Part shown: one piece after another, positions 1 through 64,000 of the stretch
Position numbering within the stretch: the stretch's first letter is position 1
How the letters are laid out: each line of letters opens with the position of its first letter
IMG/VR virus record: IMGVR_UViG_3300025093_000013
Coordinates: 48,474 to 112,473 of that record
Direction: 5' to 3' (one strand)
Length of the DNA stretch: 64,000 nucleotides
Source of the DNA: a virus
The notes under the pieces: model-generated
What the model was told of the DNA's origin: nothing
Database searches by the model: none
Seen by the model: only the letters and a program-made list of their open reading frames with translations
Program-made: the position numbers and the translations under genes

Positions 1-368
1 CCGAGATCTTAGTCTTGGTTTTCATGAAGCATCCGCATAGGTTGCATTGCTTCTCATTTAAAAGTTCGGGGCAAGCCTTACAAATAGCGAACCTTGCTTC
101 TGCTGTTTGTTCTTCTTCTAGCTTGAAGCCATTCCTAGCCCATGCCCACATAGTTCCGAAGAACATGTTAAGCTTTTGAGTAAAGGTAGTGCCAGTATCA
201 GATGCATTCAAGAAGACTGCAAACACAGACCAGAACTGGTCGCTTTTCTTTCTGAGCTTGTACTTTAAAGTTGATTGCTCAAGGGCAATGTACTTATCTT
301 TCATTGCCTGATATTTGTTCTGCCAATGACCAATCTTGTTTTTTAGGTCGTTTAGATCCTCACTCATG
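1..368 (-). CDS. Small protein with two Cys pairs (partial, runs off left edge)
   Basis: Reading leftward from the ATG at 368 there is an uninterrupted frame of 122 codons to the window edge, so the C-terminus is missing. The protein opens with a charged helical stretch (MSEDLNDLKNKIGHW). Near the edge it carries a CKACPEL pair followed about 13 residues later by CNLCGCFMKTK. This Cys arrangement, with the GCFM signature, looks like a small zinc-binding knuckle of a kind I associate with uncharacterised proteins of T4-like and marine phages. Its function is unknown. The start is followed on the other strand by a tiny rightward ORF only 12 bases away, so the two would be divergent. I am confident that it is coding and unsure of any role. 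Confidence 0.75.
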
Positions 369-380
369 ATATATAATTAT

Positions 381-518
381 ATGAAGAAGTTAGACGAGGT
401 TTTCAAGACTCGAATGCAGAAGGCTGCATTCAATGCTTACAGGGGTCTTAGAAAAAAGAATCCTATTGCCAAGCGCACAATGAGCAAGCTGAATCAACCT
501 ACGAAAATTGGTAGCTGA
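381..518 (+). CDS. Tiny basic hypothetical protein (45 aa)
   Basis: The frame runs from ATG 381 to TGA 516-518 and encodes a very basic helical peptide (MKKLDEVFKTRMQKAAF at the start). An in-frame extension to 336 is possible, but it would run into the divergent gene and lacks a ribosome-binding site. A TATAAT hexamer at 372-377 sits directly upstream of the ATG and no Shine-Dalgarno is visible. The 3' end overlaps the end of the convergent glycosyltransferase by 25 bases. No family is recognised. It could be a real small phage protein or a spurious frame; the promoter-like element and clean fit between neighbours favour a real gene. Confidence 0.5.
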   Translation: MKKLDEVFKTRMQKAAFNAYRGLRKKNPIAKRTMSKLNQPTKIGS

Positions 519-1177
519 TTTCTTTCTATAAAAGCTTCTCTGTTCTTGTGCCAACTATCCCTGCCTACAAGCTCGCCGTGTGAGTTATGTAGAATGGAAA
601 TAGGTACGACTTTGTTTTTGAGTTTCTTCTTGTGTGCAGACACTGTATAGTGTATGTCATAGAAGTCCCAATCACCTTCAAAGTATTCAGGCTTCTCTAA
701 GCCTACTTCTCGAAGGACTCTACCGCTTGCTGCAAGAAAGAGGCCATCCATGCATACTACTTGGTCTGGCTTTCCATAGTAGGTCGAATCTGCTGTGAGT
801 ATATCATCACCATGGAATACATGACCTCTATGCCTTCCTTGCTGCCATAGTTCGTGATTCCACCACACTGCATCTCTTGAGAGTGCTGTGGTTCCTGCGA
901 CTCCAACAAAGCCTGTCTCTACTTGCAGACAAGTTTGAACTATAATATTTTTGAAAACTTCTGGGTCTGTGAGTATCTCTATATCGTCATGACATAAGAT
1001 AACAATATCATTGTCCTGGATATCAAATTTTTTAAACGCATTTGAATAACCGCTGAAGATAGACTTCTGACCCACTAAGAACTTAGTGCTGATACCAGCC
1101 CTAGATAAGTAAGAAGATAATTTTTTTGTGGTATTACTAAAGTTCTTACTGCGTGTACAAATAAAAGCGTAAATCAT
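494..1177 (-). CDS. Glycosyltransferase, GT-A fold (family 2-like)
   Basis: The 227-residue protein has the layout of a small GT-A glycosyltransferase. There is an N-terminal beta strand (MIYAFICTRS), a metal/nucleotide-sugar site CHDDIEI at residues 62-68 standing in for DxD, a GVAGTT strand near 92-97, and an acceptor-side motif GDWDFYDIHYT around 168-178. This most resembles the StrF-like glycosyltransferase group. It would transfer a sugar from a nucleotide sugar to an unknown acceptor; in phages such enzymes modify DNA bases, host surface glycans or virion proteins, and nothing here decides which. It stands alone on the minus strand, and its ATG (1175-1177) overlaps the terminase ATG on the other strand, so each promoter must lie inside the other gene or further away. 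Confidence 0.8.
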   Translation of the reverse strand: MIYAFICTRSKNFSNTTKKLSSYLSRAGISTKFLVGQKSIFSGYSNAFKKFDIQDNDIVILCHDDIEILTDPEVFKNIIVQTCLQVETGFVGVAGTTALSRDAVWWNHELWQQGRHRGHVFHGDDILTADSTYYGKPDQVVCMDGLFLAASGRVLREVGLEKPEYFEGDWDFYDIHYTVSAHKKKLKNKVVPISILHNSHGELVGRDSWHKNREAFIERNQLPIFVG

Positions 1178-2726
1178 GAGACTACAAACAAAAGAAGATT
1201 ACAAGAAAGAGTATGCTAAATGCAAAGAGGACCCTGTATACTTTATAAGTAATTATATCAAGGTGGTCCACCCAGTTCGAGGACTAGTTCCATTTAATTT
1301 GTATCCCTTCCAGAAAACCATCATCCACGCGATAGAAGGAAACAGGTTCAACATACTTAGGAAGTTTAGACAGGCTGGTTGTACAACGATTGCTGCTGCT
1401 TACTCCTTATGGCTTTGTTGCTTCAAGTCTCACCAGACCATTGTTATCTTGTCTGTAGGTGACACGGAATCTACTGAAGTTCTGGACCGTATCAAAATTA
1501 TGTATGACGAACTCCCAGGGTGGATCAAGCCTAAGTCTACAACAATCAACGCACACAACCTTAAGCTAGAGAACAACTCTCATATCAAGTCTCGTCCATC
1601 AGGTAAGCAATCAGGTCGTGGTCTTTCTGGTTCACTACTTATTATTGATGAGGCTGCCTTCATTGAACACATTGATACAATTTGGGCTGCTGTTTATCCC
1701 ATTATTTCTACTGGAGGTCGTGCTTTCGTCCTGTCTACTGTTAATGGTATTGGTAACTGGTATTACGACACTTGGACAAGGGCTGTCGAGGGCGCTAATG
1801 CATTTAACCCAATTCAGATAGGATGGCAGGACCACCCCGAGTACGCGCGTGTAGAGGGCTTTGAGTGGCTCTACAAGGAGATGGAGGAGAGAGACCCTCC
1901 TGCCATTATCGAAGAGTGGGAGCCCACTACAAGGGCTAACATCAGCCATAAGAAGTGGCTACAAGAATACGAGTGTGAGTTCCTTGGAACTGGTGATACA
2001 TTTATCGAAGGTCAGATACTGCAAGCACTGACGGAGAATGTGAATGATAACTTCTATCGTAAGTACAATAACCGAATGTATGTGTGGAAAGATCCAGACC
2101 CTAACTCGACATATTTCATGGCGGTCGATGTTGCATTGGGCAGGGGTCGTGATTATTCTGCTTTTCAAATTATTGATCTTTATTCAGGTGAGCAAGTGGC
2201 TGAGTTCTACTCAAACACCACCCCTATAAATGAGTTTGCCAAGATATGTTTCGATGAGGGCAACTATTATAATTTATGTCCCGTTCTGGTAGAGCGTAAT
2301 ACGATCGGTAACAACTTACTAGACTATCTCTTCGACCAGTTGGAGTACGAGAATGTCTGGTTTGACGAAAAACGAAACATGGGACTCCAAATAACAGCCA
2401 AGAACAGAGATACGATCCTGGTGGAAATGGAAGAAGCTATTCGCATGAGTGAAGTTAAAATTAACTCCAAGAGAACCGTCCTAGAGCTTAATACCTTCAT
2501 TATCAGCGATAATGGCAAGGTCAAGGCAGATACTGGACAAAATGATGATCTTGTTATGAGTTTAGCACTATCTATATACGGAGGCCGAAGATACCGAGAG
2601 GACAACCCTGAGATCATTAAATTTAATCCTTCCAAAGAGAAGAGACCTCCAATGCCATTAAAATCTCAGAAGATCATGACCTCTAGAGGTAGCATAGAAG
2701 AAGACATAACATGGGTAATCAAATAA
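1176..2726 (+). CDS. terL: Terminase large subunit (T4 gp17-like)
   Basis: This is the DNA-packaging motor: an N-terminal ATPase and a C-terminal RNase H-like nuclease that docks on the portal. The P-loop region is RKFRQAGCTT (residues 62-71), where the usual GKT lysine is a cysteine. The Walker B is LLIIDEAAF with D158-E159, followed by the coupling motif LSTVNG. Nuclease acidic residues are visible at D318 (MAVDVALG), D326 (RDYSAF) and D457-D458 (QNDDLVMS). At 516 aa it is somewhat shorter than T4 gp17 (610 aa). It overlaps the portal gene by 16 bases, the expected head-packaging pairing. No Shine-Dalgarno is visible before ATG 1176. No small terminase subunit was recognised in the window. 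Confidence 0.95.
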   Translation: MRLQTKEDYKKEYAKCKEDPVYFISNYIKVVHPVRGLVPFNLYPFQKTIIHAIEGNRFNILRKFRQAGCTTIAAAYSLWLCCFKSHQTIVILSVGDTESTEVLDRIKIMYDELPGWIKPKSTTINAHNLKLENNSHIKSRPSGKQSGRGLSGSLLIIDEAAFIEHIDTIWAAVYPIISTGGRAFVLSTVNGIGNWYYDTWTRAVEGANAFNPIQIGWQDHPEYARVEGFEWLYKEMEERDPPAIIEEWEPTTRANISHKKWLQEYECEFLGTGDTFIEGQILQALTENVNDNFYRKYNNRMYVWKDPDPNSTYFMAVDVALGRGRDYSAFQIIDLYSGEQVAEFYSNTTPINEFAKICFDEGNYYNLCPVLVERNTIGNNLLDYLFDQLEYENVWFDEKRNMGLQITAKNRDTILVEMEEAIRMSEVKINSKRTVLELNTFIISDNGKVKADTGQNDDLVMSLALSIYGGRRYREDNPEIIKFNPSKEKRPPMPLKSQKIMTSRGSIEEDITWVIK

Positions 2727-4474
2727 ACGAAAACGCTGGTCCTGGGCTAACAACATGGACACCAGTTGGTGACGGTAGTGTGCAAAGCATGTACACCACT
2801 GGTTACATGTCCAAGATCTTTGCAAAGTTCTTTGCTACTGAGGCGCAGAGAAAGCTTGCCATAGGAGGCGACCCTCGTAACATTGAGGGTGATCTTATTG
2901 TAAACCCAAAGGGTCTTGATAATATCCTTAGCCCTCTTTGGTCCTACACCCGTGGTCTTCCATTCTTACCTGAGTCTGAACTTAACAGGAAGCGTAGATA
3001 TGACGAATACGAGAAGATGGATGATTATCCTGAGATTACCGCTGCTCTTGATATCTATGCTGATGATTCTACTCAGAAAGATCTAAGGAACAAGAGATGG
3101 AAAGTAGTATCTGATAGCATCGATGCCATCGAAGAGGTTGAGAGACTGTTCGATAGAATCAAGCTAGAGCGTGTATACTACGATATTGTAAGGGGCACTT
3201 GCAAGTATGGTGACACTTTCATTGAAACTGTAGCTAATGCTAACGATATGACTGCTGGCATCATGAAAGTTAAGGTGCTGAACCCTTACTACATCATGAG
3301 AATAGAAGATAAGTTCGGATATCTCAAGACATTTATTCAAGAAATACCTCATGGCTCACAGGACACAGGAAGTTATGCCCAGAGTAACTCCTCTTACATC
3401 GAGCTAGACAAGAATCAGATCGTCCATTTCCGTCTGAACACCTCTGATCCCAAATATTACCCTTACGGTAAGTCTATTCTTGCTGGTGCAATCCGTGTTT
3501 ATCGCTCTCTCAAGCTCATGGAAGACGCAATGCTTGTCTATCGTCTCTCTAGAGCGCCTGAAAGACGCATTTTCTATGTCGATGTAGGCAACCTACCTGC
3601 CTCAAAGGCTGAGGGTTTCCTTGAAACCATGAAAACACGCTTCAAGAAGGAGAAGTTCCACAACAATAATAAGGTTGATGGTCGCTTCAACCCTCTTGCA
3701 GTCGATGAAGACTTCTTCGTACCCGTCAGAGGCAACCAAGGAACTAAGATTGACACCTTACCAGGGGCACAAAACCTTGGTGAAGTCGATGATGTCAAGT
3801 ATTTCCGTGATAAATTGCTTGCAACACTTAAGGTTCCCAAGGATTACATCGTTGAGTACGACAAATCACCTGAAAGAAAGGCAAATCTTAGCCAACTTGA
3901 TGTAAAGTTTGCTCGCGTTATCCAAAGAGTACAGGATTCCGTGTGTGTTGGCCTTGCTGACATCGCAAAAAGGCACCTAACTATGCTTGACTACCCTGCA
4001 AGTGTCGTTAGACGCCTAAAAATCACCCTTCCTGAGCCTTCTGATGTCTTTATCAAGCGTAAACTAGAGATTGATGAGGCAAAAGCCCGTGTTGTACAGG
4101 CTGTAGTCGGTACAGGACTCTTCCCAACCAGCCGTATCTACAAAGAATACTATGATATGACTGATACTGAGATTGAAATGGTCAAGAAAGACCTTGAAGA
4201 CGAGCAACAGAAGCAAAATCAGCAAGAACTTGAGCAACAAGCGGGTCAAGCCCAAACTCAAGCGGCTGCTGACATGGCAGTTGCCGATAATCAAGCTCAA
4301 AATGACTTAGCAATGCAACAAGCACAGCAACAAGCGCAACCAGCGCCCCAAAAAGAAGAAATTGACAGCCTGACTCTTCTAAAACGGCAATATTTGATGA
4401 CTGAGGGCATTGACTCTGCAAAATACCGTGCAATCGACCGAGTTCTGAAAAATAAAAATAAAATCGACGGCTGA
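2711..4474 (+). CDS. 20: Portal protein (T4 gp20-like)
   Basis: The 587-residue protein would form the dodecameric ring at the unique capsid vertex, which nucleates prohead assembly and passes DNA driven by the terminase. Recognisable gp20-family segments are LPFLPESELNRKRRYDEYE near residues 77-95 and YPEITAALDIYADDS just after, then a long alpha/beta core. The C-terminus is a long Gln/Ala-rich, charged tail (about residues 495-550), longer than in T4 (gp20 is 524 aa). It starts inside the 3' end of the terminase gene, suggesting translational coupling. The protein uses many CTT, CGT and GAG codons, as do the other abundant structural genes here. Confidence 0.95.
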   Translation: MGNQINENAGPGLTTWTPVGDGSVQSMYTTGYMSKIFAKFFATEAQRKLAIGGDPRNIEGDLIVNPKGLDNILSPLWSYTRGLPFLPESELNRKRRYDEYEKMDDYPEITAALDIYADDSTQKDLRNKRWKVVSDSIDAIEEVERLFDRIKLERVYYDIVRGTCKYGDTFIETVANANDMTAGIMKVKVLNPYYIMRIEDKFGYLKTFIQEIPHGSQDTGSYAQSNSSYIELDKNQIVHFRLNTSDPKYYPYGKSILAGAIRVYRSLKLMEDAMLVYRLSRAPERRIFYVDVGNLPASKAEGFLETMKTRFKKEKFHNNNKVDGRFNPLAVDEDFFVPVRGNQGTKIDTLPGAQNLGEVDDVKYFRDKLLATLKVPKDYIVEYDKSPERKANLSQLDVKFARVIQRVQDSVCVGLADIAKRHLTMLDYPASVVRRLKITLPEPSDVFIKRKLEIDEAKARVVQAVVGTGLFPTSRIYKEYYDMTDTEIEMVKKDLEDEQQKQNQQELEQQAGQAQTQAAADMAVADNQAQNDLAMQQAQQQAQPAPQKEEIDSLTLLKRQYLMTEGIDSAKYRAIDRVLKNKNKIDG

Positions 4475-4523
4475 AAGGCATTAAAAAGCTATATATTTAG
4501 TAATCTGCATCTGCACCAATAAA

Positions 4524-6059
4524 ATGGAAAAAATATTCAACAAGCGAGATAGAAAAATCTCCAATCTTACTCTCATGGCCGATAGTCTCGGCTACGCTCT
4601 ACGAGAGAATGTTTCTTTATTCTCCGTAGACGATAACAACGCCACTGCTACATTTATTACAGAGGCTGGGAACATCATCGAAGGTAATTATTACTTTGGT
4701 GAGGAAATGGTCCTTGACAATATTCAAGTTGAGTCAGGGGACATGTTCAAAGAAGAAGAGAAATTTGATTCTTTCACCAGGGATCAAATTTCTTCATTAG
4801 TGGAGAACATTTATAACGACGAGCTTGTTGGTGCTGGTGATATCTTCGATACGCTTATCGAGTCTTGGAACTCTAGAGTAAAGTTCAACAAGACTGTCGA
4901 GCGTCTTGAGGAGAAATCACAATCTTTCAACAACACCTTTAACATCGTTGAGACAAAGGAGTTTGAGAGATTCGTTGAGGTTTCCGAGAACATCTCCAAG
5001 TTCCTACAGGAGAACGCAGAAAAGATTACAGCTATCCCTGAGATTGTTAACGCAATCCGCCTCTCCAATGTTCTATCCGAGGCTTTCGACATTCCCAGAC
5101 TTACTCTAGAGCAGCTAGGTGAGCAAGGTGACTTCAGTGTCAAGCTTGGCGAGAACCGTGACATTTACGAGATGGTATGCAAGCAGGAGCTTGTCAAAAA
5201 GGAGATCCTTGAGTCCAAGAAGTCCTTCGATACCGTGTGGGTAACTGAGCCCTCCATCTCAAACCTTTCTGTCAAGATGTACGAGAGCGACGATGAGATT
5301 GAGAAGGCTCTTGTTGAGGCTTTCTCTAATGTGCCTTACCTTGCACTCATCTCAAAGAAGCAGCTATCAAACACAATCGCAAAGAACCTTAGCACACTTC
5401 ATGAGCAGGTTGGCTACACAAAGTCTGACCTAAAGGAGTATGTTGCCAAGCTCTTTGAGATGAAGAAGCCTCTCAAAGAGCTTGTTTCTAACCTACTTCA
5501 AGAGAAGTACGGTGTCAATGTAAACAACCTCAAAGAGACTCCTACCTTCAAGACCCTTCTTAACACTCAGGTTCTTATCTTCGAGTCACTTGCAAAAGTA
5601 GCTCCAAGAAGCAGTGTTATCAAGGAGGCTTTCTCTGCCATGGCTGAGATGCTCAAGGGTAAGAACGGTGTTCAAGCCATCGATGTCAACCAGGGCATGA
5701 AGTACCTTTTCGAGAACTCAGGCTTTGCCGAAGTTTACGAGGTGCAACCAATTGTTTCTAACTTCTCTCTCAACGAGTCCGTCACCGAAGACGAAGAAGA
5801 TCTTGAGATGATTCTTTCTGAGCTAGTCTCTGAAGAGGACGAGGAGAAGAAGAAAAAGAAGAAAGCTAAGTCTTCCAAGAAGAAAGATGACGAAGACGAA
5901 GAAGAGGATGATGAGGACGAGAAGAAGGAGATGTCTTCTGATGACGCAGCCGAGGCTGTTAGTGAAGAAGAGAACACGATGACAACTCAAGAACTCATGA
6001 AGGCTCTTTCTGATATTGAAGACCTAGTTTCAGGACCACAAGATTTGGAGGATGAGTGA
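4524..6059 (+). CDS. Acidic virion-associated or prohead-core-like protein (511 aa)
   Basis: No named family is recognised. Residues 1-60 look globular (MEKIFNKRDRKISNL). The middle is a long, helix-rich, Glu/Lys-rich body. The C-terminal quarter (about residues 420-480) is an extreme alternation of Glu/Asp blocks and Lys blocks encoded by an almost pure purine tract. Such charge-block tails are typical of phage prohead core proteins, and the gene directly follows the portal, where T4 carries its core genes 67/68, so a core or internal head role is an inference. Upstream (4475-4523) there is an AT-rich TATATATTTAG stretch but no clear Shine-Dalgarno. It is followed with no gap by two small genes. 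Confidence 0.6.
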   Translation: MEKIFNKRDRKISNLTLMADSLGYALRENVSLFSVDDNNATATFITEAGNIIEGNYYFGEEMVLDNIQVESGDMFKEEEKFDSFTRDQISSLVENIYNDELVGAGDIFDTLIESWNSRVKFNKTVERLEEKSQSFNNTFNIVETKEFERFVEVSENISKFLQENAEKITAIPEIVNAIRLSNVLSEAFDIPRLTLEQLGEQGDFSVKLGENRDIYEMVCKQELVKKEILESKKSFDTVWVTEPSISNLSVKMYESDDEIEKALVEAFSNVPYLALISKKQLSNTIAKNLSTLHEQVGYTKSDLKEYVAKLFEMKKPLKELVSNLLQEKYGVNVNNLKETPTFKTLLNTQVLIFESLAKVAPRSSVIKEAFSAMAEMLKGKNGVQAIDVNQGMKYLFENSGFAEVYEVQPIVSNFSLNESVTEDEEDLEMILSELVSEEDEEKKKKKKAKSSKKKDDEDEEEDDEDEKKEMSSDDAAEAVSEEENTMTTQELMKALSDIEDLVSGPQDLEDE

Positions 6060-6484
6060 TGCGAGAAGGATTTAGACCATATACAAAACTAATTACACTA
6101 AACAGTACAACCAGAACAAGCGTTGCATTTAGAGATACAGGAAACAACTCTATCAACTGTAATTACATTAAAGTCGAGCCTGTGAGTGGTACTCCCGATG
6201 ATGGGCTTTTCTATGTAACTCCTACAGGCCCTTCAACTGAACTAGGTGCCTCTAACACGCTTGCAGCAACTGCATTGCCTGTAGACGCGACTGCTTCTGG
6301 TAACTGTGGTGGTGTAGCCTCTTGCTTGAATGGAACAGTCGTGCTATCTTTGATTAGCCCAGATTTCTCCAATTCATGTTTCATATCTCAAACAACAACT
6401 GACCCTGTAGTATATGGAATTACTTATGGAGTTGTTCAGGAATCTAATAACTTAAAAGACTCTAGAGAATATAGGGGCAAATAG
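6059..6484 (+). CDS. Hypothetical small virion-type protein (141 aa)
   Basis: The ATG at 6059 overlaps the preceding stop as TGATG and has a GGAGG eight bases upstream; a GTG three bases earlier is also possible. The protein is beta-rich, with many Thr, Ser and Asn residues and short turns. It starts MREGFRPYTKLITLN and has two cysteines close together in CGGVASC. It lacks a signal peptide or membrane segment. The composition and position between a head protein and the tail fibre suggest a virion decoration or fibre-attachment protein, but no family is recognised. The following gene starts on its last base. Confidence 0.55.
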   Translation: MREGFRPYTKLITLNSTTRTSVAFRDTGNNSINCNYIKVEPVSGTPDDGLFYVTPTGPSTELGASNTLAATALPVDATASGNCGGVASCLNGTVVLSLISPDFSNSCFISQTTTDPVVYGITYGVVQESNNLKDSREYRGK

Positions 6485-6894
6485 TGTTTAAGTCCTTTTC
6501 AACTCTAAAGACTGTTCTTGATGACGCTGATGTTTCAGCCAGGGCAAGAAGAGTATTTAGAGATGCTCAGATCGTTTTCTCTGACTCTACAGGCCCTGTG
6601 ATAGCAGTTTTTGGTATTGGTGATTTAAAGGGTCGTAAAGGAAACGATTACAAGGCTGCTTTTTTCAGAATTAGTTCTACTAGGATAGCTCTTAGAATAT
6701 TTAATTCTAGTGGCACGGGCATTGAAACCCATGTTGGAAACTCGACGGGCTCTGGTGATGAAGTAGAACAAATGGTAGCTGCCGCCGCAAATAGCCCTTA
6801 TGTTAAGATTAGGTTTGTAAAGAATAGCTCTGAAAGCTTTTCGCCTTCAATTAACTACGCTGATGCAACATCATTCAGAGGTGGCGCAGGTTGA
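6484..6894 (+). CDS. Hypothetical protein (136 aa), GTG start
   Basis: The start is GTG at 6484, sharing one base with the preceding TAG, so translation is probably coupled. The protein has a charged helical N-terminus (KTVLDDADVSARARRVFRD) followed by a beta-rich Ser/Gly region that ends in RGGAG. It is not recognised. Its tight coupling to the 141-aa gene suggests that the two products act together, perhaps in the neck or fibre connection. It ends just before an AT-rich promoter-like element for the long fibre gene. Confidence 0.55.
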   Translation: MFKSFSTLKTVLDDADVSARARRVFRDAQIVFSDSTGPVIAVFGIGDLKGRKGNDYKAAFFRISSTRIALRIFNSSGTGIETHVGNSTGSGDEVEQMVAAAANSPYVKIRFVKNSSESFSPSINYADATSFRGGAG

Positions 6895-6896
6895 TA

Positions 6897-6903
6897 TATA
6901 ATA
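6897..6903 (+). promoter_or_regulatory. TATAATA element directly upstream of the fibre gene
   Basis: TATAATA lies 5-11 bases before ATG 6908 and there is no Shine-Dalgarno at a usable distance. Using ordinary -10 spacing the start site would fall on or next to the ATG. This is one of several such elements in the window. Confidence 0.4.
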
Positions 6904-6907
6904 TATC

Positions 6908-9775
6908 ATGGCAGACCAAATACCTTTAAGAATAGTTACTGTCTCAGGTCAACCCTTTATTGGAGAGTTTCAATCAGGTGACACCGTTGGAGTCGTTCAT
7001 GGTGGAACTGGTGCATCAAGTATAGCTGGTCTAAAAACCGCCTTAGACTATAACCTAACTGGTTTAGACGATGTTGCTGTAGGGTTCCCTGATGCGTTAT
7101 CAGCTAACCAAATTATTGTTTGGAACGGGACTGCTTGGGTAAACGAATACAACGACAAGACTGAGATGCGTGTTCGGAACGGCAACGAAGTTGCCATGAG
7201 CAAGGGTGATGTAATTGCCATTAAAGATTCTCAGAACGCTAATCTTGTAAATGTTATCCTAGCAGATGCATCTCAAACATCTGCTATGCCTGCTCTTGGT
7301 GTTCTTGAGCAAGACCTTGCTGTAGGTGAAGAGGGTATTGCAATTACTTTTGGCAAGGCTCAGGGTCTTAATACATCGGGTCTTACAGAAGGTGCAACTG
7401 CTTATGTGAGTCCTACAACTCCAGGGGGTATCACTACTACTAAACCCACCTCTGGAGATCACTTTATTCAAAACATAGGTATCGTTATGAGAGCAAATGC
7501 TTTTAACGGTGCTATTAAGGTTACTGGTATTGGTCGTGCTAACGATATACCTAACGCGGAGATTACGACACTATCAGGTGATGCTGATTATGTTTACATT
7601 GATGATGGTGGTGTTTGGAAAAAGATTACTCCCGCAAACCTAGGTGTAGGTAGTGGAGGTGGAGGATCCGCATCCTTATCAGGTCTAACTGACACTAATA
7701 TTTCATCTCCTTCACATAATGAATCTCTTGTTTGGACATCCTCCACAGGAGAGTGGATCAATGCTAGTGTCGCAGGTGGTGGAGGAGTAACGGATCACGG
7801 GCTACTTACAGGTCTAAGCGATAACGATCACCCACAGTATGTTCTAACTACTATCAATAATGATCTGTCAACTCTTGTAACAAACATAGAAACCTCTACA
7901 GTTGATATATCAGGTTACATAGCTGCCAATGAAACCACATGGTCAACTGACAACGATACAACAGATCACACTGCTCTGAGTAATATAGGCACAAACACTC
8001 ACGCCCAGATTGATAGTCACATAGCCTCAGGTTCTGTACACTTTACAGAAGCGAGCATTGATCATGGATCTATTGCTGGTCTAGGTGACAATGACCATCC
8101 TCAGTATGTTCTTTCTGCTACTAATAATGCTCTATCAAGCCTTGTAACGAGTGTAGAAACATCTACAGTAAGCCTTTCTAGCTATATTGCGGCTAATGAG
8201 ACTACATGGTCAACTGACAATGACACGACTGATCACACTGCCTTAAGTAATATCGGTACTAACACCCATGCTCAAATCGATAGCCATATTGCTTCAGGAT
8301 CCGTACACTTCACAGAAGCGAGTATTGACCATGGATCTATTGCTGGACTAGCAGACAATGATCACCCTCAGTATGTTCTTTCGGCAACTAACAACGATCT
8401 GTCTACGCTTGTCACTAGCGTTGAAACATCTACTGTAAGCCTTTCAAGCTATATCGCTGCTAACGAAACAACTTGGTCCACGGATAATGACACAACAGAT
8501 CATACTGCCTTAAGTAATATAGGAACTAATACCCACGCTCAGATTGATAGCCATATTGCGTCTGGGTCTGTACACTTTACAGAAGCAAGCATTGACCACG
8601 GATCTATCGCTGGTCTTGGTGATAACGATCACCCTCAATATGTTCTCTCTGCTACCAATAATGCTCTATCAAGCCTTGTAACGAGTGTAGAAACATCAAC
8701 AGTTAATCTATCTGGGTATATTGCAGCTAACGAGACAACTTGGGCTACTGATACTGACACCACTGATCACACTGCTCTAAGTAATATCGGTACTAATACA
8801 CACGCTCAGATTGATACTCATATTAGTAACCACACCACCTCAGCAAATACTTGGAATGGTACTTACCAGACGGTATTTGATAACTCGGGTAGTTGGGGTG
8901 GTGGAGGAGGAGTCACCGATCACGGCGCTTTAACGGGTCTAGCCGACAACGATCACCCGCAGTATGTGCTATCTTCTACTAACGCTGCGCTAAGTTCTCT
9001 TGTAACAGATACCACAGACGCAAGCACATTGTTCAGCGGAAACATTACTGTAACAGGAACTACTGCAACTCATATAGGAACTCTAGGAACTACTGACGCT
9101 GCTACATTCGGATTACAATCAAGCGGTAACACTTCCATAATTGCACCATCTCTAATATTGAGTGCGACTACAGCCTATCAATTCCGTAAGAATGGTAGCA
9201 CTACATTCACTGATACAGACTTCCCTCAGTCTTGTAGGGATTGGGACTCTACCTACAACACTGTTCTTAACAGTTCAGGTTCTTGGGGTGGTGGAGGCGG
9301 TGGAGGCGTAGCCGCTGGTATTACTGTTGTTAACACGGGAACAGATAATATTAACTCTACTGGTGGTGCCCTTGTTCCATTAGATGTAACCGCTGGATAT
9401 CCTGCATATGGAAGTTATGCTACAGACTTTAGTTACACTCCTGGTAATGCCTATGTAACTATCAACACAGCAGGAACTTACGAGGTAACATTTAATGTTG
9501 GTTACATTTCAACAACCACTCGATGGAACGGTGTATTAAAAATATACAAAGGTACTGGTGGAGCATCCCCAAGTGCGTGGATTGGTTATGGAGCAGGCAA
9601 GATGGGTTATGTAAGAAACTCAAGTGGTCATAACGAGTCCTCTCTAATTGTAACCTGTCTTGTAACCTGTTCCGCTAATGATACTGTAGGTGGTCATGTA
9701 ATTAACGAAGCCACTAGCGGAACATGTACTCTGGTTGCTAACGAAACATTCATGACAATTAAGAGGATGTCTTGA
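6908..9775 (+). CDS. Long tail fibre with tandem repeats and jelly-roll-like tip
   Basis: The 955-residue protein is a classic phage fibre. The N-terminal part contains the adhesin-type segment HGGTGASSIAGLKTAL. Residues 294-640 hold about four tandem units of 89 residues, each with the fibre motif D-H-G-x-x-x-G-L-x-D-N-D-H-P-Q-Y followed by a Thr-rich shaft stretch. Two Gly-rich hinges (SWGGGGG type) separate the shaft from a fifth partial unit and the C-terminal region. The last 150 residues (from about VAAGITVVNTG) form a beta-rich domain resembling TNF/C1q-like receptor-binding tips. It presumably trimerises and binds the host surface. The next gene, a LamG-like adhesin, overlaps its stop codon. 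Confidence 0.85.
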   Translation: MADQIPLRIVTVSGQPFIGEFQSGDTVGVVHGGTGASSIAGLKTALDYNLTGLDDVAVGFPDALSANQIIVWNGTAWVNEYNDKTEMRVRNGNEVAMSKGDVIAIKDSQNANLVNVILADASQTSAMPALGVLEQDLAVGEEGIAITFGKAQGLNTSGLTEGATAYVSPTTPGGITTTKPTSGDHFIQNIGIVMRANAFNGAIKVTGIGRANDIPNAEITTLSGDADYVYIDDGGVWKKITPANLGVGSGGGGSASLSGLTDTNISSPSHNESLVWTSSTGEWINASVAGGGGVTDHGLLTGLSDNDHPQYVLTTINNDLSTLVTNIETSTVDISGYIAANETTWSTDNDTTDHTALSNIGTNTHAQIDSHIASGSVHFTEASIDHGSIAGLGDNDHPQYVLSATNNALSSLVTSVETSTVSLSSYIAANETTWSTDNDTTDHTALSNIGTNTHAQIDSHIASGSVHFTEASIDHGSIAGLADNDHPQYVLSATNNDLSTLVTSVETSTVSLSSYIAANETTWSTDNDTTDHTALSNIGTNTHAQIDSHIASGSVHFTEASIDHGSIAGLGDNDHPQYVLSATNNALSSLVTSVETSTVNLSGYIAANETTWATDTDTTDHTALSNIGTNTHAQIDTHISNHTTSANTWNGTYQTVFDNSGSWGGGGGVTDHGALTGLADNDHPQYVLSSTNAALSSLVTDTTDASTLFSGNITVTGTTATHIGTLGTTDAATFGLQSSGNTSIIAPSLILSATTAYQFRKNGSTTFTDTDFPQSCRDWDSTYNTVLNSSGSWGGGGGGGVAAGITVVNTGTDNINSTGGALVPLDVTAGYPAYGSYATDFSYTPGNAYVTINTAGTYEVTFNVGYISTTTRWNGVLKIYKGTGGASPSAWIGYGAGKMGYVRNSSGHNESSLIVTCLVTCSANDTVGGHVINEATSGTCTLVANETFMTIKRMS
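7787..8827 (+). repeat. Four tandem 267-bp (89-aa) fibre repeats
   Basis: Units start at 7787, 8054, 8321 and 8588, exactly 267 bases apart, with the last unit diverging after about 240 bases. A fifth partial copy of the DHG...DNDHPQY segment lies at about 8912-9010. The encoded residues are nearly identical over long stretches, while many third codon positions differ between copies. Confidence 0.9.
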
Positions 9776-10593
9776 TGGGATATCTTGTAGACGCAAACGG
9801 TAAGTTTATTAACTCAGGTGGTAAGATTGTATTTAGACAACCTGTTACTGAATCTCCACCACCTCCTGCTTCACAAGGTACAATTCTACAAACAAACCTA
9901 CAAGCACACTTCCACGCTGGGGATTCTGCTTCTTACGGAGGAACGGGTACAACTTGGTCTGATCTGACCACAAACAACAACGATCTTACTCTGACCAACG
10001 GGCCTACTCATGTAACCAGCCCTGTCAGTGCGTTTGATTTTGATGGTACGAATGACCTCGCTAACGGTGGAGATGTTCTCGACTGGGGTACAGGAGACAT
10101 TACAATAGGTATTTGGATGAATGCTGACACGGTTACAGCAGGTTATCAATACATTCAATCCAAGTCAGCAAGAGGTAACAGTGCCAGCCGTTATGGGTGT
10201 GGTATTAACAATGCTGCTCCATTCTTCTTCGTCATGACCACGGATACTGGCGATGGTTCTATGATCTGGACAGGCTCAAGTAATGTTACTATCTCTACAT
10301 GGCACTACCTAACCTTTACTACGAACAGAGCAAATAGTCAGGTCAACATGTATATTGATGGAAGTCCTATCACAGAATCAGGTAATGCTGCCGCTGCGGA
10401 CTTAGATAGAACAGAGGGAGAGAATATTAACTCTACCTTCCCATTTTGGATTGGTGGCACACCTAACTCAGATGGTGTTAGTAACTTCTTACCATTCAAC
10501 GGTAAGGTAGCAGAGCTTCACTGGTACAACGCTCGCTTATCTGACGCACAAGTGCTATCAAACTACAACGAAACTAAGATCTTCTACACTTAA
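9775..10593 (+). CDS. LamG/concanavalin-like adhesin (272 aa)
   Basis: The ATG at 9775 overlaps the fibre stop as TGATG (a TTG three bases upstream is the alternative). After a short N-terminal segment (MGYLVDANGKFINSGGKI) and a Pro-rich linker, the rest forms a LamG-like jelly roll. Visible landmarks are LTLTNGPTHV, AFDFDGTNDLA, ITIGIWMNADT, YIDGSPI and a C-terminal AELHWYNARLSDAQV, all typical of this fold. Such domains bind glycans and are common at phage fibre tips. It is probably an accessory receptor-binding protein. Its TAA overlaps the stop of the convergent small gene. Confidence 0.75.
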   Translation: MGYLVDANGKFINSGGKIVFRQPVTESPPPPASQGTILQTNLQAHFHAGDSASYGGTGTTWSDLTTNNNDLTLTNGPTHVTSPVSAFDFDGTNDLANGGDVLDWGTGDITIGIWMNADTVTAGYQYIQSKSARGNSASRYGCGINNAAPFFFVMTTDTGDGSMIWTGSSNVTISTWHYLTFTTNRANSQVNMYIDGSPITESGNAAAADLDRTEGENINSTFPFWIGGTPNSDGVSNFLPFNGKVAELHWYNARLSDAQVLSNYNETKIFYT

Positions 10594-10817
10594 TCCAGTT
10601 TAGTGCCTTCTTTAAGAAGGTTGATAATCTTCTCAATGTATCCATCCTTTAATACACGGACGGTGTTGTAGAAGTTCTGCATCTCTCTCATCTTTAGCAG
10701 GGTGATGGAGGGATCTTTCTCAAGCATTTCGAGAGTTCCTTTGAGAGATCTAATAGTTGCCATCTCGGCTTCTGTTAGTCTTCCGCGAGCCTTTTTGAGT
10801 TCTTCTTCGCTTTTCAT
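10590..10817 (-). CDS. Small helical hypothetical protein (75 aa)
   Basis: This highly charged, wholly helical peptide (MKSEEELKKARGRL start) follows the helicase in the same direction with an ATGA start/stop overlap, so it is probably translated from the same mRNA. It ends in a TTAA shared with the stop of the convergent adhesin gene. No motif identifies it. In T4 the helicase gene uvsW is also followed by a very small ORF (uvsW.1), so an accessory role in recombination or replication is possible, but this is inference from position only. Confidence 0.6.
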   Translation of the reverse strand: MKSEEELKKARGRLTEAEMATIRSLKGTLEMLEKDPSITLLKMREMQNFYNTVRVLKDGYIEKIINLLKEGTKLD

Positions 10818-12178
10818 ACCTTTATGACCTCATGTCCTTCAGAGACATAGGTTGAGAATCGTTTATTTGCGTGGGCACCAATATATTTTCCTGTATCCAT
10901 GAAATCATAGACATATACCACTTCCTTAGTGTCATGGCGACGAAGAGAGCGTCCGAGTGCTTGTATGGTTGCAATAGGACTCTTAAGGCCGCGAGCATTG
11001 ATGAAATGTGTGATTTCGCGTATGTTAACTCCTGTTTGCAAAATCTTCGTTCCAATAAGGATTGAGTTTTCTCCACACTCTGTAAACCGTCGAATGGTTT
11101 CATACCTACTGCCGAGATCATCTTCACCTCTAAGGAAATAACAAGATCCTCCAATTCCCTCTTGAAGGATGTGACCGTGTTCAAGGTCTCTGACGAGTAC
11201 AAGTATTCTGGCTTGTTCATGGTTTGATCTGATATCATCCACGATATCTTTGATCATGTTATTTCTGATTTCGTTGTTGACAATAAGTTCTTCGTAAACT
11301 CCTCTGTACCCTAGCTCTGAGTCATCAACTTCAGACTCAGGAACTTTGAGCATTTGTATGATTGGTTTGGTCAGGACATTATCCTCGATAAGATCTTGAG
11401 TTGTCCTGCATGTGTATATAGGTCCGAACGCTGATATAAGCGTCCATCGAGGGATTGGGTCCTGCGGCACTGTGGCAGTGAAACCGTACCTGTAAGGAGC
11501 GTTAGGAAAGCTCTCAATAGCTGCTACGGTGAACTCTCCGTTAGCAAACTCATGAACCTCATCCACCATGAGCACCTCGGCATCTGTGACATAATTGTCG
11601 ATAATTCTTTCAATGCTTTGGACGGTACACAGCATGATGTCACCATCCTCGTAGCCCTCACCAAAGCAGACACCTACATTGTTGAAACCACACTCGTTCA
11701 CAAAGAAGTCGTAAGTTTGTTTTAAGAGGGACTTGGCATTGAATAGGATGACCATCTTCTTGCCCATGAGAGACTTGACGATGCCAGCCATAATTAAAGT
11801 TTTGCCTGCACCAGTAGGAGCCTTGATGATACAGCGATGATTATTCAGCGCGTGTTGGATCGATTCATGCTGATAATCAAAATAAGTAAAAGGATCGATA
11901 GATTTAAGAGGAAGAGACTCTGGGCGTTCATTCTTATATTCTAGCTCAGGAACACAATCAATCTTCTCTAGGTCGGCCAGGATAGAAGGTAACATGCCTG
12001 TACCGAACTGACCACCTCTGGTAAAGAAACGCTTCTTACCATCCCATTGACGCCTCTTGTAGGCTGGTGTAAACTCAGCCCCAGGTATCTTGAAGCTATA
12101 TAAGTTACTGAGAGCCTTTAGGATCTTAGGATTATCAGTCTTGAGTTTGGATTTCTGTGTTCCAATCACAATTTTCAT
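10814..12178 (-). CDS. uvsW: UvsW-like SF2 helicase
   Basis: This 454-residue superfamily 2 helicase would unwind R-loops and branched recombination intermediates and so drive recombination-dependent replication, as T4 UvsW (503 aa) does. The N-terminal 100 residues form the UvsW-type substrate-binding domain (WDGKKRFFTRGG). Motif I is APTGAGKT (120-127), motif II is DEVH (206-209), motif III is TAT (about 234-236). The C-terminal lobe has GTKILQTGVNI and the arginine-finger motif QALGRSLRRH. The ATG at 12178 is immediately preceded on its own strand by CTATAATAAAGT, with no Shine-Dalgarno. It is divergent from the gp26-like gene across a perfect palindrome. Confidence 0.9.
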   Translation of the reverse strand: MKIVIGTQKSKLKTDNPKILKALSNLYSFKIPGAEFTPAYKRRQWDGKKRFFTRGGQFGTGMLPSILADLEKIDCVPELEYKNERPESLPLKSIDPFTYFDYQHESIQHALNNHRCIIKAPTGAGKTLIMAGIVKSLMGKKMVILFNAKSLLKQTYDFFVNECGFNNVGVCFGEGYEDGDIMLCTVQSIERIIDNYVTDAEVLMVDEVHEFANGEFTVAAIESFPNAPYRYGFTATVPQDPIPRWTLISAFGPIYTCRTTQDLIEDNVLTKPIIQMLKVPESEVDDSELGYRGVYEELIVNNEIRNNMIKDIVDDIRSNHEQARILVLVRDLEHGHILQEGIGGSCYFLRGEDDLGSRYETIRRFTECGENSILIGTKILQTGVNIREITHFINARGLKSPIATIQALGRSLRRHDTKEVVYVYDFMDTGKYIGAHANKRFSTYVSEGHEVIKV

Positions 12179-12179
12179 A

Positions 12180-12202
12180 CTTTATTATAGACTATAATAA
12201 AG
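12180..12202. promoter_or_regulatory. Palindromic divergent promoter element
   Basis: CTTTATTATAG, one central A, then CTATAATAAAG: a perfect 11-bp inverted repeat lying between divergent genes. Each arm reads TATAATA toward its own gene. For the leftward helicase the predicted start site falls at its ATG; for the rightward gene it falls about ten bases before ATG 12215. Confidence 0.6.
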
Positions 12203-12214
12203 CGGAGTTTTTAT

Positions 12215-12925
12215 ATGCCAGCAGCAAAGAAGAAAACTGTAGACGAGATGGTGGATGACATCTTAGCTGATGTCCCCTACAATGCACAAAATACTGTAAC
12301 TCTCCCCTCAGGTGGGGTTGCTACACTAAGACCCATTACCTTTGAAGAAGAGAAGCAGATTCTTTCCCTGTCAAAGAAAGGAGTAGATCCTTCCCAAGTG
12401 CTTCTTGAAAACTGTGTATCTGATATTGATAAATCAGATATCCTCCTAGTTGACAAGATATATCTTTTGTTCAAGCTTAGAGAATTATCTTTTGGTTCTG
12501 TTTACAAGTTTGTTGTTGGATGCCCTTCTTGCCACCAAGAAAACAGGATCTCTGTTGACCTAAACGACATGCCTGTAGTTTCTCTGGAAGACATGGGTAG
12601 GGAAGTGGAGATACAGCTTCCAATGTGTAAGAAGCCTGCTAAGGTAAAGCTCGCCTCAATGAGTGACGAGGTTTACATGTCAGACCCTGAGCTTCTGATG
12701 GATAATCTTTGGAGATTTATCATCAGCATCAATGATGTGGAAAATGACATGGTTATCCAGAAGGCTATCAAAAAACTTCCTGCGGGGGACATTAACACCA
12801 TAATGTCAACTGTAATGTGCGAGGGGTACGGTCTAACCACTGAAATCCGTGTCCTCTGCTCTCACTGCGGCCACGACTCAGTGATGGAGTTGCCTCTAAA
12901 TAAAAATTTTTTCTCAGCGAGCTAG
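12215..12925 (+). CDS. 26: Baseplate hub/tail chaperone zinc protein (T4 gp26-like)
   Basis: The 236-residue protein matches the T4 gp26 (T4_baseplate) family in outline: an N-terminal TVTLPSGGVATLRPIT strand region, a helical KLRELSFGSVYKF segment, and two Cys pairs, CPSCHQEN (about residues 105-112) and CSHCGHDS (about 213-220), that could bind zinc. gp26 takes part in assembly of the T4 baseplate hub and is a little shorter (208 aa). The zero frame ends at TAG 12923-12925. Eleven bases before that stop there is a slippery run where the -1 frame opens, so a longer frameshifted product of about 298 residues is likely. A GGAG lies close before ATG 12215. Confidence 0.8.
   Translation: MPAAKKKTVDEMVDDILADVPYNAQNTVTLPSGGVATLRPITFEEEKQILSLSKKGVDPSQVLLENCVSDIDKSDILLVDKIYLLFKLRELSFGSVYKFVVGCPSCHQENRISVDLNDMPVVSLEDMGREVEIQLPMCKKPAKVKLASMSDEVYMSDPELLMDNLWRFIISINDVENDMVIQKAIKKLPAGDINTIMSTVMCEGYGLTTEIRVLCSHCGHDSVMELPLNKNFFSAS
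12904..12913 (+). promoter_or_regulatory. Candidate -1 ribosomal frameshift site
   Basis: Zero-frame codons AAT TTT TTC give two overlapping X-XXY-YYZ heptamers: A-AAT-TTT (12904-12910) and T-TTT-TTC (12907-12913). A Shine-Dalgarno-like GGAG lies at 12886-12889, 14 bases upstream, a distance at which such elements stimulate -1 slippage in bacteria. No strong downstream hairpin is obvious. Confidence 0.65.
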
Positions 12926-13110
12926 AGGAAAACAATCTAGAAAATCTATTTAGAGAAGCCTATATACTTGTTAGAAGGTGTAAAGTCCCCTACAGCGATG
13001 TAAAAACTATGGATCGCCAAGAAAGGGGCTTCTTCTTGGGTTTCCTCAAAGAGGAACTCATGGCTGAGGAGGAATATATAAATGAAGCTAAACGGGGTAG
13101 AGGTCGTTGA
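12904..13110 (+). CDS. -1 frame extension of the gp26-like protein (gp51 position)
   Basis: A -1 frame stop (TAA) lies at 12901-12903, and from 12904 the frame is open to TGA 13108-13110. Before the internal ATG about 35 codons in, it has no ATG, GTG or TTG, so the whole segment is reached only by frameshifting from the gp26-like gene. It encodes a charged helical peptide with SELEENNLENLFREA, RRCKVPYSDV and MDRQERGFFLGFLKEEL. The gp26-T arrangement resembles the G/GT tail-assembly chaperones of siphophages, and gene 51, another hub-assembly factor, is associated with gene 26 in T4. Homology to gp51 (249 aa in T4) is not claimed. The end overlaps the next gene by 29 bases. Confidence 0.7.
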   Translation, partial: KFFLSELEENNLENLFREAYILVRRCKVPYSDVKTMDRQERGFFLGFLKEELMAEEEYINEAKRGRGR

Positions 13111-14005
13111 GAGACAGAATCAACCAGGGGTTTTGAGCAGAAACGCCCTTAGATTAAATCTATACAATAATGGAACTTACTTTGATCCTTATGCAGTAAG
13201 CTCTGTAAGTCTATTTTTCAAGAAGGAGAATGTTTCCCCAAGCTCTGTTCTTGCTTCAGGGACTCAGCTTATCTCTGATTCAGCGGCATCTTCCGTTAAG
13301 TTCAGATGGAGATCAGATAACGCTAATGGGTATGTGGCTGAGTCTGAATTCTCTACAGACGCTTCCGATGCATCTGGAGTTTATCGAACTGATGTGGGTC
13401 GCTTTGTAGTTGTCCTAGACGGAACACAGACCGTATCAAGTCTGGATAGAAGCGGGACCACAATAAAAAATACCGCCAGCAGTGTCGGTGATTACATTGA
13501 TGTATGGACCATAAAAACAGCCGCATCCGCTGACTGGAAAGTCTTTATCAATAACTTTACTCTGTTTCAAGACAACATTATAGCGATCACTGAGCCTCTT
13601 ATGATGAAGTCTAGAACCAGCCTAATGCCAAACAAGGTTAGACTGGATGAGGTTGTAGAACTAAAGGTTCCTGTTGAAATTACTGTTACCAACAGAAACA
13701 TAGACGAGAGTATCAAGAACGCTCTCAGCCAAGGAGTATTAACGGAACCTCAGTTTAGGATCCTCAAGCACAACGAAGATAGTAATCTTCCCGCTAGAGT
13801 AGAGGTCTCTGGATACTCAGCTACTTCTTCTCTGGTCGAGACTACCTCGGATAACACCATGATCTTCAAGCTAGACACTAGTGTCCTTACAGACGGTAGT
13901 ATTACTGACCTTGGAGCAGGGACAGGCACCTACTCAGTTGAGGCCAAGTACACTCTCCTCAACGAAACTATCATCTCACCGATGATGTATTTCACAGTCC
14001 GCTGA
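13082..14005 (+). CDS. Beta-rich virion protein, unassigned (307 aa)
   Basis: GAGGAGG nine bases before ATG 13082 gives a strong start. The start lies inside the 3' end of the -1 frameshift ORF, so expression is probably coupled to the hub-assembly gene. The protein is beta-rich with many Ser, Thr and Asn (RLNLYNNGTYFDPYAVS near the N-terminus) and lacks signal peptide or membrane helices. It looks like an Ig-like or baseplate structural protein: a middle strand-rich part (FVVVLDGTQTV) and a C-terminal domain ending in MMYFTVR. Position next to gp26 suggests a hub or baseplate part, but no T4 counterpart is recognised. Its 3' end overlaps the convergent primase gene by 14 bases. Confidence 0.6.
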   Translation: MKLNGVEVVERQNQPGVLSRNALRLNLYNNGTYFDPYAVSSVSLFFKKENVSPSSVLASGTQLISDSAASSVKFRWRSDNANGYVAESEFSTDASDASGVYRTDVGRFVVVLDGTQTVSSLDRSGTTIKNTASSVGDYIDVWTIKTAASADWKVFINNFTLFQDNIIAITEPLMMKSRTSLMPNKVRLDEVVELKVPVEITVTNRNIDESIKNALSQGVLTEPQFRILKHNEDSNLPARVEVSGYSATSSLVETTSDNTMIFKLDTSVLTDGSITDLGAGTGTYSVEAKYTLLNETIISPMMYFTVR

Positions 14006-14924
14006 GAACCATATTAGCCCAATCGTAGGGCTTGTAGCTCTTGGCGTAATCTGTGACTAGGAACTGCTCGTCACCAGCAGCAATCAGCATATCGTTCCAG
14101 TCCTTGAAGTTGGCACCTGGGAAGATGTGATTGAAGGTAGGCATACAGCAACGCTTACGGAGCCTCTCAAAGCGTTCTAGACCTTCACGACCAGCATCGT
14201 CGTTGTCGTAGGCTACTACAATTGGACCCCTGTACTCACGCAGATATCGTATTTGAATGAGCGAAGGGGAGCAGCCGTTGGTACATGTCGCATTAAGACC
14301 GCACTCCTTGAGTGCGATGGCATCAAAGGCACCCTCAGTGATGTATAGTGGCTCGGTGCTCTCGGTATCATAAGGGAGAAGGACATGGGAGGACTTAACA
14401 CCCGCCTCACTGGGAGGGTTGAGATACTTAGGGGTCTGGGGTCCAAGCGCACGGGCTGTAAAGTAGAAAAGTCCGTGTTCGTCCTCGAAGGGGATAATGA
14501 GTCTACCTGCGTACCGTCCTGAGGAGGCATAGTAAAAGCGAGCAGGATTAAGATTACGATTGCGAACATAGTAATCCGCAGGGCTGTCCTCTTCGATTGG
14601 ATTGAACTCTTCATATTCTAGATTCTGTATCTCAGGCGTAATGATTTGGGCGCTAGACTCTTCGGGAAGCTGACCGTTCTCGATGCAGTAGCTGTAGAAG
14701 ATCTCCTTGCCACGATGGTAAGGGACACCACGAACAATGGACACAAGCTGGTAAAAGTTACCTGTCTCACCAGATTTGAAGCATTGCCATAGGCCAGTCT
14801 CAAGGTTGACGGACATGTGACGCTTGTAGTCAGAGGTATCAATGACTGAGTTACAAACCCACTCACGACCGCCGCTCTGAAGGCGTCCATCCTTGATGTT
14901 ATTCTGTACCCACTCGCTAATCAT
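13992..14924 (-). CDS. DNA primase, TOPRIM type (DnaG/gp61-like)
   Basis: The 310-residue protein synthesises RNA primers for lagging-strand replication. The TOPRIM catalytic core is clear: YITEGAFDAI with E197 and D201, and VAYDNDDAG with D240 and D242 as metal ligands. The N-terminal 60 residues resemble a primase zinc-binding domain, with C24, H36 and C48 and the motif GLWQCFKSGETGNF, but the CHC2 pattern is not complete. A replicative helicase partner is not seen in this window. The start ATG overlaps the stop of the upstream Fe-S nuclease gene (ATGA), so the two form one leftward replication/recombination operon. Confidence 0.85.
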   Translation of the reverse strand: MISEWVQNNIKDGRLQSGGREWVCNSVIDTSDYKRHMSVNLETGLWQCFKSGETGNFYQLVSIVRGVPYHRGKEIFYSYCIENGQLPEESSAQIITPEIQNLEYEEFNPIEEDSPADYYVRNRNLNPARFYYASSGRYAGRLIIPFEDEHGLFYFTARALGPQTPKYLNPPSEAGVKSSHVLLPYDTESTEPLYITEGAFDAIALKECGLNATCTNGCSPSLIQIRYLREYRGPIVVAYDNDDAGREGLERFERLRKRCCMPTFNHIFPGANFKDWNDMLIAAGDEQFLVTDYAKSYKPYDWANMVLSGL

Positions 14925-15697
14925 TTCTTGCGTCTTGGTCTGGTCTTACACTCGTCTAGTCGGCCCTTCACGACCTCTGGGTCATTATAGAGTGGGCATA
15001 TGGATTTGTAAGAACACCAGTTGCAGAAATCGTTCTTCTGGGGGTACAGGTCATCACTCTTGCATTTGCGGATGGTCCACACATCATCTACAACAGACTT
15101 AATGTGTTGCCTAATAGTCGCCTCGGTGTAGGTAGCCGCGACAAGATTGTTTGATAGAGGATAATAGTGGGCGAAGGTAATGTTTCGTATAGGGACACCC
15201 GTAAGCTTGTGTGCTGCGTAGACATAAGATTTCCCTTGGCTATCATTGAAGAGTTCGAATTTGGTCTTCTCTCGTCTGGAAGTCTTGTAATCCACGACAA
15301 GAATATCTCCTGTTGGTGCTTTGATAATCCTGTCAATATATCCTTCATGTTTGATTCCATCAGCAATCTCCTCTGCGAAGTGATGCTCCACGATGGACTC
15401 CTTTGGCAGTGACGCATTGAACCGCAGGAAGTTCTTGAAGCATTTCTCGATGTCCTTGTTGTACTTATCTGGGAACTTATACTTGTCCTTTATATCGTTA
15501 GCCTTAGCCCAAAGCTGGTCGATAGAGGTAGCCCCTGTGCTATGCTCAAATACCTCATGGATGAATGAGCCGAAGTGCAAGGCTCCAGTATTGCCAGGAT
15601 CTGTGTCTTCGTACCTGTTCACATAGTTGTATTTATATTTGAGTCTGCACTGGCGAAAGGTTTCTCTCTTTGAGTTGCTAATTGTGTTACAAAACAT
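14921..15697 (-). CDS. PD-(D/E)XK nuclease with 4Fe-4S cysteines (RecB/AddB/Cas4-like)
   Basis: This is a RecB-family nuclease of the group that wraps an iron-sulfur cluster. One cysteine near the N-terminus (FRQCRLKYKY, C17) pairs with three at the C-terminus in FCNWCSYKSICPLY (C225, C228, C234). Catalytic motifs are GSFIHEV (H48), GYIDRI (D122) and VVDYKTSR (D136, K138), followed by a QGKSYVYA helix. It would degrade or resect DNA ends, in recombination or host DNA breakdown. ATG 15697 overlaps the stop of the small upstream ORF as TGATG; a GTG three bases upstream is the alternative start. Its stop overlaps the primase start. Confidence 0.85.
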   Translation of the reverse strand: MFCNTISNSKRETFRQCRLKYKYNYVNRYEDTDPGNTGALHFGSFIHEVFEHSTGATSIDQLWAKANDIKDKYKFPDKYNKDIEKCFKNFLRFNASLPKESIVEHHFAEEIADGIKHEGYIDRIIKAPTGDILVVDYKTSRREKTKFELFNDSQGKSYVYAAHKLTGVPIRNITFAHYYPLSNNLVAATYTEATIRQHIKSVVDDVWTIRKCKSDDLYPQKNDFCNWCSYKSICPLYNDPEVVKGRLDECKTRPRRKK

Positions 15698-15975
15698 CAC
15701 AGTATCATAGGGTAATAAATCTCGATCTCGATAGCCTGGAAGAAGTCCTGAACCTGCTCCTCAGAGTATTTGCACTTCTTGGTCATATAGTGGTACAGAC
15801 TCCTCTTTTTTAAAGGTTTCTTGTCAGAAACAGTCTTCAAGAGCTTATACTGAAACTTCTTGATGAAGGATGTAGAGAATCTATGTCTCCACTTACTTAC
15901 AAACTTATCACTAAAGGTATAGTCTAGTAAGTCTATAAACTCTATAATTTCATAGTTATCTATACTCATCATCAT
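15697..15975 (-). CDS. Small basic hypothetical protein (92 aa)
   Basis: This first gene of the leftward nuclease-primase operon starts at a run of three ATG codons (15967-15975); any may be used. The product is aromatic- and lysine-rich (KWRHRFSTSFIKKFQYKLL), mostly helical, and has no recognisable motif. It ends in an overlap with the nuclease start, so it is co-translated with it. The upstream 29 bases to the divergent gene are almost pure AT and would contain promoters for both directions. A DNA-binding or regulatory role is possible but only a guess. Confidence 0.6.
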   Translation of the reverse strand: MMMSIDNYEIIEFIDLLDYTFSDKFVSKWRHRFSTSFIKKFQYKLLKTVSDKKPLKKRSLYHYMTKKCKYSEEQVQDFFQAIEIEIYYPMIL

Positions 15976-15990
15976 TAATAAATATTACTA

Positions 15991-15997
15991 TATAATA
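15991..15997 (+). promoter_or_regulatory. TATAATA element before the tail block
   Basis: ACTATATAATACAG lies in the 29-base divergent gap. Ordinary -10 spacing places the start site near 16003, two bases before ATG 16005, with no room for a Shine-Dalgarno. It would drive the long rightward tail/baseplate block. Confidence 0.45.
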
Positions 15998-16004
15998 CAG
16001 GCAC

Positions 16005-16466
16005 ATGGCTGAGATTTCGAAAAAAGATCCTAGATTTCTAGAGATTCAAGAAGAAAAACTTAAAAGGGCCCTGGAGATAGATGAAACGGGACTTGACCTG
16101 ATCTCTGCTAGGGTCCCTTCGGTCAATAGTATCAGCCCTGGTAATGTAGTAAGTTTCTCCTACAATAAATCAAGTTACATGGCCCTTGCAGTGTCTAATG
16201 GTAGATCAGGCCCTAGTAGTGCAGTATTCAGGAGTCGAGGTACAAAGAATAAGCTGTTCTCTTGTTTCTTGGTGGATCACCTGTCTAGTGAATCCTTAAA
16301 GATTATTATCGAGTCCCTAAATAGATATGGGAGCTTCACAAAGATAGCTTCCTACAGGTACATAACTAACCTATTCGGACTTTTTGTAGGCAGGGAGAAT
16401 TACAGAACATTTATATCAACAGGAAGGATGTCGAATCTAACCAGGATATTAACTAAAGGAAGGTAA
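16005..16466 (+). CDS. Hypothetical protein at head of tail block (153 aa)
   Basis: This first gene of the long rightward tail operon encodes a soluble, basic alpha/beta protein (MAEISKKDPRFLEIQEEKL start; MALAVSNGR and FGLFVGRENYRTF later). No family is recognised. It directly precedes the tape measure gene by two bases, the place where T4 has hub assembly genes (27/28) and other phages have tape-measure chaperones, so a role in hub or tape-measure assembly is plausible but inferred only from position. Confidence 0.55.
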   Translation: MAEISKKDPRFLEIQEEKLKRALEIDETGLDLISARVPSVNSISPGNVVSFSYNKSSYMALAVSNGRSGPSSAVFRSRGTKNKLFSCFLVDHLSSESLKIIIESLNRYGSFTKIASYRYITNLFGLFVGRENYRTFISTGRMSNLTRILTKGR

Positions 16467-16468
16467 CC

Positions 16469-17986
16469 ATGGCAGACCCTAATGACCCCACTGGACCTCT
16501 TGGAAGAGGTTTTGAAGAGTTCAAGCGTCAAAGTCTGGCTCTAGCTTCTGCTTTCAATGGGCTTACAGGCGTATTCGAGCTAGGCATTAGAAGTTTAGGC
16601 GTAGCTGGTGCGGAAATTTCTAAGGCTTTAGTTGAGGTTACTAAGGTTGACCAAAGACTAGCTGTAATCAACTCTGATCTAAATTCCGTTCTTGGAGGAA
16701 ACACAGACGCTCTCGAAGGAACCACCGCAGGGTTAGAGAACGCAACAAGGGCACTTACAGAGTTAAGGATTGCGGGCTTTCAAGGAACAAACAAAAATCT
16801 AGTAGATCTCGCTACTAGACTCAAGCTATCGGGCCAGAACACTGCTGCCTTGTTTTCTCTGTCTCAATCCTTACTTGGGATGGGCAACCTGACTGAAAAA
16901 CAAATTGATAGCTTTGCCAAGAATGTCATCGACCTATCCAAGAGCTTTGGTGTAACGGGTGACTCAATCATCGGAGCGGTAAACGAGCTATCCAACAATC
17001 TCAGTGTTCTAAACATTGGTGGCGGTGCAGAAGCAGCAGCTAACTTTACTGCAAGGTTGGCAGCCGTATTAGGTCCTGAAAACGCTAAACTAGCAGGGCA
17101 GTTTGCGAAGACCTTGACAGATGTAAATACTGATCAAAACCAATTAGCGATCCTAGGTCTAGAGGGTTTAGCCAATAAACTGTTCCAAGGTATCGAGCCC
17201 TCTGCTGAAGAATTAAGAAGTAGCCTTGATAGAGCAAGAGAAGTTTCAAGAAGCATCGTAGGAGAGCAAGGGCAAACCACGCTTAGAAGTCTTCAGGCGG
17301 TCCAAGGTATTCTTGGTGACTTAGGCCCTGCATCCATCCTGATAGCTGACAAACTTGATGATGCAAGCTTCGCAGCAAAGAGCTTTGGAGACAAGATCTC
17401 GGAGTTGTTCGGAGTAGTAAAGCAAAATCTTCTTGCACCTTTTAATCGAGCCATTGCTGAGTTACAACCATCCTTTGAGTATTTGATTAAAGGTCTAGCA
17501 GCCGCAGCGACATCATTCCTAAATTTGCTTGCAGCGTTTAATCCTTTGATTGCAGCCGTTGCGCGTGTTGTAGGATTCATTGGTAGAGTTGTTGGAGGAA
17601 TCCTTAATGTATTTGGGGCCCTGGTGGCTACTGTTTCCAATATTTTTGGATTTGACGCAGGTTTAGGAGGCTACGGTAAAGTTCTTGATACTTTACTCGG
17701 TCTCAAGAATTCAAGCGAAGACAGCGCCAACTCATTAAAAGAGATTGGATTAGCCTCGAAGGAACAGAGAAGAAGAGAGCTTCTAAAGACTCCATCAGAA
17801 GAAGGTGGTCTCTCGTTTATAGAGAAGAGAAGACTGCAAGACTTAGACGCTCTGGTCAGAAGCGCAGAGGTTCCATTCTTAGCAGAGCTTCTCACAGTTA
17901 ATAAGCAGCAGTTGATTGGTCAACGAGAGTTGATTGACGAGACGAAAAGAAAAGAAACGAAAGCAGTAGCTAGTAGGAGGAGATGA
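16469..17986 (+). CDS. Tail tape measure protein (T4 gp29-like role)
   Basis: The 505-residue protein is almost all helix, rich in Ala, Leu, Ser and Gly, with periodic amphipathic heptads from residue 15 to 320. It has a strongly hydrophobic stretch at about residues 340-395 (FLNLLAAFNPLIAAVARVV and GGILNVFGALVATVSNIFG) that could insert in the host membrane. This is the standard composition of tape measure proteins, which set tail length and are ejected ahead of DNA. T4 gp29 is 590 aa and is also followed by gene 48, as here. GGAAGG precedes the ATG. The C-terminus ends in a basic helix (TKRKETKAVASRRR). Confidence 0.75.
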   Translation: MADPNDPTGPLGRGFEEFKRQSLALASAFNGLTGVFELGIRSLGVAGAEISKALVEVTKVDQRLAVINSDLNSVLGGNTDALEGTTAGLENATRALTELRIAGFQGTNKNLVDLATRLKLSGQNTAALFSLSQSLLGMGNLTEKQIDSFAKNVIDLSKSFGVTGDSIIGAVNELSNNLSVLNIGGGAEAAANFTARLAAVLGPENAKLAGQFAKTLTDVNTDQNQLAILGLEGLANKLFQGIEPSAEELRSSLDRAREVSRSIVGEQGQTTLRSLQAVQGILGDLGPASILIADKLDDASFAAKSFGDKISELFGVVKQNLLAPFNRAIAELQPSFEYLIKGLAAAATSFLNLLAAFNPLIAAVARVVGFIGRVVGGILNVFGALVATVSNIFGFDAGLGGYGKVLDTLLGLKNSSEDSANSLKEIGLASKEQRRRELLKTPSEEGGLSFIEKRRLQDLDALVRSAEVPFLAELLTVNKQQLIGQRELIDETKRKETKAVASRRR

Positions 17987-18882
17987 TGAAGGAAATAGTT
18001 GACAGGCAGTTAGAGAATAGATCTAAGTTTGTTTTCAGCTTTAACAAGCGAGACGGTAAGGCCCCCATTATCAGAACTTTACACTTTGCTGAGAACATTG
18101 ATATAAAGGAGAGTGTGCAAACTAATTACTCTGAGTATACTCCTTTGGGAAGCAACGGCTCTGTCTTTACATTCTTAGGAGCTAGGTCTAGATCATTCGA
18201 TGTAAACTTCAATATTACTCTTCCTAACATCATGATGTATACTTTGGTAAAGCCTCCTACGGAAACCAAAAAGTCTAGAGTGTCTAAGGCGGATTACTTT
18301 GAAAGAGACAATGTGGATAAGACCTCTAACTCCATCAAAAGCGTAGAGAGTATTCAGTCTAACATAGAGAAGTTTGCGAACGATTTTATCAACAATGTTC
18401 TTCTAAACGGTAACGATGTTCAAACCTATGAAGAACTGCCTGCACCTTTAGCAAACGAAGTTAGCAGAGGCATAACAACGGGAGCGGGAGCAGACACCAG
18501 ACTAACTGCTATACTAAAGTGCATGTACTGGGTGAACTTGATTAGAAGTAGTGTGATGACAAGTTCTAAAAAGCCATCACTAGGTCCACCTATTGTTAGC
18601 ATGGTTCATGGTATTCTTTACCAAAATGTTCCATGCATTGTAACAGACTACTCAATATCTCACGACCCCGCTGGAGGTTACGACGAAGTAACCATGCTTC
18701 CTAGAATACTGAAATTTAGTATGAACCTAAGGGAGGTTAGACTTAGAGGGTTGGACTTCAACCCAACGACTCCTGAATCTTCTAAGATGATGCCAGGATG
18801 GGACTCATTCATTGAAGAGGGCTTTGCCACATTCGACCCCATGAATGCAGTACAAAACACCACGGATCAAGGTACTATATAA
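17986..18882 (+). CDS. 48: Baseplate tail-tube junction/initiator protein (gp48-like)
   Basis: The start is best placed at the second of two adjacent ATGs (17986, six bases after GGAGG; 17983 is the other). The 298-residue protein has a tube-like beta sandwich: RSRSFDVNFNITLPNIMM in the middle, and a C-terminal VHGILYQNVPCIVTDYSI followed by a strand pair ending LKFSMNLREVRLRG. This end pattern is typical of proteins that cap the hub and seed the tail tube, the role of T4 gp48 and gp54. It lies between the tape measure and gp53-like genes. The exact T4 equivalent, 48 or 54, cannot be settled by eye; only one such gene is seen. Confidence 0.65.
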   Translation: MKEIVDRQLENRSKFVFSFNKRDGKAPIIRTLHFAENIDIKESVQTNYSEYTPLGSNGSVFTFLGARSRSFDVNFNITLPNIMMYTLVKPPTETKKSRVSKADYFERDNVDKTSNSIKSVESIQSNIEKFANDFINNVLLNGNDVQTYEELPAPLANEVSRGITTGAGADTRLTAILKCMYWVNLIRSSVMTSSKKPSLGPPIVSMVHGILYQNVPCIVTDYSISHDPAGGYDEVTMLPRILKFSMNLREVRLRGLDFNPTTPESSKMMPGWDSFIEEGFATFDPMNAVQNTTDQGTI

Positions 18883-19169
18883 TGGCTCAAACAAGATACA
18901 ATGAGGGTGTGATTACCGTGTCTCACAAAGGTAAAGATATTACTACCTCTGTGGGATCTCAAATGGACGATTTCATTTCGACCATGGATACTCGCTATAC
19001 TTATCAGATCGGTAAGATACCTGCTGAACACGATGTAAGGCCAGACTTAACATCATTTGTCTTCTATGATACTGTATCAAGGTGGTGGTTGATGCTACAG
19101 TTCAACAACATAAATGACCCTTTCGAAGGATACACCGCAGGTAAGTTTATAAAGATACCTAACTTATAA
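18882..19169 (+). CDS. 53: Baseplate wedge protein (gp53-like, LysM-type)
   Basis: The 95-residue protein carries the gp53 signature: IPAEHDVRPDLTSFVFYDT, then RWWLMLQFNNINDPFEGY and a final GKFIKIPNL. This is the LysM-like fold that in T4 gp53 clamps wedges to the hub (T4 gp53 is 196 aa, so this is a short form). Starts and stops overlap both neighbours by one base (TAATG), so it is co-translated with the junction protein and the hub candidate. Confidence 0.75.
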   Translation: MAQTRYNEGVITVSHKGKDITTSVGSQMDDFISTMDTRYTYQIGKIPAEHDVRPDLTSFVFYDTVSRWWLMLQFNNINDPFEGYTAGKFIKIPNL

Positions 19170-21805
19170 TGCAAGGTCTAGGAAGAAGAGATAGATTACC
19201 TATAGGGCCTCGATTTGATGAAGTCGAGAGCCCTCAAATCATTATATCTGGTAGAGACCCCGAAGGAGATCGCCTTCCAAATGAGGAAGATATTATTCTT
19301 TCCACTCAAGATGGAACTTTAATATCTTACACCGAGGGTTGGGATGGAAAACAAACAGAGGTAACTATAGAGCTTCTTGATCCTGATGGGATTTTCATAT
19401 CTAAAATATTTTCATTTTACATTGATAACCTGAGAGCTTACTTTCAGAACTTTTCTTCAGTGGAGAGGAGCACGGCTAGAGATAAGCAGATAGTCCACCT
19501 TTTTAGAAAAGAGTATGCAATCAATCAACGAACCTTAAGTGAAAAACGATCAATTGGTACTTTAAGAAGTGCTGATGTTCCTTTTACCATATTGGAAGAT
19601 GAGGATTTTGCCGCTTCAGCGTTTAATGCGGCCCTGTCTAAATTAGAAAAAAATTATATAAATCAGGGTGACACGATGACTGTTTTTCCAACCGACCCTA
19701 CCGTTACTAAACTTCAAGAAGCCTTGGATACAGTCGGACTTAACCCAGAAATGTTTATCAATGTTGGCTATGGTCATGAGAGTGGTAAGAACTACTCTGG
19801 ATTCAAAAAGCTAACAATGAAAAATATTGTTCTGAACCAAGATAGTAACAGAGAGCATACCTTAGCTATCAAGTTTGTTCCTAACTTGCACGCGGAATCT
19901 GCTTCAGATAATGACGAGCCTATAGTTAGAACCGATAGTGAAAAGGGAACAGATCATGTATTCCCAACTTCTACAGATAAGAATGAAGCTCCAATTCTTC
20001 TAAAAGCTAGGTACACTAACGATGGTAGTGTTATAGGTTTCACTAGAGATCTATCATCTACTTTAACATCTAAAAGACCTAAAGAGGTTTTTGTAAATAA
20101 TACAGCCAATATAGTTTTCTTGATAGAAGATCTTTTGGAGAGGTATTTGATTGATAATCAGGGCAATAGAAGTGTAGTCATGTTAAGCCCAGCTATGGAG
20201 TTGGCAATAAAAAAGCAAACTGAGTTAGCAAGTTTAGACCCTACTGCATCGGTTGCCCTCCACAATCTAAGTGTGAAATTAGCTAAGTGTGGAATTAGAG
20301 TAAAGGTTTCTCAAGAAGAGGTTCGGGCTAGAGGTTATGTTAATAATCCAGAGCTTCTAAGAAGAAGAGGATCAAGAAGAGAAGATCTAATAAATGTTAA
20401 TCTAGAAGGCTTAGAAGATAATACTATTGATATAATAAAAACAGTTGATTACAGCTACTCACTATTCTTAGAAGTTAATGAGAATGAAAGTAGAAAAGAT
20501 AGGGTCGAGGATGTTATAAGACTTTTATACAAAGAGTTTCAAGTATATCCTAACGACATATCTTCTCGGGATGTAAAAAACTCTGGTCAAGTCAGAGCTA
20601 TTTTTGATCAGCTTTATACAAAAAAGAGAGAACTAGAAGCAACTTCAAGCGAGCAAATATTGGAGGCGCTTGCACCCGCAGACCCTAACAGTGAATTAGG
20701 TAAAGTAGAGGCAGCAGCAACAGTATACATAAAAAAAGGTCTTAACAATAGCTATAGAGAGCTAAATAAGCCTTTTGAAAAGTTAGGTAATGTTCTTGTA
20801 ATCGGTGATGACTACATCATAAAAGGATTGATGTTCCCCAAGGACATAGCATTTACTAGAGGTGAGTACGAACAGTATTCTAATTACATAAAATCGAACC
20901 TAGGATTTCTTAGCAACGAGACTATCTTTACTAATCTAAACTGTAATGCGGTTAGATTTATAGAGGGGTCCAGAGGACAAGGGCTGTCAAAGTATTTAGA
21001 AAGATGGACCGCTTCTCAATCAAGTGTAGCACATCAAGAAATACTTATACCTGATGAATACGCATTAAGATTCTTGCCTAATCAATTAGAAACTATACTT
21101 AGAACTACCCTCTTGTTCATAGCAGGCTCTGAAAATTCAAATGTCATAGAGGTAACTTCTGAGGAGAATAACTTTGCTTTTGCGGAGTACCAAAGCTTCT
21201 TTAGTATAGGTAATAAGAAAGGTATTAAGAGTGCTAGAGAGTTTTTCTCTTACGACTACAACAAAGCAAATTATTTATATAACCTTTCCGACGCCCAGAT
21301 TGAACAAATAGTAGGAAATGTCATGAGAGGTATTTACGGGGATACCTCTCTCATGAGGGTTCTAGAAGAGATAAACCAACGGCCTGTAGATGAAACACAA
21401 GCAGCACAAGACTTGAAAGACATGTATAGGACTATAATAAATGAGATTAAAGATTCTGCTCAAGTAAAAAATAAAAATATAGATCCTAAAGCCTTAACGA
21501 ACTACTTACTCTACACTCAAAGTCTCGCTCAGAACGCAAGAAAGCTTGTCATAAAAACAAGCCCTTCGTTCTTCATAGATGAGACCACAATAAAAGATCC
21601 AGTCATATTCTTTCATAAGAACCCTTTCATCACTAGCTCTCAAAGCCGCATCTCTGCCTTGAGTATTCTAAATGGCCTATACCAGATAATCGGATACAAG
21701 CATGTTATAAATGGATCTGAGTGTTACACTGAAGTAGTTTTACTAAGAAATCAACTAGCGGAGACCTTTGCAATATCCTCCAACATAACTGACATAGAAG
21801 GGTGA
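19169..21805 (+). CDS. Large baseplate hub candidate (878 aa)
   Basis: No clear single family hit by eye. The N-terminal region (SPQIIISGRDPEGD, then TLISYTEGWDGKQTEVTIEL) looks like the tube-like beta domain of hub proteins such as T4 gp27, and the C-terminal LYQIIGYKHVINGSECYTEVVLLRN has the form of the last hub strand pair. Between them lie long helical insertions. It sits immediately before the gp5-like spike gene, where a hub would be expected. At 878 aa it is over twice T4 gp27 (391 aa). Codon choice is more AT-rich (many ATA, AGA, TTA) than in the capsid genes, consistent with a low-copy protein. Confidence 0.55.
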   Translation: MQGLGRRDRLPIGPRFDEVESPQIIISGRDPEGDRLPNEEDIILSTQDGTLISYTEGWDGKQTEVTIELLDPDGIFISKIFSFYIDNLRAYFQNFSSVERSTARDKQIVHLFRKEYAINQRTLSEKRSIGTLRSADVPFTILEDEDFAASAFNAALSKLEKNYINQGDTMTVFPTDPTVTKLQEALDTVGLNPEMFINVGYGHESGKNYSGFKKLTMKNIVLNQDSNREHTLAIKFVPNLHAESASDNDEPIVRTDSEKGTDHVFPTSTDKNEAPILLKARYTNDGSVIGFTRDLSSTLTSKRPKEVFVNNTANIVFLIEDLLERYLIDNQGNRSVVMLSPAMELAIKKQTELASLDPTASVALHNLSVKLAKCGIRVKVSQEEVRARGYVNNPELLRRRGSRREDLINVNLEGLEDNTIDIIKTVDYSYSLFLEVNENESRKDRVEDVIRLLYKEFQVYPNDISSRDVKNSGQVRAIFDQLYTKKRELEATSSEQILEALAPADPNSELGKVEAAATVYIKKGLNNSYRELNKPFEKLGNVLVIGDDYIIKGLMFPKDIAFTRGEYEQYSNYIKSNLGFLSNETIFTNLNCNAVRFIEGSRGQGLSKYLERWTASQSSVAHQEILIPDEYALRFLPNQLETILRTTLLFIAGSENSNVIEVTSEENNFAFAEYQSFFSIGNKKGIKSAREFFSYDYNKANYLYNLSDAQIEQIVGNVMRGIYGDTSLMRVLEEINQRPVDETQAAQDLKDMYRTIINEIKDSAQVKNKNIDPKALTNYLLYTQSLAQNARKLVIKTSPSFFIDETTIKDPVIFFHKNPFITSSQSRISALSILNGLYQIIGYKHVINGSECYTEVVLLRNQLAETFAISSNITDIEG

Positions 21806-21806
21806 C

Positions 21807-22937
21807 ATGAAATTACTAACAGCAATAGTTACAAGTGTGTTCGATCCTCTCGATCCTACAATGATTCACTGTTCAATCATTGGAAGTGACGAGGACGGGT
21901 CTTTCTCTGAACCTGTGCTGTATACTTCTCCCTGCAATCGAAGTCAGTATCTTGAAGCAGGGGGAGCAGGGCTTACGGCCTATCCTAGTAGAGGGGATCT
22001 TGTTCTAATCGCTAAGGCCGACAACGACTCGTCTTACTTCTATATGTCAACGGTAACTGGCGCTACCCCAGAGGACCTAGAGAAGGGTATCAGAAATTAT
22101 CCCTCAGACAAAAACATAGCAACCCTAGACACTAACAAAAAGTCCCTGTCGCTCCGAGATAATGTTGGAGGTGTTGTTGAGTTCGTAGACAAGTCCAATA
22201 ATACTTCTAGAAGATCCTATGTCAAAATCTCTGATGGCCCTGATAACATAACTCTTAACAGGCAGTACCAGAACGAGTCGATTCACCTTAGAACAAGGGG
22301 TGGAGATACTCAGATCAGAATGAACGGGCCTAGGAAGTTCTCTGGAGTAGATCATGGCCCAGGTTCGCTATTAGTTCAAGGTGAGCGTAATACTGTTCTG
22401 AAAAGTAAGAAAGGCAATGTAAGGGTGGAGGCTGCGGCTGAAGCTAGATCAATCATGATCAAGAACAACGCTCAGTTTATTGGTATGAATGTCTCCAATG
22501 CCACTGACCCTTTCTCTGGGCAGATTACTATGGAGTCGCTGTACAATCAGATTTGTCTTAGAACATATGGGTATGGCCCATTTGCAAGTCCCTTTAACGG
22601 CATCTTCTTGCAGTCAGGTATAACACCCGTTGTTGCTGTAACAGACCCTTCCGTATCTCCTACAGGTGGAGCAGTTCAAGCCCATGGAGGACACATTGCA
22701 CAAATGATCGCAGGTGGCCCTCTGTACGCTGGAGTAAGGTGTACGGGAGAACTAGCACCAGAAAGCCCAGGGGTAGCAGCGGTAGACATACAAGCACCTA
22801 TAATTAACCTTACCGCAGCAACAGCTATAAATATTAATGCGCCTCTAGTTAACTTCCAAAATGGCGTAACTGGTCTTCCTATTGTACCAAGACCCACAAA
22901 CCTAGACGCACAACCACCAGTACCAGGAGCAGGCTAA
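21807..22937 (+). CDS. 5: Central spike protein (gp5/VgrG-like, no lysozyme domain)
   Basis: The 376-residue protein starts with an OB-fold domain (MKLLTAIVTSVFDPLDPTM; then YPSRGDLVLIAKADNDSSY) like the N-terminus of T4 gp5 and VgrG/gpV spikes. It then has a long beta-strand series with short repeats (LSLRDNVGGVVEF, IHLRTRGGDTQIRM, VLKSKKGNVRVEA) that would form the trimeric needle. The lysozyme domain found inside T4 gp5 (575 aa) is missing. The C-terminus is Pro-rich (QPPVPGAG) and may receive the separate PAAR tip encoded near 49 kb. GAAGGG lies before the ATG. Confidence 0.75.
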   Translation: MKLLTAIVTSVFDPLDPTMIHCSIIGSDEDGSFSEPVLYTSPCNRSQYLEAGGAGLTAYPSRGDLVLIAKADNDSSYFYMSTVTGATPEDLEKGIRNYPSDKNIATLDTNKKSLSLRDNVGGVVEFVDKSNNTSRRSYVKISDGPDNITLNRQYQNESIHLRTRGGDTQIRMNGPRKFSGVDHGPGSLLVQGERNTVLKSKKGNVRVEAAAEARSIMIKNNAQFIGMNVSNATDPFSGQITMESLYNQICLRTYGYGPFASPFNGIFLQSGITPVVAVTDPSVSPTGGAVQAHGGHIAQMIAGGPLYAGVRCTGELAPESPGVAAVDIQAPIINLTAATAININAPLVNFQNGVTGLPIVPRPTNLDAQPPVPGAG

Positions 22938-22938
22938 G

Positions 22939-25776
22939 ATGGCATCAAACCCTAATATATTCGGAGAAAGCTTCCCCGTAGGCTCAAACTCTATCCCAAC
23001 CTTCGGAGTACCAGCATGTATGCTAGAGCTAGGTCTTGAAGCCTTAAGCCTCCTACCAGGGGATGCCCTAGCGACCATAGCTTTGAGTATGAACGAAGGC
23101 GTCTTAGCTGCTAGATCAGTTATTGCCGATATCAAAGCTGAGATCCTTGAGTTCCTCGGTCTTGCTCAAGATGAGATAGACGGTCTATCCTTCTTCAAGA
23201 TTGACGCTGGCTGGGCAGCGTTGGGTAACGCGATAGGAGCGGTTGCAGGAGCTTTGTCATTCCTAGACGAAATCGCTAGTACCGCACAAGCTATAGGTCA
23301 AGACATTGAAGCAATCAAGGATTGCCTTAGTGACTACGAAACTCATCTCCAAAGACAAAGAGGCAGCGATGCTGCTTTAGCTCCTACCGAAGCACAGTTG
23401 GCAATCTACCAAAGCCAAATCGATTCAGCCGAACAATTCATCGATGATGCCGTGGTTGTTTTAGGACAAATATCAGAGATCCTAGCTGGTAGAGCAGCGG
23501 GAACTTTGGTCGATCCCACAACCCTAACAGATACCATAGAAGAAGAGGACGAAATCTTCAGATTAACCTTCGGCCCTCCAAAGTCCACCAAAGGAACTTT
23601 CCTTCTGTCCGTTGATGGTCTTTACTACGACTCACAAAACAGAACTTACGCAGCGTCTGGAAACATTCCAACTCTAGAGGACCTCCCTTTCATTGCAGAT
23701 TCCTCAAAGTGGAAGATGGACCATTCTCCTAACCTAGGAGGTAAAGGAACCCAGATAACTCTGAATGATCTTGACAGGTATGTTGACACAATACTTGATG
23801 TGGAGAAGATAGATGAAGCAGACTATCTTCAAAACTATTACACCAAGGATCACTTACTAGAAGTTCTTGAGGGTCAGAAGAACCTCGTTGTAAGTGAGTT
23901 AGACGCTCAAAGGAAGGATATACTGAATACTTACGCGACTAGCTCCGCTGTGTATATTAACATGCAACAGCAAATCTTCTCAGAGATCGAGCTATTCGAT
24001 ACCAAGATTCGCAGAAGAAAGAAGCAGATTGAGCTTGCCGTCAAGGCACCTGATCTTTTCGGTGTAGAGGTGTCGTTCAAGCCTGGAGAGATCCCAATCA
24101 ACGACTTCAGCTACCTTAGCGACATACACCTCAACATTGCCCTTGAGAAGCAGCGTAAGCTCGTTCTAGACCAGGGAGACATTAGCGGTGTAGTTCTACC
24201 CTTCAAGCCTGTATTTGCGGGAGGCGGCTCTATGGGCAACAATGTGGCTATCGCACCACTAGAGGTAAACAAGAATATTATCGGCGCTCTAGCAAGTGTT
24301 GGTGAATACTCTGATTCTACTCCCACTATTGCTCCTGTTCTAACTGTGAACGATCCTATCGTGACAGAGGATTTGGTTGCGGTATATAACTTCTTAGAAA
24401 CAGATGTCGAGGACACAGGGTCTACAACTTATAATGTAGCTAACTGCACTGGAGATTCTCGTCAAGACATGCAGCTAGTGGCTAAGACTAAATCGGCTGC
24501 ATTCCCTAAGGGTCTTGCTATCCCTAGATTTAGCGGTATTGTAAAGTTTGCTGGGGATGATAACTCATTCTTGAGAAGGGAGGAGCATGGAACTTATGGA
24601 AGGCTGCCTGCCACAAACGAGATGCAAAACCTTCTGTACAACCCTAGTGGGTGTGCCTTTGATTTCTGGCTGCACATGCCTAACTTTACTTCAGGTAACA
24701 ACGACTTTGAGGTAAAGGTATTTGACCAAGGTTTAGATGCATCCTCTGAGATAAGCTCCCTAAACCTATCTCAGCCCAACGCTTCTTGGACAGACTTCAA
24801 TTTCTACAAGGCGATCATCTCCAATGAAAATACAGGTGGTCCAACGGTAGGTAACTCAAGTAGCGTAGTAAACGATTTTACTACAGATCATGTGAGAAGC
24901 TTGTTCATAGGGTTTACTAGAGACCCTGCGTTTACAGTGAGTGCTATTGATGAGAACTCTGATGGTAAATTCACGGGGGCGGATTCTTACCCAGGACTGG
25001 CTGGGACACTAAACCCAGTTCAAAGCTATTCTAGTCTGGACGCCTCTGACACGGTAAACGCCACCTCAGCCACTTATTTCATAGTTGCTCCTATGCAATC
25101 ATTTAGTAAGGATGGGTGTTCTTTCATTAGAAGAGATAATTGCGCTCCAGACGAGTCTATGTTTAGAGGTTTAGCAATTCCCATCGATAGATCTGTAGAA
25201 GGAGATAGCATAGCTGATTGCTCGTCTACTTTTGTTCATATGAACATAAGTTTTGATTTTAGCAAGGACCTCTTGACAGTTTTCTTAAACGGAAAAAGCC
25301 TTTACACAATAAGCATTTCTTCTGAGTTTGGTATTGATAAGTACAAGACTTTGGGTATACCTACCTTCAAGAAGTTGGGTAGTAATCCTAGTTTTGATTA
25401 CCCAGGGGTCATACCTCAATCAGAAAGTGAGGATTTCCTACAAGGTCCTAAGAATGATCCTTTCTTTACTCCCTGGATGGTTGGAGGTGGCTGGACCGAT
25501 GGTATTAACCTAACTGTCGAGGCAAACAAGGGCGCTAATAGTAAAACAGGCGACCTTAATAAGTATGGAACAGATGCCTCAGAGGTAGCTGGAACAGGCT
25601 TTATATCAGACCTTTCCAGTGTTCAAGGTGGGTTTACAGGCCCCTCAAACGGACTTCAAAGTGGCTTGGGGGGTCACCTTGGAAGTTTGAAAATTTACTC
25701 TAAACCCCTATCTATTAGTGAGGCTTTGAAGAACTACAACGCTCACAAAACCTTTTTCTCCAACATTGAGGTCTAA
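22939..25776 (+). CDS. Baseplate-associated adhesin with LamG-like part (945 aa)
   Basis: The N-terminal 190 residues are helix-rich with hydrophobic segments (ALSLLPGDALATIALSM; WAALGNAIGAVAGALSFL) and an amphipathic coiled-coil stretch to about 390. From about 500 the protein becomes beta-rich and contains jelly-roll landmarks: FDFWLHMPNF, FVHMNISFDFSKDLLTVFL, and LGSLKIYSKPLSISEALKNY, which is the typical LamG closing strand. It lies between the spike and the gp25-like gene, so it is probably attached to the baseplate hub or rim. The function as a glycan-binding or structural piece is inferred. No T4 counterpart is recognised. Confidence 0.6.
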   Translation: MASNPNIFGESFPVGSNSIPTFGVPACMLELGLEALSLLPGDALATIALSMNEGVLAARSVIADIKAEILEFLGLAQDEIDGLSFFKIDAGWAALGNAIGAVAGALSFLDEIASTAQAIGQDIEAIKDCLSDYETHLQRQRGSDAALAPTEAQLAIYQSQIDSAEQFIDDAVVVLGQISEILAGRAAGTLVDPTTLTDTIEEEDEIFRLTFGPPKSTKGTFLLSVDGLYYDSQNRTYAASGNIPTLEDLPFIADSSKWKMDHSPNLGGKGTQITLNDLDRYVDTILDVEKIDEADYLQNYYTKDHLLEVLEGQKNLVVSELDAQRKDILNTYATSSAVYINMQQQIFSEIELFDTKIRRRKKQIELAVKAPDLFGVEVSFKPGEIPINDFSYLSDIHLNIALEKQRKLVLDQGDISGVVLPFKPVFAGGGSMGNNVAIAPLEVNKNIIGALASVGEYSDSTPTIAPVLTVNDPIVTEDLVAVYNFLETDVEDTGSTTYNVANCTGDSRQDMQLVAKTKSAAFPKGLAIPRFSGIVKFAGDDNSFLRREEHGTYGRLPATNEMQNLLYNPSGCAFDFWLHMPNFTSGNNDFEVKVFDQGLDASSEISSLNLSQPNASWTDFNFYKAIISNENTGGPTVGNSSSVVNDFTTDHVRSLFIGFTRDPAFTVSAIDENSDGKFTGADSYPGLAGTLNPVQSYSSLDASDTVNATSATYFIVAPMQSFSKDGCSFIRRDNCAPDESMFRGLAIPIDRSVEGDSIADCSSTFVHMNISFDFSKDLLTVFLNGKSLYTISISSEFGIDKYKTLGIPTFKKLGSNPSFDYPGVIPQSESEDFLQGPKNDPFFTPWMVGGGWTDGINLTVEANKGANSKTGDLNKYGTDASEVAGTGFISDLSSVQGGFTGPSNGLQSGLGGHLGSLKIYSKPLSISEALKNYNAHKTFFSNIEV

Positions 25777-26217
25777 ATGGCAAGCATAGTATATGGACTA
25801 ACACCAACTAAGCAGACTGTAAAAAGTATAACACAGCCTGTGGATGATTCCATATATGGGCTAAGATTTCCTCTTGGAAAGGGGGATATCCTTTTTCAAA
25901 AGTCTTCAAGAAGGGAATTACTAAAGGGTCAAGTAACTCAGCTTTTATTCACTAGCCCAGGCGAGAGGGTGTTCTTACCTAATTTTGGTGTTGATCTAAG
26001 ATCCTATGTATTTGAGCAGCTAGATGATTCATTAATAGCTAATTTACAGGCCCAGATTAGCAATCAGATAAGGCTGTATATCCCCAACGCTGAGTTAGTT
26101 TCTATTAATGTTAGGACTGATGATGGGCATTACTCAGGTATCCCAACTCTGGTGGTCTACCTGAGTGTAAAAGAAAAAGAAACCAATGAGATCATACCTC
26201 TGGAGTTTGCGACATGA
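25777..26217 (+). CDS. 25: Baseplate wedge protein gp25
   Basis: The 146-residue protein belongs to the gpW/gp25 family, a sheath-like wedge subunit from which sheath polymerisation starts. The family core is visible: GKGDILFQKSSRRELLKGQV, then LLFTSPGERVFLPNFGVDLR (with the ER that stands for the usual EPR-type motif) and a C-terminal strand-helix-strand ending in LVVYLSVKEKETNE. T4 gp25 is 132 aa. The stop overlaps the gp6-like start (ATGA), matching the 25-6-7 order expected in contractile tails. Confidence 0.9.
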   Translation: MASIVYGLTPTKQTVKSITQPVDDSIYGLRFPLGKGDILFQKSSRRELLKGQVTQLLFTSPGERVFLPNFGVDLRSYVFEQLDDSLIANLQAQISNQIRLYIPNAELVSINVRTDDGHYSGIPTLVVYLSVKEKETNEIIPLEFAT

Positions 26218-27800
26218 CCGACAATATACCATACACAACGGCTGCATCGGACTTCATGAAGTCTATTGTATTCAAAGAGGATGAGAAAACCTCTTTGATT
26301 GATTTCACAGCTACAGACTTCATAACTCTTAGAAATAGACTAATTGAGTACATCAAGGCTGTTTACCCTCTAGATTATGATTTATTTGCTGAGTCTGATT
26401 TAGGCATGATGTTTGTCGAGCTTATTGCTTACATGGGCTCCGTCATGTCAATGAAGACAGACATGATAGCACATGAGATGTTCCTGAAGACTGTAAAGTC
26501 TCCTGCAAACCTAAGAAAGATATTTGAAATAATCGGAGTTAGATTAAGAGGCCCAGGAGCAGCATCGGCTAAAACAAGGCTAACTGCCGATGCAACAATT
26601 GGTGACTCCGAGTTTACTGTCCCTGCTGCATCTAGGGTATTTCAAGCTAACTCTACTCTAGATGGTCAGCCCGTGAATTACACTTTGTACTCCACCACAA
26701 ACGGGTTTATTGATAATCCAACTAATACTGCGGACCTGACCTTTTACAAGACTGATTCAGAGGGAGATCTAGGCAATGAGTGGAACAACGCTGTTCTTGT
26801 AGAGGGTTCTCTAGCTGTAGATACGGGAATCTTCTCCGATGTGGATGTTCTTAAGGAAATAACCCTAGCTAATAGCCCCGTTGTTGACGGAAGTATTCAA
26901 GTCTTCCTTTCAAACGCGGGCGATGCAAGCGGGGTTTACAAAGAAGTAAACTCATTACTATCAACATCTTCTTCAGACTTGAAGGTGTTCCAAACTGTCT
27001 ACACTGATGATTTCCAAGCCACTTTACAGTTTGGGGATGGCGTCACGGGCGTCCTTCCTCCTAATAATTCAAGCTACATCATAACCTACAGAGTGGGTGG
27101 GGGTCAAAGAGGTAACGGGCCTACCAACGCTGTTAACGGTAATTTTACCACTCAGGAAGGGTCTGGAGTTTCTCTGACTAACACCAATCCTTTTACAGGA
27201 GGAACAGAGGCCGAGACAATAGATCATGCAAAGAAATATGCAAAGCTAGTTTACAGACAACAAGACAGATTAGTGTCCTTGGATGATTATGTGACCTTCG
27301 CTAACATCTACAGAGATACGCAAGGGCAAAGGGTAAAGGCAACTGCAACGACAAGAAAAGCCTTTAGCTCTGCTAATGTAATTGATGTGTATCTTCTACA
27401 AAGAGCTTCACCTACTCAACTACAAAAAGCCTCTCTTTCCTTTAAGCAAGCCATGCTCGAAGCCATGGAGAACAAAAAGATGATGACAGATGAGATTGTT
27501 CTAGTAGACGGTCTTATTAGGACAGTTGATCTTGATGTTAGAATAACCATGGATGAAAGATTTGAGCCTAATGAGACTGATATAAAATCAAGAGTAGCCA
27601 GAGCTATTAACGGATACTTTAATGTAGATAAAAGAGACTTTGGGGAAGACTTCTTACCTTCAGATGTTTCAAGAGAAATATTCACCTCGGTTGATGAGGT
27701 CCGTATTGCTGAGATAACTAATTTCAATGAAAAAGTTTCCCTGGATATCAATGAAATTATTCAGCTAAACAACTTTACAATAACTGTCAACTATGTCTAG
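26214..27800 (+). CDS. 6: Baseplate wedge protein gp6 (baseplate J-like)
   Basis: The 528-residue protein fits the gp6/baseplate-J family that forms the iris-like ring linking wedges. Landmarks are the N-terminal helical LIDFTATDFITLRNRLIEY and ESDLGMMFVELIAYMGSVM, then a beta-rich TVPAASRVFQANS domain, the J-like FQTVYTDDFQATLQFGDGV segment, and a C-terminal alpha/beta part with VSLDDYVTFANIYRDTQG. T4 gp6 is 660 aa. It overlaps gp25 by four bases and gp7-like by eight, so the wedge genes are translated as one unit. Confidence 0.9.
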   Translation: MTDNIPYTTAASDFMKSIVFKEDEKTSLIDFTATDFITLRNRLIEYIKAVYPLDYDLFAESDLGMMFVELIAYMGSVMSMKTDMIAHEMFLKTVKSPANLRKIFEIIGVRLRGPGAASAKTRLTADATIGDSEFTVPAASRVFQANSTLDGQPVNYTLYSTTNGFIDNPTNTADLTFYKTDSEGDLGNEWNNAVLVEGSLAVDTGIFSDVDVLKEITLANSPVVDGSIQVFLSNAGDASGVYKEVNSLLSTSSSDLKVFQTVYTDDFQATLQFGDGVTGVLPPNNSSYIITYRVGGGQRGNGPTNAVNGNFTTQEGSGVSLTNTNPFTGGTEAETIDHAKKYAKLVYRQQDRLVSLDDYVTFANIYRDTQGQRVKATATTRKAFSSANVIDVYLLQRASPTQLQKASLSFKQAMLEAMENKKMMTDEIVLVDGLIRTVDLDVRITMDERFEPNETDIKSRVARAINGYFNVDKRDFGEDFLPSDVSREIFTSVDEVRIAEITNFNEKVSLDINEIIQLNNFTITVNYV

Positions 27801-30800
27801 AAAGTTTAGTAGAAGGAACTACTCAGAGGCACTGGATAAACTAGTGCCTCAGATTTATAATGAAGAGGATCTTAAGCTCGCTGAAGAGAAGCAGGACCTT
27901 CCTTCTAAGATACTTGATGCTGATGCGGATCTAGTCCTAAAGTTTCTTGACATAAACGGTCTTATCTATGATTACTCTGATAATGACGGTAGAACTTACC
28001 CAACCCTTAACTTAGAGTTTTCTTCTTGGAATACCTCTTCCTATTCAGATAGAACTGCGTCCTCTACTAACGCCTACTCTGGATACTCAGAGGGGTTAGT
28101 AAAGTATTTCATTCCTCAAAATAAGTTAACTGAGATTACTCCTAGCGAGTTCGACCTAGAGATCTTAAGTCCTTTAGGGTATGATATAAACGACTACGAG
28201 ACCTCCGCAGCCTTTAGAACCTTTGTAAGTGGAACCTTGCTGCCCCAGCTACAACTAGGAAGTGGACCCGCATCCAGCCCTTCCCCTGCTGTGCTTCCTA
28301 CGGAATTTGGATCTACACATGACAAGGCCGCTAATTACCTTATCGATTCATTAGGCTTGTTCGCCTTAATGAATTATGATCAGTATTATACTGACAAAGT
28401 AAGAGAACTAATCTCCGATAAGTTCACAGATAAATTCTATAACTTCAAGAAAACAGTTACCTTAGGTGACGCTCTAGAAGTCTTGAAGAGGTTATCTTTT
28501 GTTTATACTGATTTACAGCCAAGGGCATGGAACGATGAATTTAGAGTCTCAGCGACAACCCATTTAAGCGGAACACAGTCATTAGACAAGTACCTAACTT
28601 GGAACAATATACTGTATGATCTACCTTTAACGGAAGAGGATGAAACTTTTACAAAGGACTTTTACATAAAGTTCTTTGAAGACAAAAACTTCACAATTCC
28701 TTATGTAACCGAAGGTCCTTTGAAGAAGTTCTTAACTGCTATGGGCTTCTTGATAGGAGATATTGATAATGAAGTATTATCACTCGAATCTTTAAACTCA
28801 ATTGAAGAGTGTCCTGCTAAGTATCTTCCATACCTAGCTGATCAAATTGGATGGGAATTTTATACGAGTAATAGCGAGTCTTGGAGAAGACAGCTTCGAG
28901 ACGCTCGAAAGCTGCTTCAAAAGAAAGGAACTAAGCAAGGGCTCATTGATCTACTGAAGTCCATTTTACCAGCCACTGAGATTGATTTTGATAATGGGTT
29001 CTCTGAATACTACGAGTCTTACATTCCTTATCTGATTTACTACCTACTTAAAACTGAAGCAGATCAGTTAGAGTCTTTTAGCGTTTGGAATCAGACAAAG
29101 GCTAATGAGTTCGCAGGAGGAGAGTTTGATCCTAGCGACTTGGATAAAAACATTAGATTTGTAGTTGACCATATTCTTCTAGAGGCAGTATACGAGTTCT
29201 CGGATTTATTTAACATTCAAGGATACGCTTTCGCTCCTGACAACCCTAAGTTTACTTTCAACTATAGAGATAGGGATTTCAACATACCTCCATTTGAGGA
29301 CGAGCGATTCTACAAGGATTGTGACCTAACATATGATCTGGTAAAGTTCTTCAAGGAGAAGATGGTATGTTTAGGTGTTGAAGATTCTATATGTGATTCC
29401 TTCGAGAGTTACATTCTCTCAAATACTATCGATGGGGATCAAGATCCTAAACTCTACAACAATGGGTTCTTGTTCTTGACAGAAAGCTTACAGCAGGCTC
29501 CTAATTACGATAGAGTAATAACTGATCTAGAGAGCAAGCTGTACGATTATCTCCCACTATGGAACGGTAAATCCTCTCAATTCACTTTGCAGGTATCATC
29601 AGGAACTTTTGACGATAAGTTCTTTGTACAGACTGCTTATACGACTGAAGACTTCTTTGAGTCACTAAAAGCTATTTCTGATTTCGTCCCAGCTAAGGCA
29701 ATAGAGAGAGTCGATGTAAACCTTAGAAGGACTGATGCTTTAGATTCGTTTACAAACACTTATCCAAGGGCTTCCTATAGAATGTTGGACACCCCAAGTC
29801 CAAGTGGTGCCATGGCTTCCTTTGAGATATCAACTCTCAACATGAGGTCCAATGTTCTAGGGTTAGTGGGAAGTAGTGTCGATCCAAATTATGTAAAAGA
29901 TCCACGGAGTACGAACGACTACTCGGCTCTACCCGTGTTCAAGAGAGACAGATTAAGTTTTTCTCGAACATCTACTAATGACGCTTACATCGATGTAAGC
30001 TCCGTTTACACTGTTAGTGGTCCTTACGAAGAAGTTGCTCCTAGAACTGCGGTTAGAAGGCGAGACCTACAGAAGAACCTTTCAAAAGGGCAAATCTTTA
30101 GAAGAGATGGGTTTAATCCTCCTTCGTTCTTGAATACAACTACTAAAGGCACGGGGACCAGTTTAACAGCCCTAGGTGATCTGAGTTCTTTCGTGGAGTA
30201 TATTCCTCTAGGACTAATCCCAAGCTCATACACCTTCACCCCTGTCCCTGACCACAAGAATGTCCCAGAGGTGTACGACGAGTGCCAAACAACCGCTTCG
30301 AATGATGTTTTCAATGGTGTTAGAAGTAAGTACACATTCAAGACTAGAGGGGCTGTTGATACCTATAACTTACCTTTGGATCACGGGTATGCTAATAATC
30401 TTGTATTCAAGTACAGGGATAACCTAGACGAGATTTATAAGCTTATCGTAGATCTCAAGGATGAGGATCTTGAGCTACAGGCGAAGTTAACTGTTGATAA
30501 TAATCTTAATGTTATTAAGAATATAAACTGGAAGGACGAGTACGAGTCTATAAAGAATAGTCTCTGGAATGATTTGGATTACTCTATAGAAAACGACTTC
30601 AACAAGATGAGGATGGATTTCTACAAGAGGCTTCCAAATGAAATGAACAAGACCTTCCACTACCTTTACTTAAACGACTATGTAAAGCAAGGTAGAGGTA
30701 GCCTGTCTAATGCTACTTTGGATGATGTTATATACGGGGGAGCGTCTCTTATATCCCATATCTACGGTCCAACATTCTTCAATGCTTTACATAAGCTCGA

Positions 30801-33549
30801 TGGATCCGCAGTAGGAAATGTCTTAGCCTCGATTGATGCTGATAGAGATACTGTATTTGATAGAAAGACAGAGATAATTAACAACAAGATAAAGTCTCTT
30901 AACGAAGACTTCGAGTTCCAAATAAGGTACTGTGACAATAATTTATCGGATACGGATTTCCAAGTAGGAACTGCCCCAGAGTCGTTTAGCCAAAACTACA
31001 TTAGTGGTGTAGAGATTCATACATGGAAAAACTCTGCTGCTAACAAAATGTTTGTGTACGACCTGTCTTCTGATGAAGGCTTCTTGTCTGAAAACTCAAC
31101 GCTACTTGATGGAAACCTTTTAGGTATGAAGTCCAAGGAGTTCTTACCAAGACTAAAGTATACCTTCAAGTACAAAGAAGCAGGAGATACCGACAATTTC
31201 TTACGCCCTGAACATAACTTTTCTGTAGAGTTGAGTTCTCTTTTCCTAAGAGAGGACAGCTTCCAGACTGACCAAAGAACGGCTTCTGTCTGGATTCATA
31301 CAGAGAAGGAAACCGACTTCTACGGTAAGAGTATTTTCTGGAATTATATGCCTGACGGCACCTGGAAGATTATAGATTCAAGTTCTGTAGAGGGAAGTGA
31401 AGGTATTGCGTATGTGAGAAACAATTTAGTTCACAACTTTGCTCACTCTAAGAAAACTATAGAGAATAAGGTTGAGATTAATTCATGCTACATTGATAAT
31501 GTCAATAGAGAGGTTCTTTACTCACTTGTAAATGAGGACTTTTATGTAGATAAAGTTCACTTCAATACCTTGAATAGGCACATTGCAGTTCCTCTATCTT
31601 ACTACCAGTATAAGCAACAAGTTCACCGTTCTGATCAGAACTACATGATCGAAGTATTCCCTTCACTTACGCAAGATGATTCACAGTTCTGGGCCACCAA
31701 AGGAATCAAGTGTGTTGATGAAACCATGAGGTTAAGAGCCTCTGTTCAAAAGAGCTTTGAGATACCCGACTACTCACTGTCACTAACGGATACTCAAAAG
31801 AAAGTCGAGTTCTTCTATCCTGATGGAGGCGCAGTCCCCTTAGGAACCACTGTTTATATCACTAGGGATGGTGAGGTTTATGATGGGCCTAAGGAGCTAA
31901 CCATATCAGTATCCAAGGGAGGCAAGAGAATACTATACTCAAAAGCTTTCATTGGCACTACGGATTATGTCCCAAATACGGATGGTGAGATTGAATATCG
32001 TGAGGTTCCTTATGAGGGTTATGCACAAATAAACGGTTACAACCCTTGGGATGTTATAGTTATCCAAGGCAAGATAACTAGTGTAGAACTTTTAAACATC
32101 GTACAGAATAATGTTATAAAAGACTCAACTTTATCCTCCTTTGGATTTACGGGAGATATGATTGAAGCAGTTCAGGTTAGGAAAGATCCAAGAATTTCTG
32201 GAGGAATTTCAGAGTCTAGATATACAGATTTGGGATTCACGCCCCTGACCACTTCTACTGTTTTTACGGTTACTAATGTTAAAACCGAGACTCCTTTTGG
32301 AGATAACTACGCCATCCTCTCTGCTAACGGTATGGACTTTTGGCAGACAACAGAGTTAATGGCATCTTATATCAAGAACGATATCGGAGGTTCTTATCTA
32401 TTCAACACGGGACAAATATCTCTGAACCCAGAACTGTCTTCTAATTATTTATCTAACGAAGAAGTCGTACAAAGTACATCATTTGGAGAAACCTCAGGAT
32501 ATGTAGATACTGATTCAAGAACGGCCACCACCGATCATCACAATTTCTTTATAGAGGCTTCAAAGAAGGATAGGTTCGACAATCAATACGATTTCCCTAG
32601 AGATTTGGTTTTCTATGAGCCCATCTCTGACGGAACTAAAAATAACTTTGTTATATTAACAGCAGTATTCGCAGTAACTGACAATTCTCCTTCTAGAATC
32701 GGCCTCGACATGGGTATTGGAGGATTTTCACCTCACCATCAAAACAATAGAACTGTGAGTGTTGTTTATAATGTATCAGGAACTTCATCTGGCTTCACTG
32801 AGAAATTTAGCTGTGAACCTTCTAGGTCGTTAGATATTAACAGTAGAGCAATAAGACCTAGTGCGGGCACTCTAAACGACTTCATAGGCGTGTCCGAGTT
32901 TCCTTTTGTAGATGATATTCGTGAATTAAGATACCCAGTGGCACCTTTTGGAACTTTAAGGGCTGGTATGGCTGGGGGTTATGATGTTGACAACAAGTGG
33001 AAGTTAATGTTCATAGCTATTGATTGTAAGAAGATGGAGGAGTTTTCACAAAACTATCCAAACATTGATAGTTATTTCCCTAATAGGGCTGCTGAAACTC
33101 TCAACACCCCTGCTAAATTAGCATTTTCTATGATGATGGATCAAGATCAATCAGTTTCTTCTGGATCTGTAGAAATAGCTCACTTGGGCATTCATTCAGA
33201 CATGTTAGATCCTGATTATCAATTCCCTTTATCATACTTTACAAATACTACTGTCTTAAATTCACAGACTAATTCCTACCCCTCAATCCGTGGAACTGAG
33301 CTTGGAAACTATATTACCAAAACAGTGGATCAGGAATTCGTTAGGAAGCCTAGAAATCTCCTATCTATCTTTAGATTCTATAATGATATTGCTGACGACC
33401 TTCAGTCTAGGGACAACACAAAAACTGAAAAGATGTATGGACCTAATGGCGGCGGTAGATCCAACTATAGAATTCATCCAGCCGAGTTTGCGGACTCGTC
33501 AACCTTCCTCTCTAATGGAAGGATAGATAACTTGAACATTACGAACTGA
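27793..33549 (+). CDS. 7: Giant baseplate wedge protein (gp7-like with P2 gpI-type domain)
   Basis: This is the largest gene in the window (1,918 aa; T4 gp7 is 1,032). It directly follows gp6, the conserved gp6-gp7 (J-I) order of contractile tails. About residues 338-385 carry the tail-protein-I signature: CPAKYLPYLADQIGWEFY, then RRQLRDARKLLQKKGTKQG. The N-terminal 330 residues are wedge-like with repeated SYSD/YSG turns; the region from 700 onward is a long series of beta domains rich in Asn, Asp, Ser and Tyr that probably forms the outer baseplate rim and fibre attachment sites. The C-terminal 400 residues look jelly-roll-like. The extra size is unexplained by T4. Confidence 0.75.
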   Translation: MSRKFSRRNYSEALDKLVPQIYNEEDLKLAEEKQDLPSKILDADADLVLKFLDINGLIYDYSDNDGRTYPTLNLEFSSWNTSSYSDRTASSTNAYSGYSEGLVKYFIPQNKLTEITPSEFDLEILSPLGYDINDYETSAAFRTFVSGTLLPQLQLGSGPASSPSPAVLPTEFGSTHDKAANYLIDSLGLFALMNYDQYYTDKVRELISDKFTDKFYNFKKTVTLGDALEVLKRLSFVYTDLQPRAWNDEFRVSATTHLSGTQSLDKYLTWNNILYDLPLTEEDETFTKDFYIKFFEDKNFTIPYVTEGPLKKFLTAMGFLIGDIDNEVLSLESLNSIEECPAKYLPYLADQIGWEFYTSNSESWRRQLRDARKLLQKKGTKQGLIDLLKSILPATEIDFDNGFSEYYESYIPYLIYYLLKTEADQLESFSVWNQTKANEFAGGEFDPSDLDKNIRFVVDHILLEAVYEFSDLFNIQGYAFAPDNPKFTFNYRDRDFNIPPFEDERFYKDCDLTYDLVKFFKEKMVCLGVEDSICDSFESYILSNTIDGDQDPKLYNNGFLFLTESLQQAPNYDRVITDLESKLYDYLPLWNGKSSQFTLQVSSGTFDDKFFVQTAYTTEDFFESLKAISDFVPAKAIERVDVNLRRTDALDSFTNTYPRASYRMLDTPSPSGAMASFEISTLNMRSNVLGLVGSSVDPNYVKDPRSTNDYSALPVFKRDRLSFSRTSTNDAYIDVSSVYTVSGPYEEVAPRTAVRRRDLQKNLSKGQIFRRDGFNPPSFLNTTTKGTGTSLTALGDLSSFVEYIPLGLIPSSYTFTPVPDHKNVPEVYDECQTTASNDVFNGVRSKYTFKTRGAVDTYNLPLDHGYANNLVFKYRDNLDEIYKLIVDLKDEDLELQAKLTVDNNLNVIKNINWKDEYESIKNSLWNDLDYSIENDFNKMRMDFYKRLPNEMNKTFHYLYLNDYVKQGRGSLSNATLDDVIYGGASLISHIYGPTFFNALHKLDGSAVGNVLASIDADRDTVFDRKTEIINNKIKSLNEDFEFQIRYCDNNLSDTDFQVGTAPESFSQNYISGVEIHTWKNSAANKMFVYDLSSDEGFLSENSTLLDGNLLGMKSKEFLPRLKYTFKYKEAGDTDNFLRPEHNFSVELSSLFLREDSFQTDQRTASVWIHTEKETDFYGKSIFWNYMPDGTWKIIDSSSVEGSEGIAYVRNNLVHNFAHSKKTIENKVEINSCYIDNVNREVLYSLVNEDFYVDKVHFNTLNRHIAVPLSYYQYKQQVHRSDQNYMIEVFPSLTQDDSQFWATKGIKCVDETMRLRASVQKSFEIPDYSLSLTDTQKKVEFFYPDGGAVPLGTTVYITRDGEVYDGPKELTISVSKGGKRILYSKAFIGTTDYVPNTDGEIEYREVPYEGYAQINGYNPWDVIVIQGKITSVELLNIVQNNVIKDSTLSSFGFTGDMIEAVQVRKDPRISGGISESRYTDLGFTPLTTSTVFTVTNVKTETPFGDNYAILSANGMDFWQTTELMASYIKNDIGGSYLFNTGQISLNPELSSNYLSNEEVVQSTSFGETSGYVDTDSRTATTDHHNFFIEASKKDRFDNQYDFPRDLVFYEPISDGTKNNFVILTAVFAVTDNSPSRIGLDMGIGGFSPHHQNNRTVSVVYNVSGTSSGFTEKFSCEPSRSLDINSRAIRPSAGTLNDFIGVSEFPFVDDIRELRYPVAPFGTLRAGMAGGYDVDNKWKLMFIAIDCKKMEEFSQNYPNIDSYFPNRAAETLNTPAKLAFSMMMDQDQSVSSGSVEIAHLGIHSDMLDPDYQFPLSYFTNTTVLNSQTNSYPSIRGTELGNYITKTVDQEFVRKPRNLLSIFRFYNDIADDLQSRDNTKTEKMYGPNGGGRSNYRIHPAEFADSSTFLSNGRIDNLNITN

Positions 33550-35396
33550 TGAAAGGGCATGTAGAGATATTCACTGAGGTAAATGGAGAGAAAGTAGTTC
33601 TCCACGAAGACTCCAATTTGATTGTGGATGGAGCAGGGGAGGCTATTGTGGATATGCTCACCTATACCCCAGGCATCGCGCTGTCTAGTAATGAGGAGTC
33701 TACTTCAAATAATGTCGTAGCCGAGAGGGCTCTGGATACTTCTAATTTCATTATCCAAGGCATGACCTTCGGCAAGGGTTTAACTGGATATAAAACTAAC
33801 TTACACACATATAAGAGGCATAATCTTATAGCAAGTGCGAATGACCTCGTAGGAATCACCCCAGGGTATAGAAGCGGTGTCACCATAGAACAACTTCCAG
33901 GGGATCATATATATGATTTCTCTAGTAATGTATTCTTTGCAAGCTCGACTGACGGTGCTAATGGAGGATATTTTGCATTCGGTTCAAATGTATTCGATCA
34001 AGGTTACATCGACTTACTTTCGGGCCTACCTAAAGTTTTTTCCATAGATGTAAAGCTTGATCTTAATAACTCTCCTAATCCTAGAGGGTCAACCGATGAT
34101 GGCCCTCAGTTTGTCCCAGTATCCTTTGATATAAGTAGCGGAGGAGAAAGAAGTTTTTGCACTGCTTTGTTTGCTACTGAATACAGAGCCGTAACTATAG
34201 GAGGCGTTGAATATAAAGCAGGAGACTTAATTTCTTTTTATAATGAAGGTATACGGGGTGGTGCTAGAGCTTATCCTAATGCTTTATTTAAAGACTTGGG
34301 GGCTGGTTGGAAAAGAATCATGTTTGTCATACCAGAGGCGACTACTTATGATTCTACAAAAGATTTTCAAATTAAAGTATTTCCTGTAGGTAGTGTTGAG
34401 TTAGAAAGCACTGATTTAGGAGGAGGATTTAAAAGCATAGTAGGGGGCATGTTGTTTGCTAGACCTTCCTTGAATGTAGGATCTCTTCCAATAAATTATT
34501 TCCTTCCCAAAGAGTCTGTAACTACATCATCTACTGATTTCTCAGCGTTTCAATTTACTCCATCCTCAATAGTTCTAAAAGAAGATGGGTATTACCTTCC
34601 TAATAATACGGGCACAGTAACTAACGCATCTCTTGGATATAATGTCAGCGCGTCTTTACCAGCCATGCCTCATCCAAATGATACTTCTTTAGAGCCTAAT
34701 ACCTCTACAGCATATCAAGACTCCGTGGATGTTAGTGGGCTCTACAATGGGCATAACTTAAACACGCTTCAGTTAGTTGGAAAAACAGTTAAAAAGATAA
34801 CTGATTTCGTTCCTTCTTCTTGGAGTATCGGGGGCTTACAGAGCAACATAGATGACATTGAAATACAGAAGGACTTTAGATGGTTTGGTTGCTTTGCGGA
34901 TGAAGCGAATGACCCTGCTTATCTAGTAAGCTCGATAGATCAGCAAGCGTATGAAAACCCTCTTAGAAATAGAACCTCTTCTGGAGATAGATTTAACAGT
35001 GTCTCTAGCATGGATTATAATGGTTTTCTTAGAGCTTATTACTATAACACTGGAGAGGGCACCGACAACAACTCCAAGTTACTGGTATCATCACTTTCTG
35101 ATTTCTCATCCACGGGTAGAGTTACTTACAGCGTCAAAATAAATAGAACTGATGTGGAGATGGCAAACTACTTCGGTGGCATCTTTGATTTAGGATTGTA
35201 CACAATGGACCCTAACGCTACGAGGGTCAAGAATGGAATAGACTTATCCAGATCTATAGATAAGGATCCTTGGACTGGAGACGATATGGAGTTTAGGTTA
35301 TTCGCTCAAAAATCCATGAACTATGATATTACTCACGGTAACGGATTTAATTCAAAAGATTCTATAACAATAAACTGGACGATTGATTTCATATGA
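33549..35396 (+). CDS. Baseplate/fibre-type protein, paralogue A (615 aa)
   Basis: The first of three adjacent paralogues. It begins MKGHVEIFTEVNGEKVVLHE followed by SNLIVDGAGEAIVDMLTY, and ends SITINWTIDFI; the same opening and closing segments recur in the next two genes. The core is split by a beta-rich insertion (about residues 120-330) containing GGERSFCTALFATEYR and GAGWKRIMFVIPEATTYDS, which looks like a carbohydrate-binding jelly roll. It is co-translated with its neighbours (one- and four-base overlaps). A virion surface role in the baseplate periphery or fibre network is inferred from its position after gp7; no T4 equivalent is recognised. Confidence 0.6.
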   Translation: MKGHVEIFTEVNGEKVVLHEDSNLIVDGAGEAIVDMLTYTPGIALSSNEESTSNNVVAERALDTSNFIIQGMTFGKGLTGYKTNLHTYKRHNLIASANDLVGITPGYRSGVTIEQLPGDHIYDFSSNVFFASSTDGANGGYFAFGSNVFDQGYIDLLSGLPKVFSIDVKLDLNNSPNPRGSTDDGPQFVPVSFDISSGGERSFCTALFATEYRAVTIGGVEYKAGDLISFYNEGIRGGARAYPNALFKDLGAGWKRIMFVIPEATTYDSTKDFQIKVFPVGSVELESTDLGGGFKSIVGGMLFARPSLNVGSLPINYFLPKESVTTSSTDFSAFQFTPSSIVLKEDGYYLPNNTGTVTNASLGYNVSASLPAMPHPNDTSLEPNTSTAYQDSVDVSGLYNGHNLNTLQLVGKTVKKITDFVPSSWSIGGLQSNIDDIEIQKDFRWFGCFADEANDPAYLVSSIDQQAYENPLRNRTSSGDRFNSVSSMDYNGFLRAYYYNTGEGTDNNSKLLVSSLSDFSSTGRVTYSVKINRTDVEMANYFGGIFDLGLYTMDPNATRVKNGIDLSRSIDKDPWTGDDMEFRLFAQKSMNYDITHGNGFNSKDSITINWTIDFI

Positions 35397-38300
35397 AAGG
35401 CTTAGTTACAATAACAAAAGTTTACAGAGACGGCACAAAAGAACCAGTTTGTGTTAAGGATCCTAACATTCTAACTCAAGGGTTTGCTCTTGACATGGCA
35501 AACCTTATGACAGCAGGCGCGAACACTACTACTCAGAACTACAAGTTTGGATACTTTCAACTAGGAACAAGCTCTTACTACTCCGCTCCCGTGGAGCCTG
35601 CTCAACACTGGACGGATGCGTTACCCTACACTACTGTAAGGAATTTCTCAAGGTTGAACAGCCCTTTAGCGACCACCGCAGACTACGGTAGCGAAACCGC
35701 TCTAGAGCTAGTAACGAGAGATTGTATAGTTTACAAAGAAGACTTTGTTCCCCTAAAAGATATTGAGTACACTAAAGAGTCTGAGGTTTTGGGGGTTCTA
35801 AACGAAGATAACTGCTTCCCTCTTCAACTTCCAGGCGATGATGAGAATGGTGTTATTATAAAGATAACACTAGACTATGGAGCCTTGAACGGAAAGTCTC
35901 TGCAAGAGTTTGGTTTGTTTACAAGAAACCCTGAAGCTAATAGATCGGAAGACAATCCTATCCTAACTTGCTACAAGTCTATTCAAACACCTATTGAAAA
36001 GACTGATGAGTTCATGTTGGAGATTGATTGGGCAATTCAGTTTGTAGGAACAAGGAAGTTAACAGAGGATGCTGCTAGGCTAATATCCATGCACCCAGCG
36101 GGCATTAAGAGAAAGGTAACGAATAGAGTAGCAGTTCAAAATGTAGGGTATGTTCAGGAGGGAGATAAGTTTGATGTAACAATAGAAACTCCCATACCTA
36201 CCTCCGAGGATGCTTATCTGTATTACAATGTTCTAAGTGATGGCGTTTATGATTATGATCATTACGCAGTTTCAGGAACTCATTGGGCTATAGTTGATTC
36301 AGACGGTAATCATACTTCCGCTTTTAATTCTCCTTTGTTCTGGCCTAAAGGGACTACGAATACCACCTTTACTGTAAGTGCTCTGGATACGGGAAGGTTC
36401 TACGGGCAGAAGTCTTTGGCATTTGAGCTATCTTCATACACAGGAAAGGACAAGTACATCGATTTTCAGGAATCTTTAGATGGTAATGTGGTTGTTTATC
36501 ACATAAGGTCCTCCCATACTCCTAACTCTTTGGAATTCTTAACAGTTCTTCCTTCTACTCAAACGCACCCAATTCCAGTCAGCGGAACCATATCAACAAA
36601 TGGCCTCCATGCTCCCGTAGAATGTTCTGCATACTTAGATGTCTCTACAAACGCCTCTTTGTATAGATTAGGCCGAAGAGTAGCGGGGGTTACTAGTTAT
36701 TTTGATGGAGTGTTTGATTCTTCACGGACATATCATGCATTTCCTATGGAGGCATCCACTGAGGTATTCGCTTTATCATCTTCAACTGCTGCTGAGTTTA
36801 ATGTGTCCCTCCTAAACACCCCCTCAGGAGAGCCTGTTTACAATCTAAACACTTACTCTCTTGATCCCAGAGGTTATTTCCAAAGGCCAACAACCACAAG
36901 CGGGATAGGCGTTCCCCCTAACATCAATTACCTAGACATAAGTGCCAACAGAGATGATATCAATGTTAAAAGTGGGTTAGGAACTTGGACTCAAGAGAAC
37001 GGCATGTTTACTACTGCTAACCTAGAGGGTTGGCCTGGGGCTAACTTACACTCTGGGTTTGATGTGTACAATACTCAACCTCCTGATGGGGTCTTGATGC
37101 GTCAATTTCAACTTAGTTCGCAGCCCGATGGTATACTTCCTGCAAATTTCTTCTATAGCCCTCAGGAACTATATGTTTGGCCTAGAAATGAAAACAAGTT
37201 GTTCGAGCCCTCATGTGGAAAAAGACGCCCAGGGCAGTATGATTATCTGATGGACGGAACGGGAGAGAGACCTGGGGGAGATTACTACGATCAAGTAGCT
37301 CCTTATGATTCAAGTCTCTCCACTGTCGTATTCTCCACATATATTAAGAAAGTAGATGATATTACAAAGGATCCCGTAAGGACTACTGATGCATCTGTTA
37401 TTAGTAATGAGTTCTTTCAGATGGATGTTGTTGTTAGGGGGTATGTTGGAGTTGGATTCTATGCATCCCAGAAATCTAAAAATGCCCAGTTCCAGTGGAA
37501 CTCTCAGGGCGGCATAGACCCTATTCGCGTCAAGGCTGCTCACGAAGGGGCTTTTAGACTCTCAAACCCAAGCTCCCTTGAAATTCTTTTCACCTCTGCC
37601 ACAGGAGCGAATACTTTCTTGGCTGACAGCGATATTGGACTACAACTCTCTTCCTCACAATATGGAGTTCTAGGAACCATTGAAGGAGAGAGGCAGGACT
37701 TTTTCCTTCCAAACAAGTCTGGGGTCCCAGTATTCACTGGCTCTATTAATGTAACAAGTTCATTACCTTATTCTTTCCCATTTGCTGATCTAACAGGTGC
37801 AGGGCACACAGTCAGTGCGGTAAACGGAAGCCTTCATTTAAGTAGTGTAGATCCTCCTCAAGTTAATCAAGGTCCTTTTGGATTTACTTCAAAAGGCATA
37901 GGAGAGAGGTACGACTGTGGAGTGTTCTCTGGGACCAATAACGGAGACACTAACGCATCTAAGGATATGGCTGCCTACGGGTATACTGATCCCTTATGCA
38001 AGGATGGTTGGTATAGAGTTTGGGTGGCTGCTGATGTTCCTGAGGACTTTTACGAAACATCAATATTTGCAGAAGCAAGCCCAGAGGTATCGGGCGCTTT
38101 CCACGAAAGAAACATATTCCCCTCAAGTGCGGGTCTGAGAGATGCTACGGGTTGGCTTGTAGGCGTTGATCCCCCTAATTACAGAGAGGGAGATACAGGA
38201 AACAAAGGAAACTTCTATCAGGTCCCCACGGTGGCCTCTGGGTGTCTAATCGCTTGGAACCAGTTTGAAAGATATCCTAAAACAGGAGCTTTCCATAAAG

Positions 38301-38422
38301 GACATTCTAGTGGGTACATGCCTAGACCCTATCAATCTAGACCTTTCTCATTCTTTACTCCTAGATTTAACGCATTCACTGATGATACGGGAACTTCTTC
38401 GGTTACCCTGACAATAACCTGA
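35393..38422 (+). CDS. Baseplate/fibre-type protein, paralogue B (1009 aa)
   Basis: Residues 1-225 are the paralogue core (MKGLVTITKVYRDGTKEPV; NYKFGYFQLGTSSYY; SLQEFGLFTRNPEANRSEDN; FMLEIDWAIQFVG), close to the whole of paralogue C. After that come about 780 extra residues: several Ig-like or beta-sandwich stretches, then a C-terminal carbohydrate-binding-like domain with YVGVGFYASQKSKNAQFQW and DGWYRVWVAADVPE, similar in style to the insertion of paralogue A. The design suggests a baseplate anchor with a glycan-binding arm. It starts within the stop of paralogue A (ATGA). Confidence 0.6.
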   Translation: MKGLVTITKVYRDGTKEPVCVKDPNILTQGFALDMANLMTAGANTTTQNYKFGYFQLGTSSYYSAPVEPAQHWTDALPYTTVRNFSRLNSPLATTADYGSETALELVTRDCIVYKEDFVPLKDIEYTKESEVLGVLNEDNCFPLQLPGDDENGVIIKITLDYGALNGKSLQEFGLFTRNPEANRSEDNPILTCYKSIQTPIEKTDEFMLEIDWAIQFVGTRKLTEDAARLISMHPAGIKRKVTNRVAVQNVGYVQEGDKFDVTIETPIPTSEDAYLYYNVLSDGVYDYDHYAVSGTHWAIVDSDGNHTSAFNSPLFWPKGTTNTTFTVSALDTGRFYGQKSLAFELSSYTGKDKYIDFQESLDGNVVVYHIRSSHTPNSLEFLTVLPSTQTHPIPVSGTISTNGLHAPVECSAYLDVSTNASLYRLGRRVAGVTSYFDGVFDSSRTYHAFPMEASTEVFALSSSTAAEFNVSLLNTPSGEPVYNLNTYSLDPRGYFQRPTTTSGIGVPPNINYLDISANRDDINVKSGLGTWTQENGMFTTANLEGWPGANLHSGFDVYNTQPPDGVLMRQFQLSSQPDGILPANFFYSPQELYVWPRNENKLFEPSCGKRRPGQYDYLMDGTGERPGGDYYDQVAPYDSSLSTVVFSTYIKKVDDITKDPVRTTDASVISNEFFQMDVVVRGYVGVGFYASQKSKNAQFQWNSQGGIDPIRVKAAHEGAFRLSNPSSLEILFTSATGANTFLADSDIGLQLSSSQYGVLGTIEGERQDFFLPNKSGVPVFTGSINVTSSLPYSFPFADLTGAGHTVSAVNGSLHLSSVDPPQVNQGPFGFTSKGIGERYDCGVFSGTNNGDTNASKDMAAYGYTDPLCKDGWYRVWVAADVPEDFYETSIFAEASPEVSGAFHERNIFPSSAGLRDATGWLVGVDPPNYREGDTGNKGNFYQVPTVASGCLIAWNQFERYPKTGAFHKGHSSGYMPRPYQSRPFSFFTPRFNAFTDDTGTSSVTLTIT

Positions 38423-38448
38423 TGCAAATAATGGATTATTCTATCACA

Positions 38449-38455
38449 TATAATA
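38449..38455 (+). promoter_or_regulatory. TATAATA element inside the baseplate block
   Basis: CATATAATAAATAT lies in the only sizeable gap (51 bases) in the 16-49 kb block. Predicted start is near 38461, giving a leader of about 13 bases with GAGAGG before ATG 38474. It would allow separate expression of the downstream fibre-like genes. Confidence 0.45.
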
Positions 38456-38473
38456 AATATATGAGAGGCTGTT

Positions 38474-39094
38474 ATGAGTTCAGTAAAGTTTAACCCTAAA
38501 GGACACCTTGAGATTTGGAAGGTCTACGAGGATGGATCTAAGGACCTACACTGGTCTGAGCAAAATGTAATCACCTCTGGTATGGGTGTTGGGCTTGCAA
38601 GTCTTTTTGCTGCCTCGGGGTCCTCTAACATAAAAGATTATCAAATAGGTTACTTTCAGGTTGGGGTCAGTGGAGATATCAATAACTATGGAAGTTCTTC
38701 CTATGAGTTATCCTCTCCCTTGGAGTCTGCTACCAACTACGGTGTTCTTTTATCTCCCGATGGTGAACGAGATAGTTCCTCAATAGCTTTTACAGATGTT
38801 GTGGATCTGAATCCTCTAAAGAACGGGGTAGTCGTGGCTGGCACGGAGCCCTTCGTTAGAATTAGATACAGCAACATACATAGAATATCCAAGAACTCGG
38901 TCAGATTTACTTTAGTCATGGCACCTAGATCAGGTGTTGCTGTGACTCAACCCCTAAATGAAGTAGGTCTTTTCATGAGAAATCCTCTGGGTAACTCTGA
39001 GGACAACCCTATCCTAGTGGCCTACAGACCTTTCACAGCAATCAAAAAGACATCAGCCTTCACTCTAGTCTTCCTCTGGACAATCCAATTCTGA
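38474..39094 (+). CDS. Baseplate/fibre-type protein, paralogue C (206 aa, minimal form)
   Basis: This is the core domain without insertions: KGHLEIWKVYEDGSKDLHW, NVITSGMGVGLASLFA, YQIGYFQVGVSGDIN, LNEVGLFMRNPLGNSEDNP and a final FTLVFLWTIQF. Each of these lines up with paralogues A and B, so the three genes arose by duplication. It has GAGAGG before the ATG and its own promoter-like element. It is probably a small baseplate-rim subunit. The function is unknown. Confidence 0.6.
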   Translation: MSSVKFNPKGHLEIWKVYEDGSKDLHWSEQNVITSGMGVGLASLFAASGSSNIKDYQIGYFQVGVSGDINNYGSSSYELSSPLESATNYGVLLSPDGERDSSSIAFTDVVDLNPLKNGVVVAGTEPFVRIRYSNIHRISKNSVRFTLVMAPRSGVAVTQPLNEVGLFMRNPLGNSEDNPILVAYRPFTAIKKTSAFTLVFLWTIQF

Positions 39095-39095
39095 T

Positions 39096-42000
39096 ATGGC
39101 ATTTATACCCGCAGACCTTTACACAGCAAGCGCAGGAGTTGAGCTTTACAACTACTGGAACCCTTTTGTAACCAAGCACGATGCAAGCTCTTTCTACAAT
39201 TGGGAGGAGGATAACCTTCCACTTTATGATGTTGAGGAGAGAACTGATTTCCTTTGGGAGCGATTAGGTTTCCCAGCTTCCTCCATCCCAGGAATGGCTT
39301 TATGTGTATCTTCATCCTCACCAACTGGTAACAATAATGTCTTTACTTCATTATCAGCGGCAGTGGATGCGCTCCCTGAAGTAATTAGAATGCCTACTCT
39401 CATTGAGGTAGCCGTTAGCGGTGATTTAGGGACCCTTGAGTTAAAGAACATTAAGTGCGTAGGGGATGGTAAGCTTGAGATTATTAACAGGGTTTTCTCA
39501 CCTATAACTAGAGGCCAAGCCACCGTCACTGCTATTGGATCCACTGCAACGAGAAAAGCAATTACATCTGTAATTGCGGGCGATATGTTCGATACTATTG
39601 CTGCTACCTCCGCATTGTCAGTTTCTCAAAACACTTCGGATCTTTTCGGAAATGGGTCGATTGCCTACAACGGTGCGTCCTTTGTAATTCAATCTAACGA
39701 GTCTGGGGGTGGTGATTTCAGACCAGATCAGCTTTCCGTAAACTTCCATGCGGGTGGCACTCAAACTTTCCTAGATAACTCAACTAGCACAGTTTTAGTA
39801 GGAGACATCGCCTCTGACCCAGCTAACAGTGATATTAATGACAGTGCGTCATCACTAGACTATTCTAAAACAGGAGGAGGAGCTACCCTTCAAAGAACCG
39901 AAGTTGGAACTTTTGTTGTAGGTGCTAACGCTGTTGGAATGTTTACCAATAACACTCTTAGAAGTGTTAAGGTTTACAACTGCGATGGTCCAATTTACAT
40001 TAGAGGCTTCGCTGTTCAGGGCGCAACAGGTCTTGGTCCTACTCCAACTTATTACGAAGACTACGGAATGTCCATCAAGAACTGTAACGACATAGTTATT
40101 GAGAACTGTGGCGTTACAAGATCTAAAGTAGGCGGTCTATATGTCTCCAACTCTGATGTTACTCTAAACCGTAGATTCTTCTCTGGAAGAAACTACGATA
40201 CTAACAGAGCAAGCACAACTAATTACGGTGTTAATGCCGTAAACTCCACGATAACTTTATCATCTGACTCATACTCAAACGGGTTAGATGCGGTTTATGT
40301 CGCTTACCAGCATGACTACGGAGTTTACTTACAGAACTCTAGACTAGTTGGAGGTGGAAACACAGTTTCTACAGCCAGGGCATCCTTAAAAGCTTGCTAT
40401 AACGCGGAGGCTGGCATTAAACTAGTTAACTCCGTTATGGACCTTGATTGTGATGTCGATGTTTACTCAAATAAGATTGGTCTGGAAGGAGTCGATTCAG
40501 AAATCACTCTAGATGGGTTTGTTTGTCAGTACAATGATTACAAAGGTGTTGTTGCTGACAACTGTAAGATAGCCTACGGTAAGGAAGCTGTCAATACAGC
40601 TACCGCCCTAACCTCTACTTTCGGTGCAGACGGTATAGCTTACAACTACAGAACAGCATATCATGGAAACGGAGTTCACTTAGAGCTTAACAATTCCAGA
40701 TACATCCCTTACCTTACAGAAACTCTTGACACTAGCTGCCCCTTTACTTTGTTTGCACATAACATTGGAATAGATGCACTTTCAGTAAAACCAGCTATTA
40801 ACCTTAACAACTCAAAGGCAAGTCTAGTCCACTCTAGAATATCTTCTGTTGCGGAAGGCGGAACTCACAAGCCTGAGTTTGCCTTGAGCCCTACTGTTCC
40901 TGCATACGGTGCTGCCATCTCTGGAAGAAATAATTCTGAGGTAGAGTTGCTTGGAAGTTATAGGTTAGCCACGGTTATAACTGGTCCAAGTGCTATTACT
41001 AGAAGGGACGCAGGTATCTTTGTGGATAAAAACTCTAGCTGTAGAGTTTCTGGTCCATTCTTCATAGGACAGTATGGAGTAGGTATGTACGCTGCTGGAG
41101 GATCCGAGATAACCTTCTGTCCTCACACTGAAGACTCACAGTATGGATTTGCATCAACCTCTTTTGATCTAACTGGTCAAGTAGGAAACCATACTTCTGT
41201 GGAAGTTCATGCTTACGGCCCTTGTATGGTTGTAGATGAGGACTCCACCATAAACATGAGAGATCTTGGTGATGCTTTCTCCATGTACCCACTAGCTAAT
41301 CAAAGTGACGATTATCCAGCAGGGTATCATGGTGATGTTTCCGCTTATACTCATGCGGGCGGTATGTTCTTCATGCCAAACCCAAATACTGCAACTGTTA
41401 CTGGTGAAGTTCTTCATACCAACAACAGTGCTAAGATTACTTACACCAGCGAGCCCACCGCTAACTTCGCATTCCAATCAAACCAAACCTTAGGTAATGG
41501 AAAGTATAACCGTTACTTAGCCACTGTTGCTAACTTAGGTGCTGATCAGGAGCAGGTATCTAAAGGTGGTGTTTGTGTTCAGGCACTAGGTAACAGTGTT
41601 GTTAATGTAAACAATGTTAGTTTCAATGCTGTCTCTGCTATTGGTGATGGTGCCTACTACGATGCCCTTAACAGCCCAAATCTTTGTAACAACCTAAGAA
41701 TCTGGTCATTTGGAGGAGGTGCTACTCTTAATTGCAACCATGTCGCTGTAAGTGGAACTTACCCATCTCAGGCAGGGTATCACGGTCCAAAAGCTATTTA
41801 CTACAATGAAGATGACCCCGTAGGATATGTTCCTTCTGCATTGCACACCTCTGCTTTCGGACACTATCCTTACGGATATAAGTACAGCTTAAGTACCCTT
41901 AGTGGAGTAGACTTTAGAACAAATAGCTCGCCTAGTGCAGGAGCAGATCCTATCACAGGAAAGCTTCGCAATGAAAACTTCAACCATCTAGAAGCGTCTA

Positions 42001-42734
42001 CCGTCGGTGGTACGAGCCCTTTCTTCAGCGGCCTTTCCGTTCTAGACCAATACGGGGCTGGCATGAATGTATACACGACATTCACAGGTCTAACAGGTAT
42101 CGGAGTTTCGGCAGGAGGAACAGGACAATACCTACCTGAAGCTGTAAGGTACTATCAAGCAAGGTCAGGTCAAACAGGATTCCCTGATGGCCTTCCCTAC
42201 TCAACTTCTATCTCTGCAATACAATCAGGTCCTTACTTCTTTGGAAGGACTTCCCATGAAAATACAGGACCCTTTAGATTATACTTAGAGCCTGATCCCT
42301 TTGCACATAAATTACGGTATACAAACTGCTCTAGCCTCAACGATAACAGATTGTATCAAGTGTATTCTCAAGGCTATCATGCATCGGGGTCAATGTCGGC
42401 TACTGATTTTGATTTATCAACCTGGGGTGGTAGAACAGGGTTTTTATCTAGATTCGGAGGGGCTTACAGGTCACTTCCTACTGGCGGAGCTTTGTATGTA
42501 GGCGTAGAAGATATGGTAAGGACTGAGAACTATAATATTAGGTTAGACGAATCTTCTGCACATGCATTCGCAAACTCAAAACATTGCTCTAATGAATTTG
42601 CAGGAAGACCGAAGATGGTTGATATCTATAGAGGAACACTTGGACAGGGAGGCGCTTTGAATGAAAATGCTAATACCGATTCGGGAGCAGGGTTCAAATC
42701 ACCTCACACATTCGATCTTAGGAGAAACTACTGA
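39096..42734 (+). CDS. Parallel beta-helix virion protein (1212 aa)
   Basis: The N-terminus carries FYNWEEDNLPLYDVEER (residues 33-49), an attachment motif shared with the next gene. From about residue 280 to 680 the protein shows the periodic short strands and Asn/Ser/Gly turns of a right-handed parallel beta-helix (MSIKNCNDIVIENCGVTRSK; GGLYVSNSDVTLN; GVYLQNSRLVGGGNT; AGIKLVNSVMDLDCDVDVY). Such tail spikes often bind or cleave surface polysaccharide; catalytic residues cannot be identified, so enzymatic activity is open. The C-terminal 500 residues are Gly, Tyr and Asn-rich and probably form the trimer tip. It overlaps the next gene by one base. Confidence 0.65.
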   Translation: MAFIPADLYTASAGVELYNYWNPFVTKHDASSFYNWEEDNLPLYDVEERTDFLWERLGFPASSIPGMALCVSSSSPTGNNNVFTSLSAAVDALPEVIRMPTLIEVAVSGDLGTLELKNIKCVGDGKLEIINRVFSPITRGQATVTAIGSTATRKAITSVIAGDMFDTIAATSALSVSQNTSDLFGNGSIAYNGASFVIQSNESGGGDFRPDQLSVNFHAGGTQTFLDNSTSTVLVGDIASDPANSDINDSASSLDYSKTGGGATLQRTEVGTFVVGANAVGMFTNNTLRSVKVYNCDGPIYIRGFAVQGATGLGPTPTYYEDYGMSIKNCNDIVIENCGVTRSKVGGLYVSNSDVTLNRRFFSGRNYDTNRASTTNYGVNAVNSTITLSSDSYSNGLDAVYVAYQHDYGVYLQNSRLVGGGNTVSTARASLKACYNAEAGIKLVNSVMDLDCDVDVYSNKIGLEGVDSEITLDGFVCQYNDYKGVVADNCKIAYGKEAVNTATALTSTFGADGIAYNYRTAYHGNGVHLELNNSRYIPYLTETLDTSCPFTLFAHNIGIDALSVKPAINLNNSKASLVHSRISSVAEGGTHKPEFALSPTVPAYGAAISGRNNSEVELLGSYRLATVITGPSAITRRDAGIFVDKNSSCRVSGPFFIGQYGVGMYAAGGSEITFCPHTEDSQYGFASTSFDLTGQVGNHTSVEVHAYGPCMVVDEDSTINMRDLGDAFSMYPLANQSDDYPAGYHGDVSAYTHAGGMFFMPNPNTATVTGEVLHTNNSAKITYTSEPTANFAFQSNQTLGNGKYNRYLATVANLGADQEQVSKGGVCVQALGNSVVNVNNVSFNAVSAIGDGAYYDALNSPNLCNNLRIWSFGGGATLNCNHVAVSGTYPSQAGYHGPKAIYYNEDDPVGYVPSALHTSAFGHYPYGYKYSLSTLSGVDFRTNSSPSAGADPITGKLRNENFNHLEASTVGGTSPFFSGLSVLDQYGAGMNVYTTFTGLTGIGVSAGGTGQYLPEAVRYYQARSGQTGFPDGLPYSTSISAIQSGPYFFGRTSHENTGPFRLYLEPDPFAHKLRYTNCSSLNDNRLYQVYSQGYHASGSMSATDFDLSTWGGRTGFLSRFGGAYRSLPTGGALYVGVEDMVRTENYNIRLDESSAHAFANSKHCSNEFAGRPKMVDIYRGTLGQGGALNENANTDSGAGFKSPHTFDLRRNY

Positions 42735-45211
42735 TGCCTAATCACTACGCAGAAAACCAAATCGACCAGAACAAAAAGCAATGGATCGAGAGTGCTTACA
42801 AGTTTACACAGCCTGTAAGATACTTTAAGAACAACGACCCTTACCATTGGGAGATTGATAACATCCCAATCAAGCAGCTAGAGGAGAATGTCCTTTGGCT
42901 CAAGGATCAAGTGGAGGCAGGTTCTCAAGTATCTGGTATAACTCGTAGTGATCTCGCTGAACTAAAGCCTGTTGCCACTGGATCCTCTAGAACTGTAAGA
43001 GTTCAAAAAGGTCGATTTACTGCTAGGATTAACGATGCATATGGGAAGGGCATCCAAACCCTTATAAAAACTGCTAATGCAACTGTAGATCCAAACGCCC
43101 CTTCTGACAGGAAGTTTAAGTTCAATCTTCCAACGAACATTCTAAAGCAAATCGCGGGTGATGTTGTAGGAGAAGCACTTTACTTCAACGGTCTTTACGA
43201 GCATTTACAACATCATCAAGTAAACCCAAGCCAAGGAAACCTTTCTTGGACTGCTGCTGCTTTGACCACCATAGCAAGCACACCAAAGAACAAGCTCGCA
43301 GTTTGGAGACAAGGCCAAACTATGTCGAACCAAGTTGAAGGTTTGGCCGAGCAAGCAGTAGCTTTCACAAGAAGATGGGGTGGTGCAATCAGAACTTCAA
43401 TCGTCAATGTAAAGGATGATATTGAGATTCAAGTTCCTGCATTCTCAGATACTGATTACTCTAACAACACGGGTTATAGCCCTGCGATGAGAGCGGATCT
43501 TCTTTTCGTCTACGCCCATCCAATCGATGCTGATTCTACTACGATTGCCCTTCCTGATGGAGAAGGCCCTACAACTATCACTGAGCCCAGACTCGGACTT
43601 CTAAAAGGTGCAGGCGTTGTATCTCTAAAAGGTTTTGGCGAGTACACTGGTTACGATAGCACTGATGCCAATGACGCTGGGTTCTTTGACAGCACTCTTT
43701 TCACAGCCAACCAAGAAAATAGTAACGCATTCTTTAGGGAGACAGACGCTGTTTCAGAGGAGGGACACTTCCAAACAGTATCACCTCTTGCTGATCTAAC
43801 TGTAGAGCAAGGAGCTTTCGCTGATGTTTCCGTTAGCTTCCCATCACCTGATGATGTGATGAACCTTACTCCTCTTTTCCAAGAGGGTCTTGAGAATAGC
43901 TTCGCTCTTGTTGGACAATCAATTCTTCCTATTGCTTATGTCATAGTTAGAAAAGGCAAGACTGTTATTGAAGATTCTGATATCATTGATATCCGTCCTT
44001 TCTTCAGAACAGCCGAGCTTTCTTACAATGAGCGTGCTGGTGTTGCTGCTGCCAACCCACCTCTTTCTTTTGCCAACCCTGCTGTTGGTAAGACTGAGCT
44101 TAACTCCACAATGGTAAAGGCTGTAACTCAGCTAAAGACTTATGTTGATAGCGCAGTCGGTGGTATTGATACTGGCACTGGTGGTAGCACTGGTGGTGGA
44201 GGTTCAAGATTCATCACTAAAGGTGCTATCTTAGGAGGCACTAAATTTGGTGTTGAAGGTGCCTTACTAAGTTTAGCAGGGGCTAATGACGACTCTACCA
44301 TTGGTAATGAACAGGAGGCAATATCCTATCTTCAAAATAAGCATGGACTTATAGGTCTTCCCGAACTTCCTCGATTGCCTGGTTGGGACTTAGGAGGATG
44401 GACAGCTAATTTAAATGATACCACCGACTTAGGATCTTTAAGAAATGATAGAATCAACTGCGCTATTAAGCTGAACAATGGTTCATTCCAAGACTTCACT
44501 GGTAGTGAAATAACCCAAAGTGTTGCTGAATCCCTTTATGATAGAATAGATAACAACAATTTCAGACCGATATCAGATGGAGTTGACGAATTTTTAGGGG
44601 GAACTGAAATAATTTATTATCTTAGAAAAAGGTTAAAGGTTACACTACCTTTAAATGTCATTGATTATGATGTCAATGCTGTTTTAAGAAATTGTGTCCC
44701 CTCTAGCGGTTCTGGTGGAACTCGCAATAGGTACTCTGGGATTGCTATTGAAAAGCATGGAATAGTTGGTAATGAGGCTGAGTTTACTATTTATGTTGCT
44801 TTTACTCCTAACGCTGCTACTGAGTTTTTCAGTACATTTCCAGGTACAGTAGGTGTTCATAGAGATCAAGTTTTAAATGATAGCTCTTTTGGCCAAAGAG
44901 CTTTCTGGGCTCCTATGAACAGCAAGTCTACGGTTGCCCAAAGAGGCAGAGATGTTTTCTCCGCATTCTCAGTTTTTACTGAGTATTACACGCAAGAGTT
45001 TAGAAATGTTAGTACGGGATCAAATTTCAAGGCTAACAATTCTAGCGATGCCGTTAATCTCAACTTCTACCAACCATCTTGGTCTGCATTAGTTCCCCTT
45101 TTAGTTACATACCCAACTGTAGAGTTTACTGTCACGGGTCACACTCAAGTTATGGGTCAGAACTATATATTCGACACTCAAACCACAGGTGGACAACCAA
45201 TCATAACATGA
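42734..45211 (+). CDS. Baseplate/fibre protein sharing the WExDNxP anchor (825 aa)
   Basis: Residues 36-50 read DPYHWEIDNIPIKQL, the same anchor type as in the preceding beta-helix gene. The following 400 residues look like a compact virion protein (ISGITRSDLAELKPV-type turn, then VRVQKGRFTARINDAYGKG and later PIAYVIVRKGKTVIEDSDII with IRPFFR). At about residue 475-490 there is a Gly/Thr hinge (GIDTGTGGSTGGGGS), after which codon use becomes more AT-rich and a second beta-rich part follows. The hinge and change of composition suggest a domain joined later. The role is probably connecting a fibre to the baseplate. Confidence 0.55.
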   Translation: MPNHYAENQIDQNKKQWIESAYKFTQPVRYFKNNDPYHWEIDNIPIKQLEENVLWLKDQVEAGSQVSGITRSDLAELKPVATGSSRTVRVQKGRFTARINDAYGKGIQTLIKTANATVDPNAPSDRKFKFNLPTNILKQIAGDVVGEALYFNGLYEHLQHHQVNPSQGNLSWTAAALTTIASTPKNKLAVWRQGQTMSNQVEGLAEQAVAFTRRWGGAIRTSIVNVKDDIEIQVPAFSDTDYSNNTGYSPAMRADLLFVYAHPIDADSTTIALPDGEGPTTITEPRLGLLKGAGVVSLKGFGEYTGYDSTDANDAGFFDSTLFTANQENSNAFFRETDAVSEEGHFQTVSPLADLTVEQGAFADVSVSFPSPDDVMNLTPLFQEGLENSFALVGQSILPIAYVIVRKGKTVIEDSDIIDIRPFFRTAELSYNERAGVAAANPPLSFANPAVGKTELNSTMVKAVTQLKTYVDSAVGGIDTGTGGSTGGGGSRFITKGAILGGTKFGVEGALLSLAGANDDSTIGNEQEAISYLQNKHGLIGLPELPRLPGWDLGGWTANLNDTTDLGSLRNDRINCAIKLNNGSFQDFTGSEITQSVAESLYDRIDNNNFRPISDGVDEFLGGTEIIYYLRKRLKVTLPLNVIDYDVNAVLRNCVPSSGSGGTRNRYSGIAIEKHGIVGNEAEFTIYVAFTPNAATEFFSTFPGTVGVHRDQVLNDSSFGQRAFWAPMNSKSTVAQRGRDVFSAFSVFTEYYTQEFRNVSTGSNFKANNSSDAVNLNFYQPSWSALVPLLVTYPTVEFTVTGHTQVMGQNYIFDTQTTGGQPIIT

Positions 45212-45212
45212 T

Positions 45213-48200
45213 ATGGTATCGGTATTTCAAGACTGCTTTAGAAGAATATTCTCTTACCAGGGGACAGGACCAGACGCGCCTGATCCTGGGGCAGGAACTG
45301 ACCCTGATGACTGCATAGATAATGATCCTACATGTTGCGCTCAGAATCCAAACGATCCTGACTGCGACGATGATACTGGTGGTGATGATCCTTGTTTAGA
45401 TGTTGTAAGTCTATACGGTTGTGGTGATGAGAGACCTTGTGCTGACACAGGTTGTTGTGAGGGAAATGTCCCAATAATTCAGAATATCACCAGAGGACAA
45501 CTCAACGCTCAGTATGGAATACCCTGTGATGCATCCTTAGAGGGTTGTGTTGATATTGGAGGGCAGAAATACCACCTAGATGCTTGCAACGAATCCTGTT
45601 GCCCTAGCAAGCCTTGTGGGTTTATTCAGTGTGCAGCATCTCAAGATGGTTGCGACCAAACTGATGCAGATGGTTGCTGTGAAGATTATCCGCCTCCTTT
45701 CCACATAGCCCAAGATGAAGTATGTGCAGAGTTTGAGGGGGCGGCTGAACAATACTTTGGAAGGGAGCTTTACTTAAGTGTAGAGCAGTGTGTTGCTGAT
45801 GGATGTATTAGTGACGAAACCTGTCAATATTGGCAATGTACAGCTTTAGATCAATCAGAGAATCTAACGGAATGTACCATAGTAAATCCTACTTTAGTTG
45901 ATCTTGGTGTAACTGATTGCGAGGACGCCCCTGATGAAATACAGTACAACGGTAGTCCTGCCTATAAAAGTAAAGATGATTGCAATGCAACATATCCTTG
46001 TTGCCCTATGCCCGTCTACTACCAATGTGACACTGAGTCTCAATCAACTAAGTGCGGGACATGTAATCAGTATACACAGCCAGGATCTTGTGATCTTGTA
46101 ATTCGTCCCGATATATTTGCTGATCAAGCTAGTTGTGATGCAGAGTGTCCAGGCACAACAGAAGTATACATATGTAACAATCCAGAACAAGGTTTCTGTG
46201 ATACTGTTAGTGATTTCTGTACTGCTGATGATCCTTTAGGTAATGGAACTAATTACTTCCTAGAGTCAGGAGCTTGTAATGCTACATGTTGCGAACCTGC
46301 TACTTATTGGTACTGCCCTGTAGGTATTGAAGGAGGGCAGTGTCAAAGCTATGTCGATGATGATTGTATCATAGACTCAGGAAATGCAGGTCCTAACGGA
46401 GAGAGGGTCTTTAAGACAAAACAGGCTTGCGAAAAAAGCCAACAAACTTATTGTTGCGAAGTAGAGCCCTCGAAAGACAACTACACAAATATAAATTGTG
46501 AATTTAATGATGGTAATTGTGTAACTACAGGTGAATGTGCTACTCCTGATAATGTAGATGTTGTATTTACTGACCTTGTAGAATGCTCACAATCAGTTTT
46601 GGACTGTCAAGATTGTTATGATGAACCTGTAGGACAATCTCTCACTGAAGTAATAGCTGCTAGGCTACAGTTCGCTTACGATGGCGGTAATAGCATTGAG
46701 ACTTACTACTGCCCAGGAGAGACCACAAGAACCCTTAGCATATCATCAAGAAATGCACTAGGTCCTAATTTATCGGATGATCCTTCTTACAGTAATTTAG
46801 AAGATTTCCAACTACTTATAAATGGAAATGTAATAGAGACAGAGGTTGTAGGCATTGATCTAACTTGGACATACGAGATAACTTTAACCTCTGGGCCTTT
46901 TACTTTGAACTATGAGTTTAAGGATCAGTGTGGGACTGTAGTGGCTGCCATTCCAGTTAACTATACTCCAGTTTCTTGTCTAGACTCGTTAGGATCTTTT
47001 CAAGAGTGTTTAAGTCTCAATTCCACCCCAGACCATCCTTTTACATATCCTTGTGCCACTGATCCTTGCGACAGCCCTTTCTCTAGTGATTTCCCAGAGT
47101 GTGATACTGGCGGTGGAGGTGGAGGATCTGGTCCTATACAAGGACAAGGCACTCCAAGGGATCCTCTTAAGGATACTGACTCAGCCGCCCCAGGCATTCT
47201 TAACAGTCCAGGGGTGAACTACCTCAGGGAGATGAACAGGGTTATTAAGACTCCTAAAATCCTTGATGTCTTAGGTAACGATGAGTTTGTAAGAGCCCAG
47301 AGTGCGTTCACGCCCATGTACAACGATAAGCATCTAACCATCTTCTCCGATCAAGTACATGCTTCTATTTGGGCTGTGATGAACATTGATACTGAGCCTG
47401 AAGCCACAGAGAGGGCGTTTGATGATGTGTCTCTTAATTACATTTACAGGAGCCTCAATGATAATCTAAAAAAACGAATAGATTTACTTGAGGATTATGA
47501 CGGTAAGCCTTTGAGACCTAAGATTCTTAGAAGAATTAGGATATTACTATTTGAGGGCAGACTTGATGAGTTTGATGAGCAGGGTCTTTTCAGTATGAAT
47601 ACTGTTCACGATAAGACCTCAAGATCAAACAATATATCCAATGAGAACAACCTTGTAGATCTTGTAAACAGAAAAGCCAAGCCTCTCAACCCTGATGTTT
47701 ATGGTGGGTTCAATAAAGAGAGGATGAAGATTTGGAAGACAGTGGCTACGGATCTAGAAAAAGCTATCGCTTATGTTGATACAGACTCAGTTCTTAGGTT
47801 CATAGACATTAAGCAAGACGATAGTTACGAGATCTTAGACTCTAGTGGGGATGCTACTACAAAGTATATTAATGAAGGAGACTTCATTACATACTACAAA
47901 ACTGACGGGTCTAGAGGATTCCTCGACCTTGATACCTTAATTGAGCAAGCGGTTGTATTTGATTTTGAGGATTTGAGAAAAGCATTTGGTATCGTAAACG
48001 AAGATTATGCTACGGTGCTTTCTGTTTCTAGTGATGAGAATTCGTTCGTAGAGGAAGAATACTCTCTAAGCGATGCGAGACAGGATTTCTACTTCTTTAA
48101 ACTAGAGGTTAGCACACTTGAAGATGTATCTAGGACCAACCCCCTGGTAAGGATATCAAAAGCAAACTATAAGTTGGTTACTGATGCCGATGAGATCAAC

Positions 48201-49025
48201 GAGTGGATTGAGTACAAGCCTTGGCCCTACATGCATTTCAATATGGAGGCCAGTGATCCTTTCTTCGACCACATGTTAGATACGAGTAATATGACTGCTG
48301 AGTTCAAGGACATCAGCTTTGATAAGATTCAAGGATCAACAGATGATGTCCCAGTAATACCCAGAAGAATCCCTTGGCACATCGTTCTTATCCCAACTGA
48401 CAGGACAAGGTTCTTAATTGGATCTGGTAAGTCTAAGCTAACTGGCTATGGAAGTAGAAAAGCCGTGTTCCGACTATCTCCTGATAGAACCCAAACTTCA
48501 CAACGATGGGATCCTGAAATATTTAATGAGAAGGGTACAGATTTCTTCGGAGGTGTCGATCCTAGACAAGAATCAAAAAGTATCAAGGTAGAATACGATA
48601 GCTCAAAGCTTAAATCTGTAAGGAAATCTTACAAGAATGGTTCTGAAAAGCTTCCTAGAAAGCCTAGCGCAGCAAGACAACTATTCAAAGCAATCAGAGA
48701 CGCCAAGGCTGATGATAATAACTTTATCGATGAGGCTAAGACGAGAGTTGAATGGGGGTCAGTATTCAAGAACCTAACTCCAAACGAGCGCAAAACCCTC
48801 TACAGCGATATCGAGGACTATGATAAGAAAAGAGATCAGATAGCAACAAACACTTTTGCAACTAGCGAAACGGTTAGGGAACGCTTTGTACAAATAACCG
48901 AAGTATTTGATAAGGGCCTGAACAATGTTGATGATTACGACCCACCCCCAGTCAAGAAAAGAGAACGGGCTGTGAAAATTGAGGAGCCTGAAGGTGGCGC
49001 TGAAACACCCGAAATATTACCATGA
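45213..49025 (+). CDS. Virion protein with cysteine-rich N-terminal half (1270 aa)
   Basis: About 61 cysteines lie in the first 632 residues and none in the remaining 638, separated by a Gly-rich hinge at about 632-640. The Cys half is built from loose repeats of about 45-60 residues: an aromatic-C start (YWYCPVGIEGGQC), a Gly/Phe turn (RVFKTKQAC) and a CC pair. It is also Asp-rich. The C-terminal half is a charged alpha/beta body with VNYLREMNRVIKTPKILDV and IPWHIVLIPTDRTRFLIG and looks like a conserved baseplate component. The next gene encodes the PAAR tip and overlaps by four bases. Function unknown; disulfide- or metal-stabilised surface module is inferred. Confidence 0.6.
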   Translation: MVSVFQDCFRRIFSYQGTGPDAPDPGAGTDPDDCIDNDPTCCAQNPNDPDCDDDTGGDDPCLDVVSLYGCGDERPCADTGCCEGNVPIIQNITRGQLNAQYGIPCDASLEGCVDIGGQKYHLDACNESCCPSKPCGFIQCAASQDGCDQTDADGCCEDYPPPFHIAQDEVCAEFEGAAEQYFGRELYLSVEQCVADGCISDETCQYWQCTALDQSENLTECTIVNPTLVDLGVTDCEDAPDEIQYNGSPAYKSKDDCNATYPCCPMPVYYQCDTESQSTKCGTCNQYTQPGSCDLVIRPDIFADQASCDAECPGTTEVYICNNPEQGFCDTVSDFCTADDPLGNGTNYFLESGACNATCCEPATYWYCPVGIEGGQCQSYVDDDCIIDSGNAGPNGERVFKTKQACEKSQQTYCCEVEPSKDNYTNINCEFNDGNCVTTGECATPDNVDVVFTDLVECSQSVLDCQDCYDEPVGQSLTEVIAARLQFAYDGGNSIETYYCPGETTRTLSISSRNALGPNLSDDPSYSNLEDFQLLINGNVIETEVVGIDLTWTYEITLTSGPFTLNYEFKDQCGTVVAAIPVNYTPVSCLDSLGSFQECLSLNSTPDHPFTYPCATDPCDSPFSSDFPECDTGGGGGGSGPIQGQGTPRDPLKDTDSAAPGILNSPGVNYLREMNRVIKTPKILDVLGNDEFVRAQSAFTPMYNDKHLTIFSDQVHASIWAVMNIDTEPEATERAFDDVSLNYIYRSLNDNLKKRIDLLEDYDGKPLRPKILRRIRILLFEGRLDEFDEQGLFSMNTVHDKTSRSNNISNENNLVDLVNRKAKPLNPDVYGGFNKERMKIWKTVATDLEKAIAYVDTDSVLRFIDIKQDDSYEILDSSGDATTKYINEGDFITYYKTDGSRGFLDLDTLIEQAVVFDFEDLRKAFGIVNEDYATVLSVSSDENSFVEEEYSLSDARQDFYFFKLEVSTLEDVSRTNPLVRISKANYKLVTDADEINEWIEYKPWPYMHFNMEASDPFFDHMLDTSNMTAEFKDISFDKIQGSTDDVPVIPRRIPWHIVLIPTDRTRFLIGSGKSKLTGYGSRKAVFRLSPDRTQTSQRWDPEIFNEKGTDFFGGVDPRQESKSIKVEYDSSKLKSVRKSYKNGSEKLPRKPSAARQLFKAIRDAKADDNNFIDEAKTRVEWGSVFKNLTPNERKTLYSDIEDYDKKRDQIATNTFATSETVRERFVQITEVFDKGLNNVDDYDPPPVKKRERAVKIEEPEGGAETPEILP

Positions 49026-49306
49026 CAAGCATATCAATCATAGGAGATTTATCTAACCTGCAAAACGCTGCTTTAGTATTAGCTAATTGTGACCCCACTG
49101 TGACCTATGAAGGAAAACCTGTGGCTGTAGTAAATGGAGCTTCAGTTCCAGTTCATAACCATGGGGATTCACCAAAGATAACTGCTCCTAGTGATGGGTC
49201 TGCAACAGTGAAAATCGGAGTAAACCCTGTGCATAGAGTCGGGGATGCTCGAAGTTGCGGTCATTTTACAGAAGGGGAATCAAGAACAGTTAATATCTTC
49301 ACCTAA
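49022..49306 (+). CDS. PAAR-like spike tip protein (gp5.4-like)
   Basis: The 94-residue protein has the layout of PAAR proteins, which form the sharp metal-bound tip of the central spike. Repeated strands with small turns are visible: VVNGASVPVHNHGD, VKIGVNPVHRVGD and SCGHFTEGESRTV. Candidate metal ligands are H45, H47, H71, C79 and H81. It would cap the lysozyme-less gp5-like spike encoded at 21.8 kb. T4 gp5.4 has the same size. It is translationally coupled to the Cys-rich protein gene and ends the tail/baseplate block; no strong terminator is seen in the 75 bases that follow. Confidence 0.75.
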   Translation: MTSISIIGDLSNLQNAALVLANCDPTVTYEGKPVAVVNGASVPVHNHGDSPKITAPSDGSATVKIGVNPVHRVGDARSCGHFTEGESRTVNIFT

Positions 49307-49355
49307 AAAACAGGAAAAATCACTAATTAAATTTAACTAGGTATACATATTTACA

Positions 49356-49370
49356 GACGCTTAGAGCGTC
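49356..49370 (+). promoter_or_regulatory. Hairpin abutting the ribosome-binding site
   Basis: GACGCT, a three-base loop TAG, then AGCGTC: a perfect 6-bp stem that ends directly before CAGGAG, the ribosome-binding site of the gene at 49382. A TATACATAT stretch lies about 15 bases upstream. The hairpin could stabilise the 5' end of the prohead mRNA or affect initiation. Confidence 0.45.
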
Positions 49371-49381
49371 AGGAGTTTATT

Positions 49382-49879
49382 ATGAACAGAGATCAATTAA
49401 GAGAAGCCGTACTCGGCACCTCAGCCTGGAAGAAGGCTGGTTTACTTACAGAGTCCGTTGCTCCCGTTCAGGAGCAAGAGGTCATCGAAGAAGCTAAGGC
49501 CGAGGAGACTGCTCCTGAGGCTCACACTTGCCCTCTCTGCGAGTCCACCCTTGAGGGTGAGCTTTCCGACGAGGTTCTTCTTGAGCACGCCGAGCAAATG
49601 CTAGGCGTCTTCCAAGAGGCAGAGCAACTTCTCGCTGAGGCCGAAGAGGCCGAGGAAGGCGAGGTTGTTGAAGAAGAGGAGGAGGCCGAAGAGGTCGATC
49701 TTCTTGAGGGTCTTAACGATGATCAAATCGAAGCTATCGTTGAATTCGTTGAGGGTTTGAGAACGGATGAGAAATTCGATCTAAAAACACAGAACCAAGC
49801 TGGGAAAAACGACGAACGACTCGTAGCAGCAGGGAAAAGATCTAAGTACGCCCCTAAAGGCTCTAAGTTAAATCCTTGA
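49382..49879 (+). CDS. Acidic prohead core protein (gene 67 position)
   Basis: The 165-residue protein is extremely acidic in the middle (long Glu/Ala/Val blocks at about 75-110), with a CPLCES Cys pair near 51-56 and a basic C-terminus (RSKYAPKGSKLNP). It is the first gene of the head block, where T4 carries gene 67, an acidic core protein needed for prohead shape and cut to small peptides by gp21. A cleavage-type site L-L-T-E/S lies at residues 21-25. Strong ribosome-binding site CAGGAG. Codons are the GAG/CTT/CGT type of abundant proteins. The match is by position and composition, not by clear sequence similarity. Confidence 0.6.
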   Translation: MNRDQLREAVLGTSAWKKAGLLTESVAPVQEQEVIEEAKAEETAPEAHTCPLCESTLEGELSDEVLLEHAEQMLGVFQEAEQLLAEAEEAEEGEVVEEEEEAEEVDLLEGLNDDQIEAIVEFVEGLRTDEKFDLKTQNQAGKNDERLVAAGKRSKYAPKGSKLNP

Positions 49880-49896
49880 AAGCGAGGCTCTAAATA

Positions 49897-50313
49897 ATGG
49901 CTTCTCTTAAAGAAACAGGTATGGGGATTGGCGATTTTGCTCAAGCTTTGCTTAAGCAAGAGAAGGATAATCCTCAGCCTGTTTCACACAAAGCTCCCGT
50001 GAGGGGCAATGTGCCCGATATAGAGAATGTTCAAGTTCTTCAAGAAGATGTTAACGATGTTCTTGCTAATTCCTTCGGAGTTAGGCGAGATCCTGTACCT
50101 CAGGTCAACCTTCAAGAAGAAAGGAAGAAGCAGATTAAGGAGCAGATTCAAGTTAAGATTAACGAACTGAAGGAGCTTCTTAACGAGCTAGGTGTTACTA
50201 CTGGGACTACGACTGTAGGGAGCCTTGGCGCTCCTAACTACGCTGGAGGAAAAACTTATGAGCCTAATAGATCTGGTAAGAGGAAAAGAGCAGTCGTTAA
50301 ACGAAAAGTCTGA
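49897..50313 (+). CDS. Prohead protein sharing a decapeptide with the major capsid protein (138 aa)
   Basis: No family is recognised. Residues 1-70 are polar; 71-98 form an amphipathic helix (QIKEQIQVKINELKELL) ending in L-N-E, a gp21-type cleavage site. Next comes TGTTTVGSLG at 102-111, identical to residues 55-64 of the major capsid protein. The last 27 residues are strongly basic (SGKRKRAVVKRKV). A prohead protease cut after LNE97 would release a basic 41-residue peptide that could bind DNA. The gene lies between the acidic core gene and a second, very basic gene that starts inside its 3' end. Confidence 0.6.
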   Translation: MASLKETGMGIGDFAQALLKQEKDNPQPVSHKAPVRGNVPDIENVQVLQEDVNDVLANSFGVRRDPVPQVNLQEERKKQIKEQIQVKINELKELLNELGVTTGTTTVGSLGAPNYAGGKTYEPNRSGKRKRAVVKRKV

Positions 50314-50695
50314 ACGATACCCTAGTGGTAGAGGTAGTTACAAAAGAAAGAATGTAACTAGCTCTCGTAAGAGTAAAGTTCCAATTTACGACACCATCAA
50401 GGCTGCTCTAAAGAAGACTAGCCCTGGTACTATTTTCTCTACAAAAGGCTCATATAGAATGTATGTCACAACCTCTGGGGGTTGGGGCAAGAGTAAACAA
50501 CAAAGAGTTTCTGGTAGAACAGCTAAAGGCTTTACACCAGGGAGTTCAACCCCAGGTTCTAGTTGGAAAAGCATTAAAAGCCATGCTGCTAGAACAAGAG
50601 TAAAGCATGGTGGCGCTACTGCTGGTAGGTTGAAGGCAGCGGCTCGAAGAAAAAAGGATCAACCAAAGAAGTACACAGCTAAAAGGAAAAAGTGA
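50258..50695 (+). CDS. Very basic prohead/DNA-binding protein (gene 68 position)
   Basis: GGAGG lies seven bases before ATG 50258, which is better supported than an upstream TTG in the same frame. The 145-residue product (T4 gp68: 141 aa) is Lys/Arg/Ser-rich throughout (SGRGSYKRKNV; HAARTRVKHGGATAGRLKAAARRKKD) with a short folded middle (TIFSTKGSYRMYVTTSGGWG). It overlaps the preceding gene by 56 bases in another frame and its stop overlaps the protease start. Position and size fit a basic core protein like gp68; a DNA-binding or core-condensing role is inferred from charge. Confidence 0.55.
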   Translation: MSLIDLVRGKEQSLNEKSERYPSGRGSYKRKNVTSSRKSKVPIYDTIKAALKKTSPGTIFSTKGSYRMYVTTSGGWGKSKQQRVSGRTAKGFTPGSSTPGSSWKSIKSHAARTRVKHGGATAGRLKAAARRKKDQPKKYTAKRKK

Positions 50696-51708
50696 TGTTA
50701 ATAGAAGATGTATTCATTATCGAAAACTTACAGGTCCTCAACGAAGGCAAAGGTGGTCCTATGCGAGTTCGTGGCGTTTTCCAGCGTGCAGACGAGGAGA
50801 ACAACAACAAGCGCATCTACCCCAAGGCTCTCCTTGAGCGTGAGATCAAGAAGCTAGACGAGGCCATGAGAGGTCGCCGTCTTATGGGCGAGCTTGATCA
50901 CCCTCAGCACGACAGCGTTAAGCTTTCAAATGTTTCTCACCTTATCACTAAGCTTGAAGCTAAGGGTAACGAGATTATCGGTGAGGCTGAGATCCTAGAC
51001 ACTCCCATGGGTAAGGTCGCTAAGGCACTTATCGAGGGCGGTGTTCAGGTTGGTATCTCTTCACGCGGTATGGGCACTCTCTCCGAGGGTCAGGACGGTA
51101 AGCGTTATGTCAACGAAGACTTCCGCCTTATCACCTGGGACCTAGTTGCTGATCCTTCTACCCGTGGTGCTTTCCCTTCTCTTGCTGAGTCCCGTCAAAG
51201 CGTACTCGTAGAAGAGATCATGAACGATGTTCTTCCTCGCGTGACCAAGGAGAAGGTTTTCGCTACTCTTCTTACTGAGAGCCTTAACGAGGCCAAGATG
51301 AAGAAGGCTAAGAAAGCTCCTGCCAAGAAAGGTGGCAAGAAGTTCCCTGACCTCAGTGGTGATGGTAAGGTTACCTTCAAGGACATTCTTATGGGCAGAG
51401 GTGTGATCGGTAAGGGCGAGAGAAAAGATGAAATGCAAAGCCCAGCCGCCATCCAAGCCAACAAAGAAAGAATGCGTAGAAAGATGGCAGGCATGGGACC
51501 CTCTGCTAGAAGAGCATACAAAGCTAGACATGGCATTGCGGACTCCACTCTCTTCTCTCGCGTTGGCTCTGTTCTTTCAGAGATGAACGCCCCTGAGAAG
51601 GCAAAACGAGTTATGAAGCTTTCTCCTAAGAGTCAGGCTGAACTTCATAGAAGAAAGATGGAAAGAGAAGGAAAGGATATTTACGGTAAGCCTAAGAAAA
51701 AATCATAA
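50695..51708 (+). CDS. 21: Prohead core protease (gp21-like) with C-terminal extension
   Basis: The ATG at 50695 overlaps the upstream stop (TGATG). The first 175 residues are the serine protease that matures T4-type proheads: MGELDHP with catalytic H69, and VQVGISSRGMG with the nucleophile at S122 or S123, followed by LITWDLVADPSTRGAF. T4 gp21 is 212 aa; here about 125 extra residues follow. They include a Lys/Ala-rich linker, a calcium-loop-like DLSGDGKVTFKD at 219-230, and a basic helical tail ending GKPKKKS. The enzyme would cut scaffold, core and capsid N-termini after L/I-x-E. Confidence 0.92.
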   Translation: MLIEDVFIIENLQVLNEGKGGPMRVRGVFQRADEENNNKRIYPKALLEREIKKLDEAMRGRRLMGELDHPQHDSVKLSNVSHLITKLEAKGNEIIGEAEILDTPMGKVAKALIEGGVQVGISSRGMGTLSEGQDGKRYVNEDFRLITWDLVADPSTRGAFPSLAESRQSVLVEEIMNDVLPRVTKEKVFATLLTESLNEAKMKKAKKAPAKKGGKKFPDLSGDGKVTFKDILMGRGVIGKGERKDEMQSPAAIQANKERMRRKMAGMGPSARRAYKARHGIADSTLFSRVGSVLSEMNAPEKAKRVMKLSPKSQAELHRRKMEREGKDIYGKPKKKS

Positions 51709-51721
51709 AAAACGAGCACAC

Positions 51722-51729
51722 CTATAATA
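51722..51729 (+). promoter_or_regulatory. CTATAATA promoter candidate for scaffold/capsid genes
   Basis: CTATAATAACTG lies in the 54-base gap after the protease gene. Predicted start is near 51735, giving a leader of about 28 bases with TTGGAG before ATG 51763, the best-formed promoter-leader pair among these elements. It fits strong extra expression of scaffold and capsid. Confidence 0.5.
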
Positions 51730-51762
51730 ACTGTATAGATAACAATAGATTGGAGTACAATC

Positions 51763-52386
51763 ATGGATAAAAAGAAAATAGAAGACATTGCTCAGTTACT
51801 TCCTGAGGGCATCACCGAGGAAACGATCACTGAAATCGCTGGTGTTATGCAGGGTTTAATTGAGGAAAGAGTACAGGAGGAAGTTAGCGATCTTACCGAC
51901 AAGGTTTTCGCTTACCTATCCATGAAGCGTCAGCAGATTCAGGAAGCCGCCCTTGAGGAGCTTCATGAGTCTAACGATGTTTACCGTGACGCACAAAGAT
52001 TCCGTGAGCTTATGGGCTTCATGGCCGTCGAGTTCCGCCCTGAGCATGTTGATGCTGAGAGTGAGAAGAGACTTGCCGAGGCATCTGAGCTTGTCGAGGA
52101 CAACGAAGTCCTCGCCCGTGAGCTTTCCGAGTCACTCAAAGAGCAAGAGCGCCTTGCTAAGACAATCCAACTGCTAGAGTCTAAGGTCTCAAAGCGTGAG
52201 TCAGAAGTTGCTTCTCTCACCGAGAGCGTTAACGCTTTAGCAGAGGAAAAAGAGACTATGTTGTTCGAGTCTACCGAGCAAGCTGTAGTCGTTACTAACA
52301 ATGTAGACGAAGAGGTTGAGGATCAAAAACTGGAAAGTATCGGAAATGAGTTCTTAACCGAAGAAATGCTCAAGCTTATGCGATGA
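51763..52386 (+). CDS. 22: Prohead scaffold core protein (gp22-like)
   Basis: The 207-residue protein is acidic, Glu/Leu/Ser-rich and almost fully coiled coil (QEAALEELHESNDVYRDAQR; then a long LxxxL series between 95 and 170). It lies between protease and major capsid, exactly as T4 gene 22 (269 aa), the main scaffold that is digested during maturation. Several L/I-x-E sites occur along it. The central segment FRELMGFMAVEFRPEHVD is typical of gp22-like scaffolds in marine T4-like phages. TTGGAG precedes the ATG. Confidence 0.85.
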   Translation: MDKKKIEDIAQLLPEGITEETITEIAGVMQGLIEERVQEEVSDLTDKVFAYLSMKRQQIQEAALEELHESNDVYRDAQRFRELMGFMAVEFRPEHVDAESEKRLAEASELVEDNEVLARELSESLKEQERLAKTIQLLESKVSKRESEVASLTESVNALAEEKETMLFESTEQAVVVTNNVDEEVEDQKLESIGNEFLTEEMLKLMR

Positions 52387-52411
52387 GCAATAACTAAAAG
52401 GATTTGTAGTT

Positions 52412-53929
52412 ATGGATTTAATGGAAATGGGTGCCAGTGACGACCTCGTACAGAAGTGGGGTCCTGCGCTAGACGGCATCGAAAATGATTATACTAAGAG
52501 AGTAACTGCACAACTTCTAGAAAACCAACTTAAGAGTGCCCAGCAAGAAAGCATCGATGAAGCTGCTGTTGGAACTGGTACTACTACCGTTGGTAGCCTC
52601 GGCACTTTCCAGAAGTTTGCTTTCCCTCTCGTTCGTCGGGTCTTCCCCGAACTAATCGCTAACCAACTCGTTAGCGTTCAGCCTATGAGCGGTCCCGTCT
52701 CACAGGTCTTCTACCTTGGTGCAGCTAGAGCTTACGGTTCTGACCGTGAGACTATCTACAGCAAGTACAACCTTACCTACAGAGGTCTAACCACTGGTAA
52801 GGTTCAGCCCACTACCACAGGTATTGATGTTGATGCTGGAACCTCCCCCACCTCTCAGGAACTAGGTGGTTCTGCTCTTTCAGAAGCCTTTGCTGACGGT
52901 AGCAACATGGCTTCCGCTATTGCTAATTGGCCTACTACTGCCCTTGCTCAAGGTTGGTCAGTCTCTGCTGGTGAGAAGCTTACTGGCACTGCAATTCCTG
53001 AAGTTACCCTTCAGATCGAGCAGCAGCCTGTTGTCGCTCGTACCAAGAAGATGCGTGCTCTCTGGACCCTTGAGGCTTCTCAGGACCTTAGAGCTTACCA
53101 CAACCTAGATCTTGAGCGCGAGCTTACTGATCTACTTGGTAAGGAGATTCGCCTTGAGGTTGACCGTGAGCTTATCGAGAACCTTCGTGGTCTTGCTTAC
53201 GACATCAGTGGCACCGCTGGTAGCCTCTTCAAGAAAGAGTACCTTGATCAAGCCAGCAACCAAGGTGGCATGGGTAACTTTACCAGCCCAGGCACTGCTG
53301 TCGATTCACAGTTTGGTGATTTCCTTTTCAAAGGAACTGACGGCACTGATCTTGGTCTTCCTACTTCCACCGCTGGATCCAACAAGAATGTTATCCTTGT
53401 AGACTTCGAGTCAAGTGCTCTTAACTTCGCTCCTCGTCATGTCGGTGATGTGTACGCAAACCTTCTTGCTGCCATCAACTTCGCCTCACAGGATATCTTC
53501 AAGACCACTCAGCGTGGTGCTGGTAACTGGCTTCTTTGCTCCCCCGTTGTTGCAACAATCCTTGAGACTGCTGCAAAGCTAACTGGTGGCATCGAGGCTG
53601 CTGATGGCCCAACTAACTTCGGTCCTGGCACTATCCAGTTCCGTGGTAAGTTCATGGGTCGTTACGACCTCTTCGTTGATCCTCTTTACCCAGAGGGCGA
53701 GATCATGGTCGGTTACAAGGGTGGTAACCCCATGGACGGTGGCTTCGTGTATGCTCCATACATCCCCTTCCAGGCTCTACCCACCATCACCGATCCTGAG
53801 AGCTTCCAGCCCAGAAAGGGCATCCTTACCCGTTACGGTAAGGCTGCTGTTGCACCAGCTTCCAGATTCTACAGAATCATTAGACTCGTAGGCGCTGATA
53901 GCTTGTTCAACCCCTTCCTTGAGAAGTGA
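52412..53929 (+). CDS. 23: Major capsid protein (gp23-like)
   Basis: The 505-residue protein (T4 gp23: 521) forms the capsid lattice. The N-terminal propeptide ends at S-I-D-E50/A51, a gp21-type site; then TGTTTVGSLG (55-64) leads to the HK97-fold landmark FAFPLVRRVFPELIANQLVSV. Later family segments are MRALWTLEASQDLRAYHNL, ELTDLLGKEIRLEVDRELI, GNWLLCSPVVATILE and VDPLYPEGEIMVGYKG. Codon use is strongly biased to CTT, CGT, GAG and GGT, as expected for the most abundant virion protein. AAAGGA precedes the ATG and a strong terminator follows. Confidence 0.97.
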   Translation: MDLMEMGASDDLVQKWGPALDGIENDYTKRVTAQLLENQLKSAQQESIDEAAVGTGTTTVGSLGTFQKFAFPLVRRVFPELIANQLVSVQPMSGPVSQVFYLGAARAYGSDRETIYSKYNLTYRGLTTGKVQPTTTGIDVDAGTSPTSQELGGSALSEAFADGSNMASAIANWPTTALAQGWSVSAGEKLTGTAIPEVTLQIEQQPVVARTKKMRALWTLEASQDLRAYHNLDLERELTDLLGKEIRLEVDRELIENLRGLAYDISGTAGSLFKKEYLDQASNQGGMGNFTSPGTAVDSQFGDFLFKGTDGTDLGLPTSTAGSNKNVILVDFESSALNFAPRHVGDVYANLLAAINFASQDIFKTTQRGAGNWLLCSPVVATILETAAKLTGGIEAADGPTNFGPGTIQFRGKFMGRYDLFVDPLYPEGEIMVGYKGGNPMDGGFVYAPYIPFQALPTITDPESFQPRKGILTRYGKAAVAPASRFYRIIRLVGADSLFNPFLEK

Positions 53930-53948
53930 TAAGGACTGATACCTAAAC

Positions 53949-53987
53949 CTGCCCACTCCTCAAAATCAGAGGAGTGGGCAGTTTTTT
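53949..53987 (+). terminator. Rho-independent terminator after the capsid gene
   Basis: A perfect 13-bp GC-rich stem (CTGCCCACTCCTC with GAGGAGTGGGCAG), a seven-base loop and a run of six T. It closes the head block, so the neck genes need their own start 22 bases later. Confidence 0.95.
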
Positions 53988-54009
53988 ATTATGAGAACTA
54001 TATATAACT

Positions 54010-54216
54010 ATGAAGTATAAATACAGGAGCACTTGTAGGTTCCCAGTCTTGCTTGAAATATCAAACGAGTTGGTACAGGTAAGACCGAATCAGGTTGTTG
54101 AGAGTGATACTGAACTTAAGTACAGTATGCTCAAAGAAATAGTAAGTGAGCCTGTAAAACCCAGACGAACTAGAAGAAAGAAGGAGGACTCAGATGGTCG
54201 CGGTCGTATATCCTAA
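54010..54216 (+). CDS. Small hypothetical protein (68 aa)
   Basis: This short protein follows the capsid terminator. A TATATAAC stretch ends directly before ATG 54010 and no Shine-Dalgarno is seen. It starts with a small beta domain (YRSTCRFPVLLEISNEL, VRPNQVVES) and ends in a basic tail (KPRRTRRKKEDSDGRGR). The beta part resembles in style the 58-aa protein encoded at 56384 (polar strand, v-x-P, v-V-x-S/P), so both may be small virion or neck accessories. Its 3' end overlaps the neck gene by 23 bases and contains that gene's ribosome-binding site AAGGAGG. Confidence 0.6.
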   Translation: MKYKYRSTCRFPVLLEISNELVQVRPNQVVESDTELKYSMLKEIVSEPVKPRRTRRKKEDSDGRGRIS

Positions 54217-55066
54217 GGTTACTGGTTATGGGAACAGTTTTACAAATGTCGCCAGCGACAAGTTAGGTGAACACAATCCTCCTTTTGCAGGAGAGATAGA
54301 TTTAGAGAACCTTAATAAGACCAAGCAGTCTGATGTAGTCGAGTTCTCTAACTTCGAGGAGCAAATAAGAGATTATGTTCTGGCTGCTCTTGGTCATCCA
54401 GTCGTAAGAGTTGAGCTAACAGACCATCAACTTAGACTTTGCATGGATGAGGCTATCACAGAGCTTGATTACCACGCTCCTCACTTCACAAGACAATTCG
54501 CTGCGTTCTGCACTTCTGCTAATTACAATGTGTATGCGATCCCTCCTTACATCTTGAAGAACCTTACTTATGTTACCTTCAAGAAAAGCCTGCTCTCCAT
54601 TCAGTCCCAGGCAGGAACACTTGAGTTCGATTTCTTCATCAAGTATTTCCAAGACAACTACCTATTTGATAACTTTTCAATAGGTGATTACTACCTTCTA
54701 CAGTCTACCCTAGAAACTACACGAAGGGTTCTGAGCCAAGACGGTGGATGGGACATTATCGATGGTCAGTTCTTGCAGCTATACCCCATCCCTTCTGTGG
54801 GTGATGTAGCCATCTTGGAATTCAGAGGATTAAACTCTAGGACCATGACACCTAAGATGCAGAACTGGCTGCAAAAATATTCAACTGCCTGTGCAAAGAT
54901 GCTTCTAGGCCAGATCAGAGGTAAGTTTGCTGTAGTCCCAGGTCCAGGGGGAGGCACTCAACTAAATGGTGCAGCCCTTGTACAAGAAGCAATGCAAGAA
55001 AAGCAAGCTCTGAAAGACGAGCTAATGAACGAGGTTGAAGAACCTCCCATGTTTACTACAGGCTGA
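54194..55066 (+). CDS. 13: Neck protein gp13-like (head completion)
   Basis: The 290-residue protein fits the T4 gp13 family that seals the filled head and joins the tail. Landmarks: FEEQIRDYVLAALGHPVVRV and VELTDHQLRLCMDEAITEL near residues 53-90, a beta middle (NVYAIPPYILKNLTYV), and a helical end with MQNWLQKYSTACAKMLLG and the glycine loop VPGPGGGTQLNG that is characteristic of this group. T4 gp13 is 309 aa. AAGGAGG precedes the ATG. The next gene starts at its stop codon (TGATG). Confidence 0.85.
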   Translation: MVAVVYPKVTGYGNSFTNVASDKLGEHNPPFAGEIDLENLNKTKQSDVVEFSNFEEQIRDYVLAALGHPVVRVELTDHQLRLCMDEAITELDYHAPHFTRQFAAFCTSANYNVYAIPPYILKNLTYVTFKKSLLSIQSQAGTLEFDFFIKYFQDNYLFDNFSIGDYYLLQSTLETTRRVLSQDGGWDIIDGQFLQLYPIPSVGDVAILEFRGLNSRTMTPKMQNWLQKYSTACAKMLLGQIRGKFAVVPGPGGGTQLNGAALVQEAMQEKQALKDELMNEVEEPPMFTTG

Positions 55067-55629
55067 TGGCAAAGAGATTCAAAGTAAATAGACAAATGGA
55101 CAACCTTCCTAGAGTGGAAGGCGCTACTCCTTTATCTTTTTACGATCCCAACAACCCTGATGTTAACCTTTTCAATCTTGTAGATGATGAGCTTATTAGA
55201 ATATCAGGGTCTCCATTGCATTACTTTAAGTCCTTTATCAACGAAGATTATGACGATGTGTATTTAGAGGCTAGGAATAAGACTGTAGCATCCGAGCCCT
55301 TATTAGTTCATGGATATTACGAACCTTCTGTTGTAGAGGAGGTTCTATCCAACTTCGGTATTGAGCTTACAAACGACCAGCAGTTCGTGTTTAACAAGTC
55401 CTACATTGAGAATGCTCTTAGACGAGGACCTGAGATTGGAGATCAAATAAGACCACAGTTCCAGAACCAGAAATACGAGATCACCGAGGTTCAGGAAGAC
55501 AGCTTTGAAATGTACGGCGTATATCACATCGTATGCACCGCAAGACTCCTCCGCGAAGATGAAGGAACCTTGAACCAGCCTACCACAGACAGGGCTGACG
55601 ATGTAGGAGGCTACTTAGATCTTGAGTGA
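55066..55629 (+). CDS. 14: Neck protein gp14-like
   Basis: The 187-residue protein (T4 gp14: 256) follows gp13 as in T4. Landmarks include HYFKSFINEDYDDVYLEA at about 52-69, and a beta domain with GPEIGDQIRPQF, KYEITEVQEDSFEMYGVY and IVCTARLLRED, which is the strand set seen in gp14 and related head-tail connectors. It probably forms the second neck ring. Its 3' end overlaps the gp15-like gene by eight bases. Confidence 0.75.
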   Translation: MAKRFKVNRQMDNLPRVEGATPLSFYDPNNPDVNLFNLVDDELIRISGSPLHYFKSFINEDYDDVYLEARNKTVASEPLLVHGYYEPSVVEEVLSNFGIELTNDQQFVFNKSYIENALRRGPEIGDQIRPQFQNQKYEITEVQEDSFEMYGVYHIVCTARLLREDEGTLNQPTTDRADDVGGYLDLE

Positions 55630-56332
55630 TAGATATTACGAGTTTACGACAAAGGACAATACAGTATATCAAACTCCTGAGACTGGGTATGGTTATCTAA
55701 AAGATAAGGTAACCAAGATGTCCAAGAGTTTAAATATGACATCTAGAGTATACAAGGAGATGCTTAGATCCTTGTTGTCTGAGATACAGCTTGGATACAT
55801 TAACGACGAATCTGAGTATATAAATGTTAAGCTGCACCACGGTAGACAGGAACGAGCCGTAGCAAAGAAGTTTCAAGAGAACAATATTGTCCTACCCTAC
55901 TCCACGATTTTCCAAGCAGGAGTTTTATCGGACGATAATAAGCGTCGATACAGAGATGTGTTATTGTACAATTCTGTTTGGGATGACAAGGCTCAGAGGG
56001 CTGAAAGGGTAGTTAGTCTTTGTGATGTTCCTGTCATTTCTCAGTACACATTGAGTGTTTGGGCTAAGTATGTCTCGGACTTAGATCAGATTGCAGCCAC
56101 TCTAAGGTCTCAGTTCAATCCAGATCTTATCCTAGAAACGCCCTACGCTAACAATGTAAAGGCGTTCCTAGCTGAGGAGTCTGATATCTCTGCGGTGGAA
56201 GTTGGTGATAAGGAGGATAGGCTAATACAAAAGACATTTAATATAAATGTGGAGTCCTACATCCAAAGCCCTCGATTCAAGGTTACCTCAACAGGCAAGA
56301 TCATTCAGGTCAACACCGAGATTTGGATATAA
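55622..56332 (+). CDS. 15: Tail terminator gp15-like, TTG start
   Basis: The 236-residue protein would cap the finished tail and bind the neck (T4 gp15: 272 aa). After a helical start (VTKMSKSLNMTSRVYKEML), the fold-defining alpha/beta part has RAERVVSLCDVPVISQYTLS with VWAKYVSDLDQIAATLRSQF and NPDLI, typical of the tail-completion family, and ends with NINVESYIQSPRFK and VNTEIWI. The only start that keeps the N-terminal YYEFTT strand is TTG 55622, eleven bases after AGGAGG; this is a weak start and may lower expression of a low-copy protein. Confidence 0.8.
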   Translation: MSDRYYEFTTKDNTVYQTPETGYGYLKDKVTKMSKSLNMTSRVYKEMLRSLLSEIQLGYINDESEYINVKLHHGRQERAVAKKFQENNIVLPYSTIFQAGVLSDDNKRRYRDVLLYNSVWDDKAQRAERVVSLCDVPVISQYTLSVWAKYVSDLDQIAATLRSQFNPDLILETPYANNVKAFLAEESDISAVEVGDKEDRLIQKTFNINVESYIQSPRFKVTSTGKIIQVNTEIWI

Positions 56333-56383
56333 AATTAGATAAAACCGCATCCACAAGTCCTAGATATACTTAGGAGATCGAAA

Positions 56384-56560
56384 ATGAAGTCCATTACAAA
56401 CGACAGTTTACAATCATTTGAAATCTACTTGAAGTACCCTACGGGTACTAAGAGTGTTTTTATAGGGCCAAAGGAGACTATTGTGGTTCCCGCTAACTCT
56501 ATCACAAAACAGTGTGACAATCTTAACTTTAGAAAAATTCTTAGAATAAGAACAGTGTGA
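56384..56560 (+). CDS. Small conserved-type protein before the sheath gene (58 aa)
   Basis: The ORF runs from ATG 56384 to TGA 56558-56560 with a good ribosome-binding site (AGGAG eight bases upstream). It encodes a small beta-rich protein (LQSFEIYLKYPTGTKSVF, IGPKETIVVPANSI). The style resembles the first half of the 68-aa protein at 54010. No function is known; position between tail terminator and sheath suggests a neck or tail accessory. It ends 10 bases before the sheath start. Confidence 0.65.
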   Translation: MKSITNDSLQSFEIYLKYPTGTKSVFIGPKETIVVPANSITKQCDNLNFRKILRIRTV

Positions 56561-56570
56561 GGAATAAATC

Positions 56571-58616
56571 ATGGCAAAGTATGTGAGTCCTGGAGTATAT
56601 GTTGTCGAGAACGATAACAGTGATTATGTACCTTCTATCAACCCCAGTGTGGTTGGTATTGTAGGCTTTGCAAGCAAGGGTCCAACCGATAAGGCAACAC
56701 TTATCACTGATGAAGCAAGCTTAATCTCTACCTTCGGGGAGCCCCTCGCTGAGTCTAAGAATGGTGGTCAAGGTATTGAAGGTGGTGTAGAGGTTCTCGA
56801 AACCACTAACTCACTTTACTTTGTTAGAGCCGCTGATGGTGGTGACGAGGCCAGTGCTGGTGTTGATTACGGTGTCTGTCCTGCTGTTGGCCTTTCTAGC
56901 AACATTGGAGATACTCAAGCTGCTTACCTAAAGATATCAGTAAAGAACTCAGCAGGCACTCAACAGTACACAACTCCTCTTGAGGTCTTTGTCTCTGCTG
57001 CTGGCGACCAAGAAGCCGCTCTTAATTCAGCTTTTGGCAGCCAAATTGAAGCAGCTAAGATTAATCATATTAGAGTCGATGGTAATTCCTTCCTTGTTGG
57101 TGGTTGGGCTGGAAGTTCAACAGAACTAATTGTCTCAGCCTTCTCTGATGCCGCTTACACCACTGGCTTTTCAGGAGTTATACCACTGTCTTCTACAGGA
57201 ACAGGAGCCTACAACACCCCAGATGCTAGTCTTCAGGCTTGCTCAGTCACAGCCGCTGGATTAACCCTCTCTGACATGAAATACAAAGTAGAAAGTATCT
57301 ATGTTGGAACTGGGTACAACTACACTACAAAGGCTGATGGTTCTATCGCTGGAAACAGGGTTACTATTTCTACCACAGGTGGAACAAAGAACCAACTCTT
57401 TGTCGAGGAGGATGGTGTAACTCTTGAAGACTTCACAGTAGGCACCGTCGAAGATGACGATTTCATTGAAGACGAAATCAACACGGGTTCTACTGATCTT
57501 AAATCAAGTATTATCAAAGGCAACATTTTTGTTGATGGCGCTGATGTTACTACCACTGCTCTTACTGCTTACGGTGGCAAGGTGTCTGCTCTTGTCGGAT
57601 CGAATGTTGACGGTAATGGTGCCGCAGACATTAACCCAAGATTCGTTAAGCTCGTAGATGGTTCTTACCAATTAGCCAACGGAACCGATGGTATCCCATC
57701 TGCCTCCAATGATAAGGCAACTGCTCTTATCGGTGTTGATAACGACACGGGTAAGACTGGTATGCAGGTCCTTAACGATGATCTTATCGGTGTTACTGTG
57801 GCTGCTGTCCCTGGCTTTACCACAGAGAGCGTTCAGAACGCCCTAGTAACGCTTGCAGAGAGCACTAACCTCTTCCTTGCACTTCTGTCACCTCCTTACG
57901 GTATTACGAAGACACAGGACGCTATAGACTGGTCAAACGGCCTAGGTTACGGCATCACAGGTAACAGAAACAGTGCCCTCAACTCATCCTACGCTGCTAT
58001 TTACTGGCCTTGGGTTAAAGTGTTCGACGCATTCTCAGGAAAGGACAAATACTACGACCCAGTAATCTTTGCTATGCGTCAAATGTGCTTCACTGATAGT
58101 GTTGCAGAGGCATGGTTTGCTCCCGCTGGTCTAAACAGGGGTAGACTTACCAAGCCCACCGAGGTCGAGGTAACTCTTACCCAAGGTGACCGTGACGCAA
58201 TGTACAGCGGTGGTAATGTTATCAACCCAATCGTTAACTTCCCACAGCAGGGCATCGCAATCTACGGTCAGAGAACCACACAAAGAAAGCCAAGTGCTCT
58301 TGACAGAGTAAATGTTCGCAGACTAATGATCATCATTAGAAAGCTAGTCCTTCAGTCTACTGCACAGTTCGCTTTCGAGCCTAACGATCCTGTAACTTGG
58401 GATCAGGTCAAGGGCCTTATTACCCAGCTTCTAGATCCTATCAGAAGAGGCCGTGGTATCACCAGCTATCAGGTTGTTTGTGACTCAACCACAAACACTC
58501 CTGCCAGAATCGAGAAGGGTCAGCTATGGTGTAAGGTATACATCAGACCCACCAAGACTGCCGAGGTTGTTGTCTTCGAGCTAAACCTCACTGGTCAATC
58601 TGTAACTACTACATAA
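56571..58616 (+). CDS. 18: Contractile tail sheath protein (gp18-like)
   Basis: The 681-residue protein (T4 gp18: 659) has the unmistakable sheath N-terminus YVSPGVYVVENDNSDYV with VGIVGFASKGPTDKAT, and the conserved C-terminal core: AAIYWPWVKVFDAFSGKDKY, FAMRQMCFTDSVAEAWFAPA, INPIVNFPQQGIAIYGQRT and DRVNVRRLMIIIRKLV. Residues about 110-400 are a variable outer insertion with Ser/Thr-rich beta repeats, exposed on the tail surface. GAGGAATAAATC precedes the ATG. Confidence 0.97.
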   Translation: MAKYVSPGVYVVENDNSDYVPSINPSVVGIVGFASKGPTDKATLITDEASLISTFGEPLAESKNGGQGIEGGVEVLETTNSLYFVRAADGGDEASAGVDYGVCPAVGLSSNIGDTQAAYLKISVKNSAGTQQYTTPLEVFVSAAGDQEAALNSAFGSQIEAAKINHIRVDGNSFLVGGWAGSSTELIVSAFSDAAYTTGFSGVIPLSSTGTGAYNTPDASLQACSVTAAGLTLSDMKYKVESIYVGTGYNYTTKADGSIAGNRVTISTTGGTKNQLFVEEDGVTLEDFTVGTVEDDDFIEDEINTGSTDLKSSIIKGNIFVDGADVTTTALTAYGGKVSALVGSNVDGNGAADINPRFVKLVDGSYQLANGTDGIPSASNDKATALIGVDNDTGKTGMQVLNDDLIGVTVAAVPGFTTESVQNALVTLAESTNLFLALLSPPYGITKTQDAIDWSNGLGYGITGNRNSALNSSYAAIYWPWVKVFDAFSGKDKYYDPVIFAMRQMCFTDSVAEAWFAPAGLNRGRLTKPTEVEVTLTQGDRDAMYSGGNVINPIVNFPQQGIAIYGQRTTQRKPSALDRVNVRRLMIIIRKLVLQSTAQFAFEPNDPVTWDQVKGLITQLLDPIRRGRGITSYQVVCDSTTNTPARIEKGQLWCKVYIRPTKTAEVVVFELNLTGQSVTTT

Positions 58617-58633
58617 TAACGGAGGCATAATAA

Positions 58634-59254
58634 ATGGCAAGCCAATTTTTAGATCGTGAGAAAAGGAATCTTTCTGAACCAGGACTTCCTTTCATTTCAA
58701 CGGAACTAGATTCCGTAAGGTCCTATCAGTGGGAGTTCAGTCTGTTTATTCCTGAGGGTTTCCCAGGCAACAGTGTTAACTTCTCACGCGCAATTACTCT
58801 CGGTGCCAAGCAAATCAGCACCTTCGGTTTTGAGTACGAAGACATCGAAGTTAACAGAATGAACGATAAGGTCTACTACCCTGGTAAGATTGGGCAGCAA
58901 GAGCTTACCGTCACATTCGATAACCTTCTTAACTTCAAAGAGGGTAGACTTCTCCTAGACTATGTTGGTACTGTTTACAGCCAGCGTACTGGTAAGTCTT
59001 TCACTCCTGACACCTACAAGACCAAGGCTCGTATTCGTGAGTTCAACGGTGCTGGCGAGATCCAGTCCGTCATTGATCTCATCGGTTGCTACCCCAAGTC
59101 TTACACCAGAAGTGAGAAGAACTACAGCACCTCTGAGTTCGACACCATCGAGATGAAGTTCCGCTACGACTTCATCGAAGTTTACAACGGTGAGGTCGAG
59201 ACTCCTGAGGGTGTCATTGGAAACCTAGGTGGTACTTCAACTATCGCTCCCTGA
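58634..59254 (+). CDS. 19: Tail tube protein (gp19-like)
   Basis: The 206-residue protein (T4 gp19: 163) forms the inner tube through which DNA passes. Landmarks: YQWEFSLFIPEGFPG, ISTFGFEYEDIEVNRMNDKV, YPGKIGQQELTVTFDNLL and a C-terminal FDTIEMKFRYDFIEV strand. It follows the sheath with a GGAGG-led start (ACGGAGGCATAATAA) and is closed by a terminator. Codon bias is that of abundant proteins (CTT, CGT, GAG). Confidence 0.95.
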   Translation: MASQFLDREKRNLSEPGLPFISTELDSVRSYQWEFSLFIPEGFPGNSVNFSRAITLGAKQISTFGFEYEDIEVNRMNDKVYYPGKIGQQELTVTFDNLLNFKEGRLLLDYVGTVYSQRTGKSFTPDTYKTKARIREFNGAGEIQSVIDLIGCYPKSYTRSEKNYSTSEFDTIEMKFRYDFIEVYNGEVETPEGVIGNLGGTSTIAP

Positions 59255-59273
59255 CACATAATCAATCCTTCTT

Positions 59274-59307
59274 GACCCAACCCAGCGTTTGTTGGGTTGG
59301 GTCTTTT
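59274..59307 (+). terminator. Rho-independent terminator after the tube gene
   Basis: An 11-bp stem (GACCCAACCCA with TGGGTTGGGTC), an eight-base loop and TTTT. Only 11 bases separate the T run from the next ATG. Confidence 0.92.
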
Positions 59308-59309
59308 AA

Positions 59310-59316
59310 TATAATA
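59310..59316 (+). promoter_or_regulatory. TATAATA squeezed between terminator and ATG
   Basis: TATAATA overlaps the end of the terminator region and ends three bases before ATG 59319. With -10 spacing the start falls at the second ATG (59322), so a transcript made here would be leaderless. Confidence 0.45.
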
Positions 59317-59318
59317 CA

Positions 59319-61538
59319 ATGATGAACTTCGCCAAGCTATTACTAGAGAGTTACTCGCTTCGAGAGCAGCAAGATGATGTCATGCAGTTCTTGAAGAGTC
59401 AGGCTCCTCAGTGGAATCCTTCGAGTGGGACACCTAGACCTCAATCCGTTTCAGTCAAGTCACCTAATAACGAAAAGGCTAAACCAGTTTTAGTAGGTGT
59501 CAATCAAAAAGGTGAAGTTAAAATCGAAGCAGGCCCTTTAGGTTCTCAAATTGTTAATGCAAACAGAGGAGCGAATCCAAAGTTATTAGCCAAGCTACAG
59601 GCATGGTACGCAGGACAAGACGCAACCACTGGAAATGAACCTGTTGTTCCAGAAGATCCTGTCTTAAGTAGAGTTAGCGAAGAAAGCCAAGAGAGACTCA
59701 ACAAGCTAGAAGAATTGATGCCAGGGACAATAGATAAGTTCAAGGAAATACTAAAGGACTCGCAAGGTCTAGTAGAGGATGGGTTGATCTCGGAAGCAGA
59801 GCTTATCCAAAAGATCTTTGGAGGAAAAGACAGAGGTTCTCTAGCCTACAACTTACTTCAAGAGGTAGAAGGCGGTGGAGTTAAGTTTGAAAGAACTGAC
59901 AGTATCGGTTTTGCTTTGGATGATGTTGATATTAAGACCTTGGCTGGTTCAATAAACTCAATGGCTCAGTTAGCGAAGGCGTATAACAAGTCTAGGACCT
60001 GTGAGGCTACTGATAGTGATATGCAACAAGTAGCGGACAATGTAAGGCAGGCCCCTGGCAAGAGCGAGTTCTTCTTTGCTGCTCCATATGATGATAAAAG
60101 ATTTGGTGTTTCACTTAGCATAGCAGAGGGTAACCCTATCAACATGATGGCAAATGCTTACAACAGTAATGTAAGCGGGCTATGCACAGACAAAGTAGAA
60201 GACTCTGCGAACTATACCATACCTGAAAAAGAGATTGCGGCAAGAGCCTCTGATGCCCCAGGCAACTTCAGTAACATTGTAAAGGACGCAAGTGAGCTAG
60301 TACAGGTGGCAGGGTTCTATCTAGCCACTGGTCAAACTGATAAGGCTGCTGGTATCGTGACAGACATCATTTCCAAGTTTGGCGCTCAGGCATTCAATGT
60401 CCTGAAGATGAAAAGTCTTGTAGAGAAGGGAGAGCATATCCTAGACGAGAAATATCAGGAGCTAATCACAACAATGGATGATCTTGGTATTAACTTCAAG
60501 GGTGATGTAAAGGATGCAATCAAGGGTCCTCTTAGAACCTACCTTATCAACTCAATGATGTTTGTTAATGAACTCAAGCCCGACTACGCTGCAAGGGTAG
60601 GTGGTGTAGCAGGCAAGGGTGATAAGTCTGATGTTGATTATGTCATGAGAGAAAGACCTAGCATGGCACTGCCTGAAGGTAGCGTTACAGAAGTCAAATT
60701 TGAAGACTTGGATCCTGCACTACAAAGAGCGATCAAAGCATCAGGAGATGAGATACAGGACAAGTATTTTTTACTAGGAGACTCACTCAAGACATATATC
60801 AACGAGGGTCCTGTAAAACTAGGAACTGCGAGTAGACTGGGAGGAGAAGCAAGTAGACTTCTAGAGAATGGTAACGCTCACGGAGACTTTGTTTGGGATC
60901 AGCTAGGGGTTAGTGAGGCTGATAAGGCTGCTGGTAGAGAGATACTTAGCCAAATGGCTACCGTTCAAGATGCTGTCACTAAGTTAATGGATGGTAAAAC
61001 TAAAACAGCCAACTTAAGTAAACAGCAGCTTAAAACCTTTGTGTCCAAACAAGTAAAGGAGATCCTAGAGCAGGCTGGTATAACAGGTGAGCAAAAAAGA
61101 ATCATGAATGCTGCTCTTAAGGAGTTTGATAAGAACGGAAGTCCTAAGGCTGTAGGTCTTGTAGAAAGAGAACTACATCGTCTGCTCCTAGAAAAAGGCA
61201 TCAAACGAAAAAGCAACGGGCTCATTGATAAGAATAAATCAAAAGGTTCTCTCGTTGCCTTTGCAGCACTTCAAGCATCTATGGGTATGGATAGCACTGG
61301 AAAGAATCCCATGTCCAGCATCCATATTCTCTCAACAGGTAATACTTACAGAGAGAATCAGAACCAGATGATTGCAGAGCCACTAAAGGATTTACTAGAT
61401 CCAGACTCTAGACGAGATTTATCAACGGGAACTTCTACTTGGACAGTTACTGATGATGGTTCTACTGAGTTCAAAGCAGGTAAAGGAAAAGCAGAAGCTA
61501 ATTCCTACATCAATACTCGTCACTTAAAGAAGAACTGA
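59319..61538 (+). CDS. Large unassigned protein with capsid-targeting-like N-terminus (739 aa)
   Basis: No family is recognised. The N-terminus MMNFAKLLLESYSLREQQ is a short amphipathic helix followed by L-L-E/S, which resembles the cleaved capsid-targeting leaders of T4 internal proteins (IPs, Alt). Then comes a Pro/Ser/Lys-rich linker to about 120, helical regions, and a central part with VGGVAGKGDKSDVDYVM (about residues 428-444). The C-terminal part has LVAFAALQASMGMDSTG and TYRENQNQMIAEP. The gene starts after the tube terminator without a Shine-Dalgarno. A DNA-companion protein packed in the head is the favoured guess; a non-virion enzyme remains possible. It overlaps the convergent nuclease gene by 19 bases. 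Confidence 0.6.
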   Translation: MMNFAKLLLESYSLREQQDDVMQFLKSQAPQWNPSSGTPRPQSVSVKSPNNEKAKPVLVGVNQKGEVKIEAGPLGSQIVNANRGANPKLLAKLQAWYAGQDATTGNEPVVPEDPVLSRVSEESQERLNKLEELMPGTIDKFKEILKDSQGLVEDGLISEAELIQKIFGGKDRGSLAYNLLQEVEGGGVKFERTDSIGFALDDVDIKTLAGSINSMAQLAKAYNKSRTCEATDSDMQQVADNVRQAPGKSEFFFAAPYDDKRFGVSLSIAEGNPINMMANAYNSNVSGLCTDKVEDSANYTIPEKEIAARASDAPGNFSNIVKDASELVQVAGFYLATGQTDKAAGIVTDIISKFGAQAFNVLKMKSLVEKGEHILDEKYQELITTMDDLGINFKGDVKDAIKGPLRTYLINSMMFVNELKPDYAARVGGVAGKGDKSDVDYVMRERPSMALPEGSVTEVKFEDLDPALQRAIKASGDEIQDKYFLLGDSLKTYINEGPVKLGTASRLGGEASRLLENGNAHGDFVWDQLGVSEADKAAGREILSQMATVQDAVTKLMDGKTKTANLSKQQLKTFVSKQVKEILEQAGITGEQKRIMNAALKEFDKNGSPKAVGLVERELHRLLLEKGIKRKSNGLIDKNKSKGSLVAFAALQASMGMDSTGKNPMSSIHILSTGNTYRENQNQMIAEPLKDLLDPDSRRDLSTGTSTWTVTDDGSTEFKAGKGKAEANSYINTRHLKKN

Positions 61539-62044
61539 TTGTGTATCTTAAGAAGGTCATCCATGTATAACATGATGTACTCTATACCTTCTTTACTTAT
61601 TAATGTAGTATATGAATCAGTATAGTTTATTATTTCTTCTTTATACCTAAGTATTGTTATGATAGGCTGCCGATCCTGGGCCATAAAAAGAATCGGTGCT
61701 TTATCTGCGGCGGCTGCGTCTTTCTCCATATGCTCGATCCACTCCCAAAGTTTTGATTGAAAATCTAACATGGAGTGAAAGCCTAGGTTGTTATACCCCT
61801 TCTTGCATTCTATAATGTATGCAAATGCTTGAGGAGTGATAAGATCTCCCTGGATTTGTAGATGTTTCGGTAGCGTATGTGTCGTTGCGAAAGCTCCTGA
61901 TCCTGGGGTCCGTGCGAATTCTTTGGTTTCGAATCTTTCATTGAGTATTTTGGCGACTTTGTTCTCGAAGGCCGCGCCCTTCGCCCTACTATTCTTTCGC
62001 TTGGGCTTGGTCCTGAGTTTCGATAAATCGTAATTATCTTCCAA
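61520..62044 (-). CDS. PD-(D/E)XK endonuclease (Holliday resolvase/VRR-like), TTG start
   Basis: The 174-residue protein has the catalytic pattern of small PD-(D/E)XK nucleases: E27 in RAKGAAFENKVAKIL, the strand GDLIT with D67, and YIIECKKG with E79 and K81, preceded by RTPGSGAF. The size and basic N-terminus (RTKPKRKNSR) resemble archaeal Hjc-like or RecU-like resolvases and related phage recombination nucleases. The frame opens with TTG 62044 just after an in-frame TAA (ATA is the only other option), preceded by AGAGGTAAATAAGG. CTATAATA on its own strand lies about 20 bases upstream. Confidence 0.7.
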   Translation of the reverse strand: MEDNYDLSKLRTKPKRKNSRAKGAAFENKVAKILNERFETKEFARTPGSGAFATTHTLPKHLQIQGDLITPQAFAYIIECKKGYNNLGFHSMLDFQSKLWEWIEHMEKDAAAADKAPILFMAQDRQPIITILRYKEEIINYTDSYTTLISKEGIEYIMLYMDDLLKIHNQFFFK

Positions 62045-62062
62045 CCTTATTTACCTCTGTAC

Positions 62063-62070
62063 TATTATAG
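62063..62070 (-). promoter_or_regulatory. CTATAATA promoter candidate for the leftward nuclease
   Basis: On the minus strand this reads GATCTATAATAGTACAG. Predicted start is near 62057, giving a 13-base leader that contains AGAGG before TTG 62044. Confidence 0.45.
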
Positions 62071-62151
62071 ATCATGAGTTGGGACGAAGAACCTAAACTT
62101 GAACTTACCAGCATTAACAAATGTAGAATCCTTCGAAGGAGGAACGATAGA

Positions 62152-62394
62152 ATGAAGATTCAATTTAATCTAACTAAACCTGAGGCAGAAGCCTTCAAGA
62201 ACTTTTTCAATGTAATCAACCAGGGTGGTCTCTCCGAGGAGGAGTTTACCAAGACTGCATTCATGGTTGGCCTTCAGTCCATGGAGCGGGCAGTGATCTC
62301 CCGCATGGCAGAAGAGGCCGAGAAGGCTGAGGGCGAGGCACAAGAGCCTGAGATCGTAGAAGAAGATGCTGAAACTACAGAAACTCAAGAGTGA
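62152..62394 (+). CDS. Conserved-type small acidic phage protein (80 aa)
   Basis: GAAGGAGGAAC lies before ATG 62152, and MKIQFNLTKPEAEAFKNFF is the start expected from similar small proteins I associate with T4-like marine phages. An in-frame ATG at 62074 would add 26 residues, but has no ribosome-binding site. The protein has an amphipathic helical core (EEEFTKTAFMVGLQSMERAV) and an acidic tail rich in Glu (EEAEKAEGEAQEPE). The role is unknown. The next gene begins 29 bases before its end. Confidence 0.65.
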   Translation: MKIQFNLTKPEAEAFKNFFNVINQGGLSEEEFTKTAFMVGLQSMERAVISRMAEEAEKAEGEAQEPEIVEEDAETTETQE

Positions 62395-62710
62395 AAATCA
62401 CCTGAACAAGGTGGTTCGGCAAGCCCGACAGCAGAAGTCTGGGGCGGTAGGTTTTCTAGTAACCTCCCCCTGGGATCCGCAGTCGGAGCTTATCAAGAAA
62501 GAACTGCATGAGGCGTGGGAGGACTTCGAACAACACTTTGATCTCTACGAGATCGATTACTTCGAGCTTCCTCATGCTTACTGCATCTTTAAAGCTAGGA
62601 CACCCAGCCTAGTATGTGTACTAGGGAAGAAGACAGTGGTGCTTGACAACCCAATGTCGATTAGGGCTGAGATGGACCTCGATACCCTCGCAGTTCCTCG
62701 AAAGCCTTGA
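62366..62710 (+). CDS. Thioredoxin-like protein without active-site cysteines (114 aa)
   Basis: The layout fits a thioredoxin fold: beta strand GAVGFLVTSPWDPQS, where the CxxC would follow the Trp, a helix IKKELHEAWEDF, strand LYEIDYFELPHAYCIF, a cis-proline-like TPSLVCVL and a final strand-helix. The two redox cysteines are replaced (WDPQS), so it would not be an oxidoreductase; phage proteins of this type may act as scaffolds or inhibitors. The fold call is made by eye and is moderate. It is coupled to the preceding gene by overlap and its end overlaps the convergent sigma factor gene by 50 bases. Confidence 0.5.
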   Translation: MLKLQKLKSENHLNKVVRQARQQKSGAVGFLVTSPWDPQSELIKKELHEAWEDFEQHFDLYEIDYFELPHAYCIFKARTPSLVCVLGKKTVVLDNPMSIRAEMDLDTLAVPRKP

Positions 62711-63011
62711 TCTTCTCTGCGTACTTTTTGTCCTTAGTGTAAACAAGCTTTAAGTTATTTACGATAACAGTTGTAAAGAAATTGAAGGCGCTCCCTTTTT
62801 CAGGATTGAAATTTTGGAGCGTCTTCAATATTAACACAAAGCAGTCTTGCTTGGCGTCCTCAGGGTCCACATCAAAGTTGAATGCACCCATGACATTGGA
62901 TACCAACAGGTCGAACATAGAAAACAGTTCTTCTTCGTGAGCCTTGCGATCTTGGAGGTATAATACGATAAGCTCCTCGAAGCGTTTGTTGTCTATGTAA
63001 TGTCTACTCAT
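62661..63011 (-). CDS. 55: Late sigma factor (gp55-like, region 2 only)
   Basis: The 116-residue protein is built around a sigma-70 region 2: FDLLVSNVMGAFNFDVD, DAKQDCFVLILKTLQNF, then NPEKGSAFNFFTTVIVN and NLKLVYTKDKKYAEKI. The NFNPEKxxxxFxYFT block is the signature of T4 gp55 (185 aa), which directs host RNA polymerase to late promoters. No region 4 is present, as in gp55. CTATAATAGT lies on its own strand about 10 bases before the ATG, with no Shine-Dalgarno, and the gene is divergent from the DNA polymerase. It may read the TATAATA elements found in the window. Confidence 0.8.
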   Translation of the reverse strand: MSRHYIDNKRFEELIVLYLQDRKAHEEELFSMFDLLVSNVMGAFNFDVDPEDAKQDCFVLILKTLQNFNPEKGSAFNFFTTVIVNNLKLVYTKDKKYAEKIKAFEELRGYRGPSQP

Positions 63012-63018
63012 ACTTAAC

Positions 63019-63026
63019 TATTATAG
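63019..63026 (-). promoter_or_regulatory. CTATAATA element between sigma factor and polymerase
   Basis: On the minus strand CTATAATAGTTAAGT precedes the gp55-like ATG; the predicted start near 63013 leaves a leader of about two bases. On the plus strand it reads ACTATTATAG, 12 bases before the polymerase ATG. Confidence 0.45.
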
Positions 63027-63037
63027 TGTAAACCCCA

Positions 63038-64000
63038 ATGCAACTATCTAACCTCTATGAAGAAGCTCCTATCCACCCGTTCTGCCAAGGCTGCTCCCAA
63101 CTCAAAAGGAACAAGCCAACCCATTGCATCCAAGATTATGAATCTATGGATGAGGCTGATGTACTTTTTCTTTCTGATTCTTTCGTGTTTCATAATGGGA
63201 GGAGTAATCCTTTTAACAGCCGAGATGTGGAGACGCTTACTGATATCCTTGTGGCATCAGATCTCCCAGGCGACTGTAGAGTTTCCTTCTCTGCTGCTGT
63301 AAAGTGCCCTTCTGTGCGTGAATCAGACATGAAGACTGCTGATACTCACGCTTGTCGCCAGCACCTCTGGGCCACGATTGATCAGGTCAAGCCTAAGCTA
63401 GTGTTCGCATGTGGAAATCTTGCGTTCAAGATGGTGACTAAGAAGTCTGGTATCACAACCAAGAGAGGCAACGCATTCGATATCGATACTGGTAACCACC
63501 AGTTCGTATGCGTCCCTATCTTCCACCCATACGCTGTTCATACCGAGCCAAAGAATCGGTACATTTTTGAACAGGACATTAAGAACGCCCTTGCCAAGGT
63601 GATCACGGGCATCAAGGCAGAGAAGATTCCTGTGGATCTTATCATGTCCGACGATGATCTTGACAAGATACTTTGGCTGGCCGAAACCGACGAGGATATT
63701 GCAGTTGATACTGAGACTACAGGTCTGAACTTCCTGACCGATAAGCTTAACACGATTGCGATCTCTGCCAAGGACAAGAACTACGCCATTCCTCTGCTAC
63801 ACAAGGACACACCTTGGAAGGATACTGACTACATCCTGAATGTTGTCAAGAAGATTCTTGAGAATCCTAACAACCGCAAGGTCTTTCACAATGCGAAGTT
63901 CGACCTGAAATTCCTACACAATGTTGGAATCTACCCAACGAATGTCTATGATACTAAGCTGATGGCTCACCTGTGGAACGAGGATGTTCCCAAGAGCTTG
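63038..64000 (+). CDS. polA: DNA polymerase, family A, with N-terminal Fe-S UDG-like domain (partial)
   Basis: The frame is open from ATG 63038 to the window edge (321 codons), so the polymerase palm is not visible. Residues 1-200 match family 4 uracil-DNA glycosylases: C16-x2-C19 and C90-x15-C106 as the 4Fe-4S ligands, QVKPKLVFACGNLAFKMV, and IFHPYAV with H163. The first UDG motif (GEAPG-type) is replaced by LSDSFV, so activity is uncertain. From about 218 the PolA-type 3'-5' exonuclease begins: IAVDTETTGL (D224, E226), NTIAISAKDKNYAIPL and VFHNAKFDLKFL (D289), then YDTKLMAHLWNED. Related fusions are reported in SPO1-type phages. No Shine-Dalgarno is seen. Confidence 0.85.
   Translation, partial: MQLSNLYEEAPIHPFCQGCSQLKRNKPTHCIQDYESMDEADVLFLSDSFVFHNGRSNPFNSRDVETLTDILVASDLPGDCRVSFSAAVKCPSVRESDMKTADTHACRQHLWATIDQVKPKLVFACGNLAFKMVTKKSGITTKRGNAFDIDTGNHQFVCVPIFHPYAVHTEPKNRYIFEQDIKNALAKVITGIKAEKIPVDLIMSDDDLDKILWLAETDEDIAVDTETTGLNFLTDKLNTIAISAKDKNYAIPLLHKDTPWKDTDYILNVVKKILENPNNRKVFHNAKFDLKFLHNVGIYPTNVYDTKLMAHLWNEDVPKSL

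Follow-up and report, generated by a model that had tools for sequence, protein, structure and literature searches.

A gp26-like gene and its −1 frame extension very probably encode, by frameshifting, the short and long tail-assembly chaperones of a T4-type phage

The frameshifted tail-assembly chaperones of siphophages, with lambda gpG/gpGT as the example, are conserved (Xu, Hendrix and Duda 2004, as related in the review PMC5009743), and in lambda the work is divided, with G binding the tape measure and T recruiting tube subunits (PMC5009743). The chaperone genes of T4-type phages, gp26/gp51, were identified by Vladimirov, Gautam and Davidson (2022), as cited in PMC10885494 and PMC12846349; the title of that study speaks of a mechanism other than frameshifting. 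One paper citing it (PMC10885494 or PMC12846349) describes slippery sequences of the poly-T kind as known from chaperone genes of T4-like phages. For Vandenendeviridae and Andersonviridae, comparative genomics has pointed to a −1 frameshifted chaperone with a GTTTTT motif (PMC12846349). An initial annotation of the DNA considered here, made from its letters alone, proposed a −1 programmed frameshift at the end of a gp26-like gene and held that it may be new. This was too strong a claim, because frameshifted chaperones are known and T4-type chaperone genes had, going by the citations of Vladimirov et al. (2022), already been identified.

Our window (the whole stretch of DNA analysed, 64,000 nucleotides) belongs to a record of 112,473 bases from an uncultured virus whose terminase, portal, major head protein and baseplate wedge genes are of T4 type. 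We are highly confident that the locus described below uses −1 frameshifting to produce both members, short and long, of the G/GT-like tail-assembly chaperone pair of T4-type phages. The locus comprises the following features, all on the plus strand:

12215..12925, plus strand: gp26-like gene for the putative short chaperone form (TAC-N), 236 aa, stop TAG at 12923-12925
12901..12903, plus strand: TAA of the −1 frame just 5′ of the slippery run, from the sequence
12904..12910, plus strand: slippery heptamer A AAT TTT, the upstream one of an overlapping pair, in frame, from the sequence
12907..12913, plus strand: slippery heptamer T TTT TTC, at which the shift probably takes place, from sequence, conservation and a codon bias test
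12913..13110, plus strand: −1 extension, the gp51 C-terminal domain (PHROG 634), which would give a 298-aa long form (TAC-NC), stop TGA at 13108-13110
13082..14005, plus strand: next gene, 307 aa, start ATG at 13082, the first 29 nt shared with the end of the −1 frame

The last zero-frame codons of the gp26-like gene are AAT AAA AAT TTT TTC TCA GCG AGC TAG. Since the TAA at 12901-12903 abuts the slippery run, no entry into the −1 frame is possible upstream of the run; the frame is open from 12904 to 13107 (68 codons) and has its first ATG at codon 36 (13009), with neither GTG nor TTG before it. A slip on T TTT TTC yields a joined product of exactly 298 aa. On re-reading the sequence, we found the overlapping heptamers, TAA, stops and other coordinates of the initial annotation correct to the base, and its further statements, namely that the −1 frame opens at the run, stays open for 68 codons with no start in the first 35, ends inside the next gene and would add a product of about 298 aa to the one of 236 aa, were borne out as well. 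In-frame heptamers of the general form X XXY YYH make up 0.19% of codons across the window's genes, and T TTT TTY occurs in frame twice in the 19,216 codons of these genes.

The product of the gp26-like gene belongs to the Pfam family T4_baseplate (PF12322, E 4e-20, above the curated cut-off), of which it is the only representative in the 112-kb record, and matches PHROG 150 (baseplate hub) with E 1.8e-23. An AlphaFold2 model of the short form (pLDDT 89) has gp26-type baseplate hub proteins as its top viral fold matches. The −1 peptide, in turn, is the C-terminal domain of T4 gp51. Taken alone, the extension of the window gives a weak match (E 0.01-0.06) to PHROG 634 (baseplate hub assembly catalyst, gp51), this being the only place in the 112-kb record where the family is matched; the extensions of 32 of 43 relatives match the same family, with a best E of 5e-6, and hhalign places the extension at the C-terminus of T4-type gp51 (E 2e-6). 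The extension is modeled by AlphaFold2 as a helical domain (pLDDT 90), and Gp51 of P-HM1 is its second best viral fold match (E 0.06, probability 0.99). A search against the sequences of solved structures returned for the extension only protein A chains, over 23 residues of the terminal helix, which we took to be compositional and set aside.

The −1 frame is under purifying selection as protein. Between the extensions of the window and of one relative (L001), dN is 0.128 and dS 1.244, giving a dN/dS of about 0.10; the median dN/dS over 245 comparable pairs, which are not independent of each other, is 0.15. Counted by codon position of the −1 frame, changes in the extension number 6029 at third positions, against 3011 and 1776 elsewhere.

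Conservation of the arrangement extends far beyond close relatives. Both slippery run and −1 frame recur in two close IMG/VR relatives (82% and 55% identity). A search by alignment turned up 80 loci and, once duplicates had been removed, 62 distinct loci of the −1 type, the window included. All 62 have T TTT TTY in frame together with the −1 frame, and in 51 of them the heptamer starts exactly 16 nt before the stop of the short form. The same holds, as in-frame T TTT TTN plus −1 frame, for all eleven named T4-superfamily phages tested (Syn9, P-SSM4, S-PM2, KVP40, DLP6, Melnitz, AF3, Ah1, Astolliot, BUCT-ZZ01 and S-CRM01), where the run lies 7-10 nt before the short stop. Throughout the T4 superfamily, run and −1 frame persist even where protein identity has fallen to about 25-40%. 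The upstream heptamer A AAT TTT is less conserved than T TTT TTC, being present in most relatives rather than all. At the run, the two Phe codons are invariably TTT TTY and the preceding codon invariably ends in T, even as its amino acid changes. With the codon usage of each individual gene as the expectation, this codon choice has a joint probability of about 10^-9.5 for 15 representatives below 40% identity and about 10^-33 over 72 sequences; both figures assume independent sequences, to which only the representatives approximate. Searches of a phage collection at the DNA level and of genome contigs returned no match. In a divergent group of seven loci (L094-L099 and L101), the same T TTT TTC stands 40-43 nt before the short stop, so that the tail specific to their short form is longer, and a further locus (L008, LR756511) is similar.

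Not all loci use the −1 frame. In SP-15 (L005), LIS04 (L006), GXN1 (L004), two Streptomyces phages (L007/L010) and L009, L020 and L100, the extension lies in the other shifted frame, +1 (or −2). SP-15, LIS04 and GXN1 have in common NCC CGA TTY just 5′ of the short stop, which may be a candidate +1 shift site.

The alternative that survives best, although we regard it as quite improbable, is that the −1 segment is a separate small gene, annotated elsewhere as a short "gp51", with its own start and possibly coupled to the end of the gp26-like gene. It is annotated so in Syn9, P-SSM4, S-PM2, KVP40, DLP6 and others, and the window does offer an ATG at 13009. Starting there, however, would lose the most conserved part of the domain (LFREAYILV), and both homology and open frame extend back to the heptamer, upstream of the annotated starts. 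Moreover, in 41 of the 62 loci the first 20 codons of the extension hold no ATG, GTG or TTG, and 58 of 62 have no ATG there. A separate gene would also leave the bias towards TTT TTY unexplained, and T4 itself has this domain joined to a gp26-like protein. The initial annotation had named two findings that would speak against a frameshift, an extension with a start of its own and a run or −1 frame not kept in relatives; as it turns out, a usable start is usually absent, and run and frame are kept in the 62 uncultured loci and the eleven named phages.

Even less probable, in our view, is transcriptional slippage, in which RNA polymerase would add an extra U on the T run and the −1 product would be read from the altered transcript. 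The run is indeed homopolymeric and reaches 7-8 T in some relatives, but most relatives, like the window, have exactly six T ended by C. A six-T run is shorter than those usually needed for RNA polymerase slippage. The T preceding TTT TTY is kept, as re-pairing of tRNAs predicts, although a requirement for a longer T run predicts it likewise. Finally, we give a negligible probability to a run and an open frame that came about by chance towards the end of an ordinary gp26-like gene. Any AT-rich gene yields such runs at a low rate, but chance is contradicted by conservation to about 25-40% protein identity and by purifying selection in the −1 frame.

Ribosomal −1 frameshifting is by far the most probable reading. 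The occurrence of the slip, its rate, its ribosomal nature and the binding roles of the products we infer as follows. Most ribosomes would stop at 12923 and release the 236-aa gp26-like short form. On T TTT TTC, a minority would move back by one base, the tRNA-Phe in the P site and that in the A site re-pairing with TTT and TTT; these ribosomes would go on to read CTC (12913-12915), AGC, GAG and so forth, finishing at 13108. The resulting long form would have 298 aa, the last 65 being the gp51 C-terminal domain, and the peptide across its junction is predicted to read ..NKNFFLSELEEN.. If lambda G/GT is a guide, the N-terminal part common to both forms may bind the tape-measure protein and the extension may recruit tail-tube subunits, with the short:long ratio set by the frequency of slipping.

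How the locus compares with the described systems can now be specified. As in lambda gpG/gpGT, there would be a short protein and a rarer −1 extension, the shift site falls just before the short stop and the extension lacks its own start. The likeness to G/GT, already put forward in the initial annotation, gains substance from the identity of the parts, the short form being gp26-like and the extension the gp51 C-terminal domain. Unlike in lambda, the next gene (13082-14005) is not a recognisable tape-measure gene: it has no family match. In SP-15 and LIS04, annotation places the tape-measure gene immediately downstream of the chaperone gene. We found no sequence similarity to the lambda chaperones and no match in a sequence search of the PDB set; the only hint from solved structures comes from the HK97 chaperone 2ob9, whose fold is matched weakly (prob 0.28, E 1.2). 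Vandenendeviridae and Andersonviridae are other phage families than that of the window, with a described arrangement that is alike: in these myophages, too, the short chaperone gene ends at a poly-T run on which a −1 shift is placed.

The short form is homologous to T4 gp26 and the extension to the C-terminal domain of gp51; however, genes 26 and 51 of T4 are separate paralogues lying on opposite strands of its record (26 minus, 51 plus), with gp51 in one frame, whereas the window has one gene and a −1 shift. T4 gp26 (208 aa) matches PHROG 150 but not PHROG 634. In T4 gp51 (249 aa), the PHROG 150 match spans the length of the protein and a PHROG 634 match covers residues 147-246, and the two proteins align to each other with E 2e-6 in a single comparison. 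T4 gp51 therefore looks like a gp26-like protein plus the extension, so that T4 would carry the short and long forms as two genes. Among 18 records scanned, T4, 44RR, Kpn6N and EC-F2 have two PF12322 genes and gp51 in a single frame. The other 14 have one such gene, and 13 of these show the −1 arrangement (those of the window, of L031 and of the eleven named phages), SP-15 with its +1/−2 frame being the fourteenth.

In the public records of most one-gene phages, the extension is listed as a separate short gp51 or small gene. The cyanophages and vibriophage with gp26 and a short "gp51" (Syn9, P-SSM4, S-PM2, S-CRM01 and KVP40) have T TTT TTN and the −1 frame as in the window, but are annotated with two separate genes and have low sequence similarity to it. 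In Syn9, the match to the gp51 family starts at 7185, adjoining the heptamer and 63 nt upstream of the annotated gp51 start. Examples of short gp51 entries are NC_008296 7248-7391, NC_006820 151190-151363 and NC_005083 186612-186779. It seems that these short genes are frameshift extensions to which arbitrary starts were assigned. Cyanophage gp51 has been noted to lack about its first 200 residues (Sullivan et al. 2010, PMC3037559); this short protein corresponds to the extension, and the residues would be missing because it is reached by frameshifting.

If this reading is correct, the classical "baseplate hub" genes 26 and 51 of T4 are tied to the short/long chaperone design of frameshifting phages. 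A frameshift would account for the "truncated" gp51 of many T4-type phages, imply mis-annotation of many deposited gp51 genes, which would be frameshift extensions, and show how phages lacking T4's separate genes 26 and 51 can make both proteins. With the same short/long pair made in two ways within one phage superfamily, the role of the ratio becomes directly testable.

Signals that might stimulate the shift were sought on both sides of the heptamer. The GGAG noted in the initial annotation is indeed present at 12886-12889, 14 nt 5′ of 12904, but a role as stimulator finds no support, since Shine-Dalgarno-like 4-mers upstream of the heptamer are not enriched (14/73 against a background of 21.6%). 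The RNA following the heptamer of the window folds no better than shuffled sequences (z 0.2). The downstream RNA does fold better than shuffles in KVP40 (z −4.5), L047 (−3.2), DLP6 (−2.8) and L031 (−2.3). A downstream stem of some relatives, CUAGAAGAAG/CUUCUUCUAG, in which 67.8% of cells pair, was rejected, its covariation being no better than in shuffles, and the RNAalifold consensus for the downstream region of relatives was empty. Codon-level conservation did single out one element:

12955..12966, plus strand: GAAGCCTATATA, codons GAA GCC TAT ATA of the −1 frame, 42 nt 3′ of the heptamer

Among 30 representatives below 65% identity, its codons are kept as ATA in 28/28, GCC in 27/29 and GAA in 21/23 cases, and ATA and GCC top the whole gene in codon conservation, the slip site apart, with which the element is on a par. 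The element is possibly an RNA signal or another nucleic-acid element. A bolder scenario, which we offer tentatively and consider rather doubtful as a whole, would have the single-gene −1 frameshift widespread and possibly ancestral in the T4 superfamily and replaced in T4 and its close relatives by duplication into gp26/gp51. In the uncultured clade, a downstream RNA signal of a new type, GAAGCCTAYATA, lying about 42 nt past the slip site, would tune the shift.

Two further observations concern the neighborhood of the gp26-like gene. A TTG-start open reading frame at 9772-10593 (273 aa), similar to the virion structural protein families PHROG 24074 and 8510, overlaps the end of a 955-aa gene by 4 nt. 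Divergent genes are separated by a perfect palindrome:

12183..12199, no strand assigned: palindrome TATTATAGACTATAATA, from the sequence, between the minus-strand helicase gene and the chaperone gene

This palindrome is possibly a candidate pair of divergent late-type promoters.

Follow-up and report, generated by a model that had tools for sequence, protein, structure and literature searches.

The prohead operon analysed here, which belongs to a family of uncultured T4-like bacterial viruses, raises the question of why a major capsid protein (MCP) and a 138-residue neighbour, here called SP, carry the same ten residues just behind a predicted protease site. The window, a 64,000-nucleotide stretch of a 112,473-bp IMG/VR virus record, encodes TGTTTVGSLG twice: at positions 50200-50229 in SP (residues 102-111) and at 52574-52603 in the MCP (residues 55-64). 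Upstream of these copies lie LNE97 in SP (residues 95-97, 50179..50187), a predicted prohead protease site, and IDE50 in the MCP (residues 48-50, 52553..52561), the predicted maturation cleavage site. These features and all genes of the operon are on the plus strand. An earlier note had reported the identical decapeptide after L/I-x-E sites; its coordinates and both sites were confirmed, and the note understated the match. Among the 50 non-overlapping ORFs of the window (20,749 amino acids), TGTTTVGSLG is the sole peptide of at least eight residues common to two ORFs, and some common 8-mer appeared in 6 of 200 trials in which each protein was shuffled. The back-translated GTTTVG pattern has exactly two sites in the whole record, those in SP and the MCP, and the record holds a single gp23-family gene. 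Six of the ten codons differ between the copies, every time at the third position, which indicates that the peptide and not the DNA is held in common, as the note had also proposed. Beyond this virus and another assembly of it (L001/L012) the exact decapeptide pair was not found, whereas a common SP/MCP junction is present in most relatives.

The gene order in the window is acidic CPLC protein, SP, basic protein, Peptidase_S77 protease, scaffold-like protein and gp23-type MCP, to be compared with 20-67-68-21-22-23 in T4. The assignment of the MCP (52412..53929; PF07068, E=1.2e-78; phrog_138) to the gp23 family is solid: the Pfam score is 265.6 bits against a curated cut-off of 24.4, and T4 gp23 chains and structures are the top matches in both PDB sequence and fold searches. 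The protease (50692..51708) is of the gp21 type (PF03420, E=2.5e-26; phrog_207, E=4e-53). The gp22-like scaffold (51763..52386) was assigned from its position between protease and MCP and its coiled-coil-like composition; a profile search gave no significant family match. The 165-residue acidic protein with the CPLC motif (49382..49879) occupies the position of T4 gp67 according to synteny. Between SP and the protease lies a gene for a basic protein with a leader ending in LNE (50258..50695; listed ORF start 50225), which is devoid of the T-T-x-G-x-[LI]-G motif.

SP itself (49897..50313) is a putative prohead core protein that can be divided into a helical, acidic head (residues 1-97) and a disordered, basic tail (residues 98-138). 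In the AlphaFold2 model a long helix spanning residues 72-97 stops at E97, and the tail is unstructured and of low confidence. Protein scans of IMG/VR yielded related MCP loci with identities as low as about 50%. Wherever 4.3 kb or more of sequence preceded the MCP, SP was present (72 of 72 loci, a redundant set), and among the IMG/VR relatives it invariably lies within the prohead operon (51 distinct junction pairs). All 40 SPs align at the Glu of the proposed site, and their P3 residue, two positions before it, is L, I, V or M throughout. The head is mostly acidic (median net charge -5.5), and the tail after the Glu is always basic, with charges from +4 to +19 (median +8; also +8 in the window), where the most C-terminal part is APNYAGGKTYEPNRSGKRKRAVVKRKV (50230..50310). 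Pairwise dN/dS values of 0.18-0.44 indicate a real gene under constraint. In the MCP, the Glu of the predicted site is found in 49 of 53 aligned sequences.

The junction has the same layout in both proteins: [LIV]-x-E, then a spacer whose length varies, and T-T-x-G-x-[LI]-G. The spacer is nearly absent from both proteins in the deepest clade (L184, L190), with LEE^ATTVGNLG and IQE^ATTVGNLG, while in the clade of the window both contain one, IDE^AAVGTGTTTVGSLG in the MCP and LNE^LGVTTGTTTVGSLG in SP. The ATTVGN form occurs in both proteins of, for example, L138, L184 and L190. Other variants are shared in the same manner. The YGPG variant of L009 reads YGPGTTTVGSIG in both partners, and across partners we found TTTQSMG and TTTQSIG in the TTTQS variant (L158), STGVGSLG and MTGVGSIG in the TGVGS variant (L214), and STTVGHLG and ATTVGHIG in the TTVGH variant (L230). 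Past the final G the sequences diverge, to GTFQKF in the MCP and often GVNxAG in SP. The MCP motif continues directly into the near-invariant segment GTFQKFAFPLVRR, the counterpart of the N-arm of T4, which belongs to the lattice. In L101, L112, L114 and L120 a clear SP copy is absent, yet the MCP site is kept; in several SPs of the L101/L112/L120 group the resemblance is lost.

To quantify the correspondence, junctions of the 51 distinct pairs were compared. The mean alignment score was 27.9 within genomes versus 20.5 with permuted partners, and none of 50,000 permutations reached the observed value. Junction lengths in SP and MCP were correlated (Spearman 0.77), and so were junction distances after correction for how far the MCPs diverge outside the junction (partial Mantel r 0.67, p 3e-4). 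In a set of ten representatives from the window's clade, one per subclade, p was 5e-5, and 0.02 after removal of the spacer; clade-restricted permutation was weak in two small clades (p 0.10 and 0.07). The relatedness of the pairs makes them non-independent, so that there may have been some five to seven separate co-changes. For the final test, SP sites were located by a downstream-charge rule, with ten boundaries set by hand from an earlier alignment; this rule replaced automatic detection in a large MAFFT alignment, which had picked a Glu upstream of the SP site. Of all the [LIVM]-x-E sites in a neighbourhood, the one in SP matched the MCP junction best in 30 of 35 cases. The earlier note had named independent variation of the motif in relatives as evidence that would count against it, and the two copies covary instead. 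Their joint evolution suggests that both plug into one site of the shell.

We consider it about an even chance that SP is a far-T4 prohead core protein in which the protease junction and the N-terminus created by cleavage imitate those of the MCP. From the sequences, synteny, aligned junction, covariation, charge and predicted disorder, we infer how cleavage, docking and tail function may be connected. SP would be built into the prohead core, probably through its acidic helical head. The gp21-type protease would cut it after L-x-E97, as it would cut the MCP after I-x-E50, and the released C-terminal fragment (41 residues in this virus) would begin with the T-T-x-G-x-L-G element of the mature MCP. 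This element could bind the site in the MCP lattice that receives the MCP arm, and would thereby keep the K/R-rich tail at the shell, turned towards DNA or core. The two ligands would change together because the receiving site differs between lineages; for a second ligand that tracks changes in the MCP arm, the simplest account is that both fit one receiving site. Of the options offered by the note, a new N-terminal arm or a lattice contact fits best, while a docking signal for the protease is weakened by the [LIVM]-x-E sites discussed below. It is conceivable, at somewhat less than even odds, that this T4-type lineage has a dedicated MCP-arm mimic, released by the protease, basic-tailed and coevolving with the lattice, that tethers or paces DNA or core during maturation.

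In gp23*, the mature capsid protein of T4, the cleavage Glu is immediately followed by the N-fist (residues 66-91) and then by the N-arm. Both are disordered inside the prohead; upon expansion they shift outward and touch adjacent subunits (PMC9958956, PMC7136217). Our alignment puts the MCP motif in the region of the N-fist and the start of the N-arm. Since these elements end up outside the T4 shell, a DNA-facing SP tail would require either threading or an internal site occupied before expansion. In the AlphaFold2 model of the MCP, pLDDT is below 50 at residues 46-72, which span the motif, and the model is too weak for placement in a groove.

The main rival, which we disfavour and consider unlikely, is a shared protease cleft: the motif would be an extended P'-side recognition element for substrates that are cut precisely and kept, with scaffold proteins having a bare L-x-E. 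The motif indeed lies just past the predicted scissile Glu in SP and MCP, its spacer covaries, and a protease cleft that changed with the lineage would make both substrates change together. On the other hand, the motif is missing from the remaining [LIVM]-x-E sites of the head neighbourhoods, including those in the leaders of basic internal-type proteins, which should also need precise cutting. A generic protease motif was rejected on the same grounds. The distance from Glu to core, which ranges from 0 to about 10 residues, would also be awkward for a cleft, and the cleavage motifs published for T4 and giant phages are defined by residues up to the Glu (PMC5694885), which counts against recognition on the P' side.

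Less probable still, both peptides might bind a third partner in the core in place of the MCP lattice, for instance the scaffold or a decoration protein not yet described. Covariation itself reveals only a common partner or constraint, and before cleavage both junctions would probably be situated at the boundary of shell and core. However, the MCP motif runs into GTFQKFAFPLVRR, the counterpart of a lattice element, and no decoration gene was identified. We judge it very improbable that the likeness is without function and goes back to gene conversion, or to a recent partial duplication that carried the MCP 5' region into SP. The peptides within a genome are very alike, but their codons differ at third positions, in L009, L138 and L158 as well as in the window, and the match recurs in lineages at about 50-60% MCP identity while leaving out the flanking GTF/GVN residues. 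Profile comparison gave unconvincing homology past the junction; the reading of SP as a diverged MCP fragment or paralogue was rejected at an hhalign probability of 17-38%, with a convincing alignment at the junction alone. Coincidence between Thr/Gly-rich linkers following two unrelated L-x-E tripeptides can practically be dismissed: the peptide is of such composition and no confident structure is predicted for either segment, but its uniqueness in the window and the covariation over 51 pairs contradict chance.

The closest counterpart of the SP arrangement in T4 is gp68, which occupies the same operon slot after the gp67-like gene and upstream of gp21, is of similar size, and also has an L-x-E head followed by a long basic tail. 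It differs in lacking any copy of the gp23 arm, and in the window one additional basic gene separates SP from the protease. Membership of SP in the gp68 family is not demonstrable from the sequences: hmmsearch of an SP profile against T4 proteins gave a best E of 0.43, for a protein other than gp68, and SP as a recognisable gp68 homologue was rejected after profile searches. T4 gp68 is reportedly degraded to peptides and not essential (PMC9958956).

The mature N-termini of T4 gp23 and gp24, like the SP element, are segments immediately after the protease Glu, although these are capsid proteins and SP has no match to a capsid fold. In gp24 (L172:24-1307), the mature start after LRE is STTTNSNSIG, close to the TTTQSMG variant, which suggests that T4-type shell proteins have long possessed the element as such. 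The internal proteins and Alt of T4 resemble the model for SP in being prohead proteins that are cut at L/I-x-E and whose product is retained. Their short common leader is N-terminal and removed (PMC5694885), whereas the common element of SP follows the cut and would be retained.

Pfam and PHROGs contained no significant match to SP, three SPs searched by tblastn gave no hit among 50,697 phage records, and a single scan across bacterial and archaeal genomes returned no relative. With identical scoring, no mimic was seen in the MCP neighbourhoods of T4, Munch, C48C1, P-RSM6, S-RIM32 and LR756511; a score of 38 between T4 gp23 and a gp21 segment (self score 139) was judged a length effect. Copying of the element into a core protein was undescribed in the literature searched, which mostly excluded subscription papers. 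Core-to-shell contacts in T4-type phages are hard to see because maturation destroys the core proteins. A naturally covarying ligand pair points to a common binding site from sequence alone, and suggests a way in which an internal protein may be addressed to the shell. The signature of L-x-E, T-T-x-G-x-L-G and a basic tail can be used to find such proteins in uncultured viruses.

Some further features of the locus were observed. Upstream of the operon, at 42734-49025, there are two large ORFs of 825 and 1270 amino acids without a significant PHROG match, the longer being Cys-rich at its N-terminus; no portal gene was identified. The CPLC motif of the 49382-49879 protein is retained in the positional relatives seen, and the protein gave a Pfam hit to the Rad50 zinc-hook (E=8.5e-4) that is below the cut-off; in a gp67-like core protein, CPLC could be a zinc-mediated dimer contact. 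The leader of the basic protein (50225-50695) ends in SLNE and resembles the T4 capsid targeting sequence. In L045, L051 and L055, extra basic genes precede the protease and have near-identical leaders of the MNYIQRIHDLLVEAQ type. The protease (50692-51708) has a long Lys-rich C-terminal extension downstream of LTESLNE, which is possibly a fused internal protein, and among relatives its length ranges from 201 to 500 amino acids.
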